Assembly (NCBI RefSeq): GCF_014836535.1
Contig: NZ_JACSQP010000002.1
Span: 1-64,000, forward strand
Length of the DNA stretch: 64,000 nucleotides
Direction: 5' to 3'
Source of the DNA: Microbacterium pullorum
GTDB taxonomy: Bacteria; Actinomycetota; Actinomycetes; Actinomycetales; Microbacteriaceae
Below, piece by piece: positions 1 through 64,000 of the stretch (positions within the stretch are counted from its first letter, which is position 1; each line of letters starts with the position of its first letter). The notes below the pieces were generated by a model. The model did no database searches. It worked only from the letters and a program-made list of their open reading frames with translations, and was not told the origin of the DNA. Both the position numbers and the translations under genes were made by a program.

Positions 1-78
1 GGAAACCAATAACAACAACCCAAGGGGGGTCAAGATTCAAACGACGAAAAAGGGTCAGAATTCAGGCGACGTTGACAG
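1..78. mobile_element. Apparent terminus of an insertion sequence (IS21-like, tentative)
   Basis: This stretch is visibly poorer in GC than everything after it and has no gene. It holds two similar 20-bp direct copies at 27-46 and 52-71 (GGGTCAAGATTCAAACGACG and GGGTCAGAATTCAGGCGACG, 16 of 20 identical, 25-bp period). Read from the other strand, the outer tip starts TGTCAACGTCGCC. IS21-family ends are known to start with TG and to carry several subterminal repeats, so I infer that an element lying left of the window ends near position 77. The transposase genes are not visible, so the family is a guess; an unrelated AT-rich spacer is the alternative. Confidence 0.4.
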
Positions 79-101
79 CTCCTAGTAAGTGGTCGCTTAC
101 T
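72..101 (+). promoter_or_regulatory. Candidate tetR-family promoter with -35 TTGACA
   Basis: A perfect TTGACA sits at 72-77, at the presumed end of the insertion sequence. Weak -10 candidates (CTTACT 96-101, TTACTT 97-102) lie 18-19 bp downstream and coincide with the right arm of the operator palindrome, so bound regulator would block the polymerase. The -10 is weak, which limits confidence. Confidence 0.4.
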
Positions 102-122
102 TGGGAAGCTAGCATAAGTAAG
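84..122. promoter_or_regulatory. Palindromic operator for the adjacent TetR-family regulator
   Basis: AGTAAG (84-89) and CTTACT (96-101) form a perfect 6-bp inverted repeat around the spacer TGGTCG. A third half-site, AAGTAAG, lies at 116-122, inverted relative to CTTACTT at 96-102, with GCTAGC at 108-113 between them. This is the usual architecture for TetR-family autoregulation; the assignment to the gene at 147 is inferred from position. Confidence 0.55.
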
Positions 123-146
123 CAGACGTTTCACTATGATGGGAGG

Positions 147-800
147 ATGAAGCGAGACGCCGAGGCAACCCGAGAGCGGATCCTGGCAGCCGCTTCGATC
201 GAGTTTGCCGAGCGCGGGCTGGCCGGCGCTCGTGTGGACCGGATCGCATCGGGCGCCACATCCAATGTCCGTCTCATCTACGCTCACTTCGCCAGCAAAG
301 AGAATCTCTTCGCCCTCACGCTCGACCGGGAGCTGACAGCGATGGCAACAGCAGTTCCCGTCGATGTCGACGACCTCCCCGGCTGGGTCGGGCGGTTGTT
401 CGACTACCACCGCGCGCACCCGGCTGGCGTACGGATGAGCCTGTGGCGCGAGCTCGAGCGACCTGACCTCGGACCGGACGATGCTCGCGTCTATGCCGAG
501 AAGGTCGAGGCAATGGCGCCGGCGTTCGGCGACCGGGCAGCTGCGATCGACCTGCTTGTCATCCTCTACGGCATGGCACAGGCCTGGTTCTTCACCCCGA
601 TCGGACTTCGAGGAGTGGATGGAAGTGACCCGCTAGGCGAGGACCGCATCGGTGACCACCGGCGCACCCTGGTCGCCGCTGCCAGCGCCCTCACCGAGGC
701 TCACTGGCTTGCACCAAGTCACCGATCGGCGCGGCACGACAGTCGGCTTGTCCGCAGAACACAGCCGACTGACGCGATCTCGTCGCAGGCGACACCGTGA
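147..800 (+). CDS. TetR/AcrR-family transcriptional regulator
   Basis: The 217-residue product has an N-terminal TetR helix-turn-helix (MKRDAEATRERILAAA, then RVDRIASGATSNVRLIYAHF, residues about 1-50) with the typical YxxFxSKxxLF end of the DNA-binding domain. The C-terminal ligand domain has no recognisable ligand motif. The in-frame TTG at 72 would put the promoter and operator inside the gene, so the ATG at 147 is preferred, although GGGAGG touches the ATG directly and spacing is poor. The last 25 or so residues (after SALTEAHW) are basic and unlike the usual family end. No target gene is obvious next to it; autoregulation through the palindrome at 84-122 is likely. Confidence 0.85.
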   Translation: MKRDAEATRERILAAASIEFAERGLAGARVDRIASGATSNVRLIYAHFASKENLFALTLDRELTAMATAVPVDVDDLPGWVGRLFDYHRAHPAGVRMSLWRELERPDLGPDDARVYAEKVEAMAPAFGDRAAAIDLLVILYGMAQAWFFTPIGLRGVDGSDPLGEDRIGDHRRTLVAAASALTEAHWLAPSHRSARHDSRLVRRTQPTDAISSQATP

Positions 801-963
801 GACCACTCGCAGGGCTCGTCCGCGGCGCCGTCTCGATAGCGGTCTGTCGGCGCGAGGCTGCACTCGAGCGCCTCGAGCAATGCACCGTCGGCCACTGGGG
901 GCAGTCGCGGTATGCGGTACACCGCCTGTCAAGCAGTCAACTCAGGCTGGCCCCGGAGAAACG

Positions 964-991
964 AAAAACCCCCGTTTGACCGGGGGTTTTT
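964..991. terminator. Bidirectional intrinsic terminator after tRNA-Ala
   Basis: AAAAACCCCCG (964-974) and CGGGGGTTTTT (981-991) form a perfect 11-bp stem with a 6-nt loop and a T-run on both strands. It directly follows the tRNA-Ala 3' end on the minus strand and can also stop rightward transcription from the TetR gene. Confidence 0.9.
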
Positions 992-1066
992 GGTGGACCT
1001 GAGGGGACTCGAACCCCTGACCCCCTGCATGCCATGCAGGTGCGCTACCAGCTGCGCCACAGGCCC
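991..1066 (-). tRNA. tRNA-Ala (anticodon GGC)
   Basis: The minus strand folds as a full cloverleaf: acceptor GGGCCTG/CAGGTCC, anticodon stem CCTGC/GCAGG with loop ATGGCAT (anticodon GGC, reading GCC/GCT), T-arm AGGGG TTCGAGT CCCCT. A73 and CCA are encoded (994 and 991-993). It reads leftward into the terminator at 964-991. Confidence 0.97.
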
Positions 1067-1094
1067 TTACGCTGCCCCGCGGGGCAACTCATTA

Positions 1095-1100
1095 AGCCTA
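1095..1100 (-). promoter_or_regulatory. Candidate -10 box of tRNA-Ala
   Basis: TAGGCT on the minus strand fits the TANNNT -10 used throughout the window and would start RNA about 22 nt before the mature tRNA end. The -35 is not recognisable. The 150 bp between here and rsfS hold nothing else that I can support. Confidence 0.5.
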
Positions 1101-1216
1101 CAACACGTCGGGCGGCGGAATCGAATCCTGCGCGATGTCCGGGCGTGTCCGCACTTGGGGAACCTGCTCGACGACGGCTCGACCGCACGGGGAACGAATT
1201 CTGCCTGCAGTGAGCG

Positions 1217-1594
1217 TCAGTCGGCGGAGGTGGTGGCGGGAAGCTCCACCGGGATCACCGGGCAGTCCTTCCACAGACGCTCGAGCCCGTAGAACATGCG
1301 GTCCTCCTCGTGGAAGACATGCGCGACGAGGTCGCCGAAGTCCAGCAGCACCCACCGCGCCTGGTCGCGGCCCTCGCGGCGCAGCCGCTTGTGTCCCGCT
1401 TCGAGGAGCTTCTCCTCGATGCGGTCGGCGATCGCGGCGACGTTGCGTTCGCCGTGGCCGGTGACGATCAAGAACGCGTCGACCAGCGGCAACGGCTCCG
1501 AGACATCCAGCGCGACGATGTCGTCGCCTCCGGTCGCATCGGCTGCCTGTGCAGCGATCTGAACCATTTCACGTGACTGCGCACTGGCGGTCAT
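1217..1594 (-). CDS. rsfS: Ribosomal silencing factor RsfS (Iojap family)
   Basis: The 125-residue protein binds ribosomal protein uL14 on the large subunit and blocks subunit joining under nutrient limitation. The RsfS/Iojap domain spans about residues 5-112: DIVALDVSEPLPLVDAFLIVTG, ERNVAAIADRIEE, then the conserved RREGRDQARWVLLDFGDLVAHVFHEEDRMFYGLERLW. The length is normal for the family. Its ATG overlaps the stop of the preceding membrane-protein gene (ATGA), so it is probably translationally coupled to it and belongs to the nadD transcript. The nadD-rsfS linkage is common in bacteria and supports the call. Confidence 0.95.
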   Translation of the reverse strand: MTASAQSREMVQIAAQAADATGGDDIVALDVSEPLPLVDAFLIVTGHGERNVAAIADRIEEKLLEAGHKRLRREGRDQARWVLLDFGDLVAHVFHEEDRMFYGLERLWKDCPVIPVELPATTSAD

Positions 1595-2628
1595 GAGAAC
1601 ACCCCCGTGGTGACAGCAAGAATGAGCACACCCACGAGCGTGAGTGCGAGTACACCGGCAGTGATGGCCAGGGCCATCATGAGGCGCCCGCCCTTCTCCG
1701 GTGCGGGCGGCTGGATGATCTCCCCGGCCGCCTTCGAGGTGCTGACCGCGGCGCTGGCCGCGATCGGCGTGGGCGAGGATGCCGGCGGCAGCTCACCATC
1801 GATGAGTGCCGCGTCGACGTCCTTGCCGTCGGCCACACCGGGCGCGTGCCCGTTGGAGCCGAGACCTTCGGGCAGGGCGAAGGTGCCCGTGATGAGCACC
1901 TCCCCCGTGGCCGTGACGGGACCGACGAGCGGACCCGACGACGGTGTCTGCGACAGGATGAGCGCGTTCGACGCGGTGAGTGACCCGTTGCCCGTGCTGC
2001 GGGCCAGGATGTGGTCGAACGATGCCGGGAGTTCGGCGGACACAGCTTCGCCCGCGAGCAGTTCGGCACCCAGCGCACTGTTGACGACGGGACGTTCTTC
2101 TTCGACGTCGGCGGTCTCGTCGGCCGCTGCCACCGCGGGCTCGTCGGCAGCCTCGTCAGGCTCAGGCTCCGGGGCGTCCTCAGTCTCTGCGGTGTCCTCA
2201 GCTTCCGGGGCGTTCTCAGCCTCGGGGGCGTCCTCGGCTCGCGAGGCGTCATCGGCGGGATCTGCAGACTCATCCTCCGTCGCCGCGTCGGTGGGCGCAG
2301 CGAACGGTGATTCGTTGCGCTCCGCCATATCCGCGGCGTGAGCGGCGATGACATCGGCGGTGATGACAGGAACCGATGCCGTGCGGATGCGCTCCTGCTG
2401 ACGGGCCTGACGGCGGGTCAGTGGGCGCGCGCCCAGGTCGACGCTCGCGTCGGATGCGGGGGCAGGGGGCACCTCGGCGGGCGCGGCGGGACGCGGCAGC
2501 GGGGCGGCCACGACGGGCGTCTCTGCCGGGGTGCCTTCGGGGGTGATGATCGGGTTGGCCGCCGTGTTGCGCAGGTCACGGATTTGCTTGCGCGTCAGCG
2601 GCGGAGTGGGCTGCTCGGGTGTGCTCAT
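1591..2628 (-). CDS. Uncharacterised membrane-anchored protein with acidic repeat linker
   Basis: I do not recognise a functional domain in this 345-residue protein. The N-terminus ([21 protein letters not shown]) carries the pattern PLTRxQxRxxR, which recurs near residue 75 as [16 protein letters not shown], so it may hold two short basic repeats. Residues about 115-175 are low-complexity, rich in Glu, Ala and Pro ([20 protein letters not shown]). One transmembrane segment ends the protein ([24 protein letters not shown]), leaving the N-terminal part presumably in the cytoplasm. It starts in an ATGA overlap with the nadD stop and ends in an ATGA overlap with rsfS, so the three are coupled. 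The start at 2628 is chosen because of that overlap. Confidence 0.75.
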
Positions 2629-3221
2629 GCCATGCTCCGATAGAGGTGATGCTTCGCAATGTATTGGACGACACCGTCGGGAACCAGGTACCACACCGGG
2701 TAACCGCGATGTACGCGGCTCCGGCAGTCGGTGGACGAGATCGCCAATGCGGGTACTTCCAACTGACTCACTCCCTCGGGTGGGAGATCATCGATGTTCA
2801 GCACGTGGCCGGGGCGTGACACGGCGACGAAGTGCGCCAGGCGCCACAACTCGTCATGATCGCGCCAGGTGAAGATCTGCGCGATGGCATCTGCACCGGT
2901 GATGAAGAAGAACTCCGCATCCGGTCGCTGTGCCCGCAGATCCCGCAGCGTGTCGGTCGTGTAGGTCGGCCCACCGCGATCGACGTCGACGCGGCTGACG
3001 GTGAACCGCGGGTTGGATGCCGTGGCGATCACCGTCATCAGGTACCGGTGCTCCGCCGCCGACACATCGGGCTTCTGCCAGGGCTGGCCCGTCGGCACGA
3101 ACACGACTTCGTCGAGATCGAGCGACTGGGCCACTTCGCTGGCCGCCACGAGGTGACCGTGATGGATCGGATCGAACGTTCCGCCCATCACTCCAATGCG
3201 CGGTGCGCGCGGAGAACTCAT
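2625..3221 (-). CDS. nadD: Nicotinate-nucleotide adenylyltransferase
   Basis: This enzyme adenylates nicotinate mononucleotide to deamido-NAD, the penultimate step of NAD synthesis. The 198 residues begin with the nucleotidyltransferase signature [11 protein letters not shown] (residues 13-23). The C-terminal [13 protein letters not shown] corresponds to the family ISST/SxxR motif, and VPTGQPWQK follows the first helix as usual. Length is normal. It sits between a small membrane-protein gene upstream and the coupled membrane protein and rsfS genes downstream. Confidence 0.95.
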
Positions 3222-3230
3222 ACCGCCGGC

Positions 3231-3455
3231 CTAGTGGTGGCCGTGCCCCGCCTGCGTGAGTTCGTCGGCGTGGGTGCGCGCGTAGGCCTCTGCTTTCGGG
3301 GCGTGACGGTTGGCGACGTTGCGGTACGACAGCGTCACCAGGCCCAGAGCCAGGAACACGACGAGTGCGACGATGCCGTAGCCGATGGTGTCGAAGAGAC
3401 CGACGTGGTGTTCGGTCTCTGCCGCGGCGAGAGCGGTGATCGTGGCGAAAGTCAT
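3231..3455 (-). CDS. Small single-pass membrane protein with His-rich tail
   Basis: A 74-residue protein of unknown function. After a short N-terminus (MTFATITALAAAETEHHVG) one transmembrane helix is clear (IGYGIVALVVFLALGLVTLSY), followed by a charged cytoplasmic-looking tail ending AGHGHH. Histidines at both ends (EHH and HGHH) could bind metal, but this is only a possibility. The ATG at 3455 is chosen because it follows GGAG at a usable distance; the longer frame overlaps proA and starts with unrelated residues. It lies 9 bp before nadD and 49 bp after proA, all in the same direction. Confidence 0.75.
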   Translation of the reverse strand: MTFATITALAAAETEHHVGLFDTIGYGIVALVVFLALGLVTLSYRNVANRHAPKAEAYARTHADELTQAGHGHH

Positions 3456-3504
3456 GCGGGCTCCGTTCGAGTTGCGTGTGGTGCGCGGTATCCAGCTTAG
3501 GCGG

Positions 3505-4773
3505 TCAGGGGCGGATCTGCCCGGCGCCACGGGCAAGCCACTTGGTGCTGGTCAGCTCCGACAGACCCATCGGGCCGCGCGCGTGGAGTTTCTGGGTGGA
3601 GATGCCGACCTCGGCACCGAAGCCGAACTCGCCACCGTCGGTGAAGCGGGTGGAGGCGTTGGCCATCACGACAGCCGAGTCCACCTCGGCCAAGAAGCGC
3701 TCGGCGCGCTCGGCGTCGTCGGTGATGATCGACTCGGTATGACCCGTGGAGTACTGGCGGATGTGGGCCAGTGCTTCGTCGAGGTCCTCGACGACCCGCA
3801 TCGACAGGTCGAGGCTCATGTGCTCGACGGCATACTCGTCGTCCGTGACGGCGACGACGCCGTCAGCGAGGATGCGGGTGGTGTCGTCGCCGTGCACGGT
3901 GACACCCTCGGCCTGCAACGCGGCGACGACCGGCGGAACCAGCCGTGGCGCCGCGTCGGCGAGCACCAGCACGGTCTCGACGGCGTTGCAGACGCTGGGA
4001 CGTTGCACCTTGGCGTTGACGACGATGTCCCGTGCCCAGTCCAGCGGGGCGCTGGAATCGAGCACGATGTGGACGACACCGGCCCCGGTCTCGATCACCG
4101 GCACGAGTGACTCGCTGACGACGGTCTCGATCAGCTGAGCGCTCCCCCGCGGGACGAGCACATCGACAAGGCCCCGAGCCTGCATGAGGTCGCGGGCGCC
4201 GTCGCGGCCGAAGTCGTCGACGGTCTGCACCGCCTCGGGGTCGATGCCTCGCTCGGCGAGGGCCGCCCGGATCACGCCGACCAGAGCCGCATTCGAGCGT
4301 TCCGCGGCGCTCCCGCCCCGCAGCACCACGGCGTTGCCCGAGCGCAGGGCCAGTGCGGCGATGTCGACGGTGACGTTGGGTCGCGCTTCGTAGATCGCCC
4401 CGACCACCCCGAACGGCACGGACACCTTCTGCAGCTGCACGCCCGTGGGCAGTTCTCGCTCATCGAGCACGCGACCCACCGGGTCGGGCAGCGCGGCGAC
4501 GTCGCGGACGGCGGCGGCGAGGCCGGCGATGCGGGTGGCATCCAGCCGCAGCCGGTCTTGCAGACCTGCGGACATGCCGTTGGCACGCCCACGCTCGAGA
4601 TCTTCTGCGTTGGCCGCGACGATGTCGTCGACAGCGGCATCGATCGCGTCGGCGACGGTGTGCAGTGCGGCGGCCTTGTCTGCGTCGCTGAGGAGCGCGA
4701 TGCTGCGCGCGGCGTCCTTGGCGCGCTGCATCCGCTCGCGCGCGGTGGTCGCCGTCGCGGTCAAGGGTGTCAT
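3505..4773 (-). CDS. proA: Glutamate-5-semialdehyde dehydrogenase (gamma-glutamyl phosphate reductase)
   Basis: ProA reduces gamma-glutamyl phosphate with NADPH to glutamate-5-semialdehyde, the second step of proline synthesis. The 422-residue sequence has the aldehyde-dehydrogenase fold: VPFGVVGAIYEARPNVTVDIAALALRSGNAVVLRGG in the cofactor domain and the catalytic cysteine in VQRPSVCNAVETVLV. The C-terminal EFGFGAEVGISTQKLHARGPMGL is a family hallmark. It follows proB by 9 bp, so both early proline enzymes are made from one transcript. Confidence 0.96.
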   Translation of the reverse strand: MTPLTATATTARERMQRAKDAARSIALLSDADKAAALHTVADAIDAAVDDIVAANAEDLERGRANGMSAGLQDRLRLDATRIAGLAAAVRDVAALPDPVGRVLDERELPTGVQLQKVSVPFGVVGAIYEARPNVTVDIAALALRSGNAVVLRGGSAAERSNAALVGVIRAALAERGIDPEAVQTVDDFGRDGARDLMQARGLVDVLVPRGSAQLIETVVSESLVPVIETGAGVVHIVLDSSAPLDWARDIVVNAKVQRPSVCNAVETVLVLADAAPRLVPPVVAALQAEGVTVHGDDTTRILADGVVAVTDDEYAVEHMSLDLSMRVVEDLDEALAHIRQYSTGHTESIITDDAERAERFLAEVDSAVVMANASTRFTDGGEFGFGAEVGISTQKLHARGPMGLSELTSTKWLARGAGQIRP

Positions 4774-4782
4774 CCGGTCAGC

Positions 4783-7196
<2,414 letters not shown>

Positions 7197-7213
7197 TCAG
7201 TGCGATACCGCGG

Positions 7214-7471
7214 TCACTCCGCGGCAGCGACGATGTTGACCACCTTGCGGCGGCCCTTCGAGCCGAACTCGACCGCACCCGCCGCGAGGGCGAACAGGGT
7301 GTCGTCCTTGCCACGGCCGACGTTGGCGCCCGGGTGGAAGTGGGTGCCGCGCTGGCGGACGATGATCTCGCCGGCGTTGACCTCCTGGCCACCGAAGCGC
7401 TTCACGCCCAGTCGCTGGGCGTTGGAGTCGCGACCGTTACGGGTGGAGCTTGCGCCCTTTTTATGTGCCAT
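7214..7471 (-). CDS. rpmA: 50S ribosomal protein L27 (bL27)
   Basis: The 85-residue protein is typical bL27, which reaches the peptidyl-transferase centre with its N-terminal arm: [48 protein letters not shown]. The N-terminus is unprocessed type (no extra cleavable peptide as in Firmicutes). It lies 18 bp after rplU and is followed by a strong terminator. Confidence 0.98.
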
Positions 7472-7489
7472 CTCTGCGTCTCCCTCGGC

Positions 7490-7798
7490 TTACTTGATGC
7501 CGGTGACCTTGACGCGCGTGAGGTCCTGACGGTGCCCCTGGCGCTTCTTGTAGCCGGTCTTGTTCTTGAACTTCTGAATCACGATCTTGGGGCCGCGGAG
7601 CTCACCGAGGACCTCGGCGGTCACGGTGACCTTCGCGAGCTTGTCGGCGTCGGTCGTGACGGCGTCGCCGTCGACGAGCAGCACCGCGGGCAGCTCGAGG
7701 GTCTCGCCGACCTTCGTCTGCTGACGGTCGAGAACGACGATCGTGCCGACCTCGACCTTCTCCTGGCGGCCACCGGCGCGCACAACTGCGTAAACCAC
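7490..7798 (-). CDS. rplU: 50S ribosomal protein L21 (bL21)
   Basis: The 102-residue product [26 protein letters not shown]...[15 protein letters not shown] is full-length bL21, a 23S rRNA-binding protein. The GTG at 7798 is chosen because homologous proteins start exactly here (M-V/A-Y-A-V-V); the upstream part of the open frame is unrelated proline-rich sequence. The 200 bp between this start and the DUF4031 gene would hold the promoter and leader; L21 leaders in other bacteria are regulatory, but I could not define a structure. Confidence 0.97.
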
Positions 7799-8007
7799 TT
7801 CACACCTGTTTCGTCTGGGAGCGCGAGGCTCCGGTTGTCTTGCGAGACTCGCTCTGGGAAAGATAAGTCTGGGTGCCCCACCGGCTGCTGGAGCCGCCGG
7901 CGTGCGCGTACCGCCCGAAGATGGGGAAACGCGTCGCACCAAGGGTTGAGTTTAGCCGATGCCGGCCCACATGACAAAAGCTCCCGGGTGCGTGTCGCGT
8001 GACGGCC

Positions 8008-8013
8008 TAGGAT
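8008..8013 (+). promoter_or_regulatory. -10 box for a leaderless DUF4031 transcript
   Basis: TAGGAT followed by 7 nt and then the ATG at 8021 places the expected transcription start at the A of the start codon. There is no Shine-Dalgarno sequence. Confidence 0.6.
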
Positions 8014-8020
8014 CAGTCGG

Positions 8021-8287
8021 ATGGCGATCCTGATCGACGATCCGCGCTGGCCGGCCCACGGCACGCTCTGGGCGCATCTGGTCAGTGACACCGCGCTGGA
8101 GGAACTTCACGCGTTTGCGGCGGCCAACGGCATCCCGCGTCGTGGCTTCGACCTCGATCATTACGACGTCCCCGAAGCCGTGCACACACGCCTCGTGGCC
8201 GCCGGCGCTGTTCACGTCGACGGCCACGAGTTGGTGCGCAGGCTCATCGCGTCGGGGTTGCGCGTGCGCGCACGCGACCGACGCTGA
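8021..8287 (+). CDS. DUF4031 domain-containing protein
   Basis: An 88-residue protein matching the small DUF4031 family of actinobacteria: MAILIDDPRWPAHGTLWAHLVSDTALEELHAFAAANGIPRRGFDLDHYDVPEAVHTRLVAAGA. The conserved IDxPxW at the start and the FDxDHYDVP centre are the family features; function is unknown. It is transcribed against its neighbours, ending only 7 bp from the stop of the RNase E/G gene, and is probably leaderless. Confidence 0.85.
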   Translation: MAILIDDPRWPAHGTLWAHLVSDTALEELHAFAAANGIPRRGFDLDHYDVPEAVHTRLVAAGAVHVDGHELVRRLIASGLRVRARDRR

Positions 8288-8294
8288 GAGCGGG

Positions 8295-10697
8295 TCAGTT
8301 CCCTTCGGTCACGTGAGGCACCGGGGTGCCCGTGAGTGCCGCGGTGGAGACACGGCGGCGTCCCCGGCCCTGGCCCGGCGCCTTCGGCTCGGGAAGGGCC
8401 TGCAGGACCGAATCCAGCAGCAGGTCCTTCTCGGTCTTCGGGGCTGCCGGCTCGGTGCGCTTCTTGCGCGCCTTCTTCGGGCGCTCGGAGCGCTCGGGAG
8501 CCGGGGGCAGCACGATGGACACGTCGGGCGTCGCCTCTGCCTCGGCCGGGGCCTCGCCCTGGGCCGGGTGGATGGTCGATGCGGCGATCTGCGCGAGAGC
8601 CGACTTGACGCCTTCGGTGATCACATGGGTGCCGCCGGCGGGAGCGGGCGCAGGCGGTGCCTGGCGCGGGCGGCGCGCGTTCTGGTTGCCGCCGTTGCCG
8701 CCGTTGCCCGAGTTGCCCCCGTTGCCGCGATGCTTCACCACGGGATCGTGGTGCACGACTACACCGCGACCGGCGCAGACGTCGCACGCCTCGCTGAAGG
8801 TCTCGAGGAGTCCGAGACCCAGCTTCTTGCGCGTCATCTGCACGAGCCCGAGCGAAGTGACCTCCGCCACCTGATGCTTCGTGCGGTCGCGGCTCAGGCA
8901 TTCGACCAGCCGCCGCAGCACCAGGTCCCGGTTGGACTCGAGCACCATGTCGATGAAGTCGACCACGATGATGCCGCCGATGTCGCGCAGCCGCAGCTGG
9001 CGCACGATCTCCTCGGCCGCCTCGAGGTTGTTCTTGGTGACGGTCTCCTCGAGGTTGCCGCCGGAGCCGACGAACTTGCCGGTGTTGACGTCGACGACCG
9101 TCATCGCCTCGGTGCGGTCGATGACGAGCGATCCGCCCGAGGGCAGCCACACCTTGCGGTCCAGCGCCTTCTCGATCTGCTCCGTCACGCGGAACTCGTC
9201 GAACGGGTCGTGGTCGCCCTCGAAACGCTGCACGCGATCGAGCAGGTCGGGCGCGACGCCGGCGAGGTAGCTCGTGATGGTGTCGTACGCGTCGTCACCC
9301 TGGATCAGCATGCGCGTGAAGTCCTCGTTGAAGACGTCGCGGACGATCTTGACCAGCAGGTCGGGCTCGGAGTGCAGCAGTGCCGGCGCGCCGACGGTCT
9401 CGACCTGCTTGCTGATGTGCTCCCACTGGTTGGTGAGGCGCTGCACGTCGCGGGTCAGCTGGTCCTCGGTGGCACCCTCGGCGGCGGTGCGCACGATGAC
9501 ACCGCTGGACTCGGGCAGCACCTCCTTGAGGATGCGCTTGAGGCGGGCGCGCTCCGTGTCGGGGAGCTTGCGCGAGATGCCGTTCATGGCACCGCCGGGC
9601 ACGTACACGAGGTAGCGGCCGGGGAGCGAGATCTGGCTCGTGAGGCGCGCGCCCTTGTGTCCGATGGGGTCTTTGGTGACCTGGACGAGCACGCGGTCAC
9701 CCGACTTCAGCGCGAGCTCGATGCGACGCGGCTGGTTGCCTGTCTCGACGGCATCCCAGTCGACCTCACCCGAGTACAGCACGGCGTTGCGGCCGCGCCC
9801 AATGTCGACGAAGGCTGCTTCCATGCTGGGAAGCACGTTCTGCACGCGACCGAGGTACACGTTGCCGATGAGTGACGCATCCTGGCTGCGGGCGACGTAG
9901 TGCTCGACGAGCACGTTGTCCTCGAGCACGGCGATCTGCACGCGGCCGTTCTTGGAACGCACGATCATCTCACGGTCCACCGACTCGCGACGGGCGAGGA
10001 ACTCGGCTTCGGTCACGACGGTGCGGCGGCGCCCGGCCTCACGGCCGTCGCGACGACGCTGCTTCTTGGCCTCGAGGCGGGTGGACCCCTTGATGCGCTG
10101 CGGCTCGGTGATGAGTTCCACGGCGCGCTGTCGCGGAGCAGCGGCCGCGGGGGCGTCGTCGATGTCGTCACCGCCGCGACGGCGACCCCGGCGGCGGGCA
10201 GTGGAGCTGCCGGGCTGGTCCCGGTCGGTGCGATCGTTGCGCTCGCGGTCGGCGCGGTCACTGCGGTCACGATCGCGGTCGTCCACGTCGTCGTGCGGCG
10301 CGCGGCCGCTGCGCTCGGGTGCCGGCAGCACGGGCGGTGCGTAGAAATGAAGCTGCGTCGACACGGCCGACACGAAGTTCTCGGGCAGCAGCCCCAGGCT
10401 CACCGCCGTGACGGGGCCGGTCCTCTGGTGCTCGGGCGCGTCCTCGGATGCCGCGGCATCCGTGCCGGCCTGTGCTTCGCCGGGGCTCGCCTCGGGCTCG
10501 GCGGCAGGCGCCGGCTCAGGTGCAGGCTCCGCCTCGGGGGCAGGCTCGGACTGCGCCGCCGCATCCGGCGTCTCAGTCGTGTCGCCGGGGGCCGCGACGG
10601 CGGCATCCGCCGTCTGGTCCGGCGCTGCGATGTCGAGCTGCTCGGGCGTCAGCGCGCCGTCTTCGGAAAGGGGATCTGTGCGGGTCTCATCGGACAT
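8295..10697 (-). CDS. rne: Ribonuclease E/G family endoribonuclease
   Basis: This enzyme cleaves single-stranded RNA in mRNA decay and rRNA/tRNA maturation. The 800 residues have an actinobacterial layout: a long acidic then basic N-terminal extension (about 1-240), an S1 domain (NVYLGRVQNVLPSMEAAFVDIGRGRNAVLY), the 5'-sensor and RNase H-like part, and the catalytic region with the two metal-binding aspartates in VVDVNTGKFVGSG and IIVVDFIDM. A CDVCAGRG Zn-link follows. The C-terminus is a Gly/Asn-rich linker (GNGGNSGNGGNGGN) plus a basic tail. AAGGAG 10 nt upstream favours the ATG at 10697. Confidence 0.93.
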   Translation of the reverse strand: MSDETRTDPLSEDGALTPEQLDIAAPDQTADAAVAAPGDTTETPDAAAQSEPAPEAEPAPEPAPAAEPEASPGEAQAGTDAAASEDAPEHQRTGPVTAVSLGLLPENFVSAVSTQLHFYAPPVLPAPERSGRAPHDDVDDRDRDRSDRADRERNDRTDRDQPGSSTARRRGRRRGGDDIDDAPAAAAPRQRAVELITEPQRIKGSTRLEAKKQRRRDGREAGRRRTVVTEAEFLARRESVDREMIVRSKNGRVQIAVLEDNVLVEHYVARSQDASLIGNVYLGRVQNVLPSMEAAFVDIGRGRNAVLYSGEVDWDAVETGNQPRRIELALKSGDRVLVQVTKDPIGHKGARLTSQISLPGRYLVYVPGGAMNGISRKLPDTERARLKRILKEVLPESSGVIVRTAAEGATEDQLTRDVQRLTNQWEHISKQVETVGAPALLHSEPDLLVKIVRDVFNEDFTRMLIQGDDAYDTITSYLAGVAPDLLDRVQRFEGDHDPFDEFRVTEQIEKALDRKVWLPSGGSLVIDRTEAMTVVDVNTGKFVGSGGNLEETVTKNNLEAAEEIVRQLRLRDIGGIIVVDFIDMVLESNRDLVLRRLVECLSRDRTKHQVAEVTSLGLVQMTRKKLGLGLLETFSEACDVCAGRGVVVHHDPVVKHRGNGGNSGNGGNGGNQNARRPRQAPPAPAPAGGTHVITEGVKSALAQIAASTIHPAQGEAPAEAEATPDVSIVLPPAPERSERPKKARKKRTEPAAPKTEKDLLLDSVLQALPEPKAPGQGRGRRRVSTAALTGTPVPHVTEGN

Positions 10698-10987
10698 CAC
10701 CGGCGTACTCCTTGCGGGCGACACCGCGCGTCGCCCGGCGAAATCTCGTGCGGTGCCGCTGTCATCTCGCTGTGACGTGCGGCTCGCGAACTCTCACTGG
10801 GTCTGCAGCCGGCTCATCGGCGGGCTGCACTGGGCGTTCATCGCCCGAAGTCTTCGGCGATGCGGTCGCGGCGCGGCCGCGGGTGCATCAGGCACCATTA
10901 TCGCACTTCCGGCGCGTTCTGTGTTTCCGGCTTGGTGGGAGGTTGCTGCGTCAAGGGATCGCGCGGTCGCAATGGCATAATCCGGGC
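10698..10987. promoter_or_regulatory. Divergent rne / VKOR upstream region with long rne leader
   Basis: This 290-bp gap has no gene. GATAAT on the minus strand (10902-10897) is the best -10 for rne and would give a leader of about 190 nt. The leader contains a hairpin with TGCAGCC (10804-10810) and GGCTGCA (10823-10829). RNase E is known to autoregulate through its leader in Escherichia coli; whether it does here is open. Confidence 0.4.
10976..10981 (+). promoter_or_regulatory. -10 box for a leaderless VKOR transcript
   Basis: CATAAT followed by 6 nt and the ATG at 10988. No Shine-Dalgarno sequence precedes the gene. Confidence 0.55.
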
Positions 10988-11563
10988 ATGCCCGAAAGCC
11001 GTTCCGAACGCCCCACCATCCTCGCCGTCTGGCTCGTGATCGCCGGTGTCATCGGCTGGTGGGCGGCCTTCTCGCTCACGATGGAGCGCTTGCATCTGCT
11101 GGCCGAGCCCGATGCGACGGCGGCGTGCGACTTCAGCCTGCTGGTGCAGTGCACAGCGAACCTGGAGTCCGCTCAGGGCAGTGTCTTCGGGTTTCCCAAC
11201 CCGATCCTCGGGTTGACCGGGTGGGCCGCGCCCGTCGTCGTCGGGCTGGCGATTCTGGCGGGGGCACGGTTCGCGCGCTGGTTCTGGTGGTGCTTCTGGG
11301 CCGGCACCGTCTTCGCGTTCGGCTTCGTGCTGTGGCTCATCGGGCAGAGCGTCTTCGCGCTCGGGACCCTGTGCCCGTGGTGCATGGTGACCTGGGCGGT
11401 CACGATCCCGACGTTCTACGCCGTGACGGTGCAGACGCTGCGTGTCTCCGGCGTCCGCTGGGCCCACCGCCTGGCCGTGTGGGTCCCGCTGGCGGCGATC
11501 GTGACATACGTCGTGATCGCTGTCATCGCCCAGCTGAACCTGAACTGGCTGGCCCAGCTCTGA
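10988..11563 (+). CDS. Vitamin K epoxide reductase (VKOR) family membrane protein
   Basis: Bacterial VKOR reoxidises a periplasmic or cell-surface thiol oxidase using quinone, supporting disulfide formation outside the membrane. The 191 residues have about five membrane segments, the redox pair CPWC in LGTLCPWCMVTWAV, and the loop cysteines in ATAACDFSLLVQCTANLESAQGSVFGFPNPILG, matching the family Cys-Cys relay. No DsbA-like partner gene or fused thioredoxin domain is present here, so the partner must be encoded elsewhere. The ATG at 10988 lies 6 nt after CATAAT, so the gene is probably leaderless. Confidence 0.92.
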   Translation: MPESRSERPTILAVWLVIAGVIGWWAAFSLTMERLHLLAEPDATAACDFSLLVQCTANLESAQGSVFGFPNPILGLTGWAAPVVVGLAILAGARFARWFWWCFWAGTVFAFGFVLWLIGQSVFALGTLCPWCMVTWAVTIPTFYAVTVQTLRVSGVRWAHRLAVWVPLAAIVTYVVIAVIAQLNLNWLAQL

Positions 11564-11603
11564 CGCCGAGTGAGCATTCGGCGTGGCGAATGCTCACTCG
11601 GCG
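11564..11603. terminator. Bidirectional hairpin between VKOR and ndk
   Basis: CGCCGAGTGAGCATTCG (11564-11580) and CGAATGCTCACTCGGCG (11587-11603) form a perfect 17-bp stem with a 6-nt loop directly after the VKOR stop and just before the ndk stop. It has no U-tract. Its GCCGAGTGAGC core recurs at the end of gatB. Confidence 0.75.
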
Positions 11604-11610
11604 CGGGGAG

Positions 11611-12024
11611 TCAGAACCAGATGGCCAGCTCGCGCGCGGCGGACTCGGGGCTGTCCGAGCCGTGCACCAGGTTCTGCTGCACGGCGACGCCCCAGTCGCG
11701 GCCGAAGTCGCCGCGGATCGTGCCGGGAGCGGCGGTGGTGGGGTCGGTCGTGCCGGCGAGCGAGCGGAAGCCCTCGATCACACGGTTGCCCGCGAGGCGG
11801 ATCGCCACGGACGGGCCCGACATCATGAATTCCACCAGCGGCTCGTAGAACGGCTTGCCGGCGTGCTCGGCGTAGTGCTGCTCGAGCCGCTCGCGGTCGG
11901 GCTCGACCAGGCGCAGGTCGACGAGCGAGTAGCCCTTCGCCTCGATGCGGGCGAGGATCGTGCCGGTCAGCCCCCGCGCGACGCCGTCAGGCTTGACCAG
12001 GACGAGGGTTTCTTCGGTGGGCAT
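11611..12024 (-). CDS. ndk: Nucleoside-diphosphate kinase
   Basis: Ndk transfers the gamma-phosphate of ATP to nucleoside diphosphates by way of a phosphohistidine. The 137 residues contain ETLVLVKPDGVARGLTG, the substrate loop, GTIRGDFG, and the catalytic histidine in NLVHGSDSPESA. The start at 12024 matches the family N-terminus. It lies 1 bp after the DUF4233 gene and is the last gene of the ileS-folC-DUF4233-ndk series, an arrangement common in actinobacteria. Confidence 0.97.
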   Translation of the reverse strand: MPTEETLVLVKPDGVARGLTGTILARIEAKGYSLVDLRLVEPDRERLEQHYAEHAGKPFYEPLVEFMMSGPSVAIRLAGNRVIEGFRSLAGTTDPTTAAPGTIRGDFGRDWGVAVQQNLVHGSDSPESAARELAIWF

Positions 12025-12025
12025 G

Positions 12026-12439
12026 TCAGTCTCCGTTTCGCTGTTCGGCCTCGGCTGCCAGACGCGCGTTGCGCCGGTCGAGCGAGGCACCTTTGATGGT
12101 CGCATAGGCCCACATCGCGCCGAAGATGAGGGCGACGAGGGCCAGCGCCGGCACGAAGATCGCGCCGGCGACGATGGTGAGCTGCAGCACCCAGCCGAAC
12201 ACGATGGCCCAGCTGTGGCGCACGAGACCGGCGGTGAGCATCATCAGCACCGCGATGACGCTGCCGGCGACGACCCCCCACCACGGCTCGATGCCCGCGG
12301 GGAGCGCCTGCACGCCGAAGATCGTGAGCCCCGCGAGGAACGCGACGATCGACTCGAACACGAGCACGATGGATGCCAGCGACTCCTGGGCGCCGCGCGC
12401 GCGGCGCGGCCGACGTGCGGCGGTCTGGCGTGCACTCAC
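12026..12439 (-). CDS. DUF4233 domain-containing membrane protein
   Basis: A 137-residue protein typical of the DUF4233 family found between folC and ndk in actinobacteria. After a basic N-terminus ([30 protein letters not shown]) it has about four membrane helices (VAFLAGLTIFGVQAL, VVAGSVIAVLMMLTAGL, WAIVFGWVLQLTIVAGAIF, ALALVALIFGAMWAYATIKG). Function is unknown. The GTG start is fixed by a GTGA overlap with the folC stop. The same frame stays open far upstream inside folC, but that part is a frame shadow. Confidence 0.88.
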   Translation of the reverse strand: MSARQTAARRPRRARGAQESLASIVLVFESIVAFLAGLTIFGVQALPAGIEPWWGVVAGSVIAVLMMLTAGLVRHSWAIVFGWVLQLTIVAGAIFVPALALVALIFGAMWAYATIKGASLDRRNARLAAEAEQRNGD

Positions 12440-13788
12440 GCGCTCCACCCGCTCTTCCAGTCCTCTTCGGATGCGACGGTCATCGCTTCGCCCGCCAGCA
12501 CCACGCTGCCGGCGATGATGACGGCGCGACGTTCCGATGCCGCAGCCCACTCCCGCGCGGCCGATGCCGCGTCGGCGACGTCGGGGTGCACGCTCACCGC
12601 GGCGCCGAGCGCTTCGGCGAGGTCGGCGATGGCATCCGGGTCGGTCGCACGGTCGGACTGCGGCGCGGTGGCGAACACATGCGCCGCGAGCGGGGCGAGC
12701 TCGGCCACGACACCGGAGACGTCCTTGTCGGCGAGGGCGCCGAGCACGACGCCCCATTCGTCGAAGTCGAACGCGTCGCGCAGCGCCTGCGCGAGGGCAC
12801 GGGCCCCGTGGGGGTTGTGCGCCCCGTCGACGATCACCGTGGGGGCGATGCCGATGAGCTGGAGGCGTCCGGGCGAGGTCGCCTCGCCGAGGCCCTCGGT
12901 GAGCACGTCTGCCGCCAGCGGCTGCGTCGCGGCGCCCAGAAGCGACTCGACCGCTGCGATGGCCAGCGCGGCGTTGTACGCCTGGTGCGCGCCGTACAGC
13001 GGCAGGTAGAGGTCGCTGTACTGCGCCGCGAGGCCGCGCACCGCGATCAGCTGCCCGCCGACGGCCATGCGGTCCTCGGCGACGGCGAACCCGTCGCCCT
13101 CGAAGGCGATCGTGGCGTCGTTGGCGGCGGCCGCAACGCGCAGCACCCGTTCGGCGGCGGCATCCTGCCGCGCCGAGACGACGGCCGCGCCCGGCTTGAT
13201 GATGCCCGACTTGACCTCGGCGATCTCGGCGATCGTGCCACCCAGCCGGTCGGCGTGGTCGAGGTCGATGGGGGCGAACACCGCGACGTCGCCGTCGGCG
13301 GTGTTGGTGGAGTCCCACGACCCGCCCATGCCCACCTCGATCACGGCGACGTCGACGGGGGCGTCGGAGAACGCGACGAATGCGAGGGCGGTCAGCAGCT
13401 CGAAGAAGGTCAGCGGCTCTTCCCCCGCTGCCGTCAGCTCGGCGTCGACGAGTTCGACGAACGGTGCGACCTCGTCCCACGCGTCGGCGACAGCGGCGTC
13501 GGCGATGGGCTCGCCGTCGATCACGATCCGTTCGGTGAACCGTTCGAGATGCGGGCTCGTGAACATGCCGGTGCGCAGCCCATGGGCGCGCACCAGACTC
13601 TCGATGATCCGGCTCGTCGACGTCTTGCCGTTGGTGCCGGTCACGTGCACGACACGGTAGTTGCGCTGCGGGTCGCCGAGGTACTCCAGCAGCCGTGCGG
13701 TGCGCTCCTTGCGCGGCTGCACCCAGCGCTCGCCCGCACGGGCGAGCAAGGTCTCGTAGACGGCGTCGGCCCTGCGACGGTCGTTCAT
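12436..13788 (-). CDS. folC: Bifunctional folylpolyglutamate synthase / dihydrofolate synthase
   Basis: FolC adds L-glutamate to dihydropteroate and then to tetrahydrofolates in an ATP-dependent Mur-ligase-type reaction. The 450 residues contain the P-loop [17 protein letters not shown], the family's [14 protein letters not shown], and the Mg-binding and substrate stretch [13 protein letters not shown]...[16 protein letters not shown]; the C-terminal ligase domain has [15 protein letters not shown]. The ATG at 13788 overlaps the ileS stop (ATGA), suggesting coupling. Confidence 0.94.
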
Positions 13789-16700
13789 GCGTTCACCCGG
13801 CTCACCGCGACGTGGAAGCCGCCCTGGTTCGTGTACGTGCCCGCCGGCACGTACCCGACGTGATCGGGGGTGTCGCCGAAGACATCCGGATGCCACTGTT
13901 CATCCGGTCCCGGCGGCACCTCGATGTCGCGCCCCGCCACACGGGCGGCGAGGTCGACGGCCAGGGTCTCCCCCGCGACGTCCGCGGCGTCGATGCCCGC
14001 CTCGAGCGACGACGCGTCGTCGGCCGATTCGAACAGCAGCTGCAGGCGGATGCGGTCGCTCACGTCGAATCCGGCCGCCTTGCGCGTGTCCTGCACGGCA
14101 CGCACGACGTCGCGCGCGAAGCCCTCGGCCTCGAGCTCGGGGGTGGTCGTGGTGGACAGCAGCACGAATCCGGTGCCCGGCAGCAGTGACAGCGCCTCGC
14201 CGTCGGGGCGGCCGCTGGTCTCCAGCACCAGGTCGTACTCCCCCGGCTCCAGCGCGACGCCGCCCGCGGTGACGACGCCGTCGGTCTCGGACCAATCGCC
14301 GGCCTTGGCCGCCTGGATCACCTGCTGCACCTGCTTGCCGAGCCGCGGGCCCGCGGCGCGCGCGTTGACCGACAGGCGGTGCGTGATGCCGTACTCCGCA
14401 CCGGTGTCCTCACGCAAATCGACCAGCTCGACTGCCTTGACGTTCAGCTCGTCGCGCAGGATGTCGTCGAACTGCCCGAGGGCGGCGGCATCGGGCACCA
14501 CCACGGTCAGCAGCGGCAGCGGCAGACGCACGCGCTTGCCCTCGCGTTTGCGCAGCGCGTTGGCGACGCTGGTGACCTCACGCACGGCATCCATCGCGGT
14601 GCGGATGTCGTCGGCGGCGGGGAACAGGTCGGCGTCCGGCCAGTCCTCCAGGTGCACGCTGCGCCCGCCGGTGAGTCCCTGCCAGATCTTCTCGGAAACG
14701 AGCGGGATGAGGGGGGCTGCGACCCGGGTGAGGGTCTCCAGCACGGTGTAGAGGGTGTCGAACGCCTCGCGGCTGCTCGGGTCGTCGGTCACCCCTGCCC
14801 AGAACCGGTCGCGCGAGCGACGGATGTACCAGTTGGTGAGCGCCTCGACGAAGTCGCGCAGCTTCGCGGCCGCCGTCGTGGAGTCGAGCGCGTCGAGCTC
14901 CGTCGCGACGTCGCGCACCAGGTCGCCGGTGAGGGCGAGGATGTACCGGTCGAGCACGTTCGTCGAGTCGGTGCGCCACGATGCCTCGTAGCCTGTCCCG
15001 CCGGTCCCGGCACCCGCGGCGTTGGCGTAGGTGGCGAAGAAGTACCAGGCGTTCCACAGCGGCAGCAGGAACTCACGGACGCCGGCGCGGATGCCCTCTT
15101 CGGTGACGATGAGGTTGCCGCCGCGCAGCACGGAGCTGGCCATGAGGAACCAGCGCATCGCGTCGGAGCCGTCCCGGTCGAACACCTCGGATACGTCGGG
15201 GTAGTTGCGCAGCGACTTCGACATCTTCAGCCCGTCGCTGCCCAGCACGATGCCGTGGCAGGCCACGCCCGTGAACGCGGGCCGGTCGAACAGCGCGCCC
15301 GAGAGCACGTGCATGACGTAGAACCAGCCGCGGGTCTGACCGATGTACTCGACGATGAAGTCCGCCGGGGCGTGCTCGTCGAACCACTCGCGGTTCTCGA
15401 ACGGGTAGTGCACCTGGGCATACGGCATCGAGCCGGAGTCGAACCACACGTCGAAGACGTCCTCGATGCGGCGCATGGTGGACTGCCCGGTGGGGTCGTC
15501 GGGGTTCGGCCGGGTGAGCTCGTCGATGTAGGGGCGGTGCAGGTCGACCTCGCCGTCGGAGTTGCGCGGCAGCCGCCCGAAGTCGCGCTCGATCTCCTCG
15601 AGCGAGCCGTAGACGTCTACGCGCGGGTAGGTGGGGTCGTCGCTGCGCCACACCGGGATGGGCGAACCCCAGTAGCGGTTGCGGCTGATCGACCAGTCAC
15701 GTGCGCCCTCGAGCCACTTGCCGAACTGGCCGTGCTTGACGTTCTCGGGCGCCCACGTGATCTGCTCGTTGAGTTCGATCAGGCGGTCCTTGATCGCCGT
15801 GACCCGCACGAACCAGCTGGAGACGGCCTTGTAGATGAGGGGGTTGCGGCACCGCCAGCAGTGCGGGTACGAGTGCTCGTAGCTCGCCTCGCGCACGAGG
15901 CGGCCTTCGGTCTTGAGCAGGCGGATGAGCGGGCGGTTGGCATCCATCCACAGCTCGCCGGCGACGTCGGTGACGTGGGGCAGGAAGCGTCCCCCGTCGT
16001 CGAGGCTCATGATGAGCGGGATGCCGGCGGCATCGGTGATGCGCTGGTCGTCCTCGCCGTAGGCGGGCGCCTGGTGCACGATGCCGGTGCCGTCGCTCGT
16101 GGTGACGTAGTCATCGACGAGGATGCGCCACGCGTTCTCGGTGCCCCACACCTCGGCGTCGGCGTAATAGTCGAACAGTCGGTCGTAGTGCACGTCGGCG
16201 AGGTCCGCGCCGCGCACCGTCTGCTGCACGGCTTCGCGTGCGGCCTCGACGCTGTCGTAGCCGAGATCCTTCGCATAGCCGGCGAGCAGGTCCTCGGCCA
16301 GCAGGTACCGGTGCGACTCGCCCTCGGCACGGTCCTCGTGCACGTCGGCGGCGCCGAGCGGGCCGCCGGGCACGACGACGTAGGTGATGTCGGGACCGAC
16401 CGCGAGGGCGAGGTTGGTCGGCAGGGTCCAGGGGGTCGTCGTCCACGCGAGGGCCCGCACCGCGGTGAGCCCCATGGCCTCGGCCTTCGTGCCGACGAGC
16501 GGGAAGGTGACGGTCACCGACGGGTCCTGACGCATCTTGTAGACGTCGTCGTCCATGCGCAGCTCGTGGTTGGACAGCGGCGTCTCATCGCGCCAGCAGT
16601 AGGGCAGCACGCGGTGCCCCTCGTACGCGAGGTCCTTCTCGTAGAGTTCCTTGAACGCCCACAGCACCGACTCCATGAAGCCGGTGTCGAGAGTCTTGTA

Positions 16701-17192
16701 GCCGCGCTCGAAATCGACCCAGCGCGCCTGGCGGGTGACGTAGTCCTCCCACTCGTGCGTGTACTCCAGCACCGAAGAACGGGCCTTCGCGTTGAACGCG
16801 TCGATGCCCATCTGCTCGATCTGGCTCTTCTCGGTGATGCCGAGCTGCTTCATCGCCTCGAGCTCGGCGGGCAGCCCGTGCGTGTCCCAGCCGAAGACAC
16901 GGTCGACCTTCTTGCCGCGCATCGTCTGGAAGCGGGGGAAGAGGTCCTTGGCATAACCGGTGAGCAGGTGGCCGTAGTGCGGCAGGCCGTTCGCGAACGG
17001 CGGGCCGTCGTAGAACACCCACTCCGGTGCGCCCTCACGCTGTGCGATCGACGCACGGAAGGTGTCGTCGGCCTCCCAGAAGGCCAGCACTTCGCGCTCG
17101 ATGTCGGGCAGGCGCGGACTCGGCACGACGCCCGGGGTCAGGCCGAACGCGGCGCCGTCGCCTGAGCTTGTCGAAGGTCGGGGGTAGGTCAT
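13785..17192 (-). CDS. ileS: Isoleucyl-tRNA synthetase
   Basis: IleRS charges tRNA-Ile and edits misactivated valine. The 1135-residue protein is a class I enzyme with the HIGH-type motif in [20 protein letters not shown] and the KMSKS loop in [17 protein letters not shown]; the CP1 editing domain lies between them, and the anticodon-binding domain and a long C-terminal domain follow. Length and the PHYGH variant resemble the eukaryote-like IleRS class, often linked to reduced mupirocin sensitivity; this class call is my inference. The ATG at 17192 follows GGAG by 4 nt, and expression is controlled by the T-box leader upstream. Confidence 0.96.
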
Positions 17193-17380
17193 GTCACTCC
17201 AGCAGGTTGCGATGCGTCCTGCGAGGACGACCCTTCGGGCCGCGGTACCACCCCGCGTGGCCCCGGCGAACCGTGGACCCTCTCTCACTGCGGCTGTGAC
17301 GGGCCTGACCCGCTCGGTTCTACTGACGGTTTCCCGCGTTCTTCCGAGAGCTCCCCGGTGATGTCCGGATCGATGCTGAT
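17193..17380 (-). promoter_or_regulatory. T-box riboswitch leader of ileS
   Basis: The minus-strand leader carries the invariant T-box core GGGGTGGTACCGCG (17254-17241). Stem I contains the specifier codon ATC (17362-17360) in the context GGACATCACCGG, followed by GGAAGAACG and AGTAGAACCG, which match actinobacterial ileS T-boxes as I remember them. After the T-box comes a short hairpin (GTCCT CGC AGGAC) and then the ileS Shine-Dalgarno GGAG, with no U-tract. This fits translational control: uncharged tRNA-Ile (GAT anticodon) frees the ribosome-binding site. Confidence 0.9.
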
Positions 17381-17386
17381 CGTCCG

Positions 17387-17392
17387 ATTGTA
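17387..17392 (-). promoter_or_regulatory. Candidate -10 box of ileS
   Basis: TACAAT on the minus strand would start the transcript near 17380, just before the T-box stem I. It is back-to-back with the TAGGCT box of the divergent gene, 8 bp away. Confidence 0.55.
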
Positions 17393-17400
17393 CGCGTACG

Positions 17401-17406
17401 TAGGCT
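17401..17406 (+). promoter_or_regulatory. -10 box for a leaderless pentapeptide-protein transcript
   Basis: TAGGCT lies 7 nt before the ATG at 17414, so transcription should start at the start codon. Confidence 0.6.
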
Positions 17407-17413
17407 CGGATGC

Positions 17414-18073
17414 ATGTCTGCACGCCAGGTCCGTCCTCTTCCGCCCCGATCAGCCGCGCCTGACCTTCCGGCGCGACTGACGCCGGTCACGGCTCTGGAG
17501 CGCCGCGCCGACCTCACGCAGTCACGAATCGAGGGGCTCTGCGGTGAGGTGGATGCCGCGCACTCGCGGTTCGTCGAATGCGTTCTCGCGCTGTCGCCGC
17601 TGGAGCGATTCGATCTCACCGGAGCGACCCTCATCGATGTCGAGATCGAGAATCTGCGGGCGACGACCCTCGCCGCCGTCAGCGGCACGTGGCGCTCGGT
17701 GCGCATCACGGGAGGCCGCATCGGCACGCTGGACCTGTCGCGCGCGCAGCTGGATGCCGTGGAGATCCGCGGTGCCCGCGTCGATTACCTCTCCCTCGGG
17801 CAGGCGACCGCCGCCGACATCCTGATCGCCGACTGCGTGCTCGGCACGCTCGACATGCCCGCGGCGCGGCTGGAGCGCGTGCGGTTCGAGGGATGTCGCG
17901 CCGACGACGTCGATACCCGTGAGCTGCGGGCATCTCACCTCGACCTCCGAGGACTCGAAGCGCTCGGCTTCACCGACCTGCAGACGCTGCGCGGCGCCAC
18001 CCTGGCACCCCACCAGGTCGCCGCGCTCGCGGAGTCGTTCGCCGCCGCGCTGGGCATCGACGTGCGCGACTGA
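17414..18073 (+). CDS. Pentapeptide-repeat-like protein
   Basis: The 219-residue protein has successive five-residue rungs of the A(D/N)LxX type through residues about 55-185: [91 protein letters not shown]. Such rungs build a right-handed quadrilateral beta-helix. Some family members mimic DNA and bind gyrase, but nothing here shows the target. It is divergent from ileS and probably leaderless. Confidence 0.82.
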
Positions 18074-18082
18074 TTTCGCCCC

Positions 18083-19612
18083 TCACCGCCCTGCGGCGAG
18101 CAGCTCCCGCGTGAATGGATGCCGCGGCGAGGCGAACACCTCCGCCACCGCGCCCTGTTCGACGACGGCACCGTCCTGCATCACGAGCACGTCGTCGGCG
18201 ATGGCGGCGATCACGTCGAGGTCGTGCGACACGAAGACCATCGCGAGTCCGCGTCTGGCCTGCAGCCGCCGCAACAGCGCCAGCACGCGTTCGCGCACCG
18301 TGGGATCCAGCGCCGACACCGGTTCGTCGAGCACGAGCACGTCGGGGTCCACGGCCAGGGCCCGGGCGATGGCGGCGCGCTGGCGCTGGCCACCCGAGAT
18401 CTGGGACGGGCGGCGACGCGCGAGCGCGGCATCCAGCCCCACTTCCGCCAGCAGATCGGCGGCCCGGGCGCGGCGCTGTGCGCGCGGCACGCCGCCGGCG
18501 GCGAGAGCCTCACGCACGGATCGGCCGATGCTCCAGCGCGGATCGAGAGCGCCGAGCGGGTTCTGGTGCACGAGCTGCACGCGTCGGCGCAGCGCCGGTT
18601 CGTCACGATGCGACCAGGTCGCGCCGTCGATGCTCACCGTGCCCGTGTCGGGCTTCTCGATGCCGACGATCATGCGGGCGAGCGTCGTCTTCCCCGATCC
18701 CGACTCCCCCACGATGCCCAGCGTGCACCCGCGGCCGAGGTCGAAGGAGACCTCCTGTACGGCGGGGCGGTCGAACGACTTCGACAGTGCGCGCGCGGAG
18801 ACGAGCGGCGTCTCGCGGCCCCCGTCGCAGCCGTGCACGCCCGGCACGTGCCGAGACGCGGCGAGCATCTCACGCGTGTGCGGATGCTGCGGCGCATCGA
18901 ACACCTCGGCTGTCGTGCCCTCCTCGATGAAGACGCCGCCGCGCATCACGGCCACGCGGTCGGCGACGCGGCGGACCGCGGCGAAGTCGTGACTGACGAA
19001 GACGACGGCGGTGCCGCGGTCGGCGATCGCGCGCAGCAGGTCGAGCACACGTGCCTGCACCGTGGCGTCCAGCGCCGTCGTCGGCTCATCGGCGATGAGC
19101 ACCGCAGGCTTCCCCGCCAGCGCCGAGGCGATCAGGGCCCGCTGGCGCAGTCCGCCGGACAGCTCGTGCGGGTACTGCCGTGCCCGGCGGGCCGGGTCGG
19201 GCATGGCGACGTCGGTGAGCAGCGTCTCGACGCGCGCCTGTGTGGTCGCGCGCGGCATCCGCGGCTCGTGGATCACGATGGGCTCGGCAACTTCCGCCCC
19301 GACGCGCCGCAGCGGGTCGAGCGAGACCAGCGCGTCTTGCGAGACCAGCGCGATGCGGGTGCCGCGCAGCTGCCGCCACCCACGCTCGTCGAGGCGCAGC
19401 GCGTCGACGCCGTCGACGGTGAGGGCGTCGGCGGTCATGCGGGCACCGTCGGGAATGAGGCCGAGCAGCGCACGCGCGGTGAGCGACTTGCCCGCCCCCG
19501 ATTCGCCGACGATCGCAAGGCACTCCCCGGGCGCGACGCGCAGCGACACCCCGGCGACCGGGGTCGCCCCACCGATCGAGATGCGCAGCCCCGACACCTG
19601 CACGGCGCTCAC
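18083..19612 (-). CDS. Peptide-type ABC transporter, fused double ATPase
   Basis: The 509-residue protein joins two ATPase domains that are separate subunits (DppD and DppF, or OppD and OppF) in many importers. The first half has Walker A GESGAGKS, signature LSGGLRQRALIASALAG and Walker B VLIADEPTTALD; the second has GESGSGKTT, ISGGQRQRAAIARALA and VLVLDEPVSALD. Substrate is probably a peptide or similar small molecule. The GTG start overlaps the permease stop (GTGA); the open frame continues upstream but only as a shadow of the permease gene. It is the last gene of the four-gene transporter set. Confidence 0.93.
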   Translation of the reverse strand: MSAVQVSGLRISIGGATPVAGVSLRVAPGECLAIVGESGAGKSLTARALLGLIPDGARMTADALTVDGVDALRLDERGWRQLRGTRIALVSQDALVSLDPLRRVGAEVAEPIVIHEPRMPRATTQARVETLLTDVAMPDPARRARQYPHELSGGLRQRALIASALAGKPAVLIADEPTTALDATVQARVLDLLRAIADRGTAVVFVSHDFAAVRRVADRVAVMRGGVFIEEGTTAEVFDAPQHPHTREMLAASRHVPGVHGCDGGRETPLVSARALSKSFDRPAVQEVSFDLGRGCTLGIVGESGSGKTTLARMIVGIEKPDTGTVSIDGATWSHRDEPALRRRVQLVHQNPLGALDPRWSIGRSVREALAAGGVPRAQRRARAADLLAEVGLDAALARRRPSQISGGQRQRAAIARALAVDPDVLVLDEPVSALDPTVRERVLALLRRLQARRGLAMVFVSHDLDVIAAIADDVLVMQDGAVVEQGAVAEVFASPRHPFTRELLAAGR

Positions 19613-20421
19613 GAGACCCTCCCGTCGGCGCGGGAACGCAGCGTGCGCCCCACGATCGTCGCGGCGACCACGGTGAGGGTGATCGCCGCGCCCGGGAACA
19701 CCGACACCCACCACGCCTGGCCGATCACGTTGCGTCCGCCCGAGAGCATGAGGCCCCATTCCGGGGTGGGCTCGGTGGGGCCGAGGCCGAGGAAGCTGAG
19801 ACCTGCGGCGGCGAGGATGCTGGAACCGATGCCGATGGTGGCGAGCACGCTGAGGGCGCCGACGACGCCCGGCGCGACGTGGCGGACGAAGGCGAGGGGG
19901 GCAGGCACCCCGAGGATGCGGGCGGCCTCGACGTGCTCCGCGGCGCCGAGCGTGCGGGTCTGTGCGCGGGCGAGCCGCACGTACACCGGGACGGCGGCGA
20001 TCGTGACCGCCAGCGCGACGTTCGTGGGGCCCGGACCGAGCACGGCGACCACCACGAGGGCGATGAGGAACTCGGGGAACGCCAGCAGGATGTCGGTGGC
20101 GCGCATCGCGACGGCATCCACCGCCCGCGGCGCGATACCCGCGACCGACCCCACGACGAGGCCGATCGCGAACGCGAGGGCGGTCGCGAGCAGCCCGATC
20201 CCCACCGACCGGGCCGCCCCGTGCACGACGCGGGAGTAGACGTCGCGTCCGCTCTGGTCGGTGCCGAACGGATGCTCGGGCGAGGGGGCCAGCAACGCCT
20301 GGCGCACATCCGTCTGCAGCGGGTCGAGCGGGGTGAACAGCTGCGGCGCGAATGCGGCCACGGCGATCGCCACGAGCACGGCGACCGCAGCGCCCAGCAT
20401 CAGGCGCTGCGCCGGCCTCAT
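19609..20421 (-). CDS. ABC transporter permease, DppC/OppC type
   Basis: The 270-residue inner-membrane subunit starts MRPAQRLMLGAAVAVLVAIAVAAFAPQLFTPLDPLQTD and has the family-specific HPFGTDQSGRDVYSRVVHGAARSVGIG segment, then five further membrane helices. The cytoplasmic EAA loop is EHVEAARILGVPAPLAFVRHVAP. The ATG overlaps the stop of the partner permease (ATGA), which decides the start. Confidence 0.92.
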   Translation of the reverse strand: MRPAQRLMLGAAVAVLVAIAVAAFAPQLFTPLDPLQTDVRQALLAPSPEHPFGTDQSGRDVYSRVVHGAARSVGIGLLATALAFAIGLVVGSVAGIAPRAVDAVAMRATDILLAFPEFLIALVVVAVLGPGPTNVALAVTIAAVPVYVRLARAQTRTLGAAEHVEAARILGVPAPLAFVRHVAPGVVGALSVLATIGIGSSILAAAGLSFLGLGPTEPTPEWGLMLSGGRNVIGQAWWVSVFPGAAITLTVVAATIVGRTLRSRADGRVS

Positions 20422-21434
20422 GCCGGCACCCCCGCACGCGCTGCGACCGGCGATGGCAGGCGGCGCAGCCGCGGGTCGAGGAGCGGGTAGGTCAGTTCCA
20501 CGATCGTGTTGATGACGACGAAGACCATCGCGCTCAGCAGGATGATGCCGGTGATCACGGGGAGGTCCCGGTCGGTGATGGCGGCGAGGGTCACCCGACC
20601 CAGCCCCGGGCGGGCGAAGACGGTCTCGACGAGCACGGCGCCGCCGAGCAGAGACCCCACGAGATAAGCGGCGAGGGTGAGCGCCCCCGTCGCGCCGTGC
20701 CGCAGGGTGTGGTGCAGCGTCAGTCGTGTCGCACCGGCACCGCGGGCGCGCACTGTCGTCGCGAACGGCTGCCGCTCGGCGGACTCGATGCCGTCGCGCA
20801 GCACCTGCCCCAGCAGCGCCGCCACCGGGAGGGCGAGGGTGACGGCCGGGAGGACGAGCGTCGCGGGGTTGCGCGACCCCGACACCGGGAACCACCCGAG
20901 CCCGAAGGCGAACACGCTCAGCAGCACGAGCCCGATCCAGAACACCGGCGAGGACAGCACCACGAGCTCTACGCCGGCGGCGACCGTGCGGGCGACGCGC
21001 CCGCGCGCGAGGACGGCCACGGCGAACGCGACGGTCAGCGCGATGAGCAGCGCCAGCACCGACAGCTGCACGGTGGCGCCGAGCTGGCGTCCGATGACCT
21101 CGGTCACCGGCATCCGCAGCTGGTACGACTCCCCCAGGTCGCCGCGCAGCAGCTGCCCGAGGTAGGCGAGGTACTGCTCCAACGGTGGCCGGTCGAGACC
21201 GAGCTCGGCGCGGATGCCGTCCTTCACAGCCTCGCTCACCTGCGCCTGCGGGCCGAGCATGACCGACACCGGGTCACCGGGGATCACCCGGAACGCCAGA
21301 AAAGCGAGGGTCGCCGCCCCCCACAGCACCACGATGATCGACACCGCGATGCCGGCAGCGCGCGCAGCGACTCGGCGAAGCGTCTGCCGCGCCGGAACCG
21401 CCGGGATCTCCGCGCCGCGTGGGCGCTCGCTCAC
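20418..21434 (-). CDS. ABC transporter permease, DppB/OppB type
   Basis: The 338-residue subunit has the N-terminal helix GIAVSIIVVLWGAATLAFLAFRVIPGDPVSVMLG, the conserved LGLDRPPLEQYLAYLGQLLRGDLGESYQ segment of DppB-type permeases, and the EAA loop ARGAGATRLTLHHTLRHGATG. It forms the channel with the downstream DppC-type subunit. The GTG start overlaps the stop of the binding-protein gene (GTGA). Confidence 0.92.
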   Translation of the reverse strand: MSERPRGAEIPAVPARQTLRRVAARAAGIAVSIIVVLWGAATLAFLAFRVIPGDPVSVMLGPQAQVSEAVKDGIRAELGLDRPPLEQYLAYLGQLLRGDLGESYQLRMPVTEVIGRQLGATVQLSVLALLIALTVAFAVAVLARGRVARTVAAGVELVVLSSPVFWIGLVLLSVFAFGLGWFPVSGSRNPATLVLPAVTLALPVAALLGQVLRDGIESAERQPFATTVRARGAGATRLTLHHTLRHGATGALTLAAYLVGSLLGGAVLVETVFARPGLGRVTLAAITDRDLPVITGIILLSAMVFVVINTIVELTYPLLDPRLRRLPSPVAARAGVPA

Positions 21435-23038
21435 TCGAGCGTCACGCCATAGAACAGCGGGCGTCCGTACAGGTCGTACTCGAGGCCCGAGATCGTCTCG
21501 CCGACGGCGGTGATGAACGCGGGGCTGTACAGCGGCACGATGGCGACGTGCTCGGCGTTCCACTGCTGCACCTCTCGGTAGAGCACGGCGCGCTCGGCGG
21601 CATCGGAGGTCGCCACGGCATCCTCGAGCAGCAGGTCCATCGCCGGATCGTTCACCTGCGAGGCGTTCTGGAATCCCTCGCTGTGCAGGTGGCTGCGCAG
21701 CAGGTCGGGGTCCACGCCCGAGAAGCCCCAGTCGGTGAGGTCGTAGGTCTTGGGCCCGTACTGCTCGTTGTAGGCACCCGGCTCGAGCACCTCGCGCACG
21801 ATCTCGAAGCCGACGGCCTTCAGATCGGACTGGATCGCGTTGCCCAGCGCCGCACGGTCGTCGGGCACGGGCGTCCACGCGATCCAACGCGCCGACAGCC
21901 GTTCGCCGTTCTGGGTGCGGTAGCCCTCGGCGTCGCGCTCGGTCCAGCCGGCCTCGTCGAGCAGCGCGTTCGCCGCGTCGGGGTCGAACGGCCAGGTGCC
22001 CTCGAGGGACGCGTCGTAGGTCGGGGTCGTGCTCCCCAGAATGCTCCACGCTCGCGGGAACTGGCCGAAGTAGATCTCCTCGACGGCGGTGTCGATGTCG
22101 ATCGCACGGCTGAACGCCTGGCGCACGCGCTGGTCGGCGAAGACACCGTATGCCTCGTTGAGGTAGAGCGAGTACGGCAGGCCGGGGTACTCGATCGCCT
22201 CGACGGTGAGGGTGTCGCTGAGGTCGCCGACGAGGTTCGGCGGCAGCTGGCTGGCGAGGTCGGCCTCGCCGCTGTCGACGACGCCCGCGCGCACGGCGGC
22301 TTCGGGAAGGATGCTCACCCGCAGGGTTTCGAACGACGGCGCGCCCTGACCGTCGGGGCCCCAGGCGTAGTCGTCGTTGCGCGTGTAGACGAGCTCCTGG
22401 TCGGGTGTGTAGTCGGTCAGCTCGAACGGGCCGGTGCCGACGGTGACGCCGGGCCCCCCTGCCTTCAGCCGGTCAGCGGACTCCGCCAGCACGGCGGGCG
22501 AGTAGAAGCCGAGGTGCGCGGTGCTCGCGGCCTGCAGGAACGGGGCGTAAGGCTGGGTGAACTCCACCCGCACGGTGTGGTCGTCCACGACCTCGGTGCC
22601 GGCGTAGAAATCTGCGCCCATCATGCTCGCCGCCTGCGCGGAAGCGGTCTCGGGGTCGACGATGCGGTCGAAGTTCGCCTTCACCGCGGTGGCGTCGAAG
22701 GGCTCGCCGTCGTGGAAGGTGACGTCGTCACGCAGCACGAAGGTGTAGCTCGTGCCGTCGCCGGACACCTCCCACGATTCCGCCAACCACGGCGAGAAGC
22801 TGCCGTCGGCCTCCTGGAACACGAGGGAATCGAGCACCGCGCGCTGCACCAGCGCTGACACGTCGAGCTGACTGGTCTGGGGGTCCATGTGGCCGGCAGA
22901 CAGGTTCGCGCCTTCGATCGCCCACACCACCTCGCCGCCGTCAGCGGACTCGCCGCCGGTCGGCGCGCAGGCGGACAGGGCAAGGGTCGCCGCGACGGCG
23001 ACAGCGGACAGGGGAAGCAGGCGGCGAAGCGAAGGCAT
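21431..23038 (-). CDS. ABC transporter substrate-binding lipoprotein, family 5
   Basis: The 535-residue protein is the extracellular binding component of the importer. Its lipoprotein signal peptide (MPSLRRLLPLSAVAVAATLALSAC) ends in the lipobox LSAC with Cys24. The mature part is a family-5 solute-binding protein: LVFQEADGSFSPWLAESWEVSGDGTSYTFVLRDDVTFHDGEPFDATAVKANFDR. The substrate (peptide, nickel or other) cannot be told from sequence. It is the first gene of the set; GAGGTCCC precedes the ATG. Confidence 0.93.
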   Translation of the reverse strand: MPSLRRLLPLSAVAVAATLALSACAPTGGESADGGEVVWAIEGANLSAGHMDPQTSQLDVSALVQRAVLDSLVFQEADGSFSPWLAESWEVSGDGTSYTFVLRDDVTFHDGEPFDATAVKANFDRIVDPETASAQAASMMGADFYAGTEVVDDHTVRVEFTQPYAPFLQAASTAHLGFYSPAVLAESADRLKAGGPGVTVGTGPFELTDYTPDQELVYTRNDDYAWGPDGQGAPSFETLRVSILPEAAVRAGVVDSGEADLASQLPPNLVGDLSDTLTVEAIEYPGLPYSLYLNEAYGVFADQRVRQAFSRAIDIDTAVEEIYFGQFPRAWSILGSTTPTYDASLEGTWPFDPDAANALLDEAGWTERDAEGYRTQNGERLSARWIAWTPVPDDRAALGNAIQSDLKAVGFEIVREVLEPGAYNEQYGPKTYDLTDWGFSGVDPDLLRSHLHSEGFQNASQVNDPAMDLLLEDAVATSDAAERAVLYREVQQWNAEHVAIVPLYSPAFITAVGETISGLEYDLYGRPLFYGVTLE

Positions 23039-23232
23039 GCGGGACCTCAGGCAGGATCGGATGGGAGACGTCCCACGGTACCCCTTTTTGGACGCGGTAG
23101 ATCTATCCGACGGCTGTCGGAATCGCTGGGTGGCGCCGCGCGTCGCGGGTCGCGCCTCGCCGAGCTGCGGAGATCTGCCCGGCTGCGGACGAATGCGCGG
23201 CATCCCCCCTTGTCCCGGCAGATCCCCTCGCT
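23039..23232. other. Intergenic region upstream of the ABC importer, with repeat copy A
   Basis: The region holds the importer promoter (not identified) and the 66-bp palindrome at 23166-23231, which ends 1 bp from the stop codon of the DUF559 gene. No other gene is supported. Confidence 0.6.
23166..23231. repeat. Dispersed 66-bp palindrome, copy A
   Basis: One of three ungapped-alignable copies in the window. Arms GATCTGCC (23172-23179) and GGCAGATC (23217-23224) are perfect; the outer arms are partly mismatched in this copy. The central block is GCGGCATCC. As 22 codons from the first base it reads CGDLPGCGRMRGIPPCPGRSPR with no stop, and the other strand is also open. Confidence 0.85.
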
Positions 23233-24057
23233 TCAGCGGGCGCGGTGAAGGCCCTGCGCGACGGCGCGCTGGATGAGATCCTGCACGCGGAGCCAGTGGT
23301 CGACGACCTGCACGTAGTCGACGCGGATGACGTGGTAGCCGAGCAGCAGGAGCGTCGCATCGTGGGCGATGTCCGCGCGGCGCTGCGCGCCCACATGGTG
23401 GCCACCATCGATCTGCAGCACCAGCCGTTCGCCGATGAGGAAGTCGACGGGGCGCCCCGCGATCCAGGCCTGCGGCAGGATCGACAGGTCGAGCCACCGC
23501 AGCCGCGGCGGTATGAAGCTCTCGAGCCCGGAATCGGCGAACGGGTTCGACTGCGCCAGCACGTGACGCGCGGCGTGCGTGAGCGGCAGTCGCTCGAGCG
23601 CGGCTCGATCCACCAGGCGGCGGCGCAGCGCCGACTCCCACACAGCGAGGGCGTGCTCGAACGGAAGGCAGCCGGCGACGGTGGCGAGCACGTTCTCGAC
23701 AGGGTCGACGAGGGCATCCGGATGCCGCGCCAGCAGCGGCCGCGCCCAATGAACGCGGGCGCCCGCGGCCTGGATGCCGCCGGCATTGGGTTTCGCCGCG
23801 ACGTGCGGCCGGTCCTCGCACAGCACCCACAGCCCGAGGCGACGCGCCTGCGTGAGGCAGCTGAGCACCACGCCGTCGCGCGCGGCCGCGACGAGGAACG
23901 GGTCGGCATCGGGGACCGCCACCCACACGCGGCGCACCCGCGTGAGCTCGCCGCCGGCCACCGCTCGTGCGATGCGGTGCTTGCTGAATCCGGCCGCCTG
24001 GAGCGACACACAGCGGGCCACTCCGCCGAGGGCGATGACGTGCGCGATCAGATCCAT
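23233..24057 (-). CDS. AbiEi-like N-terminal domain fused to DUF559 nuclease-like domain
   Basis: The 274-residue protein begins with a winged-helix-like segment resembling AbiEi antitoxin N-termini (GGVARCVSLQAAGFSKHRIARAVAGGELTRVRRVWVAVP, residues about 11-50). The C-terminal DUF559 / Vsr-like PD-(D/E)xK domain has PVDFLIGERLVLQIDGGHHVGAQRRADIAHDATLLLLGYHVIRVDYVQVV. In many relatives the second metal ligand is Glu (xEIDG); here it is Gln (LQIDG), so catalysis is uncertain. No toxin partner lies next to it, and repeat copies flank the gene on both sides. Such proteins are common in Microbacteriaceae and have no agreed function. Confidence 0.75.
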   Translation of the reverse strand: MDLIAHVIALGGVARCVSLQAAGFSKHRIARAVAGGELTRVRRVWVAVPDADPFLVAAARDGVVLSCLTQARRLGLWVLCEDRPHVAAKPNAGGIQAAGARVHWARPLLARHPDALVDPVENVLATVAGCLPFEHALAVWESALRRRLVDRAALERLPLTHAARHVLAQSNPFADSGLESFIPPRLRWLDLSILPQAWIAGRPVDFLIGERLVLQIDGGHHVGAQRRADIAHDATLLLLGYHVIRVDYVQVVDHWLRVQDLIQRAVAQGLHRAR

Positions 24058-24174
24058 GCAGCGAGTGTGGCGACACCCGCCGCCGCCGCGTGGCCGAGCG
24101 CGTCGGTGTGGGGATGCATCGCGCCCGATCGCCGCTGGGGAGGAGTCTCTGCATGCCCCGAGCCGCTGCCCGGA

Positions 24175-24240
24175 TGCGGGGATCCGCCGAGATGCGGGGG
24201 CATCCGCGGCATCCACCCGCGTTCGGGCAGATCCCCGCAT
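24175..24240. repeat. Dispersed 66-bp palindrome, copy B
   Basis: It aligns without gaps to copies A and C in the same orientation. Left arm TGCGGGGATC (24175-24184) pairs perfectly with GATCCCCGCA (24230-24239): the A-C mismatch of copy C is here a G-C pair, a compensatory change. A reading of 22 codons (CGDPPRCGGIRGIHPRSGRSPH) is open. Confidence 0.85.
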
Positions 24241-24330
24241 CTCGGCAACACGGAGCCCGCGTCTCGGCGACACGGAGCCCGCATCCGGGCAACGCGGGTG
24301 CCGCGTCCCGGCACGGGGTGCCGCATCCGG
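24238..24330. repeat. Four degenerate tandem 22-bp repeats
   Basis: Units at 24238-24259, 24260-24281, 24282-24303 and 24304-24323 (20 bp) each begin C(A/G)TC(T/C)(C/G)GGC and end GCCG; a partial fifth follows (24324-24330). The first unit overlaps the last bases of palindrome copy B, and copy C is followed by a similar half unit (CATGTCGGCGACGTCGG), so the array looks like growth from the palindrome's edge. Confidence 0.75.
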
Positions 24331-24450
24331 AGGCTGCGCGACACCCGGGCGCCCGCGGCGCCCGCCCTCAGTCCTCCCCGGTAAACTGGCCCGGTTCCCA
24401 CACTCAGGCACGCTCACACAGTGCCGCACATACCGCTCGAGGAGTCCCCC

Positions 24451-27024
24451 ATGTCGCAGATCCCTGACAAGCCCGCGCTGGAAGGCCTCGAGCAGAAGTG
24501 GGATGCCGCATGGAGTGAGCACGGCACCTACCTGTTCGACCGTGACGCCGCCAAGGCCAAGGGCCGTGCGGGCGTCTTCTCGGTCGACACCCCGCCGCCG
24601 ACCGCCTCCGGAAGCCTGCACATCGGGCACGTCTTCTCCTTCACGCACACCGACGTGAAGGTGCGCTACGAGCGCATGCGCGGCAAGACCGTGTTCTACC
24701 CGATGGGCTGGGACGATAATGGGCTCCCCACCGAGCGCCGGGTGCAGAACTACTACGGCGTGCGCTGCGACCCGTCGCTCCCCTACGACCCCGACTTCAC
24801 TCCCCCGTTCGAGGGCGGCGACAACAAGAGCAGCAAGGCCGCCGATCAGGTGCCCATCAGCCGCCGCAACTTCATCGAGCTGTGCGAGAAGCTCACCGTC
24901 GAGGACGAGAAGCAGTTCGAGGCGCTCTTCCGCCAGCTGGGCCTCAGCGTCGACTGGACCCAGACCTACCGCACCATCTCGGACGAGACGATCCGCACGA
25001 GCCAGCTGGCGTTCCTGCGCAACGTCGAGCGCGGCGAGGCCTACCAGGCGCTGGCGCCCACGCTGTGGGACATCGACTTCCGCTCCGCCATCGCGCAGGC
25101 CGAGCTCGAGGACCGCGACCAGCCGGCCGCCTACCACCGCGTGGCGTTCCACCTCACCGACGGCTCCGGCGACATCGAGATCGAAACCACGCGCCCCGAG
25201 CTGCTCGCCGCCTGCGTCGCGCTCGTCGCCCACCCCGACGACGAGCGCTACCAGCCGCACTTCGGCTCGACCGTGCGCACGCCCCTCTTCGACGTCGAGG
25301 TGCCGGTGCTCGCGCACCCCCTCGCGCAGAAGGACAAGGGCTCGGGCATCGCCATGATCTGCACCTTCGGCGACGTGACCGACATCATCTGGTGGCGGGA
25401 GCTGGACCTCCCCAACCGCACGATCCTCGGCAAGGACGGCCGCATCGTCGCCGAGGCCCCCGAGGTGATCGTGACGGATGCCGCACGTGCGGCCTACGCC
25501 GAGCTCGCCGGCAAGACGGTGTTCAGCGCCAAGAAGCGCATCGTCGAGCTGCTGCGCGAATCGGGCGAGCTCATCGGCGACCCGAAGCCGTTCACCCACC
25601 CGGTGAAGTTCTACGAGAAGGGCGACCGCCCGCTCGAGATCGTCTCGACCCGCCAGTGGTATATCCGCAACGGCGCGCGTGACGCCCAGCTGCGCGAGAA
25701 GCTCATCGCCCTCGGCGCCGGCATGGACTGGCATCCCGATTTCATGCGCGTGCGCTACGAGAACTGGACCAACGGTCTGACCGGTGACTGGCTCGTCTCC
25801 CGCCAGCGCTTCTTCGGCGTGCCGATCCCGGTCTGGTACGCCCTCGATGAGACCGGTGAGCGGGACTACAGCCGCGTGCTCACTCCCGACCTCACGAGCC
25901 TGCCCGTGGACCCGACCAGCGACGTGCCCCCGGGGTACACCGAGGAGCAGCGGGGCGTGCCCGGCGGCTTCGACGCCGAGCGCGACATCTTCGACACCTG
26001 GGCGACCTCGTCGCTCACGCCGCAGCTCGCCGGAGGCTGGGAGCGCGATCCCGAGCTGTGGGACCTCGTCGCCCCGTTCTCGATGCGCCCGCAGGGCCAG
26101 GACATCATCCGCACGTGGCTGTTCTCCACCATGCTGCGCAGCGCCCTCGAGGACGACCGCGCGCCGTGGACGGATGCCGCGATCTCCGGCTTCATCGTCG
26201 ACCCCGACCGCAAGAAGATGTCCAAGTCCAAGGGCAACGTGGTCACGCCGGCGGACATCCTCGCCCAGCACGGGACGGATGCCGTGCGTTACTGGGCGGC
26301 CTCCAGCCGCCTGGGCGCGGACGCGGCGTTCGACCCGCAGAACCCCACGCAGGTGAAGATCGGCCGTCGCCTCGCGATCAAGGTCCTCAACGCGGCGAAG
26401 TTCGTGCTGTCGTTCCCGGTCCCCGAGGGCGCCGAGGTGACGCATGCACTGGATGCCTCCATGCTCGCGACCCTCGACGGTGTCGTGCGTGAGGCGACGA
26501 AGGCTTACGAGGCGTACGACCACGCCCGCGCGCTCGAAGTGACCGAGGCGTTCTTCTGGACGTTCTGCGATGACTACCTCGAGCTCGTCAAGGAGCGCGC
26601 CTACAACCAGGCCGACGTCGGGCAGGCCTCGGCGGCGCTCGCGCTGCGCCTGGCCCTGTCGACACTGCTGCGCCTGCTCGCGCCGGTGTTGTCGTTCGCG
26701 ACCGAGGAGGCCTGGTCGTGGTTCGAGGAGGGCTCGGTGCACACCGCCGCCTGGCCGGAGCCGCTCGGCATCGAGGGTGACCCCGCGGTGCTGCGCGTCG
26801 TCGGCGAGGCGCTCATCGGCATCCGTCGGGCGAAGACCGAGGCGAAGGCCTCGCAGAAGACCCACGTCGAGCGTGCGACGATCGGCGCGAGCGAGACCGC
26901 CGCGGCGGCGCTGCGCCTCGCCGAAGGCGACCTCAAGGCCGTCGGCCGTGTCGCCGAGATCACCTACCAGGACGCCGAGACCACCTCGGTGCTCGAGATC
27001 GTGCTCGCCCCGCAGGAGGTCTGA
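24451..27024 (+). CDS. valS: Valyl-tRNA synthetase
   Basis: ValRS charges tRNA-Val and edits threonine. The 857 residues carry the HIGH motif in PPPTASGSLHIGHVFSFTHTD, the CP1 editing domain (IEIETTRPELLAACVALVAHPDDERY) and the KMSKS loop DRKKMSKSKGNVVTP; an alpha-helical anticodon-binding domain follows. The protein is slightly shorter than the roughly 880-950 residues of many ValRS, and no C-terminal coiled coil is obvious. GAGGAG lies 6 nt before the ATG at 24451, which decides against the in-frame GTG 30 bp upstream. Confidence 0.96.
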   Translation: MSQIPDKPALEGLEQKWDAAWSEHGTYLFDRDAAKAKGRAGVFSVDTPPPTASGSLHIGHVFSFTHTDVKVRYERMRGKTVFYPMGWDDNGLPTERRVQNYYGVRCDPSLPYDPDFTPPFEGGDNKSSKAADQVPISRRNFIELCEKLTVEDEKQFEALFRQLGLSVDWTQTYRTISDETIRTSQLAFLRNVERGEAYQALAPTLWDIDFRSAIAQAELEDRDQPAAYHRVAFHLTDGSGDIEIETTRPELLAACVALVAHPDDERYQPHFGSTVRTPLFDVEVPVLAHPLAQKDKGSGIAMICTFGDVTDIIWWRELDLPNRTILGKDGRIVAEAPEVIVTDAARAAYAELAGKTVFSAKKRIVELLRESGELIGDPKPFTHPVKFYEKGDRPLEIVSTRQWYIRNGARDAQLREKLIALGAGMDWHPDFMRVRYENWTNGLTGDWLVSRQRFFGVPIPVWYALDETGERDYSRVLTPDLTSLPVDPTSDVPPGYTEEQRGVPGGFDAERDIFDTWATSSLTPQLAGGWERDPELWDLVAPFSMRPQGQDIIRTWLFSTMLRSALEDDRAPWTDAAISGFIVDPDRKKMSKSKGNVVTPADILAQHGTDAVRYWAASSRLGADAAFDPQNPTQVKIGRRLAIKVLNAAKFVLSFPVPEGAEVTHALDASMLATLDGVVREATKAYEAYDHARALEVTEAFFWTFCDDYLELVKERAYNQADVGQASAALALRLALSTLLRLLAPVLSFATEEAWSWFEEGSVHTAAWPEPLGIEGDPAVLRVVGEALIGIRRAKTEAKASQKTHVERATIGASETAAAALRLAEGDLKAVGRVAEITYQDAETTSVLEIVLAPQEV

Positions 27025-27025
27025 C

Positions 27026-27274
27026 ATGCAGCTCGGAACCCGTTGGACTTCCGGTGACGAACCGCCCGCAGCGGTGCCCGACAGCATCCGTGGCCAGATC
27101 CAGGCCGTCGACCGGGCCATTCCCGGCGATGACCTCGGTCAGCCGCGCCCGCGGTGGACGCTCACGTTCCTCGAGGGCCGGCCCCTCGCCGAGCTCGAGA
27201 CGGGCGTCGTGGTCTCGCTCGACGCCGAGGGCAACGCCGTGGTCGGGCACGATCCCGACGACGACTTCGCCTGA
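27026..27274 (+). CDS. Small acidic protein downstream of valS, function unknown
   Basis: An 82-residue acidic protein (MQLGTRWTSGDEPPAAVPDSIRGQIQAVDRAIPGDDLGQPRPRWTLTFLEGRPLAELETGVVVSLDAEGNAVVGHDPDDDFA). No domain recognised. The WTLTFLEGRPLAELETGVVVSL block looks like a small beta-sheet domain. It starts 1 bp after the valS stop with AGGAGG in the end of valS, so it is co-translated with valS at high rates. Confidence 0.75.
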   Translation: MQLGTRWTSGDEPPAAVPDSIRGQIQAVDRAIPGDDLGQPRPRWTLTFLEGRPLAELETGVVVSLDAEGNAVVGHDPDDDFA

Positions 27275-27293
27275 CCGCACCGCGCCCCGAAAA

Positions 27294-27351
27294 GCGCACG
27301 CGCCCGCGTCCCTCCGACCGACAATCGGCGGAGCGACGCGGGCGCGTGTGC
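27294..27351. terminator. Large hairpin between convergent genes
   Basis: GCGCACGCGCCCGCGTC (27294-27310) pairs with GACGCGGGCGCGTGTGC (27335-27351) with one wobble; the inner CTCCGACCGA and TCGGCGGAG pair further. It can end transcription from both valS and the oxidoreductase gene. No U-tract. Confidence 0.75.
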
Positions 27352-27370
27352 GTCTGAGAGCGTGGGCTGT

Positions 27371-28087
27371 CTAGTACCGCCGTGCAGCGATGTCCACGCG
27401 GGTTGCGGCGTCGAGCGCTGCCTGCACGTCCTGCACCGGCGTTGGGGCAGGCCCCGCGTCGGCCATCTGCTCCTGCGGCAGGGACGGGTCGCTGAAATAG
27501 ATCGTCCCGTAGGCGGGGGTCTCCGGTTCGAAACGCCAGCTCTCCGCAAGCGTGCCGGCGTCGATGGTGTCGAAGCCCAGCAGGCTGATCAGCTCCGCCG
27601 CTTCGGCCTTCGCGGCGGGGTCGTCCCCCGCGATCGGCAGGGCCGTGCGATCGGCGGCTCCCGCCGGACGTGCCAAGGCCGGGATGTGCGCAGCCACGAT
27701 GTTGTTGAACGCCTTCACATAACGCTTGGCACCCAGCTGGTCGCGCACCATCTCGCTGGTAGTCAGTGTGTCGTCCCGCAGCTCAGGGATGATGCCATCC
27801 CGCGAGGGGTAGTAGTTGCTCGTGTCGAGCACGAGGGTGTCGCTCAGCAGGCCGGGCGGAAGGTCGGGAACGGCTTTGAGCGGGATGGACAGCACGACCG
27901 CGTCTCCACGCTCGGCAGCCTCGGCGACCGTTCCAGCCTGAGCGAGCGGGCCGAGTTCGGTGACCAGATCCTGGAGCGTCTCGGGTCCGCGCGAGTTCGC
28001 GATCACCACGTTGGTCCCTGCGGCGATGGCCAAGCGAGCCACCGCCGATCCGATGTGTCCGCTTCCGATGATTCCCAGCGTTGGCAT
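27371..28087 (-). CDS. NADPH-dependent F420 reductase-like oxidoreductase
   Basis: The 238-residue protein starts with a Rossmann fold for NADP (MPTLGIIGSGHIGSAVARLAIAAGTNVVIANSRGPETL), where the SR after the second strand suits the 2'-phosphate. The rest fits the F420-dependent NADP reductase family: VVLSIPLKAVPDLPPGLLSDTLVLDTSNYYPSRDG and AKRYVKAFNNIVAAHIPALARP. The true electron partner is not shown by the sequence; other family members use substrates unrelated to F420. AAGGGAAG precedes the ATG. Confidence 0.82.
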   Translation of the reverse strand: MPTLGIIGSGHIGSAVARLAIAAGTNVVIANSRGPETLQDLVTELGPLAQAGTVAEAAERGDAVVLSIPLKAVPDLPPGLLSDTLVLDTSNYYPSRDGIIPELRDDTLTTSEMVRDQLGAKRYVKAFNNIVAAHIPALARPAGAADRTALPIAGDDPAAKAEAAELISLLGFDTIDAGTLAESWRFEPETPAYGTIYFSDPSLPQEQMADAGPAPTPVQDVQAALDAATRVDIAARRY

Positions 28088-28258
28088 TCTGCTTCCCTTC
28101 GGTCGGGGGCGGCGGCTGTCCGTCGCGGGGCCGCGGTGGCGACCCGTACCGAAGGCGAACCGCCGCTGCGCGCAGACCATTCCCCCGCCCCGGCATCCAT
28201 CGACAGTGCGCGCCCCTGGCAGGGCTCCCGCCGTCCGGCTCTGGGAGCGAGCGAGCCG

Positions 28259-28264
28259 TAGGCT
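28259..28264 (+). promoter_or_regulatory. -10 box for a leaderless M3 peptidase transcript
   Basis: TAGGCT, 6 nt before the ATG at 28271; no Shine-Dalgarno sequence. The remaining 170 bp of this divergent gap hold nothing else I can name. Confidence 0.6.
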
Positions 28265-28270
28265 GAAACG

Positions 28271-30325
28271 ATGACGGACGAGACCAATCCCCTGCTGACT
28301 CCGAGCACGCTGCCCTATGACCTCCCCGACTACCGGGTGATCCGCGCAGAGCATTACCTGCCGGCGTTCGAAGCCGCCTTCGCTGCGCAGCGGGCCGAGG
28401 TCGACGCCATCACCGCCAACCCCGACGCTCCGTCGTTCGACAACACGATGACCGCCCTGGAGCTGTCCGGTGACCTGCTGGGGCGCGTCGCGCATGCCTT
28501 CTACACGGTGTCTTCAGCGGATGCCACGCCCGACATCCAGGCAGCGGAAGAGACGCTCGCCCCGCTGATGTCGGCGCACCAGGATGCCATCCAGCTCGAC
28601 AGCGCGCTCTTCGCCCGCGTGCGCGCGCTGTTCGAGCAGCTCGACGAGCTCGACCTCACCCCGGAGCAGCGTTACCTGGTGCAGCGCCGCCACACCCAGA
28701 TGAGCCACGCCGGCGCGGGGCTCTCCAACGACGCCAAGCAGCGTCTCACCGCGCTCAACCAGCGGCTGTCCACGCTCACGACGGCCTTCGAGAAGAACCT
28801 CCTCGCCGACACCAACGAACTCGCTGTGGTGTTCGACGACGCCGCCGAACTCGACGGACTCACCGCGGGCGAGCTCTCCGCCACCGCCCAGGCCGCCGCC
28901 GACCGCGGCCTCGACAGCAGCTACGTCGTCGCGCTCACCCTCTTCACCGGGCACCCCTACCTGTCGTCGCTGACCGATCGCGAGTCCCGGCGGCGCCTAC
29001 TCGAGGCCTCACGCTCGCGCGGCTCCCGCGGCAACCAGCACGACAACCGGGGTGTGCTGCGCGAGATCGTGCGGCTGCGCGCCGAGCGCGCCGAACTGCT
29101 CGGCTACGACAACCACGCCGCGTACATCACGTCCGATGAGACCGCGGGCTCCCCCGACGCGGTGCGCGAACTGCTGTTCCGCCTGGCCGCACCCGCAGCG
29201 CGCAACGCCGAGAGGGAGCGCGCCGCGCTGCAGGAGATCATCGACGCCGGCCCCGAGCCCTTCCCCCTCGAAGCGCACGACTGGGCGTTCTACACCGAGC
29301 AGGTGCGCCAGGAGCGGTACGACCTCGATCGCGGTGCACTGCGGCCGTGGTTCGAGGCGGAGCGCGTCCTGCGCGACGGGGTCTTCTTCGCGGCGACCGC
29401 GCTGTACGGCATCACGTTCACCGAGCGCCCGGACCTTCCCAGCTACCACCCGGAGGCGCGGATCTTCGAGATCCACAACGCCGACGGCTCGGCGCTGGGC
29501 CTGTACGTGCTCGACCTCTACACACGCGACACGAAGCGGGGCGGGGCATGGATGAACTCGATCGTCGCGCAGTCGCGCCTGCGTGGCACCGCTCCGGTCG
29601 TGGTCAACAACCTCAACGTCGCACGTCCCGCCCCCGGCCAGCCGACGCTCCTCACGCTGGACGAGGTCAACACGCTCTTCCATGAGTTCGGTCACGCACT
29701 GCACGGCCTGTTCGCGACCGTCACCTACCCGAGCTTCGCGGGCACGAATGTGTACCGCGACTTCGTGGAGTTCCCCAGCCAGGTGAACGAGATGTGGATC
29801 TACTGGCCGGAGGTGCTGAGCAACTATGCCCGGCACATCGAGACCGGTGAGCCGCTGCCTGCCGAGGTCGTCGAGAAGCTCGCCACCTCCGAGACGTTCA
29901 ACCAGGGCTTTGCCACCAGCGAGTATCTCGCCGCATCGTGGATCGACCAGGCCTGGCACCGCCTCGGCGCGGCTGAGGCCGCAGCCGACATCGATGTGGC
30001 GGAGTTCGAAGCTCAGGCCCTGGCCGAGATCGGACTGGACAGCCCCGTCGTGCCGCCCCGGTACTCCTCGACGTACTTCGCCCACATCTTCTCGGGCGGC
30101 TACAGCGCGGGGTACTACTCGTACATCTGGAGCGAGGTCCTCGACGCCGACACGGTCGAGTGGTTCCACGAGAACGGCGGACTCACGCGCGCCAACGGCG
30201 ACCGCTTCCGCCGGCGGCTGCTCGGCATGGGAGGCTCCAAGGACCCGCTCGAGGCGTATCGCGACTTCCGCGGCCGGAATGCCGAGATCGCGCCGCTGCT
30301 GGAGCGGCGCGGCCTCACGGGCTGA
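28271..30325 (+). CDS. M3 family metallopeptidase (peptidyl-dipeptidase Dcp-like)
   Basis: The 684-residue zinc peptidase is mainly helical and cytoplasmic, and is likely to degrade oligopeptides released by proteases. The zinc motif HEFGHALHG lies near residue 470 (TLDEVNTLFHEFGHALHGLF), with the third ligand in the downstream NVYRDFVEFPSQVNEMW segment. Other family blocks are AWMNSIVAQSRL and PPRYSSTYFAHIFSGGYSAGYYSYIWSEVLDADTVEWF. Length and the final block fit Dcp rather than PepF. The gene is probably leaderless. Confidence 0.93.
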   Translation: MTDETNPLLTPSTLPYDLPDYRVIRAEHYLPAFEAAFAAQRAEVDAITANPDAPSFDNTMTALELSGDLLGRVAHAFYTVSSADATPDIQAAEETLAPLMSAHQDAIQLDSALFARVRALFEQLDELDLTPEQRYLVQRRHTQMSHAGAGLSNDAKQRLTALNQRLSTLTTAFEKNLLADTNELAVVFDDAAELDGLTAGELSATAQAAADRGLDSSYVVALTLFTGHPYLSSLTDRESRRRLLEASRSRGSRGNQHDNRGVLREIVRLRAERAELLGYDNHAAYITSDETAGSPDAVRELLFRLAAPAARNAERERAALQEIIDAGPEPFPLEAHDWAFYTEQVRQERYDLDRGALRPWFEAERVLRDGVFFAATALYGITFTERPDLPSYHPEARIFEIHNADGSALGLYVLDLYTRDTKRGGAWMNSIVAQSRLRGTAPVVVNNLNVARPAPGQPTLLTLDEVNTLFHEFGHALHGLFATVTYPSFAGTNVYRDFVEFPSQVNEMWIYWPEVLSNYARHIETGEPLPAEVVEKLATSETFNQGFATSEYLAASWIDQAWHRLGAAEAAADIDVAEFEAQALAEIGLDSPVVPPRYSSTYFAHIFSGGYSAGYYSYIWSEVLDADTVEWFHENGGLTRANGDRFRRRLLGMGGSKDPLEAYRDFRGRNAEIAPLLERRGLTG

Positions 30326-30338
30326 TCGCACCCGACGT

Positions 30339-30375
30339 CGACGGGTTCGGTGTCACGAGCAGACCGAGCCCGTCG
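30339..30375. terminator. Hairpin between the M3 peptidase and clpX genes
   Basis: CGACGGGTTCGGT (30339-30351) and ACCGAGCCCGTCG (30363-30375) pair over 13 bp with one wobble; a second smaller stem (GCGAAG/CTTCGC) follows. It suits both converging genes. No U-tract. Confidence 0.7.
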
Positions 30376-30417
30376 GCGAAGCCGCGCGCTCTGCGCCTTC
30401 GCGGGTCGCCGGCCTGG

Positions 30418-31686
30418 TCAGGCGCTCTTGCGCTTCTGGCGGAGCACCAGCGTCGGCGCGGCACCCTCTTCGACGGAGGGACGCGTGATGATCACCTTGT
30501 CGACGTCTTCAGCGGACGGAATCTCGAACATGATCGGCCCGAGCACGTCTTCGAGGATCGCTCGCAGTCCGCGGGCTCCCGTCTTGCGCAAGACGGCGAG
30601 GTCGGCGATGGCGCGCAGGGCGTCGTCCTCGAACTCCAGCTGCACCCCGTCGAGCTCGAACATGCGCTGGTACTGCTTGACCAGGGCGTTGCGCGGCTCG
30701 GTGAGGATCTCCATGAGCGCGTCCTGATCGAGCGGTGCGACCGAGGCGACCACCGGCAGACGACCGATGAACTCGGGGATCAGGCCGAACTTGTGCAGGT
30801 CTTCGGGCAGCACCTCGCTGAACAGGTTGAGATTCTCGCCCTTGTCGTGCAGCGGTGCGCCGAACCCGACGCCGTGCTTTCCGACGCGCGAGGAGATGAT
30901 CTCCTCCAGCCCGGCGAAGGCACCCGCCACGATGAACAGCACGTTCGTCGTGTCGATCTGGATGAACTCCTGATGGGGGTGCTTGCGGCCGCCCTGCGGC
31001 GGCACCGAGGCGACCGTGCCCTCGAGGATCTTCAGCAGCGCCTGCTGCACGCCCTCCCCCGACACGTCGCGCGTGATCGACGGGTTCTCGGCCTTGCGGG
31101 CGATCTTGTCGACCTCGTCGATGTAGATGATGCCGGTCTCGGCGCGCTTGGTGTCGAAGTCGGCGGCCTGCAGCAGCTTCAGCAGGATGTTCTCGACGTC
31201 TTCGCCGACGTAGCCCGCCTCGGTGAGGGCGGTGGCGTCGGCCACAGCGAAGGGCACGTTGAGACGCTTCGCGAGGGTCTGGGCGAGGTACGTCTTACCG
31301 CAGCCGGTGGGGCCGAGCAGCAGGATGTTGCTCTTGGCGATGTCGATGTCGTCGGCTCGCTGCTCGGCAGGCTGCAGCGTGCCGTGCGCGCGGATGCGCT
31401 TGTAGTGGTTGTAGACGGCGACCGACAGCGCGCGCTTCGCGGGCTCCTGCCCGACGACGTATTCCTCGAGGAAGGAGAAGATCTCGCGCGGCTTGGGCAG
31501 ATCGAACTCGGCGACCTCGCCACTGCCCGACTCGGCCATGCGCTCTTCGATGATCTCGTTGCACAACTCGACGCACTCGTCGCAGATGTACACGCCCGGT
31601 CCGGCGATCAATTGCTGGACCTGCTTCTGACTCTTCCCACAGAAGGAGCACTTGAACAGGTCGGCGCTTTCACCGATGCGGGCCAT
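30418..31686 (-). CDS. clpX: ATP-dependent Clp protease ATP-binding subunit ClpX
   Basis: ClpX unfolds tagged proteins and feeds them to ClpP. The 422 residues have the N-terminal zinc-binding domain (Cys13, Cys16, Cys35, Cys38), Walker A GPTGCGKT (residues 125-132), Walker [11 protein letters not shown], the pore loop region [12 protein letters not shown] and the IGF-type ClpP-docking loop in [15 protein letters not shown]. It lies downstream of clpP1-clpP2 but behind a hairpin, so part of its expression may come from its own promoter in the 167-bp gap (TAGGCT near 31727). Confidence 0.97.
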
Positions 31687-31801
31687 CAGGCTCCTCCTTA
31701 CTGGCCCCAGTCGGGCGCTCTCCGAGCCTAACTGCTGGGTACGACATCAGGCGGCATTTGCGGCGTCCTATGTCGCATCCGATGTTCCGCGCAGAAACGG
31801 C

Positions 31802-31839
31802 GAAGCCCCGCCCGTCGATGAAACGACGGACGGGGCTTC
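31802..31839 (-). terminator. Hairpin after clpP2
   Basis: GAAGCCCCGCCCGTCG (31802-31817) pairs with CGACGGACGGGGCTTC (31824-31839) over 16 bp with one mismatch. It probably separates clpP1-clpP2 from clpX. The GAAGCCCCG core is also used after dps. Confidence 0.75.
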
Positions 31840-31853
31840 ACGGCATCCCGATG

Positions 31854-32522
31854 TCAGCCGGTGATCGCCGCGGGGTGACGCTTGCGCGTGGTCAGCACCT
31901 GGTCGACCAAGCCGTACTCGAGGGCGTCGTTCGCAGACAGGATCTTGTCACGGTCGATGTCCTTGTTGACCTGCTCCTGCGAGCGGTTGGAGTGCTTCGC
32001 GAGCGTCTCCTCGAGCCACGTGCGCATGCGCAGGATCTCGGCGGCCTGGATCTCGATGTCCGATGCCTGTCCGTGGCCGGCCTCGCCGACGGCGGGCTGG
32101 TGGATGAGGATGCGGGCGTTGGGGAGGGCCAGACGCTTACCGGGGGCGCCGGCGGCCAGCAGCACGGCCGCGGCGGATGCCGCCTGGCCGAGCACGACGG
32201 TGGAGATCTGCGGCGACACGTACTGCATGGTGTCGTAGATCGCCGTCATCGCGGTGAACGAGCCACCGGGCGAGTTGATGTACATGACGATGTCGCGGTC
32301 GGGGTCCTGGGACTCGAGCACGAGCAGCTGGGCCATGACGTCGTCGGCCGACGCGTCGTCGACCTGCACGCCGAGGAAGATCACGCGGTCCTCGAAGAGC
32401 TTGTTGTACGGGTCCTGGCGCTTGTAGCCGTAAGCGGTGCGCTCTTCGAACTGCGGCAGGATGTAGCGGTTGTTCGGCATCTGCAGGCCCTGAGGGGCAC
32501 CGCCGAAGGTGGGGGTGTGCAT
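31854..32522 (-). CDS. clpP2: ATP-dependent Clp protease proteolytic subunit (second copy)
   Basis: The 222-residue serine peptidase has the catalytic serine in GQAASAAAVLLAAG, the histidine in IHQPAVGEAG and the aspartate in the last third. Actinobacteria carry two ClpP proteins that form a mixed tetradecamer ClpP1P2, usually both essential. AAGGAG 9 nt upstream supports the start at 32522. It follows the first clpP by 23 bp. Confidence 0.96.
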   Translation of the reverse strand: MHTPTFGGAPQGLQMPNNRYILPQFEERTAYGYKRQDPYNKLFEDRVIFLGVQVDDASADDVMAQLLVLESQDPDRDIVMYINSPGGSFTAMTAIYDTMQYVSPQISTVVLGQAASAAAVLLAAGAPGKRLALPNARILIHQPAVGEAGHGQASDIEIQAAEILRMRTWLEETLAKHSNRSQEQVNKDIDRDKILSANDALEYGLVDQVLTTRKRHPAAITG

Positions 32523-32545
32523 CTGTTCTGTCTCCTTCGGAGGAC

Positions 32546-33160
32546 TCAGTTGGCGGTTTCGTCGGGGATGTCGCCGTCTGTGGCGGTTCCGCCGCCACCG
32601 GTCACGCCCGCGGCGTGCTCGCGGATGTGATCGACGAACCCGTACTCAAGCGCCTCTTCCGCGGTGAACCAGCGGTCGCGGTCGCCGTCGGCGTTGATCT
32701 GCTCGACGGACTTGCCCGTCTGGCCCGCGGTGATCTCAGCCAGGCGACGCTTCATCGACAGGATCAGCTGAGCCTGCGTCTGGATGTCGCTGGCGGTGCC
32801 GCCGAAGCCGCCGTGCGGCTGGTGCAGCAGCACGCGGGCGTTGGGCGTGATGTATCGCTTGCCCTTGGTGCCGCTGGTCAGCAGCAGCTGGCCCATCGAG
32901 GCCGCCATGCCGATGCCGACGGTGACGATGTCGTTGGGCACGAACTGCATCGTGTCGTAGATCGCCATGCCGGCCGTGATCGAGCCGCCGGGCGAGTTGA
33001 TGTAGAGGTAGATGTCCTTCTCGGAGTCCTCCGCCGCCAGCAGCAGGATCTTCGCGCAGATCTCGTTCGCGTTGTCATCGCGCACCTCCGACCCCAGCCA
33101 GATGATGCGGTCCTTCAGCAGCCTGTCGAAGACGCTCGTGGCGACAAGTGGTTCGGCCAT
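32546..33160 (-). CDS. clpP1: ATP-dependent Clp protease proteolytic subunit (first copy)
   Basis: The 204-residue ClpP has catalytic Ser in [14 protein letters not shown] and His in [14 protein letters not shown], and [20 protein letters not shown] at the C-terminal part. The start [26 protein letters not shown] fits the family N-terminus with a short propeptide; the ten residues further upstream in frame look unrelated. The two ClpP proteins differ around the His loop (HQPHGG against HQPAVG), as in other actinobacterial pairs. Confidence 0.96.
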
Positions 33161-33270
33161 GTTCACTCCTGTTTCCGTGGTCCGTCGCAACGAATCTACC
33201 GGCGCGCCACGGGCGACCCGCCCGTGTTCGCCCTGGGCAGAGCGTCCGCTGCGGCGATCGGGTGAAACGC

Positions 33271-33304
33271 CGACGGGACGGATGCCGCAGCACCCGTCCC
33301 GTCG
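33271..33304 (-). terminator. Hairpin after the trigger factor gene
   Basis: CGACGGGACGG (33271-33281) and CCGTCCCGTCG (33294-33304) form a perfect 11-bp stem just behind the tig stop and before clpP1. No U-tract. Confidence 0.7.
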
Positions 33305-33324
33305 ACGTCGTCGATCGTGTCGAA

Positions 33325-34908
33325 TTACTTCTCGTCCGCGGTCTTCTTGGCAGCCTTGCGGGTCGCCGGCTTCTTGGCGGGCTCGGCCTCGGCTGCGGGC
33401 TCGGCAGCGTCGGTGGCGGGCCTCTTGGCGGCGGGCTTCTTGGCGGCGGGCTTCTTGGCGGGAGCCTCGTCGGCGTCGGCCTTGGCAGGAGCCTTCTTGG
33501 CCGGAGCCTTCTTGGCGGGCGCCTTCTTGGCCGGCTTCTCCTCGGCCTCGATCACGGCGTCGGCGTCGGCCGCGGCGTCGGCGATCTCCTGGGCCTCTTC
33601 GACGACCTCTTCCTCGGCGGCAGGCTCGTCCTCGAGGGCGATGAAGCCCGAGAGGTCGACCGGCTTGCCGGCGGTGTCGACGACGGTGACCTTGCCCAGC
33701 GCCAGGGCGAGCGCCTTGTTGCGGGCGACCTCACCGATCATGGCGGGCAGCTGGTTGCCCTGCTGCAGCGCGTTGACGAACTCCTGCGGGGCCATGCCGT
33801 ACTGCGCGGCCGACTGGATGAGGTACTGGGTGAGCTCGTCCTGCGAGACCTGCACCTTGAACTGCTCGGCGATCTTGTCGAGCACCATCTGGGTGCGGAA
33901 CTGCTTCTGGCTCGCCTCGGTGACCTCGGCGCGGTGCTCGTCGTCCTCGAGGCGGCCTTCGCCCTCGAGGTGCTGGTGCACCTCGTCCTCGACGAGCTGC
34001 TCGGGCACGGGGATGTCGGTCAGCTCGATGAGCTTCTCGACGAGCTTGTCGCGTGCGGCGGATGCCTGCGCGAAGCCGGACTGCTCGTCCACGCGCTCGG
34101 CGAGGCTGGCGCGCAGCTCGTCGATCGTGTCGAACTCGCTGGCCATCTGCGCGAAGTCGTCGTCGGCGTCGGGGAGCTCGCGCTCCTTGACGGCGACGAC
34201 CGTCACGGCCACCTCGGCCTCGGAGCCGGCGTGGTCGCCGCCCACGAGCTTGGAGCGGAACGTGGTGTCCTCACCGGCGGTGAGCGACTCGATCGCCTCG
34301 TCGGTGCCCTCGAGCAGCTCGCCCGAGCCGACCTCGTACGACACGCCCTCGGCGCGGTCGATCTCGTTGCCGTCGATCGTGGCGACGAGGTTGAGCTCGA
34401 CGAAGTCGCCCTTCGCGGCGGGACGGTCGACCGTCACCAGCGTGCCGAAGCGGCCGCGCAGGCGGTCGAGCTCGGCGTCGACGGCTGCCTCATCGGTCTC
34501 GACGGCGTCGACCTCGATGGTCAGGTCCTCGTAAGCGGGGAGCTCGAACTCGGGGCGCACGTCGACCTCGACGTCGACGACCAGGTCGCCGGAGAAGTCC
34601 TTGTCGCTGGGCCACTCGACGACCTCGGCGGAGGGCCGGCCGACCACGCGGATCTCGGTCTCGGTGACAGCGGCGCGGTAGAAGCCGTCCAGGCCTTCGC
34701 TGACCGCGTGCTCGATGACCGCACCGCGACCGACACGCTGGTCGATGATGGGCGCGGGCACCTTGCCCTTGCGGAATCCGGGAATCTGGATGTCCTCGGC
34801 GATGTGCTCGTACGCGTGAGCGATGGCGGGCTTCAGTTCGTCCGGAGTGACCGTGATGTGGAGCTTGACCCGGGTCGGGCTGAGCTTCTCGACGGTGGCG
34901 TTGACCAT
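33325..34908 (-). CDS. tig: Trigger factor with Lys/Ala-rich C-terminal tail
   Basis: This ribosome-bound chaperone and peptidyl-prolyl isomerase meets nascent chains at the exit tunnel. The ribosome-binding signature is [15 protein letters not shown] near residue 45; the FKBP-like domain is about 150-245 and the helical chaperone domain follows to about 430. The protein has 527 residues, and the extra about 75 are a low-complexity [19 protein letters not shown]-type tail like histone H1. Lys/Ala tails are seen in some actinobacterial Tig proteins, but their role is not known to me. The ATG at 34908 follows AAGGAG by 11 nt. Confidence 0.96.
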
Positions 34909-34981
34909 TCCTGTTGCTTCTCCTTGGGTGATCCGCGCAGACGCGGAGGCGGAAAGTCTGGATGTCTGGGAGGTCGTTACG

Positions 34982-35055
34982 TCGGGGCGACAGGATTTGA
35001 ACCTGCGGCCTCCCGCTCCCAAAGCGGGCGCTCTACCAAGCTGAGCTACGCCCCG
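34982..35055 (-). tRNA. tRNA-Pro (anticodon TGG)
   Basis: Minus-strand cloverleaf with acceptor CGGGGCG/CGCCCCG, anticodon stem CCCGC/GCGGG around TTTGGGA (anticodon TGG), and T-arm GCAGG TTCAAAT CCTGT. C at position 1 is normal for tRNA-Pro. CCA is not encoded. It lies upstream of tig in the same direction and may share its transcript. Confidence 0.97.
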
Positions 35056-35139
35056 GGCTGTGCGCACGCATGCGTGCGCCGAAACGACCCCGGGAAGTCT
35101 AGCCGACCGCGCCGTGTCCGCGCTGAGCCCGCGGTTCGT

Positions 35140-35145
35140 CTAGAC
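35140..35145 (+). promoter_or_regulatory. Candidate -10 box of tRNA-Gly
   Basis: TAGACT, giving a start about 20 nt before the mature tRNA end. No clear -35. Confidence 0.45.
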
Positions 35146-35171
35146 TCATGGATGCCGCGGCCTGCCGCTGC

Positions 35172-35245
35172 GGGGATGTAGCTCAATGGTAGAGCCTCAG
35201 TCTTCCAAACTGATGGTGCGGGTTCGATTCCCGTCATCCCCTCCA
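35172..35245 (+). tRNA. tRNA-Gly (anticodon TCC)
   Basis: Acceptor GGGGATG/CATCCCC, anticodon stem TCAGT/ACTGA with loop CTTCCAA (anticodon TCC), T-arm CGGGTTCGATTCCCG. Discriminator T (35242) and CCA (35243-35245) are encoded. The 66-bp palindrome copy C starts 35 bp downstream and may end transcription. Confidence 0.97.
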
Positions 35246-35280
35246 CTTCTCGTTCCAGCGCGACGAACCCGTCGCCCGGA

Positions 35281-35346
35281 TGCGGAGATCTGCCTGGGCA
35301 AGGACCGATTGCCGGCATCCATCCGCACCCGGGCAGATCCCCGCAT
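35281..35346. repeat. Dispersed 66-bp palindrome, copy C
   Basis: The best-paired copy: TGCGGAGATCTGCCTGGG (35281-35298) pairs with CCCGGGCAGATCCCCGCA (35328-35345) over 18 positions with one A-C mismatch and one wobble. The 29-nt loop contains GCCGGCATCC. A reading of 22 codons (CGDLPGQGPIAGIHPHPGRSPH) is open, as is the opposite strand. It lies between tRNA-Gly and the carbonic anhydrase gene, which converge. Confidence 0.87.
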
Positions 35347-35393
35347 GTCGGCGACGTCGGCCCTGCCCACGACACCGGGCCCCGGGCGTGTCG

Positions 35394-35930
35394 TCAGGCC
35401 TGCGTGGCGCCGCGGTGCGCGTCGGAGTGCGCGCGGTACACGTCGGCGTTGCGGCGCAGCTTCGCCCGCTCGTCGTCGGTGAGCTCCCGTCGCACCTTCG
35501 CCGGCACCCCGGCCACGAGCGACCCCGGCGGCACGATCATGCCCTCCAGCACCACCGCTCCCCCGGCCACGAGCGACCCCGCGCCGATGACGGCACCGGA
35601 GAGCACGACGCTTCCCATGCCGATGAGCGAAACGTCCTCGACGGTGCAGCCGTGCACGACCGCGTTGTGGCCGACGGACACGTTCTCACCGATCACGACG
35701 GGGTGCCCGGGGTCGACGTGCACCGAGACGTTGTCCTGCACGTTGCTGCCCGCGCCGATCGTGATCGCGGCGCTGTCGGCGCGCAGCACCGCGTTGTACC
35801 AGACGCTCGCCTGCTCCCCCAGGGTCACCGCCCCCACCAGGCGGGCGCCGGCGGCGACGAACGCCGAGGCGGGCACGTGCGGGGTCGCACTGGAGACGGA
35901 CAGGACGGAGGCTTCGTCGGTGACGGTCAT
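35394..35930 (-). CDS. Gamma-class carbonic anhydrase family protein
   Basis: The 178-residue protein folds as a left-handed beta-helix of hexapeptide repeats (GARLVGAVTLGEQASVWYNAVLRADSAAITIGAGSNVQDNVSVHVDPGHPVVIGENVSVGHNAVVHGCTVEDVSLIGMGSVV). The three zinc-ligand histidine positions are present (SVHVD, GHNAVVHG). Many close relatives, often called YrdA/PaaY-like, have weak or untested carbonic anhydrase activity. TACGCT 6 nt before the ATG suggests a leaderless transcript. Dps is divergent. Confidence 0.88.
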   Translation of the reverse strand: MTVTDEASVLSVSSATPHVPASAFVAAGARLVGAVTLGEQASVWYNAVLRADSAAITIGAGSNVQDNVSVHVDPGHPVVIGENVSVGHNAVVHGCTVEDVSLIGMGSVVLSGAVIGAGSLVAGGAVVLEGMIVPPGSLVAGVPAKVRRELTDDERAKLRRNADVYRAHSDAHRGATQA

Positions 35931-35936
35931 GCCCCG

Positions 35937-35942
35937 AGCGTA
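35937..35942 (-). promoter_or_regulatory. -10 box for a leaderless carbonic anhydrase transcript
   Basis: TACGCT on the minus strand with 6 nt to the ATG at 35930. Confidence 0.5.
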
Positions 35943-35974
35943 GAGCCGCGCGCATAAGCCGAGCCTCAGCTTGC

Positions 35975-36002
35975 TTGCGGAATACCGTCGCCTGAGTAGC
36001 GT
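35975..36002 (+). promoter_or_regulatory. Candidate dps promoter
   Basis: TTGCGG (35975-35980), a 16-bp spacer and TAGCGT (35997-36002). The transcript would have a leader of about 34 nt that includes the Shine-Dalgarno TAGGAGA (36031-36037). Confidence 0.45.
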
Positions 36003-36042
36003 TGTGCCGAGCGGGGTGACACCCCGCCGATAGGAGACGACC

Positions 36043-36528
36043 ATGACGAAGAACCAGACCATCCCCGCCACCGCCGCCGACCCGACGGTGGCCGCCGGCA
36101 CCGCTCAGTTCCTCACGCCCGTCGTCCTCGGCCTGCAGGCCCTCGCCGTCAACGGCAAGCAGGCGCACTGGAACGTGCGCGGCGCGAACTTCCAGTCCAT
36201 CCACGAGCTCCTCGACACCGTCGTCGGGCACGCGCAGGGTTGGGCCGATGACGCCGCCGAGCGCATCGTCGCCCTCGGTCTCCCGATCGACGCCCGCGTG
36301 TCGACGGTCGCCGAGAAGACCAAGCCCACGGCCGTCCCGGCCGGTTTCACGCAGTGGGATGCCATCGTGCGCGATGTCCTCGCCGACATCGACGCCGTCC
36401 TGATCGACCTGCAGACCGCCATCGACGGGCTCGACGAGGTCGACCTCACCAGCCAGGACATCGCCATCGGCATCAAGGCCGGGCTCGAGAAGGACCGCTG
36501 GTTCCTCTTCGCCCACCTCGCCGAGTAG
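36043..36528 (+). CDS. dps: Dps family DNA-binding ferritin-like protein
   Basis: Dps forms a 12-subunit shell that oxidises and stores iron and protects DNA in stress. The 161 residues contain the inter-subunit ferroxidase ligands in NGKQAHWNVRGANFQSIHELLDTVVGHAQGWADDAAERIVALG (His, His, Asp and Glu). The N-terminal extension is short and not strongly basic, so direct DNA binding is uncertain. The family end EKDRWFLFAHLAE is intact. Confidence 0.94.
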   Translation: MTKNQTIPATAADPTVAAGTAQFLTPVVLGLQALAVNGKQAHWNVRGANFQSIHELLDTVVGHAQGWADDAAERIVALGLPIDARVSTVAEKTKPTAVPAGFTQWDAIVRDVLADIDAVLIDLQTAIDGLDEVDLTSQDIAIGIKAGLEKDRWFLFAHLAE

Positions 36529-36540
36529 TCCTCGATACAG

Positions 36541-36572
36541 CGAAGCCCCGCCCCGCTCGGTGCGGGGCTTCG
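36541..36572. terminator. Hairpin between dps and the amidohydrolase gene
   Basis: CGAAGCCCCGC (36541-36551) and GCGGGGCTTCG (36562-36572) make a perfect 11-bp stem, placed 12 bp after the dps stop and 5 bp before the converging gene's stop. Confidence 0.85.
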
Positions 36573-36577
36573 CTGCG

Positions 36578-38080
36578 TCAGCCCGCGGTGTGCGTGAGGC
36601 GCCCGGCGATCATCGTCGCCGCCACGGCCATGCCGCGCAGGGTCTGCTCGTCGGCCGTGAGTGGGTCGTGGGAGACGACCGCGAGGTCGGCGACGCCGCC
36701 GATCTGCAGCGCCGAACCGCCGAGCGAGCCGTGCTCGGTGGATGCCGCGAGAGCGGTCGCGGCAGGCACGGCCTGTGCCGGCTGCCAGGGCTCTCGGCCG
36801 TCGCGGGTGCGGTGCACGGCGGCCGCCATCGCCGCCCACGGGTCGAGGGCGGAGACCGGGGCGTCGGAGCCGAACAGCAGGTTGACGCCGGCGTCGGCGA
36901 AGGCCCGCAGCGGATACGGCTGCGCGGTCTGGGTGGCCCACACCGTGTCGGTGATGTCCCGGTCGTCCAGCGCGTGCTCCGGCTGCACGCTGGCGCCCAC
37001 CTGCAGCGACGCGAACCGGCGCACGTCGGCGTGGGCGACGAGCTGGGCGTGCTCGATCGAGCCGGAGGCGCCGGTGAGGGCGAAGGCGTCCAGCGCATGC
37101 GCGTTCGCGACGTCGCCGATCGCGTGGATCGCCGATGACAGGCCGGCGGCGGTGGCCCGCGTCATGAGCGCGAGCAGCTCGTCGGGCGGCACCGTGAGCA
37201 TGCCGTGGTTGAACGGGTCCCCGGGGTAGGCGTGCGAGCACGCGGCGGTGCGCGTGCCGAGCGACCCGTCGGAGATGACCTTGAGGGATCCGACCCGGAA
37301 CAGACCCGCCGGGTCGACCGCATCGTCGGTCTCGAGCCCCAGCCCGATCGCCCGGTCGAGGTCGGCCGGGTAGATGCCGAAGCGCGCACGAACGGTGTCG
37401 AAGCCCTGCGCGGCGCGGCGCGCCCAGGCATCCGCATTGAACGCCATGTCGAAATCGACGATGCCGACCACGCCCCGAGCGGCGGCCGCGTGTGCCATCT
37501 GCGCCACTGCGGCGTCGGAGACGTCGGTGGGCACCAGATTCAGCCGGCGCGAGATCTCGAACGCGGGTTCTTCGCGCAGCAGACCCGAGCCGGATGCCGG
37601 GTGGCCCTCGCGTCGGAGCGCGGCGGAGTTGAGCCACACGCTGTGCACATCGGCGTTTATCAGGTAGGTCGGCACGTCGCCGGTCGCCGCGTCGAGCCCG
37701 GCGAGGGTGGGCTCGTCCGGCCACAGCGCGTGGCGGAACCCGCTGCCTACGCGACGACCGTCGTCGAGCACCGGCGCGTCGGCCATGATCCGTGCCGCGT
37801 GCGCCGCGCTCGTGGCGTGGCCGAGCGGCGTCCGCTGCGCAAGGAGAGCCCACTGAACCGCGTGCACGTGGTGGTCCCAGAGGCCCGGGATGAGCCACCC
37901 GCCGCCGGCGTCGAGCACGATGCCTTGCCGGGGCAGCGCGCCTGTGGGCGCGATGTCGGCGATCACGCCTGCGCGCAGGTGCACATCGACGAGGTCGTCG
38001 CCGTAGGGGTCGGTGCGCTCGGCGCCCGTCAGCCGGGCGTTGGCGATGACGGCGACGTGGTCGCCGACGGCAGGGGTCAT
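36578..38080 (-). CDS. YtcJ-like metal-dependent amidohydrolase
   Basis: The 500-residue protein belongs to amidohydrolase family 3: N-terminal beta-sandwich, first metal motif in GGGWLIPGLWDHHVHAVQWALL, LKVISDGSLGTRTAACSHAYPG in the barrel, the histidine in SAIHAIGDVANAHALDAF, and the aspartate in NLLFGSDAPVSALDPWAAMAAAVHR. Substrate unknown. It is the last gene of the rpiB-nei-paiB set and its ATG overlaps the paiB stop (ATGA). Confidence 0.9.
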   Translation of the reverse strand: MTPAVGDHVAVIANARLTGAERTDPYGDDLVDVHLRAGVIADIAPTGALPRQGIVLDAGGGWLIPGLWDHHVHAVQWALLAQRTPLGHATSAAHAARIMADAPVLDDGRRVGSGFRHALWPDEPTLAGLDAATGDVPTYLINADVHSVWLNSAALRREGHPASGSGLLREEPAFEISRRLNLVPTDVSDAAVAQMAHAAAARGVVGIVDFDMAFNADAWARRAAQGFDTVRARFGIYPADLDRAIGLGLETDDAVDPAGLFRVGSLKVISDGSLGTRTAACSHAYPGDPFNHGMLTVPPDELLALMTRATAAGLSSAIHAIGDVANAHALDAFALTGASGSIEHAQLVAHADVRRFASLQVGASVQPEHALDDRDITDTVWATQTAQPYPLRAFADAGVNLLFGSDAPVSALDPWAAMAAAVHRTRDGREPWQPAQAVPAATALAASTEHGSLGGSALQIGGVADLAVVSHDPLTADEQTLRGMAVAATMIAGRLTHTAG

Positions 38081-38718
38081 GAGGGGGTCCTTCTGGCGTG
38101 ATGGGCGCGACGCATCTCGCCGGCCAGGCGAGCGTCCGCGTACGGGGACGATCCCGCCTCGAGTTCGGCGATGATCGTCTCGACGACCTCGTCGGAACGA
38201 TTCTGACTCAGCTTGCGCTTGGCCACGACCCGGGAGGGCGTGAGCCGGAACCCGACGGTGCCCTTCTCCAGCCGGTGCACGTACTCCGCGTCGTTCGGCC
38301 GCTCCCACAGACGGCGCTGCCGCGGCATGTCGCTTTCGAACCGGGCCACCAGGCGGTCGAGCACCGCGAGGTTCTCCTCGGGCGTGAGCAGTTCGGGAAC
38401 GCCGCTCATGTGAGCGGAGATGAAGTTCCAGGTCGGCACCGCTGCGACGTCGCCGTACCAGCCGGGCGAGATGTAGCCGTGAGGACCCTGCACGATGACC
38501 ATGAGCTCGCGCCGGCCGAGGCCGTGGATGAGGTCGTCGGGCTTGCCGACATGCCCCACGACGGTGAGGTCGTCGCGGGTGTCGTCGAGCAGCACGGCGT
38601 AGTGCGACGCCACGAGACCGTCGGGCGTGCTGCTGACGAGCGTCACCCACGGGTTCTGGTCGATCAGACGGCGCAGCTCCGCGACATCGGTCATGACGAA
38701 ACTCGGGTTCTGCCTCAC
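38077..38718 (-). CDS. PaiB-like FMN-binding protein
   Basis: The 213-residue product matches the FMN-binding split-barrel family named after Bacillus PaiB: MRQNPSFVMTDVAELRRLIDQNPWVTLVSSTPDGLVASHYAVLLD, then GHVGKPDDLIHGLGRRELMVIVQGPHGYISPGWYG and VPTWNFISAHMSG. The regulator role comes from Bacillus and is not proven in general. The GTG start is fixed by the overlap with the nei stop (GTGA) and by the family start VRQNPSF. Confidence 0.9.
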   Translation of the reverse strand: MRQNPSFVMTDVAELRRLIDQNPWVTLVSSTPDGLVASHYAVLLDDTRDDLTVVGHVGKPDDLIHGLGRRELMVIVQGPHGYISPGWYGDVAAVPTWNFISAHMSGVPELLTPEENLAVLDRLVARFESDMPRQRRLWERPNDAEYVHRLEKGTVGFRLTPSRVVAKRKLSQNRSDEVVETIIAELEAGSSPYADARLAGEMRRAHHARRTPS

Positions 38719-39713
38719 GCCTGGCACCTCGGGCACCAGTAGAGCTTGCGGGAAGCCATCTCCTCGACGACGATCGCCGTGCCGCAGACGCGGCACGGCA
38801 GGCCCGCCCGGTGGTACACCCAGTGCCGGTCGTCACGGCTGGCCATGGCGCGCCGGTAGTCGTCGGGTGCGAGGTCGTCCATCGTCATCATCTGACCGGT
38901 CTCGACGCCGATCGACAGCAGCTTCACCCAATCCCGCCAGAGCGCCCGCACGGTCTCCTCCGGCACATCTCGCCCGGGGGTGTGGGGGTTCTGCCGCGCC
39001 CGGAACAGCACTTCGGCGCGGTACACGTTGCCGATGCCGCTGACGACGGCCTGGTCCATGAGGAGCAGCCCGATCGGGGTGGGCTTGCGTCGCACCGTCG
39101 CGGTGAAACGCTCCTCACCGACGGCGACGTCGTCGACGAGCGGATCGGGTCCGAGCTTGGCGACCGACGCCGCCATCTCTTCGGGTGTCTGCAGTGCGCA
39201 CGCGGTCGGCCCGCGCAGGTCAGCACACGTGATGTCGGTCATGAGGCGCAGCCTCACCTGTCCGACGACCGCCGGCGGCCACTGCTCGTCCTCGGCCAGG
39301 CCTGTGGTCTGCTCCGACATGCGCACGTGCACGCGGGTGCGCCGGGGCGCACCGATCGAGGCGAGCGAGTTCTCACCCGCGGCATCGAGGATCGGGGCGT
39401 CGTCGAGCGCGGTGCCGCGCTGGTTGGTCTGTCCCATCCGCCCGTTGGCGGACGCGATGGTCGGGTCGACGAGGATCTCCCCCGCGAAGTCCCAGGCGCC
39501 GTACATGCCCAGGTGCACGCGCAGCCAGATGTCGTCGTCGAAGGCGAGGAACATCTGCTTACCCACCGCGCGCACCTCCGTCGCGGTGCGCCCATCGATC
39601 ACAGCGGCGCCCTCGACGAATCGCCCCTGCGGGCTCGATGCCACAACCGGGCGTCCGACGAAGTTGCGGTCGAACTGCCGGGCGATGCGGTGGACGGAGT
39701 GACCCTCGGGCAT
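38715..39713 (-). CDS. Fpg/Nei family DNA glycosylase/AP lyase
   Basis: The 332-residue base-excision enzyme removes oxidised bases. Catalytic Pro2 and Glu3 are in MPEGHSVHRIARQF, the helix-two-turn-helix follows GIGNVYRAEVLFRARQNPHTPGR, and the C-terminal zinc finger is CRVCGTAIVVEEMASRKLYWCPRC. The MPEGHSVHR start is closer to the Nei-type (endonuclease VIII) branch than to Fpg. Its ATG shares a base with the rpiB stop (TGATG). Confidence 0.93.
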   Translation of the reverse strand: MPEGHSVHRIARQFDRNFVGRPVVASSPQGRFVEGAAVIDGRTATEVRAVGKQMFLAFDDDIWLRVHLGMYGAWDFAGEILVDPTIASANGRMGQTNQRGTALDDAPILDAAGENSLASIGAPRRTRVHVRMSEQTTGLAEDEQWPPAVVGQVRLRLMTDITCADLRGPTACALQTPEEMAASVAKLGPDPLVDDVAVGEERFTATVRRKPTPIGLLLMDQAVVSGIGNVYRAEVLFRARQNPHTPGRDVPEETVRALWRDWVKLLSIGVETGQMMTMDDLAPDDYRRAMASRDDRHWVYHRAGLPCRVCGTAIVVEEMASRKLYWCPRCQA

Positions 39714-40258
39714 CAGCCTGCTTCCGGGTCGAACGTGCTCTCGTCGGCGGCGAGGACGCCCGCCTGCTCCCCCGTCGCCCGGGGGTCGGGCAGCAGCGAG
39801 CCGTCGGTCTCGTACGCGGCCAGCTGCCCGATGCGCCGCGCGTGCCGCTCGTCGCCCGAGAACGGCGTCGCGATGAAACGGTCGATGAAGCCCGCGGCCT
39901 CGTCGAACGTGTGTTGGCGGGCGCCGATCGCGATCACGTTGGCGTCGTTGTGCTCGCGGGCCAGTTCTGCCGTCGCGAGGCTCCACACCAGGGCGGCCCG
40001 GGCGCCGCGCACCTTGTTCGCCGCCATCTGCTCGCCGTTGCCCGAGCCGCCGAAGACGACGCCGAGAGTCTCCACGCCGGCGTTCTGGTCACGCACCACG
40101 GCCTCGGCCGCGCGGATGCAGAAAGCGGGATAGTCATCGAGCGGGTCGTACTCCAGCGGCCCGTGGTCCACGATCTCGTGCCCCTGGCCCGCCAGGTGGT
40201 GCTGCAGGTGCGTGGAGAACTCGAGGCCGGCGTGATCGGTCGCGATGTGGATGCGCAT
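39713..40258 (-). CDS. rpiB: Ribose-5-phosphate isomerase B
   Basis: RpiB interconverts ribose-5-phosphate and ribulose-5-phosphate. The 181 residues have MRIHIATDHAGLEFSTHLQHHL, VVFGGSGNGEQMAANKVRGARAALVWSLATAELAREHNDANVIAIGARQHT, typical of the RpiB/LacA fold; the GSGNG glycine-rich loop where other members hold the catalytic Cys is the actinobacterial variant with Ser. TAGAAT 6 nt before the ATG suggests a leaderless transcript that begins the rpiB-nei-paiB-amidohydrolase set. Confidence 0.94.
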   Translation of the reverse strand: MRIHIATDHAGLEFSTHLQHHLAGQGHEIVDHGPLEYDPLDDYPAFCIRAAEAVVRDQNAGVETLGVVFGGSGNGEQMAANKVRGARAALVWSLATAELAREHNDANVIAIGARQHTFDEAAGFIDRFIATPFSGDERHARRIGQLAAYETDGSLLPDPRATGEQAGVLAADESTFDPEAG

Positions 40259-40264
40259 GCGTCG

Positions 40265-40270
40265 ATTCTA
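40265..40270 (-). promoter_or_regulatory. -10 box for a leaderless rpiB operon transcript
   Basis: TAGAAT on the minus strand, 6 nt before the ATG at 40258. Confidence 0.6.
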
Positions 40271-40305
40271 GGGCCGAGGCCTCAGCCCCCGGGCGCCGCG
40301 GAGGC

Positions 40306-41517
40306 TCAGGGCGCGACGCCGGCGGCGGCGGGTTTGAAACCGGCGCGCACGTTCTCGCAGCAGGCCGGACGGCACACGTCGAACCAGGGTCCCAGCGACG
40401 TGCGGTGGGGCCGTTCGGCGGCCGGGGTGCCCTCGACGCGTTCCATCACGAGGTCGATGAGACCCGTGACGTAGGCGGGGTCGACGCCCGGCGTCGCGGT
40501 GCGCACGGCCCGCAGCCCCGCCTCCTCGGCGGCTTGCACCGCCTCGGTGTCGAGGTCCCAGAGCACCTCCATGTGGTCGCTCACGAACCCCAACGGCACG
40601 ATGGCGACCGCACGCACACCGGCATCCGGCAGGGTTTCGATCACATCGACCACATCGGGTTCGAGCCACGGCTGCGACGGCGGGCCCGAGCGCGACTGAT
40701 AGACGAGATCCCAGGCGACGGATGCCGCGTCAGGACGCTCGGCGGCGAGATCGCCCATGATGACCTCGGCCACGGCGCGGTGCTGCGCCGCGTACGCGCC
40801 GCCTTCGCCCCAGTCGACGTCGCGCGGACCCGAGCGCACGGCGTCATCCATCGGCACGCTGTGGGTGGAGAAGAGCACGCGGATCTCGCTCGCAGCGATG
40901 CCGTCGTCGAGGAAGCCTGCCACCGCCTGCGACACGCCCGCGCTGATGGGGGCGACGAAGCCGGGGTGGTCGAAGAACTGGCGCACCTTGTCGATGGTGA
41001 CGACGTCCCCGAGCCCGGTGCGGGTGAGCACCTGCGCGAAGTCCTCGCGATACTGGCGGCAGCTCGAGAACGAGCTGTACGCGCTCGTCGCGATGGCGAT
41101 GAGCGAGGTGTCCCCGGCGGCCGCGGCATGCTTCACCGCGTCGTCGAGGTACGGGCCCCAGTTGCGGTTGCCCCAGTACACCGGCAGGTCGATGCCCCGA
41201 CGCGCGAGTTCGTCCTCGAGGGCCGCCTTGAGCGCGCGGTTCTGATCGTTGATGGGACTGACCCCGCCGAAGTGGCGGTAATGATGCGCGACCTCCTCGA
41301 GACGTTCGTCGGGGATGCCGCGACCGGCGGTCACATTGCGCAGGAACGGGATGACGTCATCCTGCCCCTCGGGACCGCCGAAGCCGGCGAGCAGAATGCC
41401 GTCATAGGCCACGGGCACCTCGATGTGCGGGGCGCCGGAGGCGGCCGCGCGAGAGGCGAAGCGAACCGCTGCGGTGTCGCCTGGGGTGACCGATGGGGTG
41501 TCGTCGAGTGCGCTCAC
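40306..41517 (-). CDS. hemH: Coproporphyrin ferrochelatase
   Basis: In actinobacteria this enzyme (CpfC) inserts iron into coproporphyrin III, followed by decarboxylation to heme. The 403-residue protein has AFGGPEG-type GILLAGFGGPEGQDDVIPFL near residue 45, the catalytic histidine in VLFSTHSVPM and the acidic patch in LVYQSRSGPPSQPWLEPDV. Cys153 (SSCRQY) plus the tail CRPACC near residues 385-390 fit the [2Fe-2S] cluster ligands known in actinobacterial ferrochelatases. The start is GTG at 41517. Confidence 0.93.
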   Translation of the reverse strand: MSALDDTPSVTPGDTAAVRFASRAAASGAPHIEVPVAYDGILLAGFGGPEGQDDVIPFLRNVTAGRGIPDERLEEVAHHYRHFGGVSPINDQNRALKAALEDELARRGIDLPVYWGNRNWGPYLDDAVKHAAAAGDTSLIAIATSAYSSFSSCRQYREDFAQVLTRTGLGDVVTIDKVRQFFDHPGFVAPISAGVSQAVAGFLDDGIAASEIRVLFSTHSVPMDDAVRSGPRDVDWGEGGAYAAQHRAVAEVIMGDLAAERPDAASVAWDLVYQSRSGPPSQPWLEPDVVDVIETLPDAGVRAVAIVPLGFVSDHMEVLWDLDTEAVQAAEEAGLRAVRTATPGVDPAYVTGLIDLVMERVEGTPAAERPHRTSLGPWFDVCRPACCENVRAGFKPAAAGVAP

Positions 41518-41599
41518 GCGTCCATCCTCGCACCGTCACGCGCGAGGAGGGCGCGATCGGCGCCACCGCCCGTACCGTGGCAGCCCGCACCCGACGACG

Positions 41600-41605
41600 T
41601 AGGCT
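41600..41605 (+). promoter_or_regulatory. Candidate -10 box of pepN
   Basis: TAGGCT; RNA would start near 41612 and leave a leader of about 53 nt with the Shine-Dalgarno GGGAGAA (41653-41659). Confidence 0.45.
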
Positions 41606-41664
41606 GTGGGACGTGCCCGCGCTGCCGGGCGCCCTCAGACACCCGAACATTTGGGAGAACCGCC

Positions 41665-44220
41665 GTGCCCGGAGAGAATCTCACCCGCATCGAAGCGCAG
41701 GAGCGTCGCGCCGTCCTCGACCCGGCAGCCGCCGTGTCGTACGAGGTCGACCTCGATCTGACCCGCGGGGCGGAGGTGTTCGGCTCGCGCACGACCGTGC
41801 GATTCGGCGCGACCCCCGGCGCCGCCACGTTCATCGACCTCATCGCCCGCGACGTGCGGGAGGTCACTCTCAACGGCCGGAGCCTGGATCCCGCGGCGGT
41901 CTTCGCCGACTCGCGCATCGCGCTGGCGGACCTCGCCGCCGAGAACGAGCTGACGATCGACGCCGACTGCCTCTACACCAACACCGGCGAGGGCCTGCAC
42001 CGCTTCGTCGACCCCGTCGACGGCGAGGTGTACCTCTACTCGCAGTTCGAGGTGCCCGATTCGCGCCGCATGTTCGCGGTGTTCGAGCAGCCCGATGTGA
42101 AGGCGACCTTCCAGTTCACCGTCACCGCGCCCGAGCCGTGGCACGTCGTCTCCAACTCCCCCACACCCGAGCCCAAGCGCCACGGCGACGGCACCGCGAC
42201 GTGGACGTTCGAGCCGACTCCGCTCATCTCCTCGTACATCACCGCACTCATCGCGGGCCCCTACCAGGCGACGTTCTCGGAACTGACCAGCACCTCCGGT
42301 CGCGTCATCCCGCTCGGGGTCTACGCCCGCAAGAGCCTGTGGCAGTTCCTCGACGCCGACTACATCTTCGACAAGACGCGTCAGGGCTTCGCGTACTTCG
42401 AGGAGAAGTTCGACTACCCGTACCCGTTCGCCAAGTACGACCAGCTGTTCGTGCCGGAGTTCAACGCGGGGGCGATGGAGAACGCCGGCGCGGTGACCTT
42501 CACCGAGACCTACGTCTTCCGCAGCAAGGTCACCGACGCGGTCAAGGAGCGTCGCGTCGTGACGATCCTGCACGAGCTGGCGCACATGTGGTTCGGCGAC
42601 CTGGTGACGATGCGCTGGTGGAACGACCTGTGGCTGAACGAATCGTTCGCCGAGTGGGCGTCGACCATGGCCACCGCCGAGGCCACCGAGTGGGACGCGG
42701 CGTGGACCACCTTCAACGCGATGGAGAAGACCTGGGCCTACCGCCAGGACCAGCTGCCTTCCACTCACCCCGTCGTCGCGCAGATCAACGACCTCGAAGA
42801 CGTGCAGGTCAACTTCGACGGCATCACGTATGCCAAGGGCGGCTCCGTGCTCAAGCAGCTGGCCGCCTGGGTCGGCATCGAGCAGTTCTTCGGCGGTGTG
42901 GCCGCGTACTTCAAGAAGAACGAGTGGTCCAACACCGAGCTGTCCGACCTCATGGTCGAACTCGAGCGCACGAGCGGCCGCGACCTGTCGACCTGGTCGA
43001 AGAAGTGGCTCGAGACCGCCGGTGTCAACACGCTCTCCCCGGAGATCGCCACCGATGGCGACGGTGACATCACGCGCTTCGCCATCGTGCAGACCGCTCC
43101 GGCGGACTACCCCACGATCCGCCCGCACCGCCTCGGCATCGGGTTCTACCAGCTGCAGGGTGATGCGCTCGTGCGGGTTCACCACGAGGAGCTCGACGTC
43201 GACGGCGACCTCACCGAGGTGCCGCAGCTCAAGGGTCGCGCCCGCCCCGATCTGGTGCTGCTCAACGACGAGGACCTCGCCTACGCGAAGATCCGACTCG
43301 ACGAGCGTTCACTGCAGACCGCCATCGCGCACCTGAGCAAGATCAGCGACCCGCTCGCGCGGTCGCTGGTGTGGGGTGCGGCGTGGGACCAGACCCGCGA
43401 CGCCGAGGCATCCGCCACCGACTACGTCGACCTCGTGCTGCGCAACATCGGTTCCGAAACCGAGTCCACCACCGTGCGCACGACGCTGAGCCAGTTGCTG
43501 CTCGCCGCGTCGTCGTACGTCGCCCCGTCGCGTCGCGATGAGACGCGGGCGCGCGTGGCCGACGGCCTGTGGGAGCTCGCCCAGGCCGCGCAGCCCGGCA
43601 GCGACAGCCAGCTGCAGTTCGTCACCGCGTTCGCCGCCGCCGCCGCGACCCCCGCCCACGCCGAGACGGTGCGGGCGCTGCGCAGCGGCGAGCTGTCGCT
43701 GGACGGCCTCAAGATCGACACCGACCTGTCGTGGCAGCTGCTGATCGCCCTGGCCGCGGCCGGCGCGGTCGACGCCGCCGTGATCGAGAACGCCCTCGCC
43801 GCGGACAACACCGCCAAGGGAGGCGAGTTCGCAGCTCAGGCGCGTGCGGCACTTCCGACGGCCGACGCCAAGCGCGCCGCCTGGTCGTCCCTCATCGACA
43901 CCGCCGACGCGCCCAACACGATCGTGCGTGCCGCCGCCGCGGGGTTCACGCACCCGGCCGGACGCGACCTGCTGGCGGAGTTCGTCCCGGCCTACTTCGA
44001 GATGCTGCTGCCGATCTGGGAGTCGCGTTCGTACCAGATCGCGCAGTACCTGATCGTGGGGCTGTACCCGGCGCCGCTGGCCGACGTCGCGCTGCGCGAC
44101 GCGACCCGCGGCTGGCTCGCCGAGCACCAGGACGCACCGCCGGCGCTGCGTCGTCTGGTCGCCGAGAACCTCGCCGGCGTCGAGCGCGCCCTGTCGGTGC
44201 AGGCGCGCGACGCCGAGTAG
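41665..44220 (+). CDS. pepN: Aminopeptidase N (M1 family)
   Basis: The 851-residue zinc aminopeptidase has the exopeptidase motif GAMEN near residue 270 (EFNAGAMENAGAVTFTE), the zinc motif HELAHMWFGDLVT near residue 303 and the third ligand in LWLNESFAEWAS. An ERAP1-like helical domain makes up the C-terminal third (from about 540). The GTG at 41665, after GGGAGAA, is the start that matches the family N-terminus (MPGENLTRIEAQERRAVL); the open frame upstream overlaps hemH on the opposite strand and is not coding. Confidence 0.95.
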   Translation: MPGENLTRIEAQERRAVLDPAAAVSYEVDLDLTRGAEVFGSRTTVRFGATPGAATFIDLIARDVREVTLNGRSLDPAAVFADSRIALADLAAENELTIDADCLYTNTGEGLHRFVDPVDGEVYLYSQFEVPDSRRMFAVFEQPDVKATFQFTVTAPEPWHVVSNSPTPEPKRHGDGTATWTFEPTPLISSYITALIAGPYQATFSELTSTSGRVIPLGVYARKSLWQFLDADYIFDKTRQGFAYFEEKFDYPYPFAKYDQLFVPEFNAGAMENAGAVTFTETYVFRSKVTDAVKERRVVTILHELAHMWFGDLVTMRWWNDLWLNESFAEWASTMATAEATEWDAAWTTFNAMEKTWAYRQDQLPSTHPVVAQINDLEDVQVNFDGITYAKGGSVLKQLAAWVGIEQFFGGVAAYFKKNEWSNTELSDLMVELERTSGRDLSTWSKKWLETAGVNTLSPEIATDGDGDITRFAIVQTAPADYPTIRPHRLGIGFYQLQGDALVRVHHEELDVDGDLTEVPQLKGRARPDLVLLNDEDLAYAKIRLDERSLQTAIAHLSKISDPLARSLVWGAAWDQTRDAEASATDYVDLVLRNIGSETESTTVRTTLSQLLLAASSYVAPSRRDETRARVADGLWELAQAAQPGSDSQLQFVTAFAAAAATPAHAETVRALRSGELSLDGLKIDTDLSWQLLIALAAAGAVDAAVIENALAADNTAKGGEFAAQARAALPTADAKRAAWSSLIDTADAPNTIVRAAAAGFTHPAGRDLLAEFVPAYFEMLLPIWESRSYQIAQYLIVGLYPAPLADVALRDATRGWLAEHQDAPPALRRLVAENLAGVERALSVQARDAE

Positions 44221-44236
44221 GCGCACGACCATCAGC

Positions 44237-44272
44237 CGCGCCCCGACCCCACCCGCGTGGGGTCGGGGCGCG
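44237..44272 (+). terminator. Hairpin after pepN
   Basis: CGCGCCCCGACCCCAC (44237-44252) pairs perfectly over 16 bp with GTGGGGTCGGGGCGCG (44257-44272), 4-nt loop, 17 bp behind the pepN stop. No U-tract. Confidence 0.85.
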
Positions 44273-44315
44273 CTGTCATGCCGGCACGCTCAGCCACTGC
44301 AAGGGGCAGGGACAG

Positions 44316-44321
44316 TAGGAT
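44316..44321 (+). promoter_or_regulatory. -10 box for a leaderless mscS-type transcript
   Basis: TAGGAT, 7 nt before the ATG at 44329; no Shine-Dalgarno sequence. Confidence 0.6.
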
Positions 44322-44328
44322 CAGGACG

Positions 44329-45414
44329 ATGGACGACGTGACGAATCCGGACTTCTGGGCGCGTGCGCTCGTGGTCCTCATCTCGGTGGGCTGGAACCTG
44401 CTCGCGGTGGCCGCCATCATCCTCGGCGGCTTCCTCGTGTCGTGGGTGCTGCGCATCGTGATCCGGCGCATCGTGGAACGGATCGTCTCCGGCGCCAAGT
44501 CCAAGGCGCGGGTGGATGACACCCAGGCGCTGGATCGCTCTCCCCTCGCGCAGGTGCGCCTCGTGCAGCGCACCCGCACGCTCGGCACCATCCTGCAGAA
44601 CATCGTGAACGTGGCGATCGTGATCATCGTCACGCTGCTGGTGGTGCAGGTCGTCGCCCCCTCGGTGCTCGGCTCATTCGCCCTGCTGTCAGCCGCCATC
44701 GGCGCCGGCCTCGGCTTCGGCGCTCAGAACATCGTCAAGGACGTGCTCAACGGCATCTTCATCGTCGCCGAGGACCAGATCGGAATCGGCGACGTCGTCG
44801 ACGTGGGGCTGGCGACGGGTGTCGTGGAGTACGTCTCCGTGCGGGTCACCCACGTGCGTGATGTCAACGGCACGCTCTGGTTCGTGCGCAACGGCGAGAT
44901 CCTGCGCATCGGCAACATGTCGCAGGGCTGGGCACGCGCCGTCATCGACCTCGGCGTCCCCGCCGACGCCGACATCGCCGAGGTCGAGAAGAACCTGCTC
45001 GCCGCCGCACGCAGTCTGCAGAAGGACCCGAAGTGGCGCACCCGCATCCTCGAGGACCCCGAGATGTGGGGGTTGGAATCGATCGACGGCGATACGCTCC
45101 TGATCCGCGTGGTCATGAAGACCCGCGCCAATGCGAAGGACGACGTCGCTCGTGAGCTGCGGATGCGTCTCAAGCACGCGATCGACCAGATTGACCTCCC
45201 CGTCTCCCACCTCACCTCCGTCATGCTGACCGGCCCCGAGGGGGCGCAGCGTGTGCGCGGCGCGAACCCGCCGGTCACCAGGCCCACCCCTCTCGCCCCC
45301 GCAGATGCCCGGCCGCTCTGGCGGCCCAAGCGCGGCGGCAAGAACACCAAGACCGCTCCGGATGCCGCGGCCACCCCGCCGGCATCCGGCGATGGGGAAG
45401 AGAAGACCACATGA
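44329..45414 (+). CDS. Small-conductance mechanosensitive channel (MscS family)
   Basis: The 361-residue inner-membrane protein opens on membrane tension to release solutes in hypo-osmotic shock. Two membrane helices precede the pore helix (residues about 12-38 and 85-110). The pore region SAAIGAGLGFGAQNIVKDVLNGIFIVAEDQIGIGDVVDVG has the Ala/Gly packing pattern and the MscS beta-domain start. A Pro-rich, charged C-terminal tail is added (RPTPLAPADARPLWRPKRGGKNTKTAPDAAATPPASGD). The stop overlaps the globin start (ATGA). Confidence 0.92.
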   Translation: MDDVTNPDFWARALVVLISVGWNLLAVAAIILGGFLVSWVLRIVIRRIVERIVSGAKSKARVDDTQALDRSPLAQVRLVQRTRTLGTILQNIVNVAIVIIVTLLVVQVVAPSVLGSFALLSAAIGAGLGFGAQNIVKDVLNGIFIVAEDQIGIGDVVDVGLATGVVEYVSVRVTHVRDVNGTLWFVRNGEILRIGNMSQGWARAVIDLGVPADADIAEVEKNLLAAARSLQKDPKWRTRILEDPEMWGLESIDGDTLLIRVVMKTRANAKDDVARELRMRLKHAIDQIDLPVSHLTSVMLTGPEGAQRVRGANPPVTRPTPLAPADARPLWRPKRGGKNTKTAPDAAATPPASGDGEEKTT

Positions 45415-45878
45415 CCGATGCTGCTCCCGTTTCGTTCTACGACGAGATCGGCGGGCACGACACCTTCGTCCGCCTCGCCGCCGCGTTCTACCGCGGCGTC
45501 GCCGACGACGAGGTGCTGCGCCCGATGTACCCCGAGGACGACCTCGAGCCGGCCGCCCGCCGGCTGGAGATGTTCCTCGCCCAGTACTGGGGCGGGCCGA
45601 CGCAGTACAGCCAGGAGCGCGGGCACCCGCGCCTGCGCATGCGTCACGCCGCTTTCCACGTCAACCCCGACGCGCGCGACCGCTGGCTCGCGCACATGCG
45701 GGTGGCCGTCGACGAACTGCACCTCTCCCCCCTGCACGAGGCGACGCTGTGGGACTACCTCGAGCGCGCTGCGCATGCCATGGTGAACACGTTCGAACCG
45801 ACCGGCATCGGCCCGGCGACGGCTGGTCGGGACGCATCGGGCATCTCGCTCGTCAGCCGCCCACCCGACCACCGCTGA
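45411..45878 (+). CDS. Group II truncated hemoglobin (GlbO-like)
   Basis: The 155-residue globin has the 2-on-2 fold: SFYDEIGGHDTFVRLAAAFYRGVADDEVLRPMYPEDDLEPAARRLEMFLAQYWGGPTQYSQERGHPRLRMRHAAFHVNPDARDRWLAHM. The proximal histidine is in MRHAAFHV and the Trp in DRWL is the conserved G8 residue of group II. Likely tasks are oxygen delivery or NO/peroxide defence. Translation is coupled to the channel gene. Confidence 0.92.
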   Translation: MTDAAPVSFYDEIGGHDTFVRLAAAFYRGVADDEVLRPMYPEDDLEPAARRLEMFLAQYWGGPTQYSQERGHPRLRMRHAAFHVNPDARDRWLAHMRVAVDELHLSPLHEATLWDYLERAAHAMVNTFEPTGIGPATAGRDASGISLVSRPPDHR

Positions 45879-45911
45879 GCCGCACCCTCATCGTCGACGA
45901 AGGAGTCGCCC

Positions 45912-47573
45912 ATGACCGTCCGCATCGCCACAGACGTGCTCGTCATCGGCTGGGGCCTGGCCGGTCTCGTCGCCGCGAGCGAGGCGGCCGCAGCCGGCAA
46001 GCGGGTGGTGATCGTCGATCAGGAGCCCCGCACCAACCTCGGCGGGCAGGCGTGGTGGTCCTTCGGCGGGCTGTTCTTCATCGACTCTCCTGAGCAGCGC
46101 CGCCTCGGCATCCATGACTCCCCCGATCTCGCCCGGCAGGACTGGTTCGGCACCGCCGGCTTCGACCGGGACGACGATGCCTGGCCGCGGCGCTGGGCCG
46201 ACGCGTACCTCGACTTCGCCCACCACGAGAAGCGGACCTGGCTGCGGGAGAAGGGCGTGTCGTTCTTCCCGGTCGTGGGATGGGCCGAACGCGGCGGGTA
46301 CACCGCCACCGGCCCCGGCAACTCGGTGCCGCGCTTCCACATCACGTGGGGCACCGGTCCGGGCATCGTCGCGCCGTTCGAGGGCGAGGTGGAGCAGGCC
46401 GAGCAGGCGGGGCGGCTCACGATCCTCGCGCGCCACCGCGTGACCGCGCTGACGGTCAGCGACGGCGCGGTCACCGCAGCGAGCGGTGAGGTGCTGGCAC
46501 CGTCGGGGGCGGCGCGCGGAGTCGCCACATCGCGCGACGTGGTCGACGACTTCGAGATCATCGCGGGGGCGACGATCGTCACCTCCGGCGGCATCGGCGG
46601 CAACCATGCGCTCGTGCGGGAGCGCTGGCCCGAACGCCTGGGCACCCCGCCGACCTCGATGGTCTCCGGCGTGCCGGCGTACGTCGACGGGCACATGCTC
46701 GGCGTGGCGAAGGCCGCGGGCGCGCGGGAGATCAACGGCGACCGCATGTGGCATTACGTCGAGGGAATCCAGAACTGGCATCCGGTCTGGCCGCAGCACG
46801 GCATCAGAATCCTCCCCGGCCCGTCCTCGGTGTGGCTCGATGCCATCGGAGCGCGCTTGCCGGTGCCGCTGTTCCCCGGTTTCGACACGTTGGGCACGCT
46901 CGCGCACCTGCGACGCACCGGGCATGACCACTCGTGGTTCGTGCTGTCGTACAAGATCATCGAGAAGGAGTTCACGCTGTCGGGGAGCGAGCAGAACCCC
47001 GATCTGACGGGCAAGGACGTCAAGCTGCTGCTGTCGTCACGGCTGGGCAAGGGCGCCTCGGGCCCCGTGCAGGATTTCCTCGACCACGGCGCCGATTTCG
47101 TCGTCCGCGACACGCTCGACGACCTCATCGCCGGCATGCGGGCCCTCCCCGGCGGCGAGGTGCTCGACGCCGCGCGGGTGCGCACCGAGGTGCAGGCGCG
47201 CGACCGGGAGATGGACAACGACTTCACCAAGGACGCCCAGATCGCCATGCTCCGCTCGGCACGCTCCTTCCGCGGTGACCGACTCGTGCGCACGGCGGCG
47301 CCGCACCGCATCCTCGACCCCGCGGCCGGTCCGCTCATCGCGGTGAAGCTGCACGTGCTCACCCGGAAGTCCCTCGGCGGACTCGAGACCGACCTGCACT
47401 CTCGCGTGCTCGGCGCCGACGGCGAGGCCGTGCCCGGGCTCTACGCCGCCGGCGAGGCGGCGGGCTTCGGCGGCGGCGGCATGCACGGCTACCGGGCACT
47501 GGAAGGTACGTTCCTGGGCGGCTGCCTGTTCTCGGGCCGCCTCGCCGGGCGTGCGGCGGCGGCGCTGCTGTAG
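45912..47573 (+). CDS. FAD-binding dehydrogenase (fumarate reductase/succinate dehydrogenase flavoprotein-like)
   Basis: The 553-residue flavoprotein starts with the dinucleotide-binding site VLVIGWGLAGLVAASEAAAAGKRVVIVDQE, followed by NLGGQAWWSFGGLFFID as in 3-ketosteroid-dehydrogenase and fumarate-reductase-like enzymes. The C-terminal FAD loop is PGLYAAGEAAGFGGGGMHGYRALEGTFLGGCLFSGRLAG. Substrate unknown; no partner heme or quinone subunit is nearby, so it may be a soluble enzyme. AAGGAG is 7 nt before the ATG. Confidence 0.88.
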   Translation: MTVRIATDVLVIGWGLAGLVAASEAAAAGKRVVIVDQEPRTNLGGQAWWSFGGLFFIDSPEQRRLGIHDSPDLARQDWFGTAGFDRDDDAWPRRWADAYLDFAHHEKRTWLREKGVSFFPVVGWAERGGYTATGPGNSVPRFHITWGTGPGIVAPFEGEVEQAEQAGRLTILARHRVTALTVSDGAVTAASGEVLAPSGAARGVATSRDVVDDFEIIAGATIVTSGGIGGNHALVRERWPERLGTPPTSMVSGVPAYVDGHMLGVAKAAGAREINGDRMWHYVEGIQNWHPVWPQHGIRILPGPSSVWLDAIGARLPVPLFPGFDTLGTLAHLRRTGHDHSWFVLSYKIIEKEFTLSGSEQNPDLTGKDVKLLLSSRLGKGASGPVQDFLDHGADFVVRDTLDDLIAGMRALPGGEVLDAARVRTEVQARDREMDNDFTKDAQIAMLRSARSFRGDRLVRTAAPHRILDPAAGPLIAVKLHVLTRKSLGGLETDLHSRVLGADGEAVPGLYAAGEAAGFGGGGMHGYRALEGTFLGGCLFSGRLAGRAAAALL

Positions 47574-47595
47574 CGCGGCGGTCGCGCGACCGGGG

Positions 47596-48267
47596 TCAGG
47601 CGGCGCTGCCCGTGACACGCACGGGCGTGAGACCGGACTTCACCGGGCCCCGCACCAGCACATGCCCGCGACGGAATGTCAGTCGCGTCCAGGGGCCCGC
47701 GGCACGCACCGCGACCGTTTCGGCCCCGCCGATGAAGCCGAGCCCGAATGCCGCGAAGGCCGTCCCCAGCGGCAGCCCCGCGAGAGCGTCGTCTGGCGCC
47801 CCCCACACCCGGGCCCGCACCGCGCGCACGGCATCCTCACCGGCATCGCGGGGCACGGTCTCGGCGACCGCGGCGATGCCCCACTGCGCGCGCGCAGCGA
47901 CCGTCGCGGCGTCGAGGTCGACGCCCTCGGTCCACCCTGCGCGCGGTGGTGCGATGCCCGCCCAGGCCACAGACAGGGCGACCGCGGGCAGTTGCAGCTC
48001 GGTCGGCTCGTCGGACGCGACGAGGGCCGCGCCATCGATGACGATGTCGGTCTCGAGTTCGGGGTCGATCCTCGTCGCTCGCAGCCCCAGCACGGTGGGA
48101 GTCGCATCCAGCAGCCCGCGCGGAGCGAGCGGCGCGCACGTCATCACCAGCGTGCCCGCCGACGCCTGCAGCCGCACCGCGCCGTCACCGAGACGGGTGG
48201 CCCGGGACGCGAATGTGGCAGCGTCGGCTGCGGCTCGGGCATCGGGGAAACGAAGACGGTGGGACAT
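47596..48267 (-). CDS. Uncharacterised 223-residue protein
   Basis: I recognise no family. The protein (MSHRLRFPDARAAADAATFASRATRLGDGAVRLQASAGTLVMTCAPLAPRGLLDATPTVLGLRATRIDP) is composed of short beta-strand-like stretches with no membrane helix or signal peptide; the region FGLGFIGGAETVAVRAAGPWTRLTFRRGHVLVRGP looks like the end of an alpha/beta domain. The ATG is 7 nt after TAGTTT, so it is likely leaderless. It is divergent from tesB with an overlapping promoter. Confidence 0.75.
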   Translation of the reverse strand: MSHRLRFPDARAAADAATFASRATRLGDGAVRLQASAGTLVMTCAPLAPRGLLDATPTVLGLRATRIDPELETDIVIDGAALVASDEPTELQLPAVALSVAWAGIAPPRAGWTEGVDLDAATVAARAQWGIAAVAETVPRDAGEDAVRAVRARVWGAPDDALAGLPLGTAFAAFGLGFIGGAETVAVRAAGPWTRLTFRRGHVLVRGPVKSGLTPVRVTGSAA

Positions 48268-48273
48268 CCGCCC

Positions 48274-48280
48274 TAAACTA
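48274..48280. promoter_or_regulatory. Overlapping opposed -10 boxes
   Basis: The bases CTAAACTA contain TAAACT for tesB (48274-48279, plus) and TAGTTT for the 48267 gene (48280-48275, minus). The two polymerases would compete for the same base pairs. Confidence 0.5.
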
Positions 48281-48319
48281 CCAACCGGCGCTGAGCGTGC
48301 CGTGCAGAACAGGAGAGCC

Positions 48320-49201
48320 ATGACCGATTCGAAGCCCGATCCTGTCGCAACGATGCTCTCGGTGATCGATCTGGCCGCATCCGAGGCCCGCACGACCGAA
48401 GACATCTTCACCGGCGCCTCGCATGCCATGCCCACGGGCCGGGTCTTCGGCGGGCAGGTGCTGGCACAGGCCGTCGCTGCAGCCGCGCGCACCCTGCCTC
48501 CCGAGCGCGTGCCGCATTCCATGCACGGGTACTTCCTGCGTCCCGGCGACGCGTCGAAGGGGATCACGTTCGCCGTCGACCGCATCCACGACGGCCGCTC
48601 GTTCTCGACGCGGCGCACGCAGGCTTATCAGGAGGGCGTGCCGATCTTCTCGATGATCTCCTCGTTCGAAGACGAGGACCCGGGGATCGAGCACCACGCG
48701 CCCATGCCCGCCGGCGTTCCTGTGCCGGAGGATCTCGTGGGGGCCGACGGGCTCAGCCCCAGCATCCACCCGCTGTCGCAGCGCGTGCTGACCGAGGGGC
48801 CGCTCGAGCTGCGCTACGTCGGCTCCCCCATCTACGACACCGTCGAGGGCGAGCATGCCGCCCACCAGATGGTGTGGATGCGCACCCGGTCACGCCTGCC
48901 CGACGACCCGTCCGTGCACCGCGCGGTGATGGCCTACCTGAGCGACTTCACGATCCAGGAGCCCGTGCTGCGCGCACACGGCGTGTCGTGGTCAACTCCG
49001 GGACTGAAAGTCGCGAGCCTCGACCACGCGATGTGGTGGCACCGGTTCGGGCGCGTCGACGAGTGGGTGCTGTACGTGCAGGAATCCCCGAGCGCCCGCG
49101 GCGGACGGGGACTGTCGACCGGGCGCATCTACAGCCGGTCGGGCGAACTGTTGGCCAGCGTCGCGCAGGAGATCATGATCCGCGTGCCCGGCCTGCGCTG
49201 A
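48320..49201 (+). CDS. tesB: Acyl-CoA thioesterase II (TesB-like)
   Basis: The 293-residue protein has two hotdog domains. The N-terminal one shows GRVFGGQVLAQAVAAAARTLPPERVPHSMHGYFLRPGDASKGITFAVDRIHDGRSFSTRRTQAYQ, the C-terminal one has the catalytic-type Asp in SLDHAMWWHRFGRVDEWVLYVQESPSARGGRGLSTGRIYSRSGELLASVAQE. It hydrolyses medium to long acyl-CoAs. AGGAGA precedes the ATG. It converges with a second thioesterase gene. Confidence 0.93.
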   Translation: MTDSKPDPVATMLSVIDLAASEARTTEDIFTGASHAMPTGRVFGGQVLAQAVAAAARTLPPERVPHSMHGYFLRPGDASKGITFAVDRIHDGRSFSTRRTQAYQEGVPIFSMISSFEDEDPGIEHHAPMPAGVPVPEDLVGADGLSPSIHPLSQRVLTEGPLELRYVGSPIYDTVEGEHAAHQMVWMRTRSRLPDDPSVHRAVMAYLSDFTIQEPVLRAHGVSWSTPGLKVASLDHAMWWHRFGRVDEWVLYVQESPSARGGRGLSTGRIYSRSGELLASVAQEIMIRVPGLR

Positions 49202-49208
49202 GCCCGTC

Positions 49209-49700
49209 TCAGCGGCGGTGGGCGTAGGAGATCGGCGCGCTGACGTACGGCTCCCACGCCTCGCGCATGTGCGGGGTCAGCCGGGTCGGCCGCCCCGTGG
49301 CGGCATCCACCATCACCACGACCGCTGTGGAGCGGGCGTACAGCGTCTGCGGGGCCGCACCTGCGGGGCTGTACACGTCGTAGCAGACGTCGATGCTCGA
49401 ACCTCCCAGCCGACCGATCCACAGTTGCACGTCCAGAGGACGTTGCTGGTAGGGCACCGGCGCCAGATACTCGATCTCCTGGCGGGCGATGAGCGTCATC
49501 GTCTCGCCGTGGGCGCTGAGCCCCGCGTCGAGCACCGCGGTGGGGGGACCGTCCAAGCCGGCATCCGGCTGCCAGAAGGCGCGCAGGCGCGCCTCCTCGA
49601 GCAGCTTCAGCATGGAGGTGTTGTTCACATGGTTCAGGGCGTCGAGGTCACCCCACCGCAGGTGGATCGGCACATGGATGCGCCGAGCGGTCTCAGTCAC
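49209..49700 (-). CDS. Acyl-CoA thioesterase, 4-hydroxybenzoyl-CoA type
   Basis: A single hotdog-fold protein of 163 residues: HVPIHLRWGDLDALNHVNNTSMLKLLEEARLRAFW, with the WGDLDALNHVNN signature of the FcbC/YbgC type including the catalytic Asp. The natural substrate is not predictable. The GTG start at 49700 overlaps the end of ettA by 8 bp (GTGACTGA), so translation probably couples to ettA. Confidence 0.88.
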   Translation of the reverse strand: MTETARRIHVPIHLRWGDLDALNHVNNTSMLKLLEEARLRAFWQPDAGLDGPPTAVLDAGLSAHGETMTLIARQEIEYLAPVPYQQRPLDVQLWIGRLGGSSIDVCYDVYSPAGAAPQTLYARSTAVVVMVDAATGRPTRLTPHMREAWEPYVSAPISYAHRR

Positions 49701-51372
49701 GCGTGAGCTTGCGGTAGGTCGAGCGGTGCGGGTTGGCCGCATCCGGACCGAGCCGCTCGATCTTGTTCGCCTCGTAGGCCTCGAAGTTGCCCTCGAACCA
49801 GTACCACTGGCCCGGGTTCTCCTCGGTGCCCTCGTACGAGAGGATGTGCGTCGCGATGCGGTCGAGGAACCACCGGTCGTGGGTGATGACCACGGCGCAG
49901 CCGGGGAACTCGAGCAGGGCGTTCTCCAGCGACTGCAGCGTTTCGACGTCGAGGTCGTTGGTCGGCTCGTCGAGCAGCAGCAGGTTGCCGCCCTCTTTGA
50001 GCGTGAGCGCGAGGTTCAGACGGTTGCGCTCACCACCGGAGAGCACACCCGCCTTCTTCTGCTGGTCGGGCCCCTTGAAACCGAACTTCGACACGTACGC
50101 GCGCGACGGGATCTCGATCTTGCCGACCGTGATGATGTCCAGGCCGTCGGAGACGACCTCCCACAGCGTCTTGTTCGGGTCGATGTTGGAGCGCGTCTGG
50201 TCGACGTAGCTGATCTTGACCGTCTCGCCGATCTTGAGCTCGCCGCCGTCGAGCGGCTCGAGCCCGACGATGGTCTTGAACAGCGTCGTCTTGCCGACGC
50301 CGTTGGGGCCGATGACGCCGACGATGCCGTTCGGCGGCAGACTGAAGCTCAGCCCGTCGATGAGCGGGCGGCCGTCGAAGCCCTTCTCGAGCTTCTTGGC
50401 CTCGATGACCACCCCGCCCAGGCGCGGCCCCGGCGGGATCTGGATCTCTTCGAAGTCCAGCTTGCGGGTGCGGTCCGCCTCGGCGGCCATCTCCTCGTAG
50501 CGGGCCAGACGCGCCTTCGACTTCGCCTGACGTCCCTTCGCGTTGGAGCGCACCCACTCGAGCTCGTCGGCCAGACGCTTGGCGAGCTTGGCGTCCTTCT
50601 TGCCTTGCACGGCGAGCCGCTCGCCCTTCTTCTCCAGGTACGTGGAGTAGTTGCCCTCGTAGCCGATGAGGCGGCCGCGGTCGACCTCGGCGATCCATTC
50701 CGCGACGTTGTCGAGGAAGTACCGGTCGTGGGTCACGGCGATGACGGCGCCTGCATACTTCTGCAGGTGCTGCTCGAGCCAGAGCACGCTCTCGGCGTCG
50801 AGGTGGTTGGTGGGCTCGTCCAGGAGCAGCAGGTCGGGCTTCTGGAGGAGAAGCTTGGTGAGGGCCACGCGGCGCTTCTCACCACCGGAGAGGTTCGCGA
50901 CCGAGGCGTCACCCGGCGGGGTGCGCAGGGCGTCCATGGCCTGCTCGAGCTGGGAGTCGAGGTCCCACGCGTCGGCGGCGTCGATCTCCTCCTGCAGTGC
51001 GCCCATCTCGGCCAGCAGCGCGTCGAAGTCGGCGTCCGGGTCGGCCATGAGCGCGGAGATCTCGTTGAAGCGGTCGACCTTCGCCTTGATGGCGATGCCC
51101 GCCTGGATGTTCTCCAGGACGGTCTTGTCCTCGTCGAGCTCGGGCTCCTGCATGAGGATGCCGACCGTGAAACCGGGCGTGAGTTTCGCGTCACCGTTGG
51201 ACGGCGTGTCCATGCCCGCCATGATCTTGAGGATCGTCGACTTGCCGGCGCCGTTGGGGCCGACCATGCCGATCTTCGCCCCGGGGAGGAACGACATCGT
51301 GACGTCGTCGAGGATCAACTTGTCGCCCACAGTTTTACGGGCGCGGACCATCTGGTAGATGTACTCAGCCAT
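49693..51372 (-). CDS. ettA: Energy-dependent translational throttle protein EttA (ABC-F)
   Basis: EttA binds the ribosomal E site and gates entry into elongation according to energy level. The 559 residues contain two ATPase domains without membrane parts: Walker A GPNGAGKS (about residues 40-47) and GPNGVGKT, signatures LSGGEKRRVALTKLLL and LSGGERNRLNLALTL, Walker B LLLLDEPTNHLD and LLLLDEPTNDLD, and the interdomain linker typical of the EttA subfamily. TAGACT 9 nt before the ATG gives a very short leader. Confidence 0.96.
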   Translation of the reverse strand: MAEYIYQMVRARKTVGDKLILDDVTMSFLPGAKIGMVGPNGAGKSTILKIMAGMDTPSNGDAKLTPGFTVGILMQEPELDEDKTVLENIQAGIAIKAKVDRFNEISALMADPDADFDALLAEMGALQEEIDAADAWDLDSQLEQAMDALRTPPGDASVANLSGGEKRRVALTKLLLQKPDLLLLDEPTNHLDAESVLWLEQHLQKYAGAVIAVTHDRYFLDNVAEWIAEVDRGRLIGYEGNYSTYLEKKGERLAVQGKKDAKLAKRLADELEWVRSNAKGRQAKSKARLARYEEMAAEADRTRKLDFEEIQIPPGPRLGGVVIEAKKLEKGFDGRPLIDGLSFSLPPNGIVGVIGPNGVGKTTLFKTIVGLEPLDGGELKIGETVKISYVDQTRSNIDPNKTLWEVVSDGLDIITVGKIEIPSRAYVSKFGFKGPDQQKKAGVLSGGERNRLNLALTLKEGGNLLLLDEPTNDLDVETLQSLENALLEFPGCAVVITHDRWFLDRIATHILSYEGTEENPGQWYWFEGNFEAYEANKIERLGPDAANPHRSTYRKLTRD

Positions 51373-51421
51373 ATCCGTTCAAGTCTACGGGGCATCGGCG
51401 TCGGCGCCGACGCCCCCGCGC

Positions 51422-51940
51422 TCACCAGTCGATGGGACGCGTGGCACCGAGCAGGCAGCCGCCACCCGGGAGGGCATCGGTGGTGATCGTGATGACGGCG
51501 TCGGCCGCCGAACCGACCTGGCCGATGAGACACTCCTGGCCCCACTGCACCGAGAACTGCAGCGACTCCGCCGGGTTGCCGATGGTGGTGGCGTCGTCGG
51601 TGATCTGCATCGCGGCCTGGTCGAAGCCGGCCATGACGAGCCCGTCGATGTAAGCGCGGCCCTCGGCCTTCTGCGGCGAGGCCCACACCGTCTCGGCGAC
51701 GGCGGTGAACAGCGGCAGGTTGTCGGCCGCGGCCCCTTCGGGCACCAGTCGCGGGCCGGTGGTAGTGGGGTCGGGTGACTCAGGGCTCGGGGCCTGTGTC
51801 GCGGCGGGCGAGGGCATGGCGCTGGTCCCCGCGGGCGACGGCTCGGCCGCGCACCCGGAGACGAGCCCCGCGGTGATCAGCACGGCGACGACCGGGACGA
51901 CTCGGCGACGGGCGTGGGCGGTCAGGGCGCGGCGGGGCAC
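51422..51940 (-). CDS. Secreted lipoprotein of unknown function
   Basis: The 172-residue protein has a lipoprotein signal peptide ending in LVSGC (Cys30 with this start), a Ser/Pro/Thr-rich spacer (PSPAATQAPSPESPDPTTTGP) and a small domain with two further cysteines (GQECLIG and GGGCLLG) that could form a disulfide. GTG at 51940 is preferred over GTG at 51943 because TAGACT (51952-51947) then lies 6 nt before it, as in the other leaderless genes. Confidence 0.8.
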   Translation of the reverse strand: MPRRALTAHARRRVVPVVAVLITAGLVSGCAAEPSPAGTSAMPSPAATQAPSPESPDPTTTGPRLVPEGAAADNLPLFTAVAETVWASPQKAEGRAYIDGLVMAGFDQAAMQITDDATTIGNPAESLQFSVQWGQECLIGQVGSAADAVITITTDALPGGGCLLGATRPIDW

Positions 51941-51946
51941 CACGGA

Positions 51947-51952
51947 AGTCTA
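51947..51952 (-). promoter_or_regulatory. -10 box for a leaderless lipoprotein transcript
   Basis: TAGACT on the minus strand, 6 nt before GTG at 51940. Confidence 0.5.
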
Positions 51953-52013
51953 TGGCGGGGTGCCGATGGGCGCCCGCCGCGGCGCCGTGCGACCCGGGCC
52001 CGTGCGCTCCGGG

Positions 52014-52598
52014 TCAGAACGGCGGTTCGCTGCCCGCACCGCCCGCCCACGCCATCTCCGGTTCGCCTTCGGCGGGCGACCCGCCGGGCGCACCGTCTCC
52101 CGTCTGCGCCGGTGTCTGTGCCGCAGCCGGAGCGTCGCCGTCGACCGAGGGTGGCAGCGAACAACCCGCGGCGTCGACGGCACCGCCGGTCGCGTGACTG
52201 TCGGAGCGCGCCTGGCTGCGATCCTCGGCGCGATCCTCGCCGCGCGCCCGCCGCGTGAACACCGTGGTGCCCCAGCGCAGGTCCGGGCCGATCGCCGCCG
52301 CGTCGATGTCAGCGGTGACCCCGCTGCGGCTGTCGTTCTCCCAGGTGCGCAGGCGCAGCGTGCCGGTGACGATCACCCGGTCGCCCTTGCGCAGCGACAG
52401 CAGCGCGTTCTCGGCAAGACTGCGGAACGCCGAGACGTGGAACCAGTTCGTATAGGCATCCACCCACTGCCCGGTGTCCTTGTCGAGCCGGCGTTGTGTG
52501 CTGCCGACGCGGAAGCTGACGACCGCATCTCCTCCGGCGGTCGTGCGTCGCTCGGGATCGGCCGCGAGGTTTCCCGCCACGGTGATGGTCTCGCTCAT
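52014..52598 (-). CDS. ssb: Single-stranded DNA-binding protein, second-type
   Basis: The 194-residue protein has one OB fold (MSETITVAGNLAADPERRTTAGGDAVVSFRVGSTQRRLDKDTGQWVDAYTNWFHVSAFRSLAENALLSLRKGDRVIVTGTLRLRTW). After it comes a disordered tail, ending SEPPF. The usual SSB tip is more acidic (DDDxPF type), so binding to repair partners may be weaker. The gene is far from rpsF-rplI neighbours that flank the main ssb in other actinobacteria, so this is probably a paralogue used for transformation or repair. Confidence 0.9.
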   Translation of the reverse strand: MSETITVAGNLAADPERRTTAGGDAVVSFRVGSTQRRLDKDTGQWVDAYTNWFHVSAFRSLAENALLSLRKGDRVIVTGTLRLRTWENDSRSGVTADIDAAAIGPDLRWGTTVFTRRARGEDRAEDRSQARSDSHATGGAVDAAGCSLPPSVDGDAPAAAQTPAQTGDGAPGGSPAEGEPEMAWAGGAGSEPPF

Positions 52599-52982
52599 GG
52601 TGATGTCGTCCTCTCTGATGGTGCGGACCCGTTGTCCGCCCGCTCCGGCACCCGCGTGCCCGTCGGGTGCCGGAGCACTTCCAGCGTGGCGAACCCGACG
52701 TGGCCGTGTGGCGCCGGATGTGCGGATTCGGGACCGACCGGGCGATGCGGCACCTGTGGAGGAACCGCCGCGCGTCCGCCCGCGTCCGCCGCTCTGCGGG
52801 ATCCCCTCGGGCGAGAAACCACTTCTCGGTCGAGACACCCCGCATCGCGTGGTGCCTCAGCCGGAAAGTGGTTTCTCGGACAGCGGCGGCGCGCGGTGGG
52901 TGGGGATGCCGCGCCACCCGAGCCGGCAATGTCGGAGGTCGCACATATGTTCGAAGGCGAATCGCATCGGAAAGGAGATTCG
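52599..52982. other. 384-bp intergenic region with a 67-bp palindrome
   Basis: Divergent gap between ssb and an 83-residue gene. It contains the palindrome at 52812-52878 and no supported gene. Promoters for either side were not found. Confidence 0.6.
52812..52878. repeat. 67-bp imperfect palindrome with perfect 13-bp arms
   Basis: CGAGAAACCACTT (52812-52824) and AAGTGGTTTCTCG (52866-52878) are exact inverted copies. The inner part also pairs partly (CGGTCGAGACACC against GGTGCCTCAGCCG). Only one copy is in the window. It could be a repetitive extragenic palindrome or an RNA hairpin. Confidence 0.8.
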
Positions 52983-53234
52983 ATGATCGCCACGACCGCT
53001 CCCCCGTTCGAGACGCCTGGCGCCTCGCCGCTTCGCCTGGTCGCCGCCGGGCCCGAGCTCTGGCGCGTCGTCCGCGACGGCGGCCACATCCTCGGACACG
53101 TGCAACGCATCGTCGACGGCACCGACACGCGCTACCGGGCGCTGCGCTATCGGCCGGCAGGTCGATCGTTTCGCACCGTCGGGGACTTCTGGAGCGCGGC
53201 AGACGCGGTGGACTGCTTGCGTTTCGGGGGGTGA
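52983..53234 (+). CDS. Small protein of unknown function near ssb
   Basis: An 83-residue protein (MIATTAPPFETPGASPLRLVAAGPELWRVVRDGGHILGHVQRIVDGTDTRYRALRYRPAGRSFRTVGDFWSAADAVDCLRFGG). The LWRVVRDGGHILGHVQRI...RYRALRYRPAGRSFRTVGDFWSAADAVDCLR part looks like a compact one-domain fold; I do not recognise it. AAAGGAG 5 nt before ATG 52983 decides the start against an in-frame ATG further up. It ends 1 bp from the converging MocR gene stop. Confidence 0.75.
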   Translation: MIATTAPPFETPGASPLRLVAAGPELWRVVRDGGHILGHVQRIVDGTDTRYRALRYRPAGRSFRTVGDFWSAADAVDCLRFGG

Positions 53235-53235
53235 G

Positions 53236-54666
53236 TCAGACGACGGCTTCGAGCGACTCGACGTACCCCGTGGGCGCCTCCACCCGGGCACGCTCCCACG
53301 ACTTCGCGAGCACGTCGACCGCATGGACGAGCTGCTCGGGTGTCGATGTGAACGGCAGCCGAAGGTGGCGCTCGTGGCCGCCGTCGAGGGAGAAGCGCGC
53401 ACCCGTCGAGAGCAACAGACCCTCGGCCCGCGCGCGCAGCACGAGCGACGAGCTCAGCGGCAGACCGAGACCGACCCAGAGCGAGACACCGCCGTCGACG
53501 TGCGGCACGTCCCATTCCGGCAGGCGCTGCGCGAGGGCCTCGGTCAGCACGTCACGACCCTGGCGCAGCACCGCGGCACGCTGCGCCCGGATCTCCGGCA
53601 TGTGCGGGAAGAGTGCGGTGGCCAGCGCCTGCTCGAACTCGGGCGTTCCGAGCTCCCGCGCCGGTCGCGCCGCGAGCAGTCGTGCGATGACGTCGGCGTC
53701 GGCGCGGATCCAGCCGACGCGCAGTCCCCCCCAGACCGTCTTGCCGAGGGAGCCCAGTCTGATGACGCCGGGGGCGGTCGCGGCTGCCACCGGGAAGGCG
53801 GGTTCTGCCGTGGTGGTGTCGATCGAGAGGTCGGCCGTCGTCTCATCCAGCACCAGCAGAGTGCCCGCACGCTCGGCTGCGGCCAGGAAGCCCTCCTGCT
53901 CCGGGGCCGACATCGTGCGCCCCGTCGGGTTGTGGAAGCGCGGGATGAGGTACGCCGCCGTCGGCATGCTGCGGGCGAAGACCTGCGCCGCCCGGTCGAG
54001 ATCCCAGCCGTCGGCGGTCGTGACCGGCACGCCGATCAGACGTGCCCCCGCGGAGCGGAAGGCATCGGCGGCATGCGGATAGGTCGGTGTCTCCAGCACC
54101 ACCGGCTCCCCACGCCCGACGAGCACGCCGGCGATGAGGTGGATGGCGCTCTGCGCACCGGTGGTGACCATGATCTGCGATCGGTCGGTCGGGATGCCGC
54201 GGGCGGTGTAGTCGTCGGCGATCGCCGACCGAAGTGCACGCGAGCCGAGCACGTCGTAGCCGGCACGGGCGACGATGCTGGGCGCCTCGACGACCAGCTG
54301 CGCCATGACTCCAGCGAGCCCGGGCCAAGCCGCAGGGCTCGCCTGCTGCAGGTCGAGCGCATCGGGCATGGCGCGCACCCGCCCGGCCCCACGGCGTCCG
54401 AGAGCCACCGTGATGCTCCCAGACCCGCGCACGCTCTGGATGTGGCCGGATTCGCGCAGACTCCGATAGGCAGCTGAAATCGTGCTGCGGCTGAGCCCGA
54501 GAGCAGCTGCGAGTTCACGTTCTGCAGGCAGGGCGGTGCGCGGAGCTATCCGGTTGTCCAGACACAACAGTCGGATGCCGTCGGCCAGCGCTTCATAGGC
54601 CGGTTCTCGCGTGCGCCAGCCCCCCAGAACGGAGGCGAGAGCGCGGGCCGATATGCGGGAGAGCAC
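53236..54666 (-). CDS. MocR-type regulator (GntR wHTH fused to PLP aminotransferase fold)
   Basis: The 476-residue protein starts with a GntR-type winged helix (YEALADGIRLLCLDNRIAPRTALPAERELAAALGLSRSTISAAYRSLRESGHIQSVRGSGSITV, about residues 24-90) and continues with a fold-type I aminotransferase domain. The PLP lysine is in LGSLGKTVWGGLRVGW, and RFHNPTGRTMS and LVLDETTADLS hold the Asn and Asp cofactor contacts. MocR proteins often regulate the divergent gene, here a YczE-like membrane protein. Start GTG 54666 lies 6 nt after TAAGGT. Confidence 0.92.
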   Translation of the reverse strand: MLSRISARALASVLGGWRTREPAYEALADGIRLLCLDNRIAPRTALPAERELAAALGLSRSTISAAYRSLRESGHIQSVRGSGSITVALGRRGAGRVRAMPDALDLQQASPAAWPGLAGVMAQLVVEAPSIVARAGYDVLGSRALRSAIADDYTARGIPTDRSQIMVTTGAQSAIHLIAGVLVGRGEPVVLETPTYPHAADAFRSAGARLIGVPVTTADGWDLDRAAQVFARSMPTAAYLIPRFHNPTGRTMSAPEQEGFLAAAERAGTLLVLDETTADLSIDTTTAEPAFPVAAATAPGVIRLGSLGKTVWGGLRVGWIRADADVIARLLAARPARELGTPEFEQALATALFPHMPEIRAQRAAVLRQGRDVLTEALAQRLPEWDVPHVDGGVSLWVGLGLPLSSSLVLRARAEGLLLSTGARFSLDGGHERHLRLPFTSTPEQLVHAVDVLAKSWERARVEAPTGYVESLEAVV

Positions 54667-54672
54667 AAGACC

Positions 54673-54678
54673 ACCTTA
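54673..54678 (-). promoter_or_regulatory. -10 box for a leaderless mocR transcript
   Basis: TAAGGT on the minus strand, 6 nt before the GTG at 54666. Confidence 0.5.
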
Positions 54679-54681
54679 TCG

Positions 54682-54709
54682 GAATTGGCCTCATCGGTGC
54701 AGACCAATC
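54682..54709. promoter_or_regulatory. Possible MocR operator
   Basis: ATTGG (54684-54688) and CCAAT (54704-54708) are inverted, and ATCGG is repeated directly nearby (about 54679-54697), all between the divergent starts. Binding is inferred only from position. Confidence 0.35.
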
Positions 54710-55345
54710 GTGCGGTTGACTGGTCGGGTGACGAGACGGGTGACGCAGCTGATCGTGGGATTGCTCCTGTTCGGTGCGGGGTGCGCCCTCATGATCCAGG
54801 CAGGCATCGGCCTGGATCCGTGGACGGTGTTCGCGCAGGGACTCGAGCGACAAAGTGGCATCGGCATCGGCTGGATCACCGTTCTCGTCGGTGCTGCTGT
54901 GCTGGCGGCGTGGATCCCGCTGCGCCAGCGTCCGGGTGTCGGCACGATCGCCAACATCCTCCTGGTCGGCACGAGCATGCAGCTCACCCTGCTGTTCGTG
55001 CCGCCGGTCGAGGGATGGCCGTTGCAGTACGCCGTGTTCCTCGCCGGGATCGTGACAGTGGCGGTGGCATCCGGCCTCTACATCGGCGCGCACTTCGGCC
55101 CCGGCCCGCGCGACGGGCTGATGACAGGACTCCACTCCCGCTTCGGCTGGCCGATCTGGGCATGCCGCCTTCTCGTCGAGGCCACGGTGCTCGCTGCCGG
55201 GTGGCTGTTGGGGGGCACCGTCGGAATCGGCACCGTGCTGTTCGCCGTGCTCATCGGCCCGCTCGTGCACGTCGCGCTCCCCGTGCTCGACACCCGCCGC
55301 AGCGCACCGTCGACGGCGGATGCCGCGCGTGACCCGGCAGGCTGA
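54710..55345 (+). CDS. YczE/YitT-like multi-pass membrane protein
   Basis: The 211-residue protein has five or six membrane helices (LIVGLLLFGAGCALMIQAGIG, ITVLVGAAVLAAWIPL, VGTIANILLVGTSMQLTLLFV, YAVFLAGIVTVAVASGLYIGA, CRLLVEATVLAAGWLLGG) with the family block LDPWTVFAQGLERQSGIGIG and HFGPGPRDGLMTGLHSRFG. Proteins of this family are often encoded next to MocR regulators; function is unknown. The start is uncertain among GTG 54710, TTG 54716 and GTG 54728. Confidence 0.85.
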   Translation: MRLTGRVTRRVTQLIVGLLLFGAGCALMIQAGIGLDPWTVFAQGLERQSGIGIGWITVLVGAAVLAAWIPLRQRPGVGTIANILLVGTSMQLTLLFVPPVEGWPLQYAVFLAGIVTVAVASGLYIGAHFGPGPRDGLMTGLHSRFGWPIWACRLLVEATVLAAGWLLGGTVGIGTVLFAVLIGPLVHVALPVLDTRRSAPSTADAARDPAG

Positions 55346-55348
55346 GCC

Positions 55349-55561
55349 TCAGTGCTCCCGGAACTCGGGCCAATCCGACCCCGCTCGCATCTGCGAGTGC
55401 AGGGCGTTCTTGGCCACTTCCATCGACGGGTAGGTCCCCAGCGTGTCGTCCGCACCCGCCATCGTCACGAGATAACCCGCGTCGAGTTTGCGGATCGTGC
55501 CGGCGACACCCCCGGTGCCGTACGCCACCCACAGCGGGGTGCGCTTCTCGGTCGTGCTCAT
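55349..55561 (-). CDS. Small conserved-looking protein of unknown function
   Basis: A 70-residue product (MSTTEKRTPLWVAYGTGGVAGTIRKLDAGYLVTMAGADDTLGTYPSMEVAKNALHSQMRAGSDWPEFREH). The WVAYGTGGVAGTIRKLDAGYLVTMAG...LGTYPSMEVAKNALHS pattern suggests a small three-stranded sheet plus helix, as in many short actinobacterial proteins. GGAAGGAG is 7 nt before ATG 55561 and 4 nt before ATG 55564; the first spacing is better. Confidence 0.75.
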   Translation of the reverse strand: MSTTEKRTPLWVAYGTGGVAGTIRKLDAGYLVTMAGADDTLGTYPSMEVAKNALHSQMRAGSDWPEFREH

Positions 55562-55647
55562 CATCGAACTCCTTCCGACACCCGCGACGCTACCGCCACG
55601 CTCGGCGGAAGGCCACACCGTGCACGACGTCGCCCGGGCGTCGCAGG

Positions 55648-55653
55648 TAGCCT
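55648..55653 (+). promoter_or_regulatory. Candidate -10 box of tRNA-Arg
   Basis: TAGCCT, placing the start a base or two before the mature tRNA. Confidence 0.45.
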
Positions 55654-55661
55654 GGAAAGGA

Positions 55662-55734
55662 CCCCTCGTAGCTCAGTGGATAGAGCAGGAGCCTTCTAAT
55701 CTCTTGGTCAGGCGTTCGAATCGCCTCGAGGGGA
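55662..55734 (+). tRNA. tRNA-Arg (anticodon TCT)
   Basis: Acceptor CCCCTCG/CGAGGGG, D-arm GCTC-GAGC, T-arm AGGCG TTCGAAT CGCCT. Anticodon loop CTTCTAA gives TCT (reads AGA). The anticodon stem GGAGC/TCTCT has a C-T mismatch next to the loop and a G-T pair at its other end, and position 1 is C, both unusual. CCA not encoded. Confidence 0.88.
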
Positions 55735-55763
55735 CGCGTGAGAGCCGTGTCCGAACCCGTCGA

Positions 55764-55769
55764 TAGGAT
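55764..55769 (+). promoter_or_regulatory. -10 box for a leaderless orn transcript
   Basis: TAGGAT, 7 nt before ATG 55777. It overlaps an earlier in-frame ATG (55768), which therefore cannot be the start. Confidence 0.6.
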
Positions 55770-55776
55770 GGGTCAT

Positions 55777-56403
55777 ATGGTGGGGCCTTCTGAGAACGAC
55801 AGACTCGTGTGGATCGACTGCGAGATGACCGGGCTGGACCTGGCGGTCGATGAACTGGTCGAGATCGCGATCGTGATCACCGACTTCGAGTTGCGCGCGG
55901 TCGACCCGGGCTTCCAGATCGTCATCAAGCCCGACGCCTCGGCGCTGGCGAACATGAACGACTTCGTCACCAAGATGCACGAGACGTCGGGCCTGCTGGC
56001 CGAACTCCCGAGCGGGGTGAGCCTGGCGCAGGCCGAACACGAGGCCCTGGAGTACATCCAGCGGTTCGTGCCCCTCGAGGGCAAAGCGCCGCTGGCGGGC
56101 AACACGATCGGCACCGACCGCATGTTCCTCGCGAAGTACATGCCGCGCGTCGACCGGTGGCTGCACTACCGCAACGTCGACGTCTCGAGCATCAAGGAGC
56201 TGTCGCGCCGCTGGTACCCGCGCGCCTACTTCCACGCTCCGGCGAAAGAGGGCGGCCACCGGGCTCTCGCCGACATCCGGGAATCGATCCGCGAATTGGC
56301 GTACTACCGCGAGGCGGTGTTCGTACCCGAACCGGGTCCGACCAGCGATGACGCGCGTGCCGCGGCCGCTTCCGCGGTGTCATCATTCACTCCAGAGATG
56401 TGA
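55777..56403 (+). CDS. orn: Oligoribonuclease
   Basis: Orn degrades 2- to 5-nt RNA fragments, the last step of RNA decay, and pGpG. The 208-residue protein has the DEDDh active site: WIDCEMTGLD (first Asp and Glu), HRALADIRESIRELAYYR (the His and Asp), and NTIGTDRMFLAKYMP (middle Asp). MVGPSENDRLVWIDCEMTGL is the normal start region; the promoter position supports ATG 55777 over the upstream frame. The Ala-rich C-terminus is somewhat longer than in Escherichia coli Orn. Confidence 0.95.
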   Translation: MVGPSENDRLVWIDCEMTGLDLAVDELVEIAIVITDFELRAVDPGFQIVIKPDASALANMNDFVTKMHETSGLLAELPSGVSLAQAEHEALEYIQRFVPLEGKAPLAGNTIGTDRMFLAKYMPRVDRWLHYRNVDVSSIKELSRRWYPRAYFHAPAKEGGHRALADIRESIRELAYYREAVFVPEPGPTSDDARAAAASAVSSFTPEM

Positions 56404-56443
56404 GAGAATTGAGAGGTTGCCTGCTGCTGCAGCAGGAGACATG

Positions 56444-56519
56444 GTGGGTATAGCTCAGTTGGTAGAGCGCGGCCTTGTGGTGGCCGATGTCGCGGGTTCG
56501 AGCCCCGTTACTCACCCCA
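56444..56519 (+). tRNA. tRNA-His (anticodon GTG)
   Basis: Acceptor GTGGGTA/TACTCAC with one wobble, anticodon stem CGGCC/GGCCG around TTGTGGT (anticodon GTG), T-arm GCGGG TTCGAGC CCCGT. C73 and CCA are encoded, and G at 56443 is the genomic G-1 typical of tRNA-His. Confidence 0.97.
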
Positions 56520-56527
56520 AGTGATAC

Positions 56528-56571
56528 GGGCCCGGATCGGATCGAGGATTTCCTCGAACGGATCCGGGCCC
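56528..56571 (+). terminator. Terminator hairpin of tRNA-His
   Basis: GGGCCCGGATC (56528-56538) pairs perfectly with GATCCGGGCCC (56561-56571), with an inner CGAGGA/TCCTCG stem. Confidence 0.8.
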
Positions 56572-56613
56572 TGTGTCGTTGCGCGGCTCGGAAGCGCTGT
56601 CGATCGCCCTCGA

Positions 56614-56619
56614 TAGAAT
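56614..56619 (+). promoter_or_regulatory. Candidate -10 box of the metallopeptidase-clpS-DUF2017 set
   Basis: TAGAAT; the RNA would start near 56626 and carry a leader of about 48 nt up to the mini-ORF. Confidence 0.5.
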
Positions 56620-56673
56620 GAAGCGACGGGTACGCACGCGAAGAGATCGCTTCTCTCGCGCGAGGAGGAGACC

Positions 56674-56697
56674 ATGATGGGCCTGCGGGACGGATGA
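56674..56697 (+). CDS. Seven-codon leader ORF
   Basis: AGGAGGAG (56663-56670) lies 3 nt before ATG 56674, or 6 nt before the following ATG 56677. The frame reads MMGLRDG and stops at TGA 56695-56697, which overlaps the metallopeptidase ATG at 56694 (ATGA). The strong ribosome site thus serves the mini-ORF and could deliver ribosomes to the next gene. The alternative is that translation simply begins at 56694 with the site too far away (23 nt). Confidence 0.45.
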   Translation: MMGLRDG

Positions 56698-57044
56698 TCC
56701 ACATGGATGCCGCGGCGTTCGATGCCCTTGTCACCGACGAACTCGACCGCCTCCCCGATGACATGGTCGACGGCCTCGACAATGTCGTGTTCGTCGTCGA
56801 GGACCGTCCCGAGGACGGCAGCCTCGACCTCTTCGGCCTCTACGACGGCTGGGCGCTGACCGAACGTGACCGATACGGGATGGGAGAGCTCCCCGACCGC
56901 ATCCTGATCTACCGGGAACCACACCTGCATGCCTGCGACACCCTCGACGCGCTGCGCGACGAAGTGCACACCACCCTCGTGCACGAGATCGCCCACTTCT
57001 ACGGCATCGACGACGAACGCCTCCACGAACTGGGCTGGGCCTGA
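56694..57044 (+). CDS. Zincin-like metallopeptidase family protein
   Basis: A 116-residue protein with HExxH in [23 protein letters not shown] near the C-terminus, the signature of the small metallopeptidase (DUF1025-type) family; [45 protein letters not shown] is the other conserved part. Substrate unknown. The stop overlaps the clpS ATG (TGATG). A second in-frame ATG is at 56703. Confidence 0.87.
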
Positions 57045-57340
57045 TGAGCATCGCCCTCCCCGACATCGACGAGCTGACGCGTTCCGACGAGCGCGTCGAC
57101 CCCGCGCGACCGTGGCAGACGGTCGTCTGGAACGACCCGGTGAACCTCATGACGTACGTGGTGCATGTCTTCCGGGAGTACTTCGGGCATCCGCCCGAGG
57201 TCGCCACCCGTCTCATGCTCGCGGTGCACCACGAAGGGCGCGCCGTGGTGTCGGAGGGTCCCCGGGAGCAGATGGAGCTGCACGCGCAGGCGATGCACGA
57301 CTTCGGGCTCTGGGCGACCGTGCAGCAGGCACCGGAGTGA
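57044..57340 (+). CDS. clpS: ATP-dependent Clp protease adaptor ClpS
   Basis: ClpS delivers N-degron proteins to ClpA/ClpC. The 98-residue protein has the conserved [70 protein letters not shown]; the [12 protein letters not shown] part forms the N-degron pocket. It starts on the metallopeptidase stop and ends in a GTGA overlap with the DUF2017 gene. Confidence 0.96.
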
Positions 57341-57846
57341 GCCGCGACACCCCGGTGGTGCTGCAGATCAGTGTCATCGAAGCGGCGCACCTCGCCGACC
57401 TCGTCGGGCAGTTCGCCGAGCTGCTGGCCGACTCGCCCGCCGACGGCTCGGCACGGCCCGACGATCCCGCACTCGCCCGGCTCGTGCCGGACGCCTACCG
57501 TGACGATGCCTCGGCGGCGCAGGAGTTCCGCTCCCTCACCGCCGGCGACTTGCTGCGGCGTCGCCGCGACGAGGCCGAGGCCGTGTTGCGGGACCTCTCC
57601 CCCGGCGGCGCGCCGTGGGACGCCGGCGGGCTGAGCGACGACCGACTCACCGAGACGGTGGAGATCAGGCTGACCCGCGCCGGCGCGCAGGCATGGCTGC
57701 GCACACTCAACGCACTGCGGCTCGTGCTGGCCACCCGGCTCGGCATCGACGCGGAGGACGACCACCGCGACGGCGACCCGCGGTTCGCAATCTACGACTG
57801 GCTCGGCTATCGGCTCGACGCAATCGTCGCCGCGCTCGACGCGTAG
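57337..57846 (+). CDS. DUF2017 domain-containing protein
   Basis: The 169-residue product belongs to the family of actinobacterial genes following clp[93 protein letters not shown] and [18 protein letters not shown]. It is all-helical and cytoplasmic; function unknown. The GTG start overlaps the clpS stop. Confidence 0.9.
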
Positions 57847-57895
57847 CGGCCCCGTGCCGGCCCGCGCGGCGACAGGGCGGTGACGGCGCGCGCGC

Positions 57896-58408
57896 TCAGG
57901 GCACCTCGAAAAGGTGCGTCGCCAGCTCCCGCGGGCGGTTGTCCGCGAGGTGACGCTCCTCCTGGAGGGCCCACTGCGTCCAATGCGGTCGATAGGCGTC
58001 GCCGTCACGACCGATGGCGCGCGCCTCACGGGTGTCGGCGGGGGCGTCGATCCACACCCGGATGTCTGCGAGCTCCGCGCTGCGCGGGGTGAGCACCCCG
58101 GCACCCTCGACGATCAGCGGGAGCGCGGGGTCCACCTCGTGTGTCTCGGCACGCTCGTCAGCCTCCCAATCCCAGCGCCGCCAGACCCCGTGGATGCCGC
58201 GGGAGTGGGGCTCGAGGATGCGTTCGCGCGCGTACTCCGCCCCCGCCGCCAGCGAGTCCCAACCCGGATACAGCGAATCCAACGCGATCAGCTGCACATT
58301 GCCGGGGAGCGGCCAGCGGGCGACCAGTTCCCGCGCGACCGTCGTCTTGCCGGCGCCGCTGCGGCCGTCGATCAGCACCACCGGATGCTCGCACCCGGCG
58401 GCGCGCAC
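57896..58408 (-). CDS. P-loop kinase-like ATP-binding protein
   Basis: The 170-residue protein resembles small uridine-kinase-like NTPases of actinobacteria: Walker A VVLIDGRSGAGKTTVARELVARW, LIALDSLYPGWDSLAAGAEYARERIL, then ALPLIVEGAGVLTPRSAELADIRVWIDAPADTREARAIGRDGD, where EGAGVL corresponds to the second conserved acidic motif. Substrate unknown. The GTG at 58408 is the only near start; about 20 more residues upstream in frame (ISLALDAAVEALVDA) look homologous-like but have no start codon other than CTG. Confidence 0.78.
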   Translation of the reverse strand: MRAAGCEHPVVLIDGRSGAGKTTVARELVARWPLPGNVQLIALDSLYPGWDSLAAGAEYARERILEPHSRGIHGVWRRWDWEADERAETHEVDPALPLIVEGAGVLTPRSAELADIRVWIDAPADTREARAIGRDGDAYRPHWTQWALQEERHLADNRPRELATHLFEVP

Positions 58409-58463
58409 CGCATCGACCAGCGCCTCGACGGCGGCGTCGAGCGCGAGCGAGATCGCGTCGACG

Positions 58464-58784
58464 CTACTTCTTGAGGGCTCGGATGACACGGCTGAGCGCG
58501 CGGCCGGCGACCCACACGAACGGGATCGCCACCGCGAGGAACGACACGAGGTTCGGTTCGAACCGCAGATCGTCGCCCTTGCGCACGTAGGCACCCAGCG
58601 GCACGGCGTAGCCACCGCCCCCACCGCCGCCGTTGCCGTCGGCATCCGAACCGCCGCCGAACCCCGACCACGCCAGCGCGACCGGGACGAGGGTGATGCC
58701 GTCGAGCTCCTGCTTCTCGCCATAGGCGCTGGTGACGCCGAACGAGGCGGACTGCTTGCCGAGATCCAGTGCGATGTTGGGCAT
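58464..58784 (-). CDS. GerW/YtfJ-like protein with glycine-rich loop, tentative
   Basis: A 106-residue protein: MPNIALDLGKQSASFGVTSAYGEKQELDGITLVPVALAWSGFGGGSD, a run of glycines, YAVPLGAYVRKGDDLRFEPN, then one hydrophobic segment (LVSFLAVAIPFVWVAGRAL) and a basic end. The YGE..DGxTLVPVA and glycine pattern recalls the YtfJ family known from spore formers, although this organism should not sporulate. TACGGT 6 nt before the ATG suggests a leaderless transcript. Confidence 0.7.
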   Translation of the reverse strand: MPNIALDLGKQSASFGVTSAYGEKQELDGITLVPVALAWSGFGGGSDADGNGGGGGGGYAVPLGAYVRKGDDLRFEPNLVSFLAVAIPFVWVAGRALSRVIRALKK

Positions 58785-58790
58785 GTCCCC

Positions 58791-58796
58791 ACCGTA
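58791..58796 (-). promoter_or_regulatory. -10 box for a leaderless YtfJ-like gene transcript
   Basis: TACGGT on the minus strand, 6 nt before ATG 58784. Confidence 0.45.
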
Positions 58797-58839
58797 CCGG
58801 CCGAACGGGCTCCCGCCCAGCACGATCCGTGCGCCGTGC

Positions 58840-60105
58840 TCAGGAGCGCTCGTCGCGCGGCGGCCGCGGATTCGTCGGCAGTGCACCGAGGTCCCGCGCC
58901 TTGCCCAGCAGCGTGGCGCGGGTCACCGCGGCTCGGCCGAACTTCTCGCGAGCGCCGTCCAGGGCTTCCTCGATGCGGCGCCAGTCGCCGTCGTCGTCCC
59001 ACAGTGCGAGGGCGCCACCGCCCGCCGGACGCAGGTTCTCGGCGCGGACGCCGATGAGACGCACCGGCAGGCGCAGGTCGACGTGGGAGAACAGCTCCCA
59101 CGCGGCATCGCCGATGCGTTGTCCTACGGCCGTGGCTTCGGGCAGCGTCTGCGAGCGGGTGATGGTGGTGAAGTCCGCGAAGCGGAGCTTGAGCGCGATC
59201 GTCGCCGCTTCCCAGCCGTTCTCACGCAGGCGGGCCCCGACACGGTCGGCCAGACGCCTCAGCTCGGTGCGCAGCACCGCGGCATCGGCGATGTCGTCAT
59301 GGAAGGTCTCTTCGTGACCGACGCTCTTCTCGACGCGCTCGGTCTCCACCTCGCGTGCGTCGATGCCGTGTGCCAGCTGCCAGATGCGCGCCCCCATTGC
59401 GGGCCCGAGCGCTCGCTCGAGCACACCGCGGGGCGTGGCGAGCACATCGGCGACGGTGTGGATGCCGCGGCCGGCGAGGGAGGCCGCCGCCTTCGGTCCC
59501 ACGCCCCAGAGGGCACCCACCGGGCGCGCAGCGAGAAAGGCCTGTGTCTCGGCGGCCGGCACGATGAGCAGCCCGTCGGGCTTGGAGATGGTGGATGCCA
59601 TCTTGGCGACGTGCTTGGTCGCGGCCACGCCGATGCTGCAGACGAGGCCGGTCTCGGCCAGCACCCGCGCACGCAGCGTGCGCGCGATCTCGCCAGGACT
59701 CCCCCACAGTCGGCGTGCGCCCTGCACATCGAGGAACGCCTCGTCGATCGAGAGCGGTTCGACCAGCGGGGTGACGTCGTGGAAGATCGCCATCACCTGT
59801 CTGGAGAGGGCGAGATAGCGATCGAAATGAGGCGGTACGACCACCGCCTGCGGGCAGAGCCGCAGCGCCTGGCTGACCGGCATCGCCGAGCGCACGCCGA
59901 AGCGTCGCGCCTCGTAGGACGCACTGGAGACGACGCTGCGGCCCTCGGGCGCGCCGATGATGATCGGCTTGCCCTTCAGGCTCGGATCGTCGAGCACCTC
60001 GACGGCCGCGTAGAACGCGTCCATGTCGACGTGGAGGATCCGGGTGCCGGTGTCGTCCGCATCGTCGGGCGAGACGATGCGCCCCGTACCGTCTCCGCGT
60101 CCCAT
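58840..60105 (-). CDS. dinB: DNA polymerase IV (Y family)
   Basis: The 421-residue error-prone polymerase has the catalytic carboxylates in ILHVDMDAFYAAVEVLDD and LSIDEAFLDVQGARRLWG, the helix-hairpin-helix LWGVGPKAAASLAGRGIHTVADV and a little-finger domain. GGAGAC precedes the ATG directly. No QxxLF-type clamp-binding end is visible; the tail is Pro/Arg-rich (NPRPPRDERS). Confidence 0.94.
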   Translation of the reverse strand: MGRGDGTGRIVSPDDADDTGTRILHVDMDAFYAAVEVLDDPSLKGKPIIIGAPEGRSVVSSASYEARRFGVRSAMPVSQALRLCPQAVVVPPHFDRYLALSRQVMAIFHDVTPLVEPLSIDEAFLDVQGARRLWGSPGEIARTLRARVLAETGLVCSIGVAATKHVAKMASTISKPDGLLIVPAAETQAFLAARPVGALWGVGPKAAASLAGRGIHTVADVLATPRGVLERALGPAMGARIWQLAHGIDAREVETERVEKSVGHEETFHDDIADAAVLRTELRRLADRVGARLRENGWEAATIALKLRFADFTTITRSQTLPEATAVGQRIGDAAWELFSHVDLRLPVRLIGVRAENLRPAGGGALALWDDDGDWRRIEEALDGAREKFGRAAVTRATLLGKARDLGALPTNPRPPRDERS

Positions 60106-60147
60106 GTCTCCATCATCCCCGCATCCCCCGACACCGCGCGCACGCGC

Positions 60148-60188
60148 CGCCGAGCGCTCACTCGGCGGCGCGAGCGCTCACTCGGCGG
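60148..60188. repeat. Direct repeat at the gatB end with GCCGAGTGAGC hairpin motif
   Basis: CGAGCGCTCACTCGGCGG occurs at 60151-60168 and 60171-60188; the second copy includes the gatB stop. CCGCCGAG (60148-60155) and CTCGGCGG (60161-60168) can form a small hairpin. The opposite strand core CGCCGAGTGAGC matches the hairpin between VKOR and ndk. Confidence 0.7.
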
Positions 60189-61716
60189 GGGTCGCGGCGC
60201 GGGACAGGATCAGCTCGCGCACGCGCGCGGCGTCGGCCTGGCCCTTCATCGCCTTCATCACGGCGCCGATCACGGCGCCGGCGGCCTGCACCTTGCCGTC
60301 GCGGATCTTCGCCATCACGTCGGGCTGGGATGCCAGTGCCTCGTCGATCGCGGCGATGAGCGCCCCGTCGTCCGAGACGACCGCGAGACCACGGGCGTCC
60401 ACGACCTCCTGCGGCGTCCCCTCGCCGGCGATGACGCCCTCGAGCACCTGGCGGGCCAGCTTGTCGTTGAGCGTTCCGGCGTCCACGAGCACCTGCACCG
60501 CGGCGACGTCGGCCGGCGACACCAGTTCGCTCGGCTCCCGTCCGGCCGCGTTCGCGAGGCGGGTGATCTCACCCGTCCACCACTTGCGGGCAGCCGCCGG
60601 GGTCGCCCCCGCCGCGATCGTCGCCTCGACCTCGCCCAGCAGCCCGCCGTTGGCGACGTCCTGGAACTCGAGATCGGTGAAGCCCCACTCGGCCTTCAGC
60701 CGGCGACGGCGTGCCGCCGGCGGCTCGGGCAGCGCCGCGCGCAGCTCCTCGATCAGCTCGGCGGACGGCACGACCGGCAGCAGGTCGGGCTCGGGGAAGT
60801 AGCGGTAGTCGTCGGCATCGGACTTGGGGCGACCGGGAGAAGTCGTGCCGGTGTCCTCGTGCCAGTGCCGCGTCTCCTGCGTGATCGTGCCGCCGGCGGC
60901 GAGGATCGCGGCCTGCCGCTGGATCTCGTGGCGGACGGCCCGCTCGACCGAGCGCATCGAGTTGACGTTCTTCGTCTCGGTGCGCGTGCCCAGCGGCGGC
61001 GTGGGCTCGCCCGGCGCCACCCGCGGGCGCAGCGACACGTTGGCGTCGCAGCGCAGGTTGCCGCGCTCCATGCGGGCCTCGGAGATGCCGAGCCCGCGCA
61101 CGATGTCGCGGATGGTCGCGATGTACGCCTTCGCGATCTCGGGGGCACGGTGCTCGGCGCCGATGATCGGCTTCGTGACGATCTCTACCAGCGGCACGCC
61201 GGCGCGGTTGTAGTCGACGAGCGAGTACTCCGCGCCCTGGATGCGACCGGTCGCGCCGCCCATGTGGGTGAGCTTGCCGGCGTCCTCCTCCATGTGCGCC
61301 CGCTCGATCGGGATCACGACGGTCTCGCCGTCGGAGAGTTCGATCTCCACCTGACCTTCGAAGGCGATGGGCTCGTCGTACTGCGAGATCTGGTAGTTCT
61401 TGCCCAGGTCGGGGTAGAAGTAGTTCTTGCGGGCGAACCGGCTCGACGGCGCGATCGAGCAGCCGAGGGCCAGCCCCAGGCTGATCGACGAGCGCACGGC
61501 CTCTTCGTTGACGACGGGCATGGAGCCGGGAAGACCCATGTCGACGGGTGCGACCAGGGTGTTCGGGCTCGCCGCGTGGTTCTTCTCGTTCGCGGGGTTG
61601 CCCGCGGCGGAGAACATCTTCGTCTCAGTGTTGAGTTCGACGTGCACCTCGAAGCCGAGGACCGGCTCGAACAGCTCCAGCGCCCTGTCGAAGTCCATCA
61701 GCGCGTTCTTCGCCAT
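60178..61716 (-). CDS. gatB: Asp-tRNA(Asn)/Glu-tRNA(Gln) amidotransferase subunit B
   Basis: GatB binds the misacylated tRNA and phosphorylates it before amidation. The 512 residues contain [21 protein letters not shown], the [19 protein letters not shown] block and [22 protein letters not shown]; the C-terminal YqeY-like tail domain (from about 360) ends ATPAE. GGAGGAAACC precedes the ATG, which shares a base with the gatA stop (TGATG). Confidence 0.96.
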
Positions 61717-63227
61717 CAGCGGTTTCCTCCCAGCATCGGAGCGCGCTCCAACAGCGGCGCACCCCATCGATCGACGAGCACGGCCTCGACGGCCGCGCCC
61801 ACACGGTACAGGCGTGCGTCCTCGCGCAGCGGGGCGAGGAACTGGATGCCGACGGGCAGCCCGTCCTCGGCGGCGAGGCCGGACGGGATCGAGATGCCCG
61901 GCACGCCGGCCAGGTTCGCGGGGATCGTGGTGACGTCGTTGAGGTACATCTGCAGCGGGTCATCGATCTTCTCACCCAGGCGGAAGGCCGTGGTCGGCGC
62001 CGACGGCGTCGCGATGATGTCGACCTGCGAGAAGGCGTTCTCGAAGTCCTGCTGGATGAGGGTGCGCACCTTCTGCGCCGAGCCGTAGTACGCGTCGTAG
62101 TAACCGGCCGACAGTGCGTACGTGCCGAGGATGACGCGGCGTTTGACCTCGGGCCCGAACCCGGCGTCACGGGTCGCGGCCATGACGTCCTCCACGGTGC
62201 CGCCGGGGACGTTCACTCGCATGCCGAAGCGCACGGAGTCGAACTTCGCCAGGTTGCTGGATGCCTCGGCCGGGAGGATCAGGTAATACGCGGCGACGCC
62301 GTACTCGAAGTGCGGCGCGCTGATCTCGACGATCTCGGCGCCCTGCGCCGCCATCGCGTCGAGCGCCTCGCGGAACGACGCCGACACACCGGCCTGGAAT
62401 CCGCTGTCGGGAAGCTCTGTGATGACGCCGACGCGCAGACCCTTGAGCACATCGCCGCGGGCGCCCTCGCGCGCCGCGTCGGCGAACGACGGCCACTGGT
62501 CGGTGAGCGAGGTCGCGTCGTGCGGGTCGTGCCCGCCGATGACGTCGTGCAGCAGCGCGGAGTCGAGGACCGTGCGCGAGACCGGCCCGACCTGATCGAG
62601 GCTGGATGCCAGGGCGATGGCGCCGTAGCGGCTCACCCCGCCGTAGGTCGGCTTCATGCCGACGGTGCCGGTGACGTGCGCGGGCTGGCGGATGGAGCCG
62701 CCGGTGTCGGAGCCGAGCGCGATCGGTGTTTCGAACGCGGCGACGGCAGCGGCCGAGCCGCCGCCGGACCCGCCCGGGATGCGGTCGAGGTCCCACGGGT
62801 TGTGGGTGGGCCCGTATGCGGAGTGCTCGGTGGAGGAGCCCATGGCGAACTCGTCCATGTTCGTCTTGCCCAGCGGCACGAGCCCGGCGGCGCGCGAGCG
62901 CGCGACGACGGTGGCGTCGTAGGGCGACATGAAGCCCTCGAGGATCTTCGACCCGCTGGTGGAGGGCATGTCGGTCGTGACCAGCACGTCCTTGATCGCC
63001 AGAGGCACGCCCGCGAGAGCACCGAGATGCTCGCCCGCGGCGCGGCGGCGGTCGATATCGGCGGCGACGTCGAGGGCGTGGTCACTGACGTGGAGGAACG
63101 CGTGCACGTCGCCGTCGACGGCGGCGATGCGGTCGAGGTGCGCCTGGGTGGCTTCGACGCTCGAGATCTCGCCGGAGGCGAGGGAGGCGGCGAGGTCGGC
63201 GGCGGTCAGCCTGGTGAGATCGGTCAC
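61716..63227 (-). CDS. gatA: Asp-tRNA(Asn)/Glu-tRNA(Gln) amidotransferase subunit A
   Basis: GatA is the amidase that releases ammonia from glutamine. The 503 residues contain the Ser-cisSer-Lys triad: Lys in [26 protein letters not shown], and the Ser residues in [16 protein letters not shown] and [13 protein letters not shown]. The GTG start overlaps the gatC stop (GTGA). Presence of gatCAB means Gln-tRNA and/or Asn-tRNA are made indirectly. Confidence 0.97.
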
Positions 63228-63523
63228 TGTTCTTCTCCCAGGATCGCGGTCACGCGGAAGCGGTCATCGGCGGCGTCGGGCGCGTTCTGCAGCACCTCGG
63301 CGACCGTGAGCATGTCGCCGGGGACATCGGGGCGGAACACGTTCTGCAGCGCAACGGGGTGGCTCGTCGCCGGCACGTCGGCCGTGGCGACCTCGGAAAC
63401 CTTGGCGATGTTGTCGACGATGACATCGAGCTGGCCGGTGAGCTGCTCGACCTCCTCGTCGCTGAGCTGGATCCGGGCGAGAACGCCGAGATGGCGCACG
63501 AGATCGGGGGTGATTTCTGACAC
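63224..63523 (-). CDS. gatC: Asp-tRNA(Asn)/Glu-tRNA(Gln) amidotransferase subunit C
   Basis: The 99-residue subunit wraps around GatA and Gat[96 protein letters not shown], with the family's HPV..NVFRPD motif. The GTG start lies 6 nt after TAGACT, so the gatCAB transcript probably has no leader. Confidence 0.96.
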
Positions 63524-63529
63524 CCCGTC

Positions 63530-63535
63530 AGTCTA
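63530..63535 (-). promoter_or_regulatory. -10 box for a leaderless gatCAB transcript
   Basis: TAGACT on the minus strand, 6 nt before GTG 63523. Confidence 0.55.
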
Positions 63536-63619
63536 CTTGCGCTGTGCGCCCGCGCCGTGCGGCCCAGCGGCGCACGCCGCTGCGCCGTCGCACGGCACGG
63601 AGCGCATCGCGGCGCGCTT

Positions 63620-63625
63620 TAGGGT
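63620..63625 (+). promoter_or_regulatory. -10 box for a leaderless acyl-CoA ligase transcript
   Basis: TAGGGT, 6 nt before GTG 63632. Confidence 0.5.
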
Positions 63626-63631
63626 GGTGAC

Positions 63632-64000
63632 GTGATCGATGTCGACCCGCCGCGTCCGTGGACCCGGAGCTACGCCCCCGGTGTTCCCGCCGACCTCCCT
63701 GTGCTGACGGGCTCGCTCGTCGACATCGTGGAGCGCTCCGCGCGCGATTTCCCCCATGCTCCGGCGCTGGAGTTCTTCGGCCGTGAGACGACGTACCGCG
63801 CCCTGCTCGAGCAGATCGAGCGTGCCGCCGCCGCGCTCTACGAGCGCGGCGTGCGTTCCGGCGACCCGGTCGCGATCGTGCTGCCCAACTGCCCGCAGCA
63901 CATCGTCGCGTTCTACGCGGTGCTGCGCCTGGGCGCTGTCGTGGTGGAGCACAACCCGCTCTACACGCCGCGGGAGCTGCGCAAGCAGTTCGAGGACCAC
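63632..64000 (+). CDS. Long-chain acyl-CoA synthetase, N-terminal part (cut by window end)
   Basis: The 123 visible codons (MIDVDPPRPWTRSYAPGVPADLPVLTGSLVDIVERSARDFPHAPALEFFGRETTYRALLEQIERAAAALYERGVRSGDPVAIVLPNCPQHIVAFYAVLRLGAVVVEHNPLYTPRELRKQFEDH) are the start of an AMP-forming fatty-acyl-CoA ligase; RPW..YxxGVP and LPNCPQHIVAFYAVLRLGAVVVEHNPLYTPREL are typical of FadD proteins. The adenylation motifs lie beyond the window. It is divergent from gatC. Confidence 0.88.
   Translation, partial: MIDVDPPRPWTRSYAPGVPADLPVLTGSLVDIVERSARDFPHAPALEFFGRETTYRALLEQIERAAAALYERGVRSGDPVAIVLPNCPQHIVAFYAVLRLGAVVVEHNPLYTPRELRKQFEDH

Follow-up and report, generated by a model that had tools for sequence, protein, structure and literature searches.

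In bicistronic vector designs a second Shine-Dalgarno (SD) sequence lies inside the first ORF. According to a review (PMC12548453), a coupled gene may receive a ribosome from a short ORF upstream of it, and there are natural cases to draw on. For M. tuberculosis uPPE2-ppe2, the published account is of a gene, ppe2, without an SD of its own and with an AUGA in common with an out-of-frame upstream ORF (uORF); mutating the SD or the start of that uORF severely diminished reporter expression, and ppe2 expression is stated to rely on uORF translation, mainly by termination-reinitiation (PMC11260477). Small ORFs coupled to genes through RTGA have been reported as over-represented in mycobacteria and proposed to deliver ribosomes (Shell et al. 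2015, PMC4633059). Microbacterium is absent among the matches listed on leaderless and uORF translation initiation, which is no claim of absence from print.

Considered here is the head of a conserved Zincin_1-clpS-DUF2017 operon in Microbacterium, within a window that is the whole 64,000-nt stretch of DNA analysed. We think it probable, though a good way from certain, that a seven-codon mini-ORF is the ribosome-loading site of this operon, by termination-reinitiation.

The operon and its head

An oligoribonuclease gene lies upstream, at 55738. The features that then follow are:

56444-56519, + strand: tRNA-His (GTG) with encoded CCA, upstream of the operon (ARAGORN; Rfam tRNA match 56444-56516)
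56523-56577, + strand: strong RNA hairpin after tRNA-His (-44 kcal/mol, z -5.3 versus shuffles)
56614-56619, + strand: TAGAAT, candidate -10 element, the only TANNNT between tRNA-His and the Zincin_1 gene
56663-56670, + strand: SD AGGAGGAG (sequence, 16S tail in the genome, shuffles)
56674-56697, + strand: mini-ORF ATGATGGGCCTGCGGGACGGATGA, encoding MMGLRDG, alternative start 56677 (sequence, ORF scans)
56694-56697, + strand: ATGA stop/start overlap of the mini-ORF and the Zincin_1 gene (sequence)
56694-57044, + strand: Zincin_1 (PF06262) metallopeptidase-family gene, without an SD at 56694 (Pfam 1.2e-28)
57044-57340, + strand: clpS, its start overlapping the Zincin_1 stop (TGATG) (Pfam/NCBIfam)
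57337-57846, + strand: DUF2017 gene, its start overlapping the clpS stop (GTGA, 57337-57340) (Pfam 7.2e-43 for 57340-57843)

The original prediction, that a strong SD is followed by MMGLRDG and by a stop overlapping the ATG of the next gene, is confirmed at 56663-56697. The seven codons begin with ATG at 56674, a second ATG being at 56677, at spacings from AGGAGG of 5 and 8 nt respectively, and the stop, TGA at 56695-56697, overlaps the Zincin_1 ATG at 56694-56696. A 16S tail that would pair with this SD, GGATCACCTCCTTTCT, is present in one copy in the same genome. All the canonical starts behind AGGAGG are out of frame with the Zincin_1 gene, in whose own frame there is no ATG, GTG or TTG back to the TGA at 56619-56621; no SD match of four or more bases was found at 56694. 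Because the Zincin_1 frame is without an upstream start and 56694 is without an SD, the strong SD can serve the mini-ORF only. A second in-frame ATG of the Zincin_1 gene, at 56703, is five bases past the mini-ORF stop and its sole SD match is TGATC, outside the GGAGG core. At the clpS start also there is no SD of four or more bases. Coupling is also what the rest of the operon is laid out for: of 109 loci, 100 have a Zincin_1 stop that overlaps the clpS start (85 NTGA, 15 TGATG), in a count which, being anchored on ClpS similarity and taking the in-frame start nearest the stop, leans towards overlap. A literature search on clpS/DUF2017 found nothing relevant.

The hairpin at 56523-56577 is probably the tRNA-His terminator, one without a clean U run. 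Both terminator and promoter are what we infer, since a consensus scan found neither a U-run terminator nor a sigma-70 consensus pair.

Weight of the SD and of the overlap

It is the SD that is informative, the ATGA overlap being far less so and weak evidence. With 5000 dinucleotide shuffles of the 174-nt leader, AGGAGG on its own appeared in 7.8% and AGGAGG-N4..11-ATG in 1.06%. In the window the latter pattern has four occurrences, both strands counted: that of 56674, those of a 422-aa and an 82-aa ORF, and that of an ATG near 1297, which has its stop (1217) in common with a predicted gene at 1217-1594. An SD-led out-of-frame mini-ORF ending at a gene start was found for the Zincin_1 gene alone among 42 window genes, these being roughly predicted by a crude, GC3-based procedure that misses some genes, DUF2017 among them. 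For the overlap, 30000 simulations each put an ATG at a random distance of 12-45 nt before the Zincin_1 gene, and an ATGA overlap with that gene came from 24% of the placements, a high chance frequency which is due to the gene beginning ATGATC.

Two rival explanations can be judged in part by these figures. The first is direct, weak SD-independent initiation at 56694 or 56703, in which case the mini-ORF would simply have come along with a newly acquired leader and be neutral or mildly inhibitory. This we regard as unlikely, without dismissing it: it has to accept AGGAGG at a good distance from an ATG as a chance event of about 1%, ribosomes loaded at that SD would cross 56694 anyway, and the window has no leaderless-type -10 before 56694, its only TANNNT ending 74 nt upstream. 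The second, which we take to be improbable, is that an SD-started in-frame N-terminal extension became the mini-ORF through a one-base indel, whether real or introduced in assembly. The starts of the mini-ORF, at -20 and -17, are indeed one base off in-frame positions, and the random placements gave an in-frame extension (28%) about as often as ATGA. The assembly, in 23 contigs with 100% completeness and 0.02 contamination, speaks against an error. Relatives bear on both explanations and are dealt with below.

A probable path for the ribosomes

On the reading we favour, loading at the mini-ORF, transcription would start near 56626, as judged from TAGAAT at 56614-56619. 30S subunits would bind AGGAGGAG and initiate at 56674 (or 56677), and the ribosomes would translate seven (or six) codons and halt at the TGA at 56695-56697. 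Re-initiation would occur at the overlapping ATG at 56694, possibly at the ATG at 56703, and ribosomes would be handed on to clpS and DUF2017 via the overlapping junctions TGATG and GTGA. From the anatomy of the locus we infer that there is a promoter, that initiation occurs at the mini-ORF, that re-initiation follows and that output depends on it. Coupling from the mini-ORF, as had been predicted, appears to be the best reading of that anatomy and has experimental precedent in the published uPPE2 account (PMC11260477), but conservation does not come to its aid.

Special structure around the SD was considered and set aside, the folding of the leader being ordinary (z +0.56). Predicted openness of the SD is 0.49 or 0.20, depending on the 5' end assumed, and that of the mini-ORF ATGs likewise varies with the assumed 5' end. 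The Zincin_1 ATG is predicted to be fairly open with either 5' end (0.61, 0.59), and alone it would therefore have no need of unfolding by an upstream ribosome; such openness would also favour direct initiation.

Does the peptide itself matter? MMGLRDG is without runs of a sensing codon and is probably incidental, and a sensor role for the mini-ORF codons was rejected. A short ORF heading an operon is what one would expect of a regulatory leader peptide, whether attenuator or stalling sensor, yet we consider this highly improbable here: MMGLRDG has no single-amino-acid runs except its two initial Met, neither the runs of regulatory codons nor the alternative hairpins of an attenuator are seen (MMGLRDG; fold z +0.56), the only Rfam match above family threshold is to tRNA, and the leader is both ordinary in folding and not conserved. 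A riboswitch or other known RNA leader was likewise discarded, Rfam giving tRNA and a below-threshold L25 match (E 0.18).

Relatives

The comparison covers 271 loci, mostly of Microbacterium plus other genera of the family, 267 with the Zincin_1 gene (tblastn, E 1e-10) and 228 distinct, window included; L049, L053 and L056 have no copy of the gene. They are a sample: two surveys matched 148 of 149 and 136 of 160 genomes, and contributed 30 loci each together with 60 and 40 short stretches. The short stretches reach only ~400 nt upstream, so that the counts of tRNAs given below are lower bounds.

With an SD cut-off of five or more bases, an SD-led out-of-frame ORF ending between -15 and +14 of the Zincin_1 start is present at ten of the 228 loci, window included. 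In the other nine the SDs are all of five bases, and a six-base SD ahead of an out-of-frame ORF that ends at the Zincin_1 start is seen at none of the 227 other loci. The nearest analogues, which appear weak ones, are in L114 (Rathayibacter), with GTG, 8 codons, AAGGA at spacing 11 and an end at -2, and in L174, with ATG, 15 codons, AGGTG at spacing 11 and an end at +2. The ORF of L198 has 25 codons and ends at +13. Several others were rejected as analogues: in L208 and L158 the out-of-frame ORF is the end of a full DUF2017 gene, in L042 and L270 it starts at -76 and -98, at the tRNA 5' end, and in L228 and L245 there are only two-codon TTG frames.

The leader was also sought as DNA, at E up to 0.01, in 366 genomes of the genus (its own and 365 others). 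Some match was obtained in 128, the own genome included, which alone has the whole leader. The strongest matches, over query 134-181, begin at 56693, where the gene starts, and the furthest upstream at a known Zincin_1 copy, in G023, begins at query 126 (56685); none in the 365 other genomes spans SD and mini-ORF at the Zincin_1 gene. Matches in G126 (query 105-149) and G114 (query 91-121) do cover the SD, the former with the whole mini-ORF and the latter with its first bases, and are on other contigs than the Zincin_1 copies of those genomes. Of the weaker short matches (such as those in G318, G289, G210 and G297) none spans the SD. A repeat origin for the leader was tried and rejected, a 501-base query having no match in its own genome, at E 0.001, other than itself. 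The expectation that mini-ORF and ATGA overlap would be conserved thus fails, with none of 227 loci having the six-base SD and no such leader match in 365 genomes. Since the leader is apparently particular to the lineage of the window, a recent origin is indicated rather than an absence of function.

It had also been suggested that the start in relatives may be different. This holds in part: some candidate starts equal 56697 or 56703, or are in frame some 6-10 codons upstream behind an SD, and others equal 56694. An SD of five or more bases precedes an in-frame start in 46 of the 228 loci, relatives often having no SD there, which favours direct initiation; so does the finding that 142 of 227 relatives have a start codon at the equivalent of 56703. 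Within the M. testaceum group the SD-led start is usually GTG at -27, giving a nine-codon extension. SD-led in-frame extensions of this sort, mostly at -27 and in L234 at -18, are what the indel explanation calls for, but the close relatives L003, L004, L006 and L010 have none.

In a quick tree built from the proteins of 109 loci, the window is placed beside L003 (SH-aLRT 87), with L004, L006 and L010 (93 and 92), supports which are moderate. The Zincin_1 genes of L003, L004 and L006 start 19, 22 and 19 nt after tRNA-His and have no five-base SD at the equivalent of 56694; the L010 distance between tRNA-His and the Zincin_1 gene is 81 nt. A gene 19-22 nt after the tRNA leaves no room, in the first three, for the hairpin at 56523-56577. 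Overall tRNA-His is upstream of the Zincin_1 gene in at least 155 of 228 loci and within 60 nt in at least 81. The simplest history, as far as comparison of these loci can suggest one, has the window lineage losing a short head linked to the tRNA and gaining in its place a longer leader that carries signals of its own.

A contig titled Planococcus sp. APC 4015 (L097), a name from Bacillota, groups inside Microbacterium in the tree and is probably misnamed or contaminated. In four loci from other genera of the family (L208, L200, L158 and L163) a DUF2017-like gene, confirmed by Pfam for the first three, is directly upstream of the Zincin_1 gene, the ends overlapping or closely adjoining, in an order different from Zincin_1-clpS-DUF2017. 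From its following a DUF2017-like gene there, the Zincin_1 gene would seem to tolerate feeding from an upstream ORF.

Operon heads across the genus

The starts of the operon in relatives may be of several kinds: a processed tRNA-His 3' end, a leaderless promoter, or an SD with an in-frame extension. At least ten of 228 loci (L011, L035, L042, L043, L071, L092, L133, L136, L140 and L220) have the aligned ATG directly after the encoded CCA of tRNA-His, and the mRNA 5' end there may therefore arise by tRNA 3' processing. For P. acnes and S. coelicolor it has been reported that some CCA ends, where encoded, are cut internally between the Cs (PMC3848588, PMC4681348). A leaderless-like TANNNT 5-8 nt before the start, often TAGGCTGG, is found in 40 of 227 loci, a count for which there was no chance control; L014, L046, L055, L057, L059, L060, L108, L109, L120, L123, L130 and L138 are among those with it. 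This suggests a leaderless transcript for the operon in another branch of the genus and, with the same reservation on chance, lends something to direct initiation.

A broader proposal, offered tentatively and with more doubt than conviction, is that within the genus the operon head serves as an initiation module open to free exchange. The window lineage would have given up a tRNA-linked head and acquired an SD-led mini-ORF together with a terminator and a promoter of its own; the operon would no longer depend on transcription of tRNA-His, and its original start, ATGATxxxxATGGAT, would have been retained. If true, one gene within one genus would show switching among leaderless, SD-led and re-initiated translation starts, and there would be a warning that the place where ribosomes are really loaded onto an operon can be a seven-codon ORF missing from the annotation.

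Comparison with known systems

In being a small ORF before an annotated gene, joined to it by an RTGA tetramer, the mini-ORF is like those of Shell et al. (PMC4633059), its TGA overlapping the RTG of the gene at 56694-56697. The M. tuberculosis set in that report is on leaderless transcripts, whereas the window ORF is SD-led behind a putative leader and is not conserved in its placement. The one TANNNT in the interval from tRNA-His to the gene (56614-56619) is 54 nt away from the mini-ORF ATG, which speaks against a leaderless start there; the conservation between species that was reported for some of the Shell et al. examples is not seen for the mini-ORF. With the bicistronic design of expression vectors, as reviewed (PMC12548453), it has in common a short SD-led ORF that brings, or here would bring, ribosomes to a downstream start, but the window case is natural and has no SD of four or more bases for 56694. 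From what is published of uPPE2-ppe2 the likeness is of SD-led out-of-frame uORF, AUGA overlap and SD-less downstream gene: the mini-ORF has its SD and start at good spacing, and the out-of-frame overlap with a downstream gene lacking an SD is there also. uPPE2-ppe2 is placed behind a B12 riboswitch and its coupling has been demonstrated, while Rfam finds no riboswitch in the window, the ORF is of seven codons and the case is made from sequence. The mini-ORF arrangement is of a known type, in a form of which the relatives compared here gave no second example.
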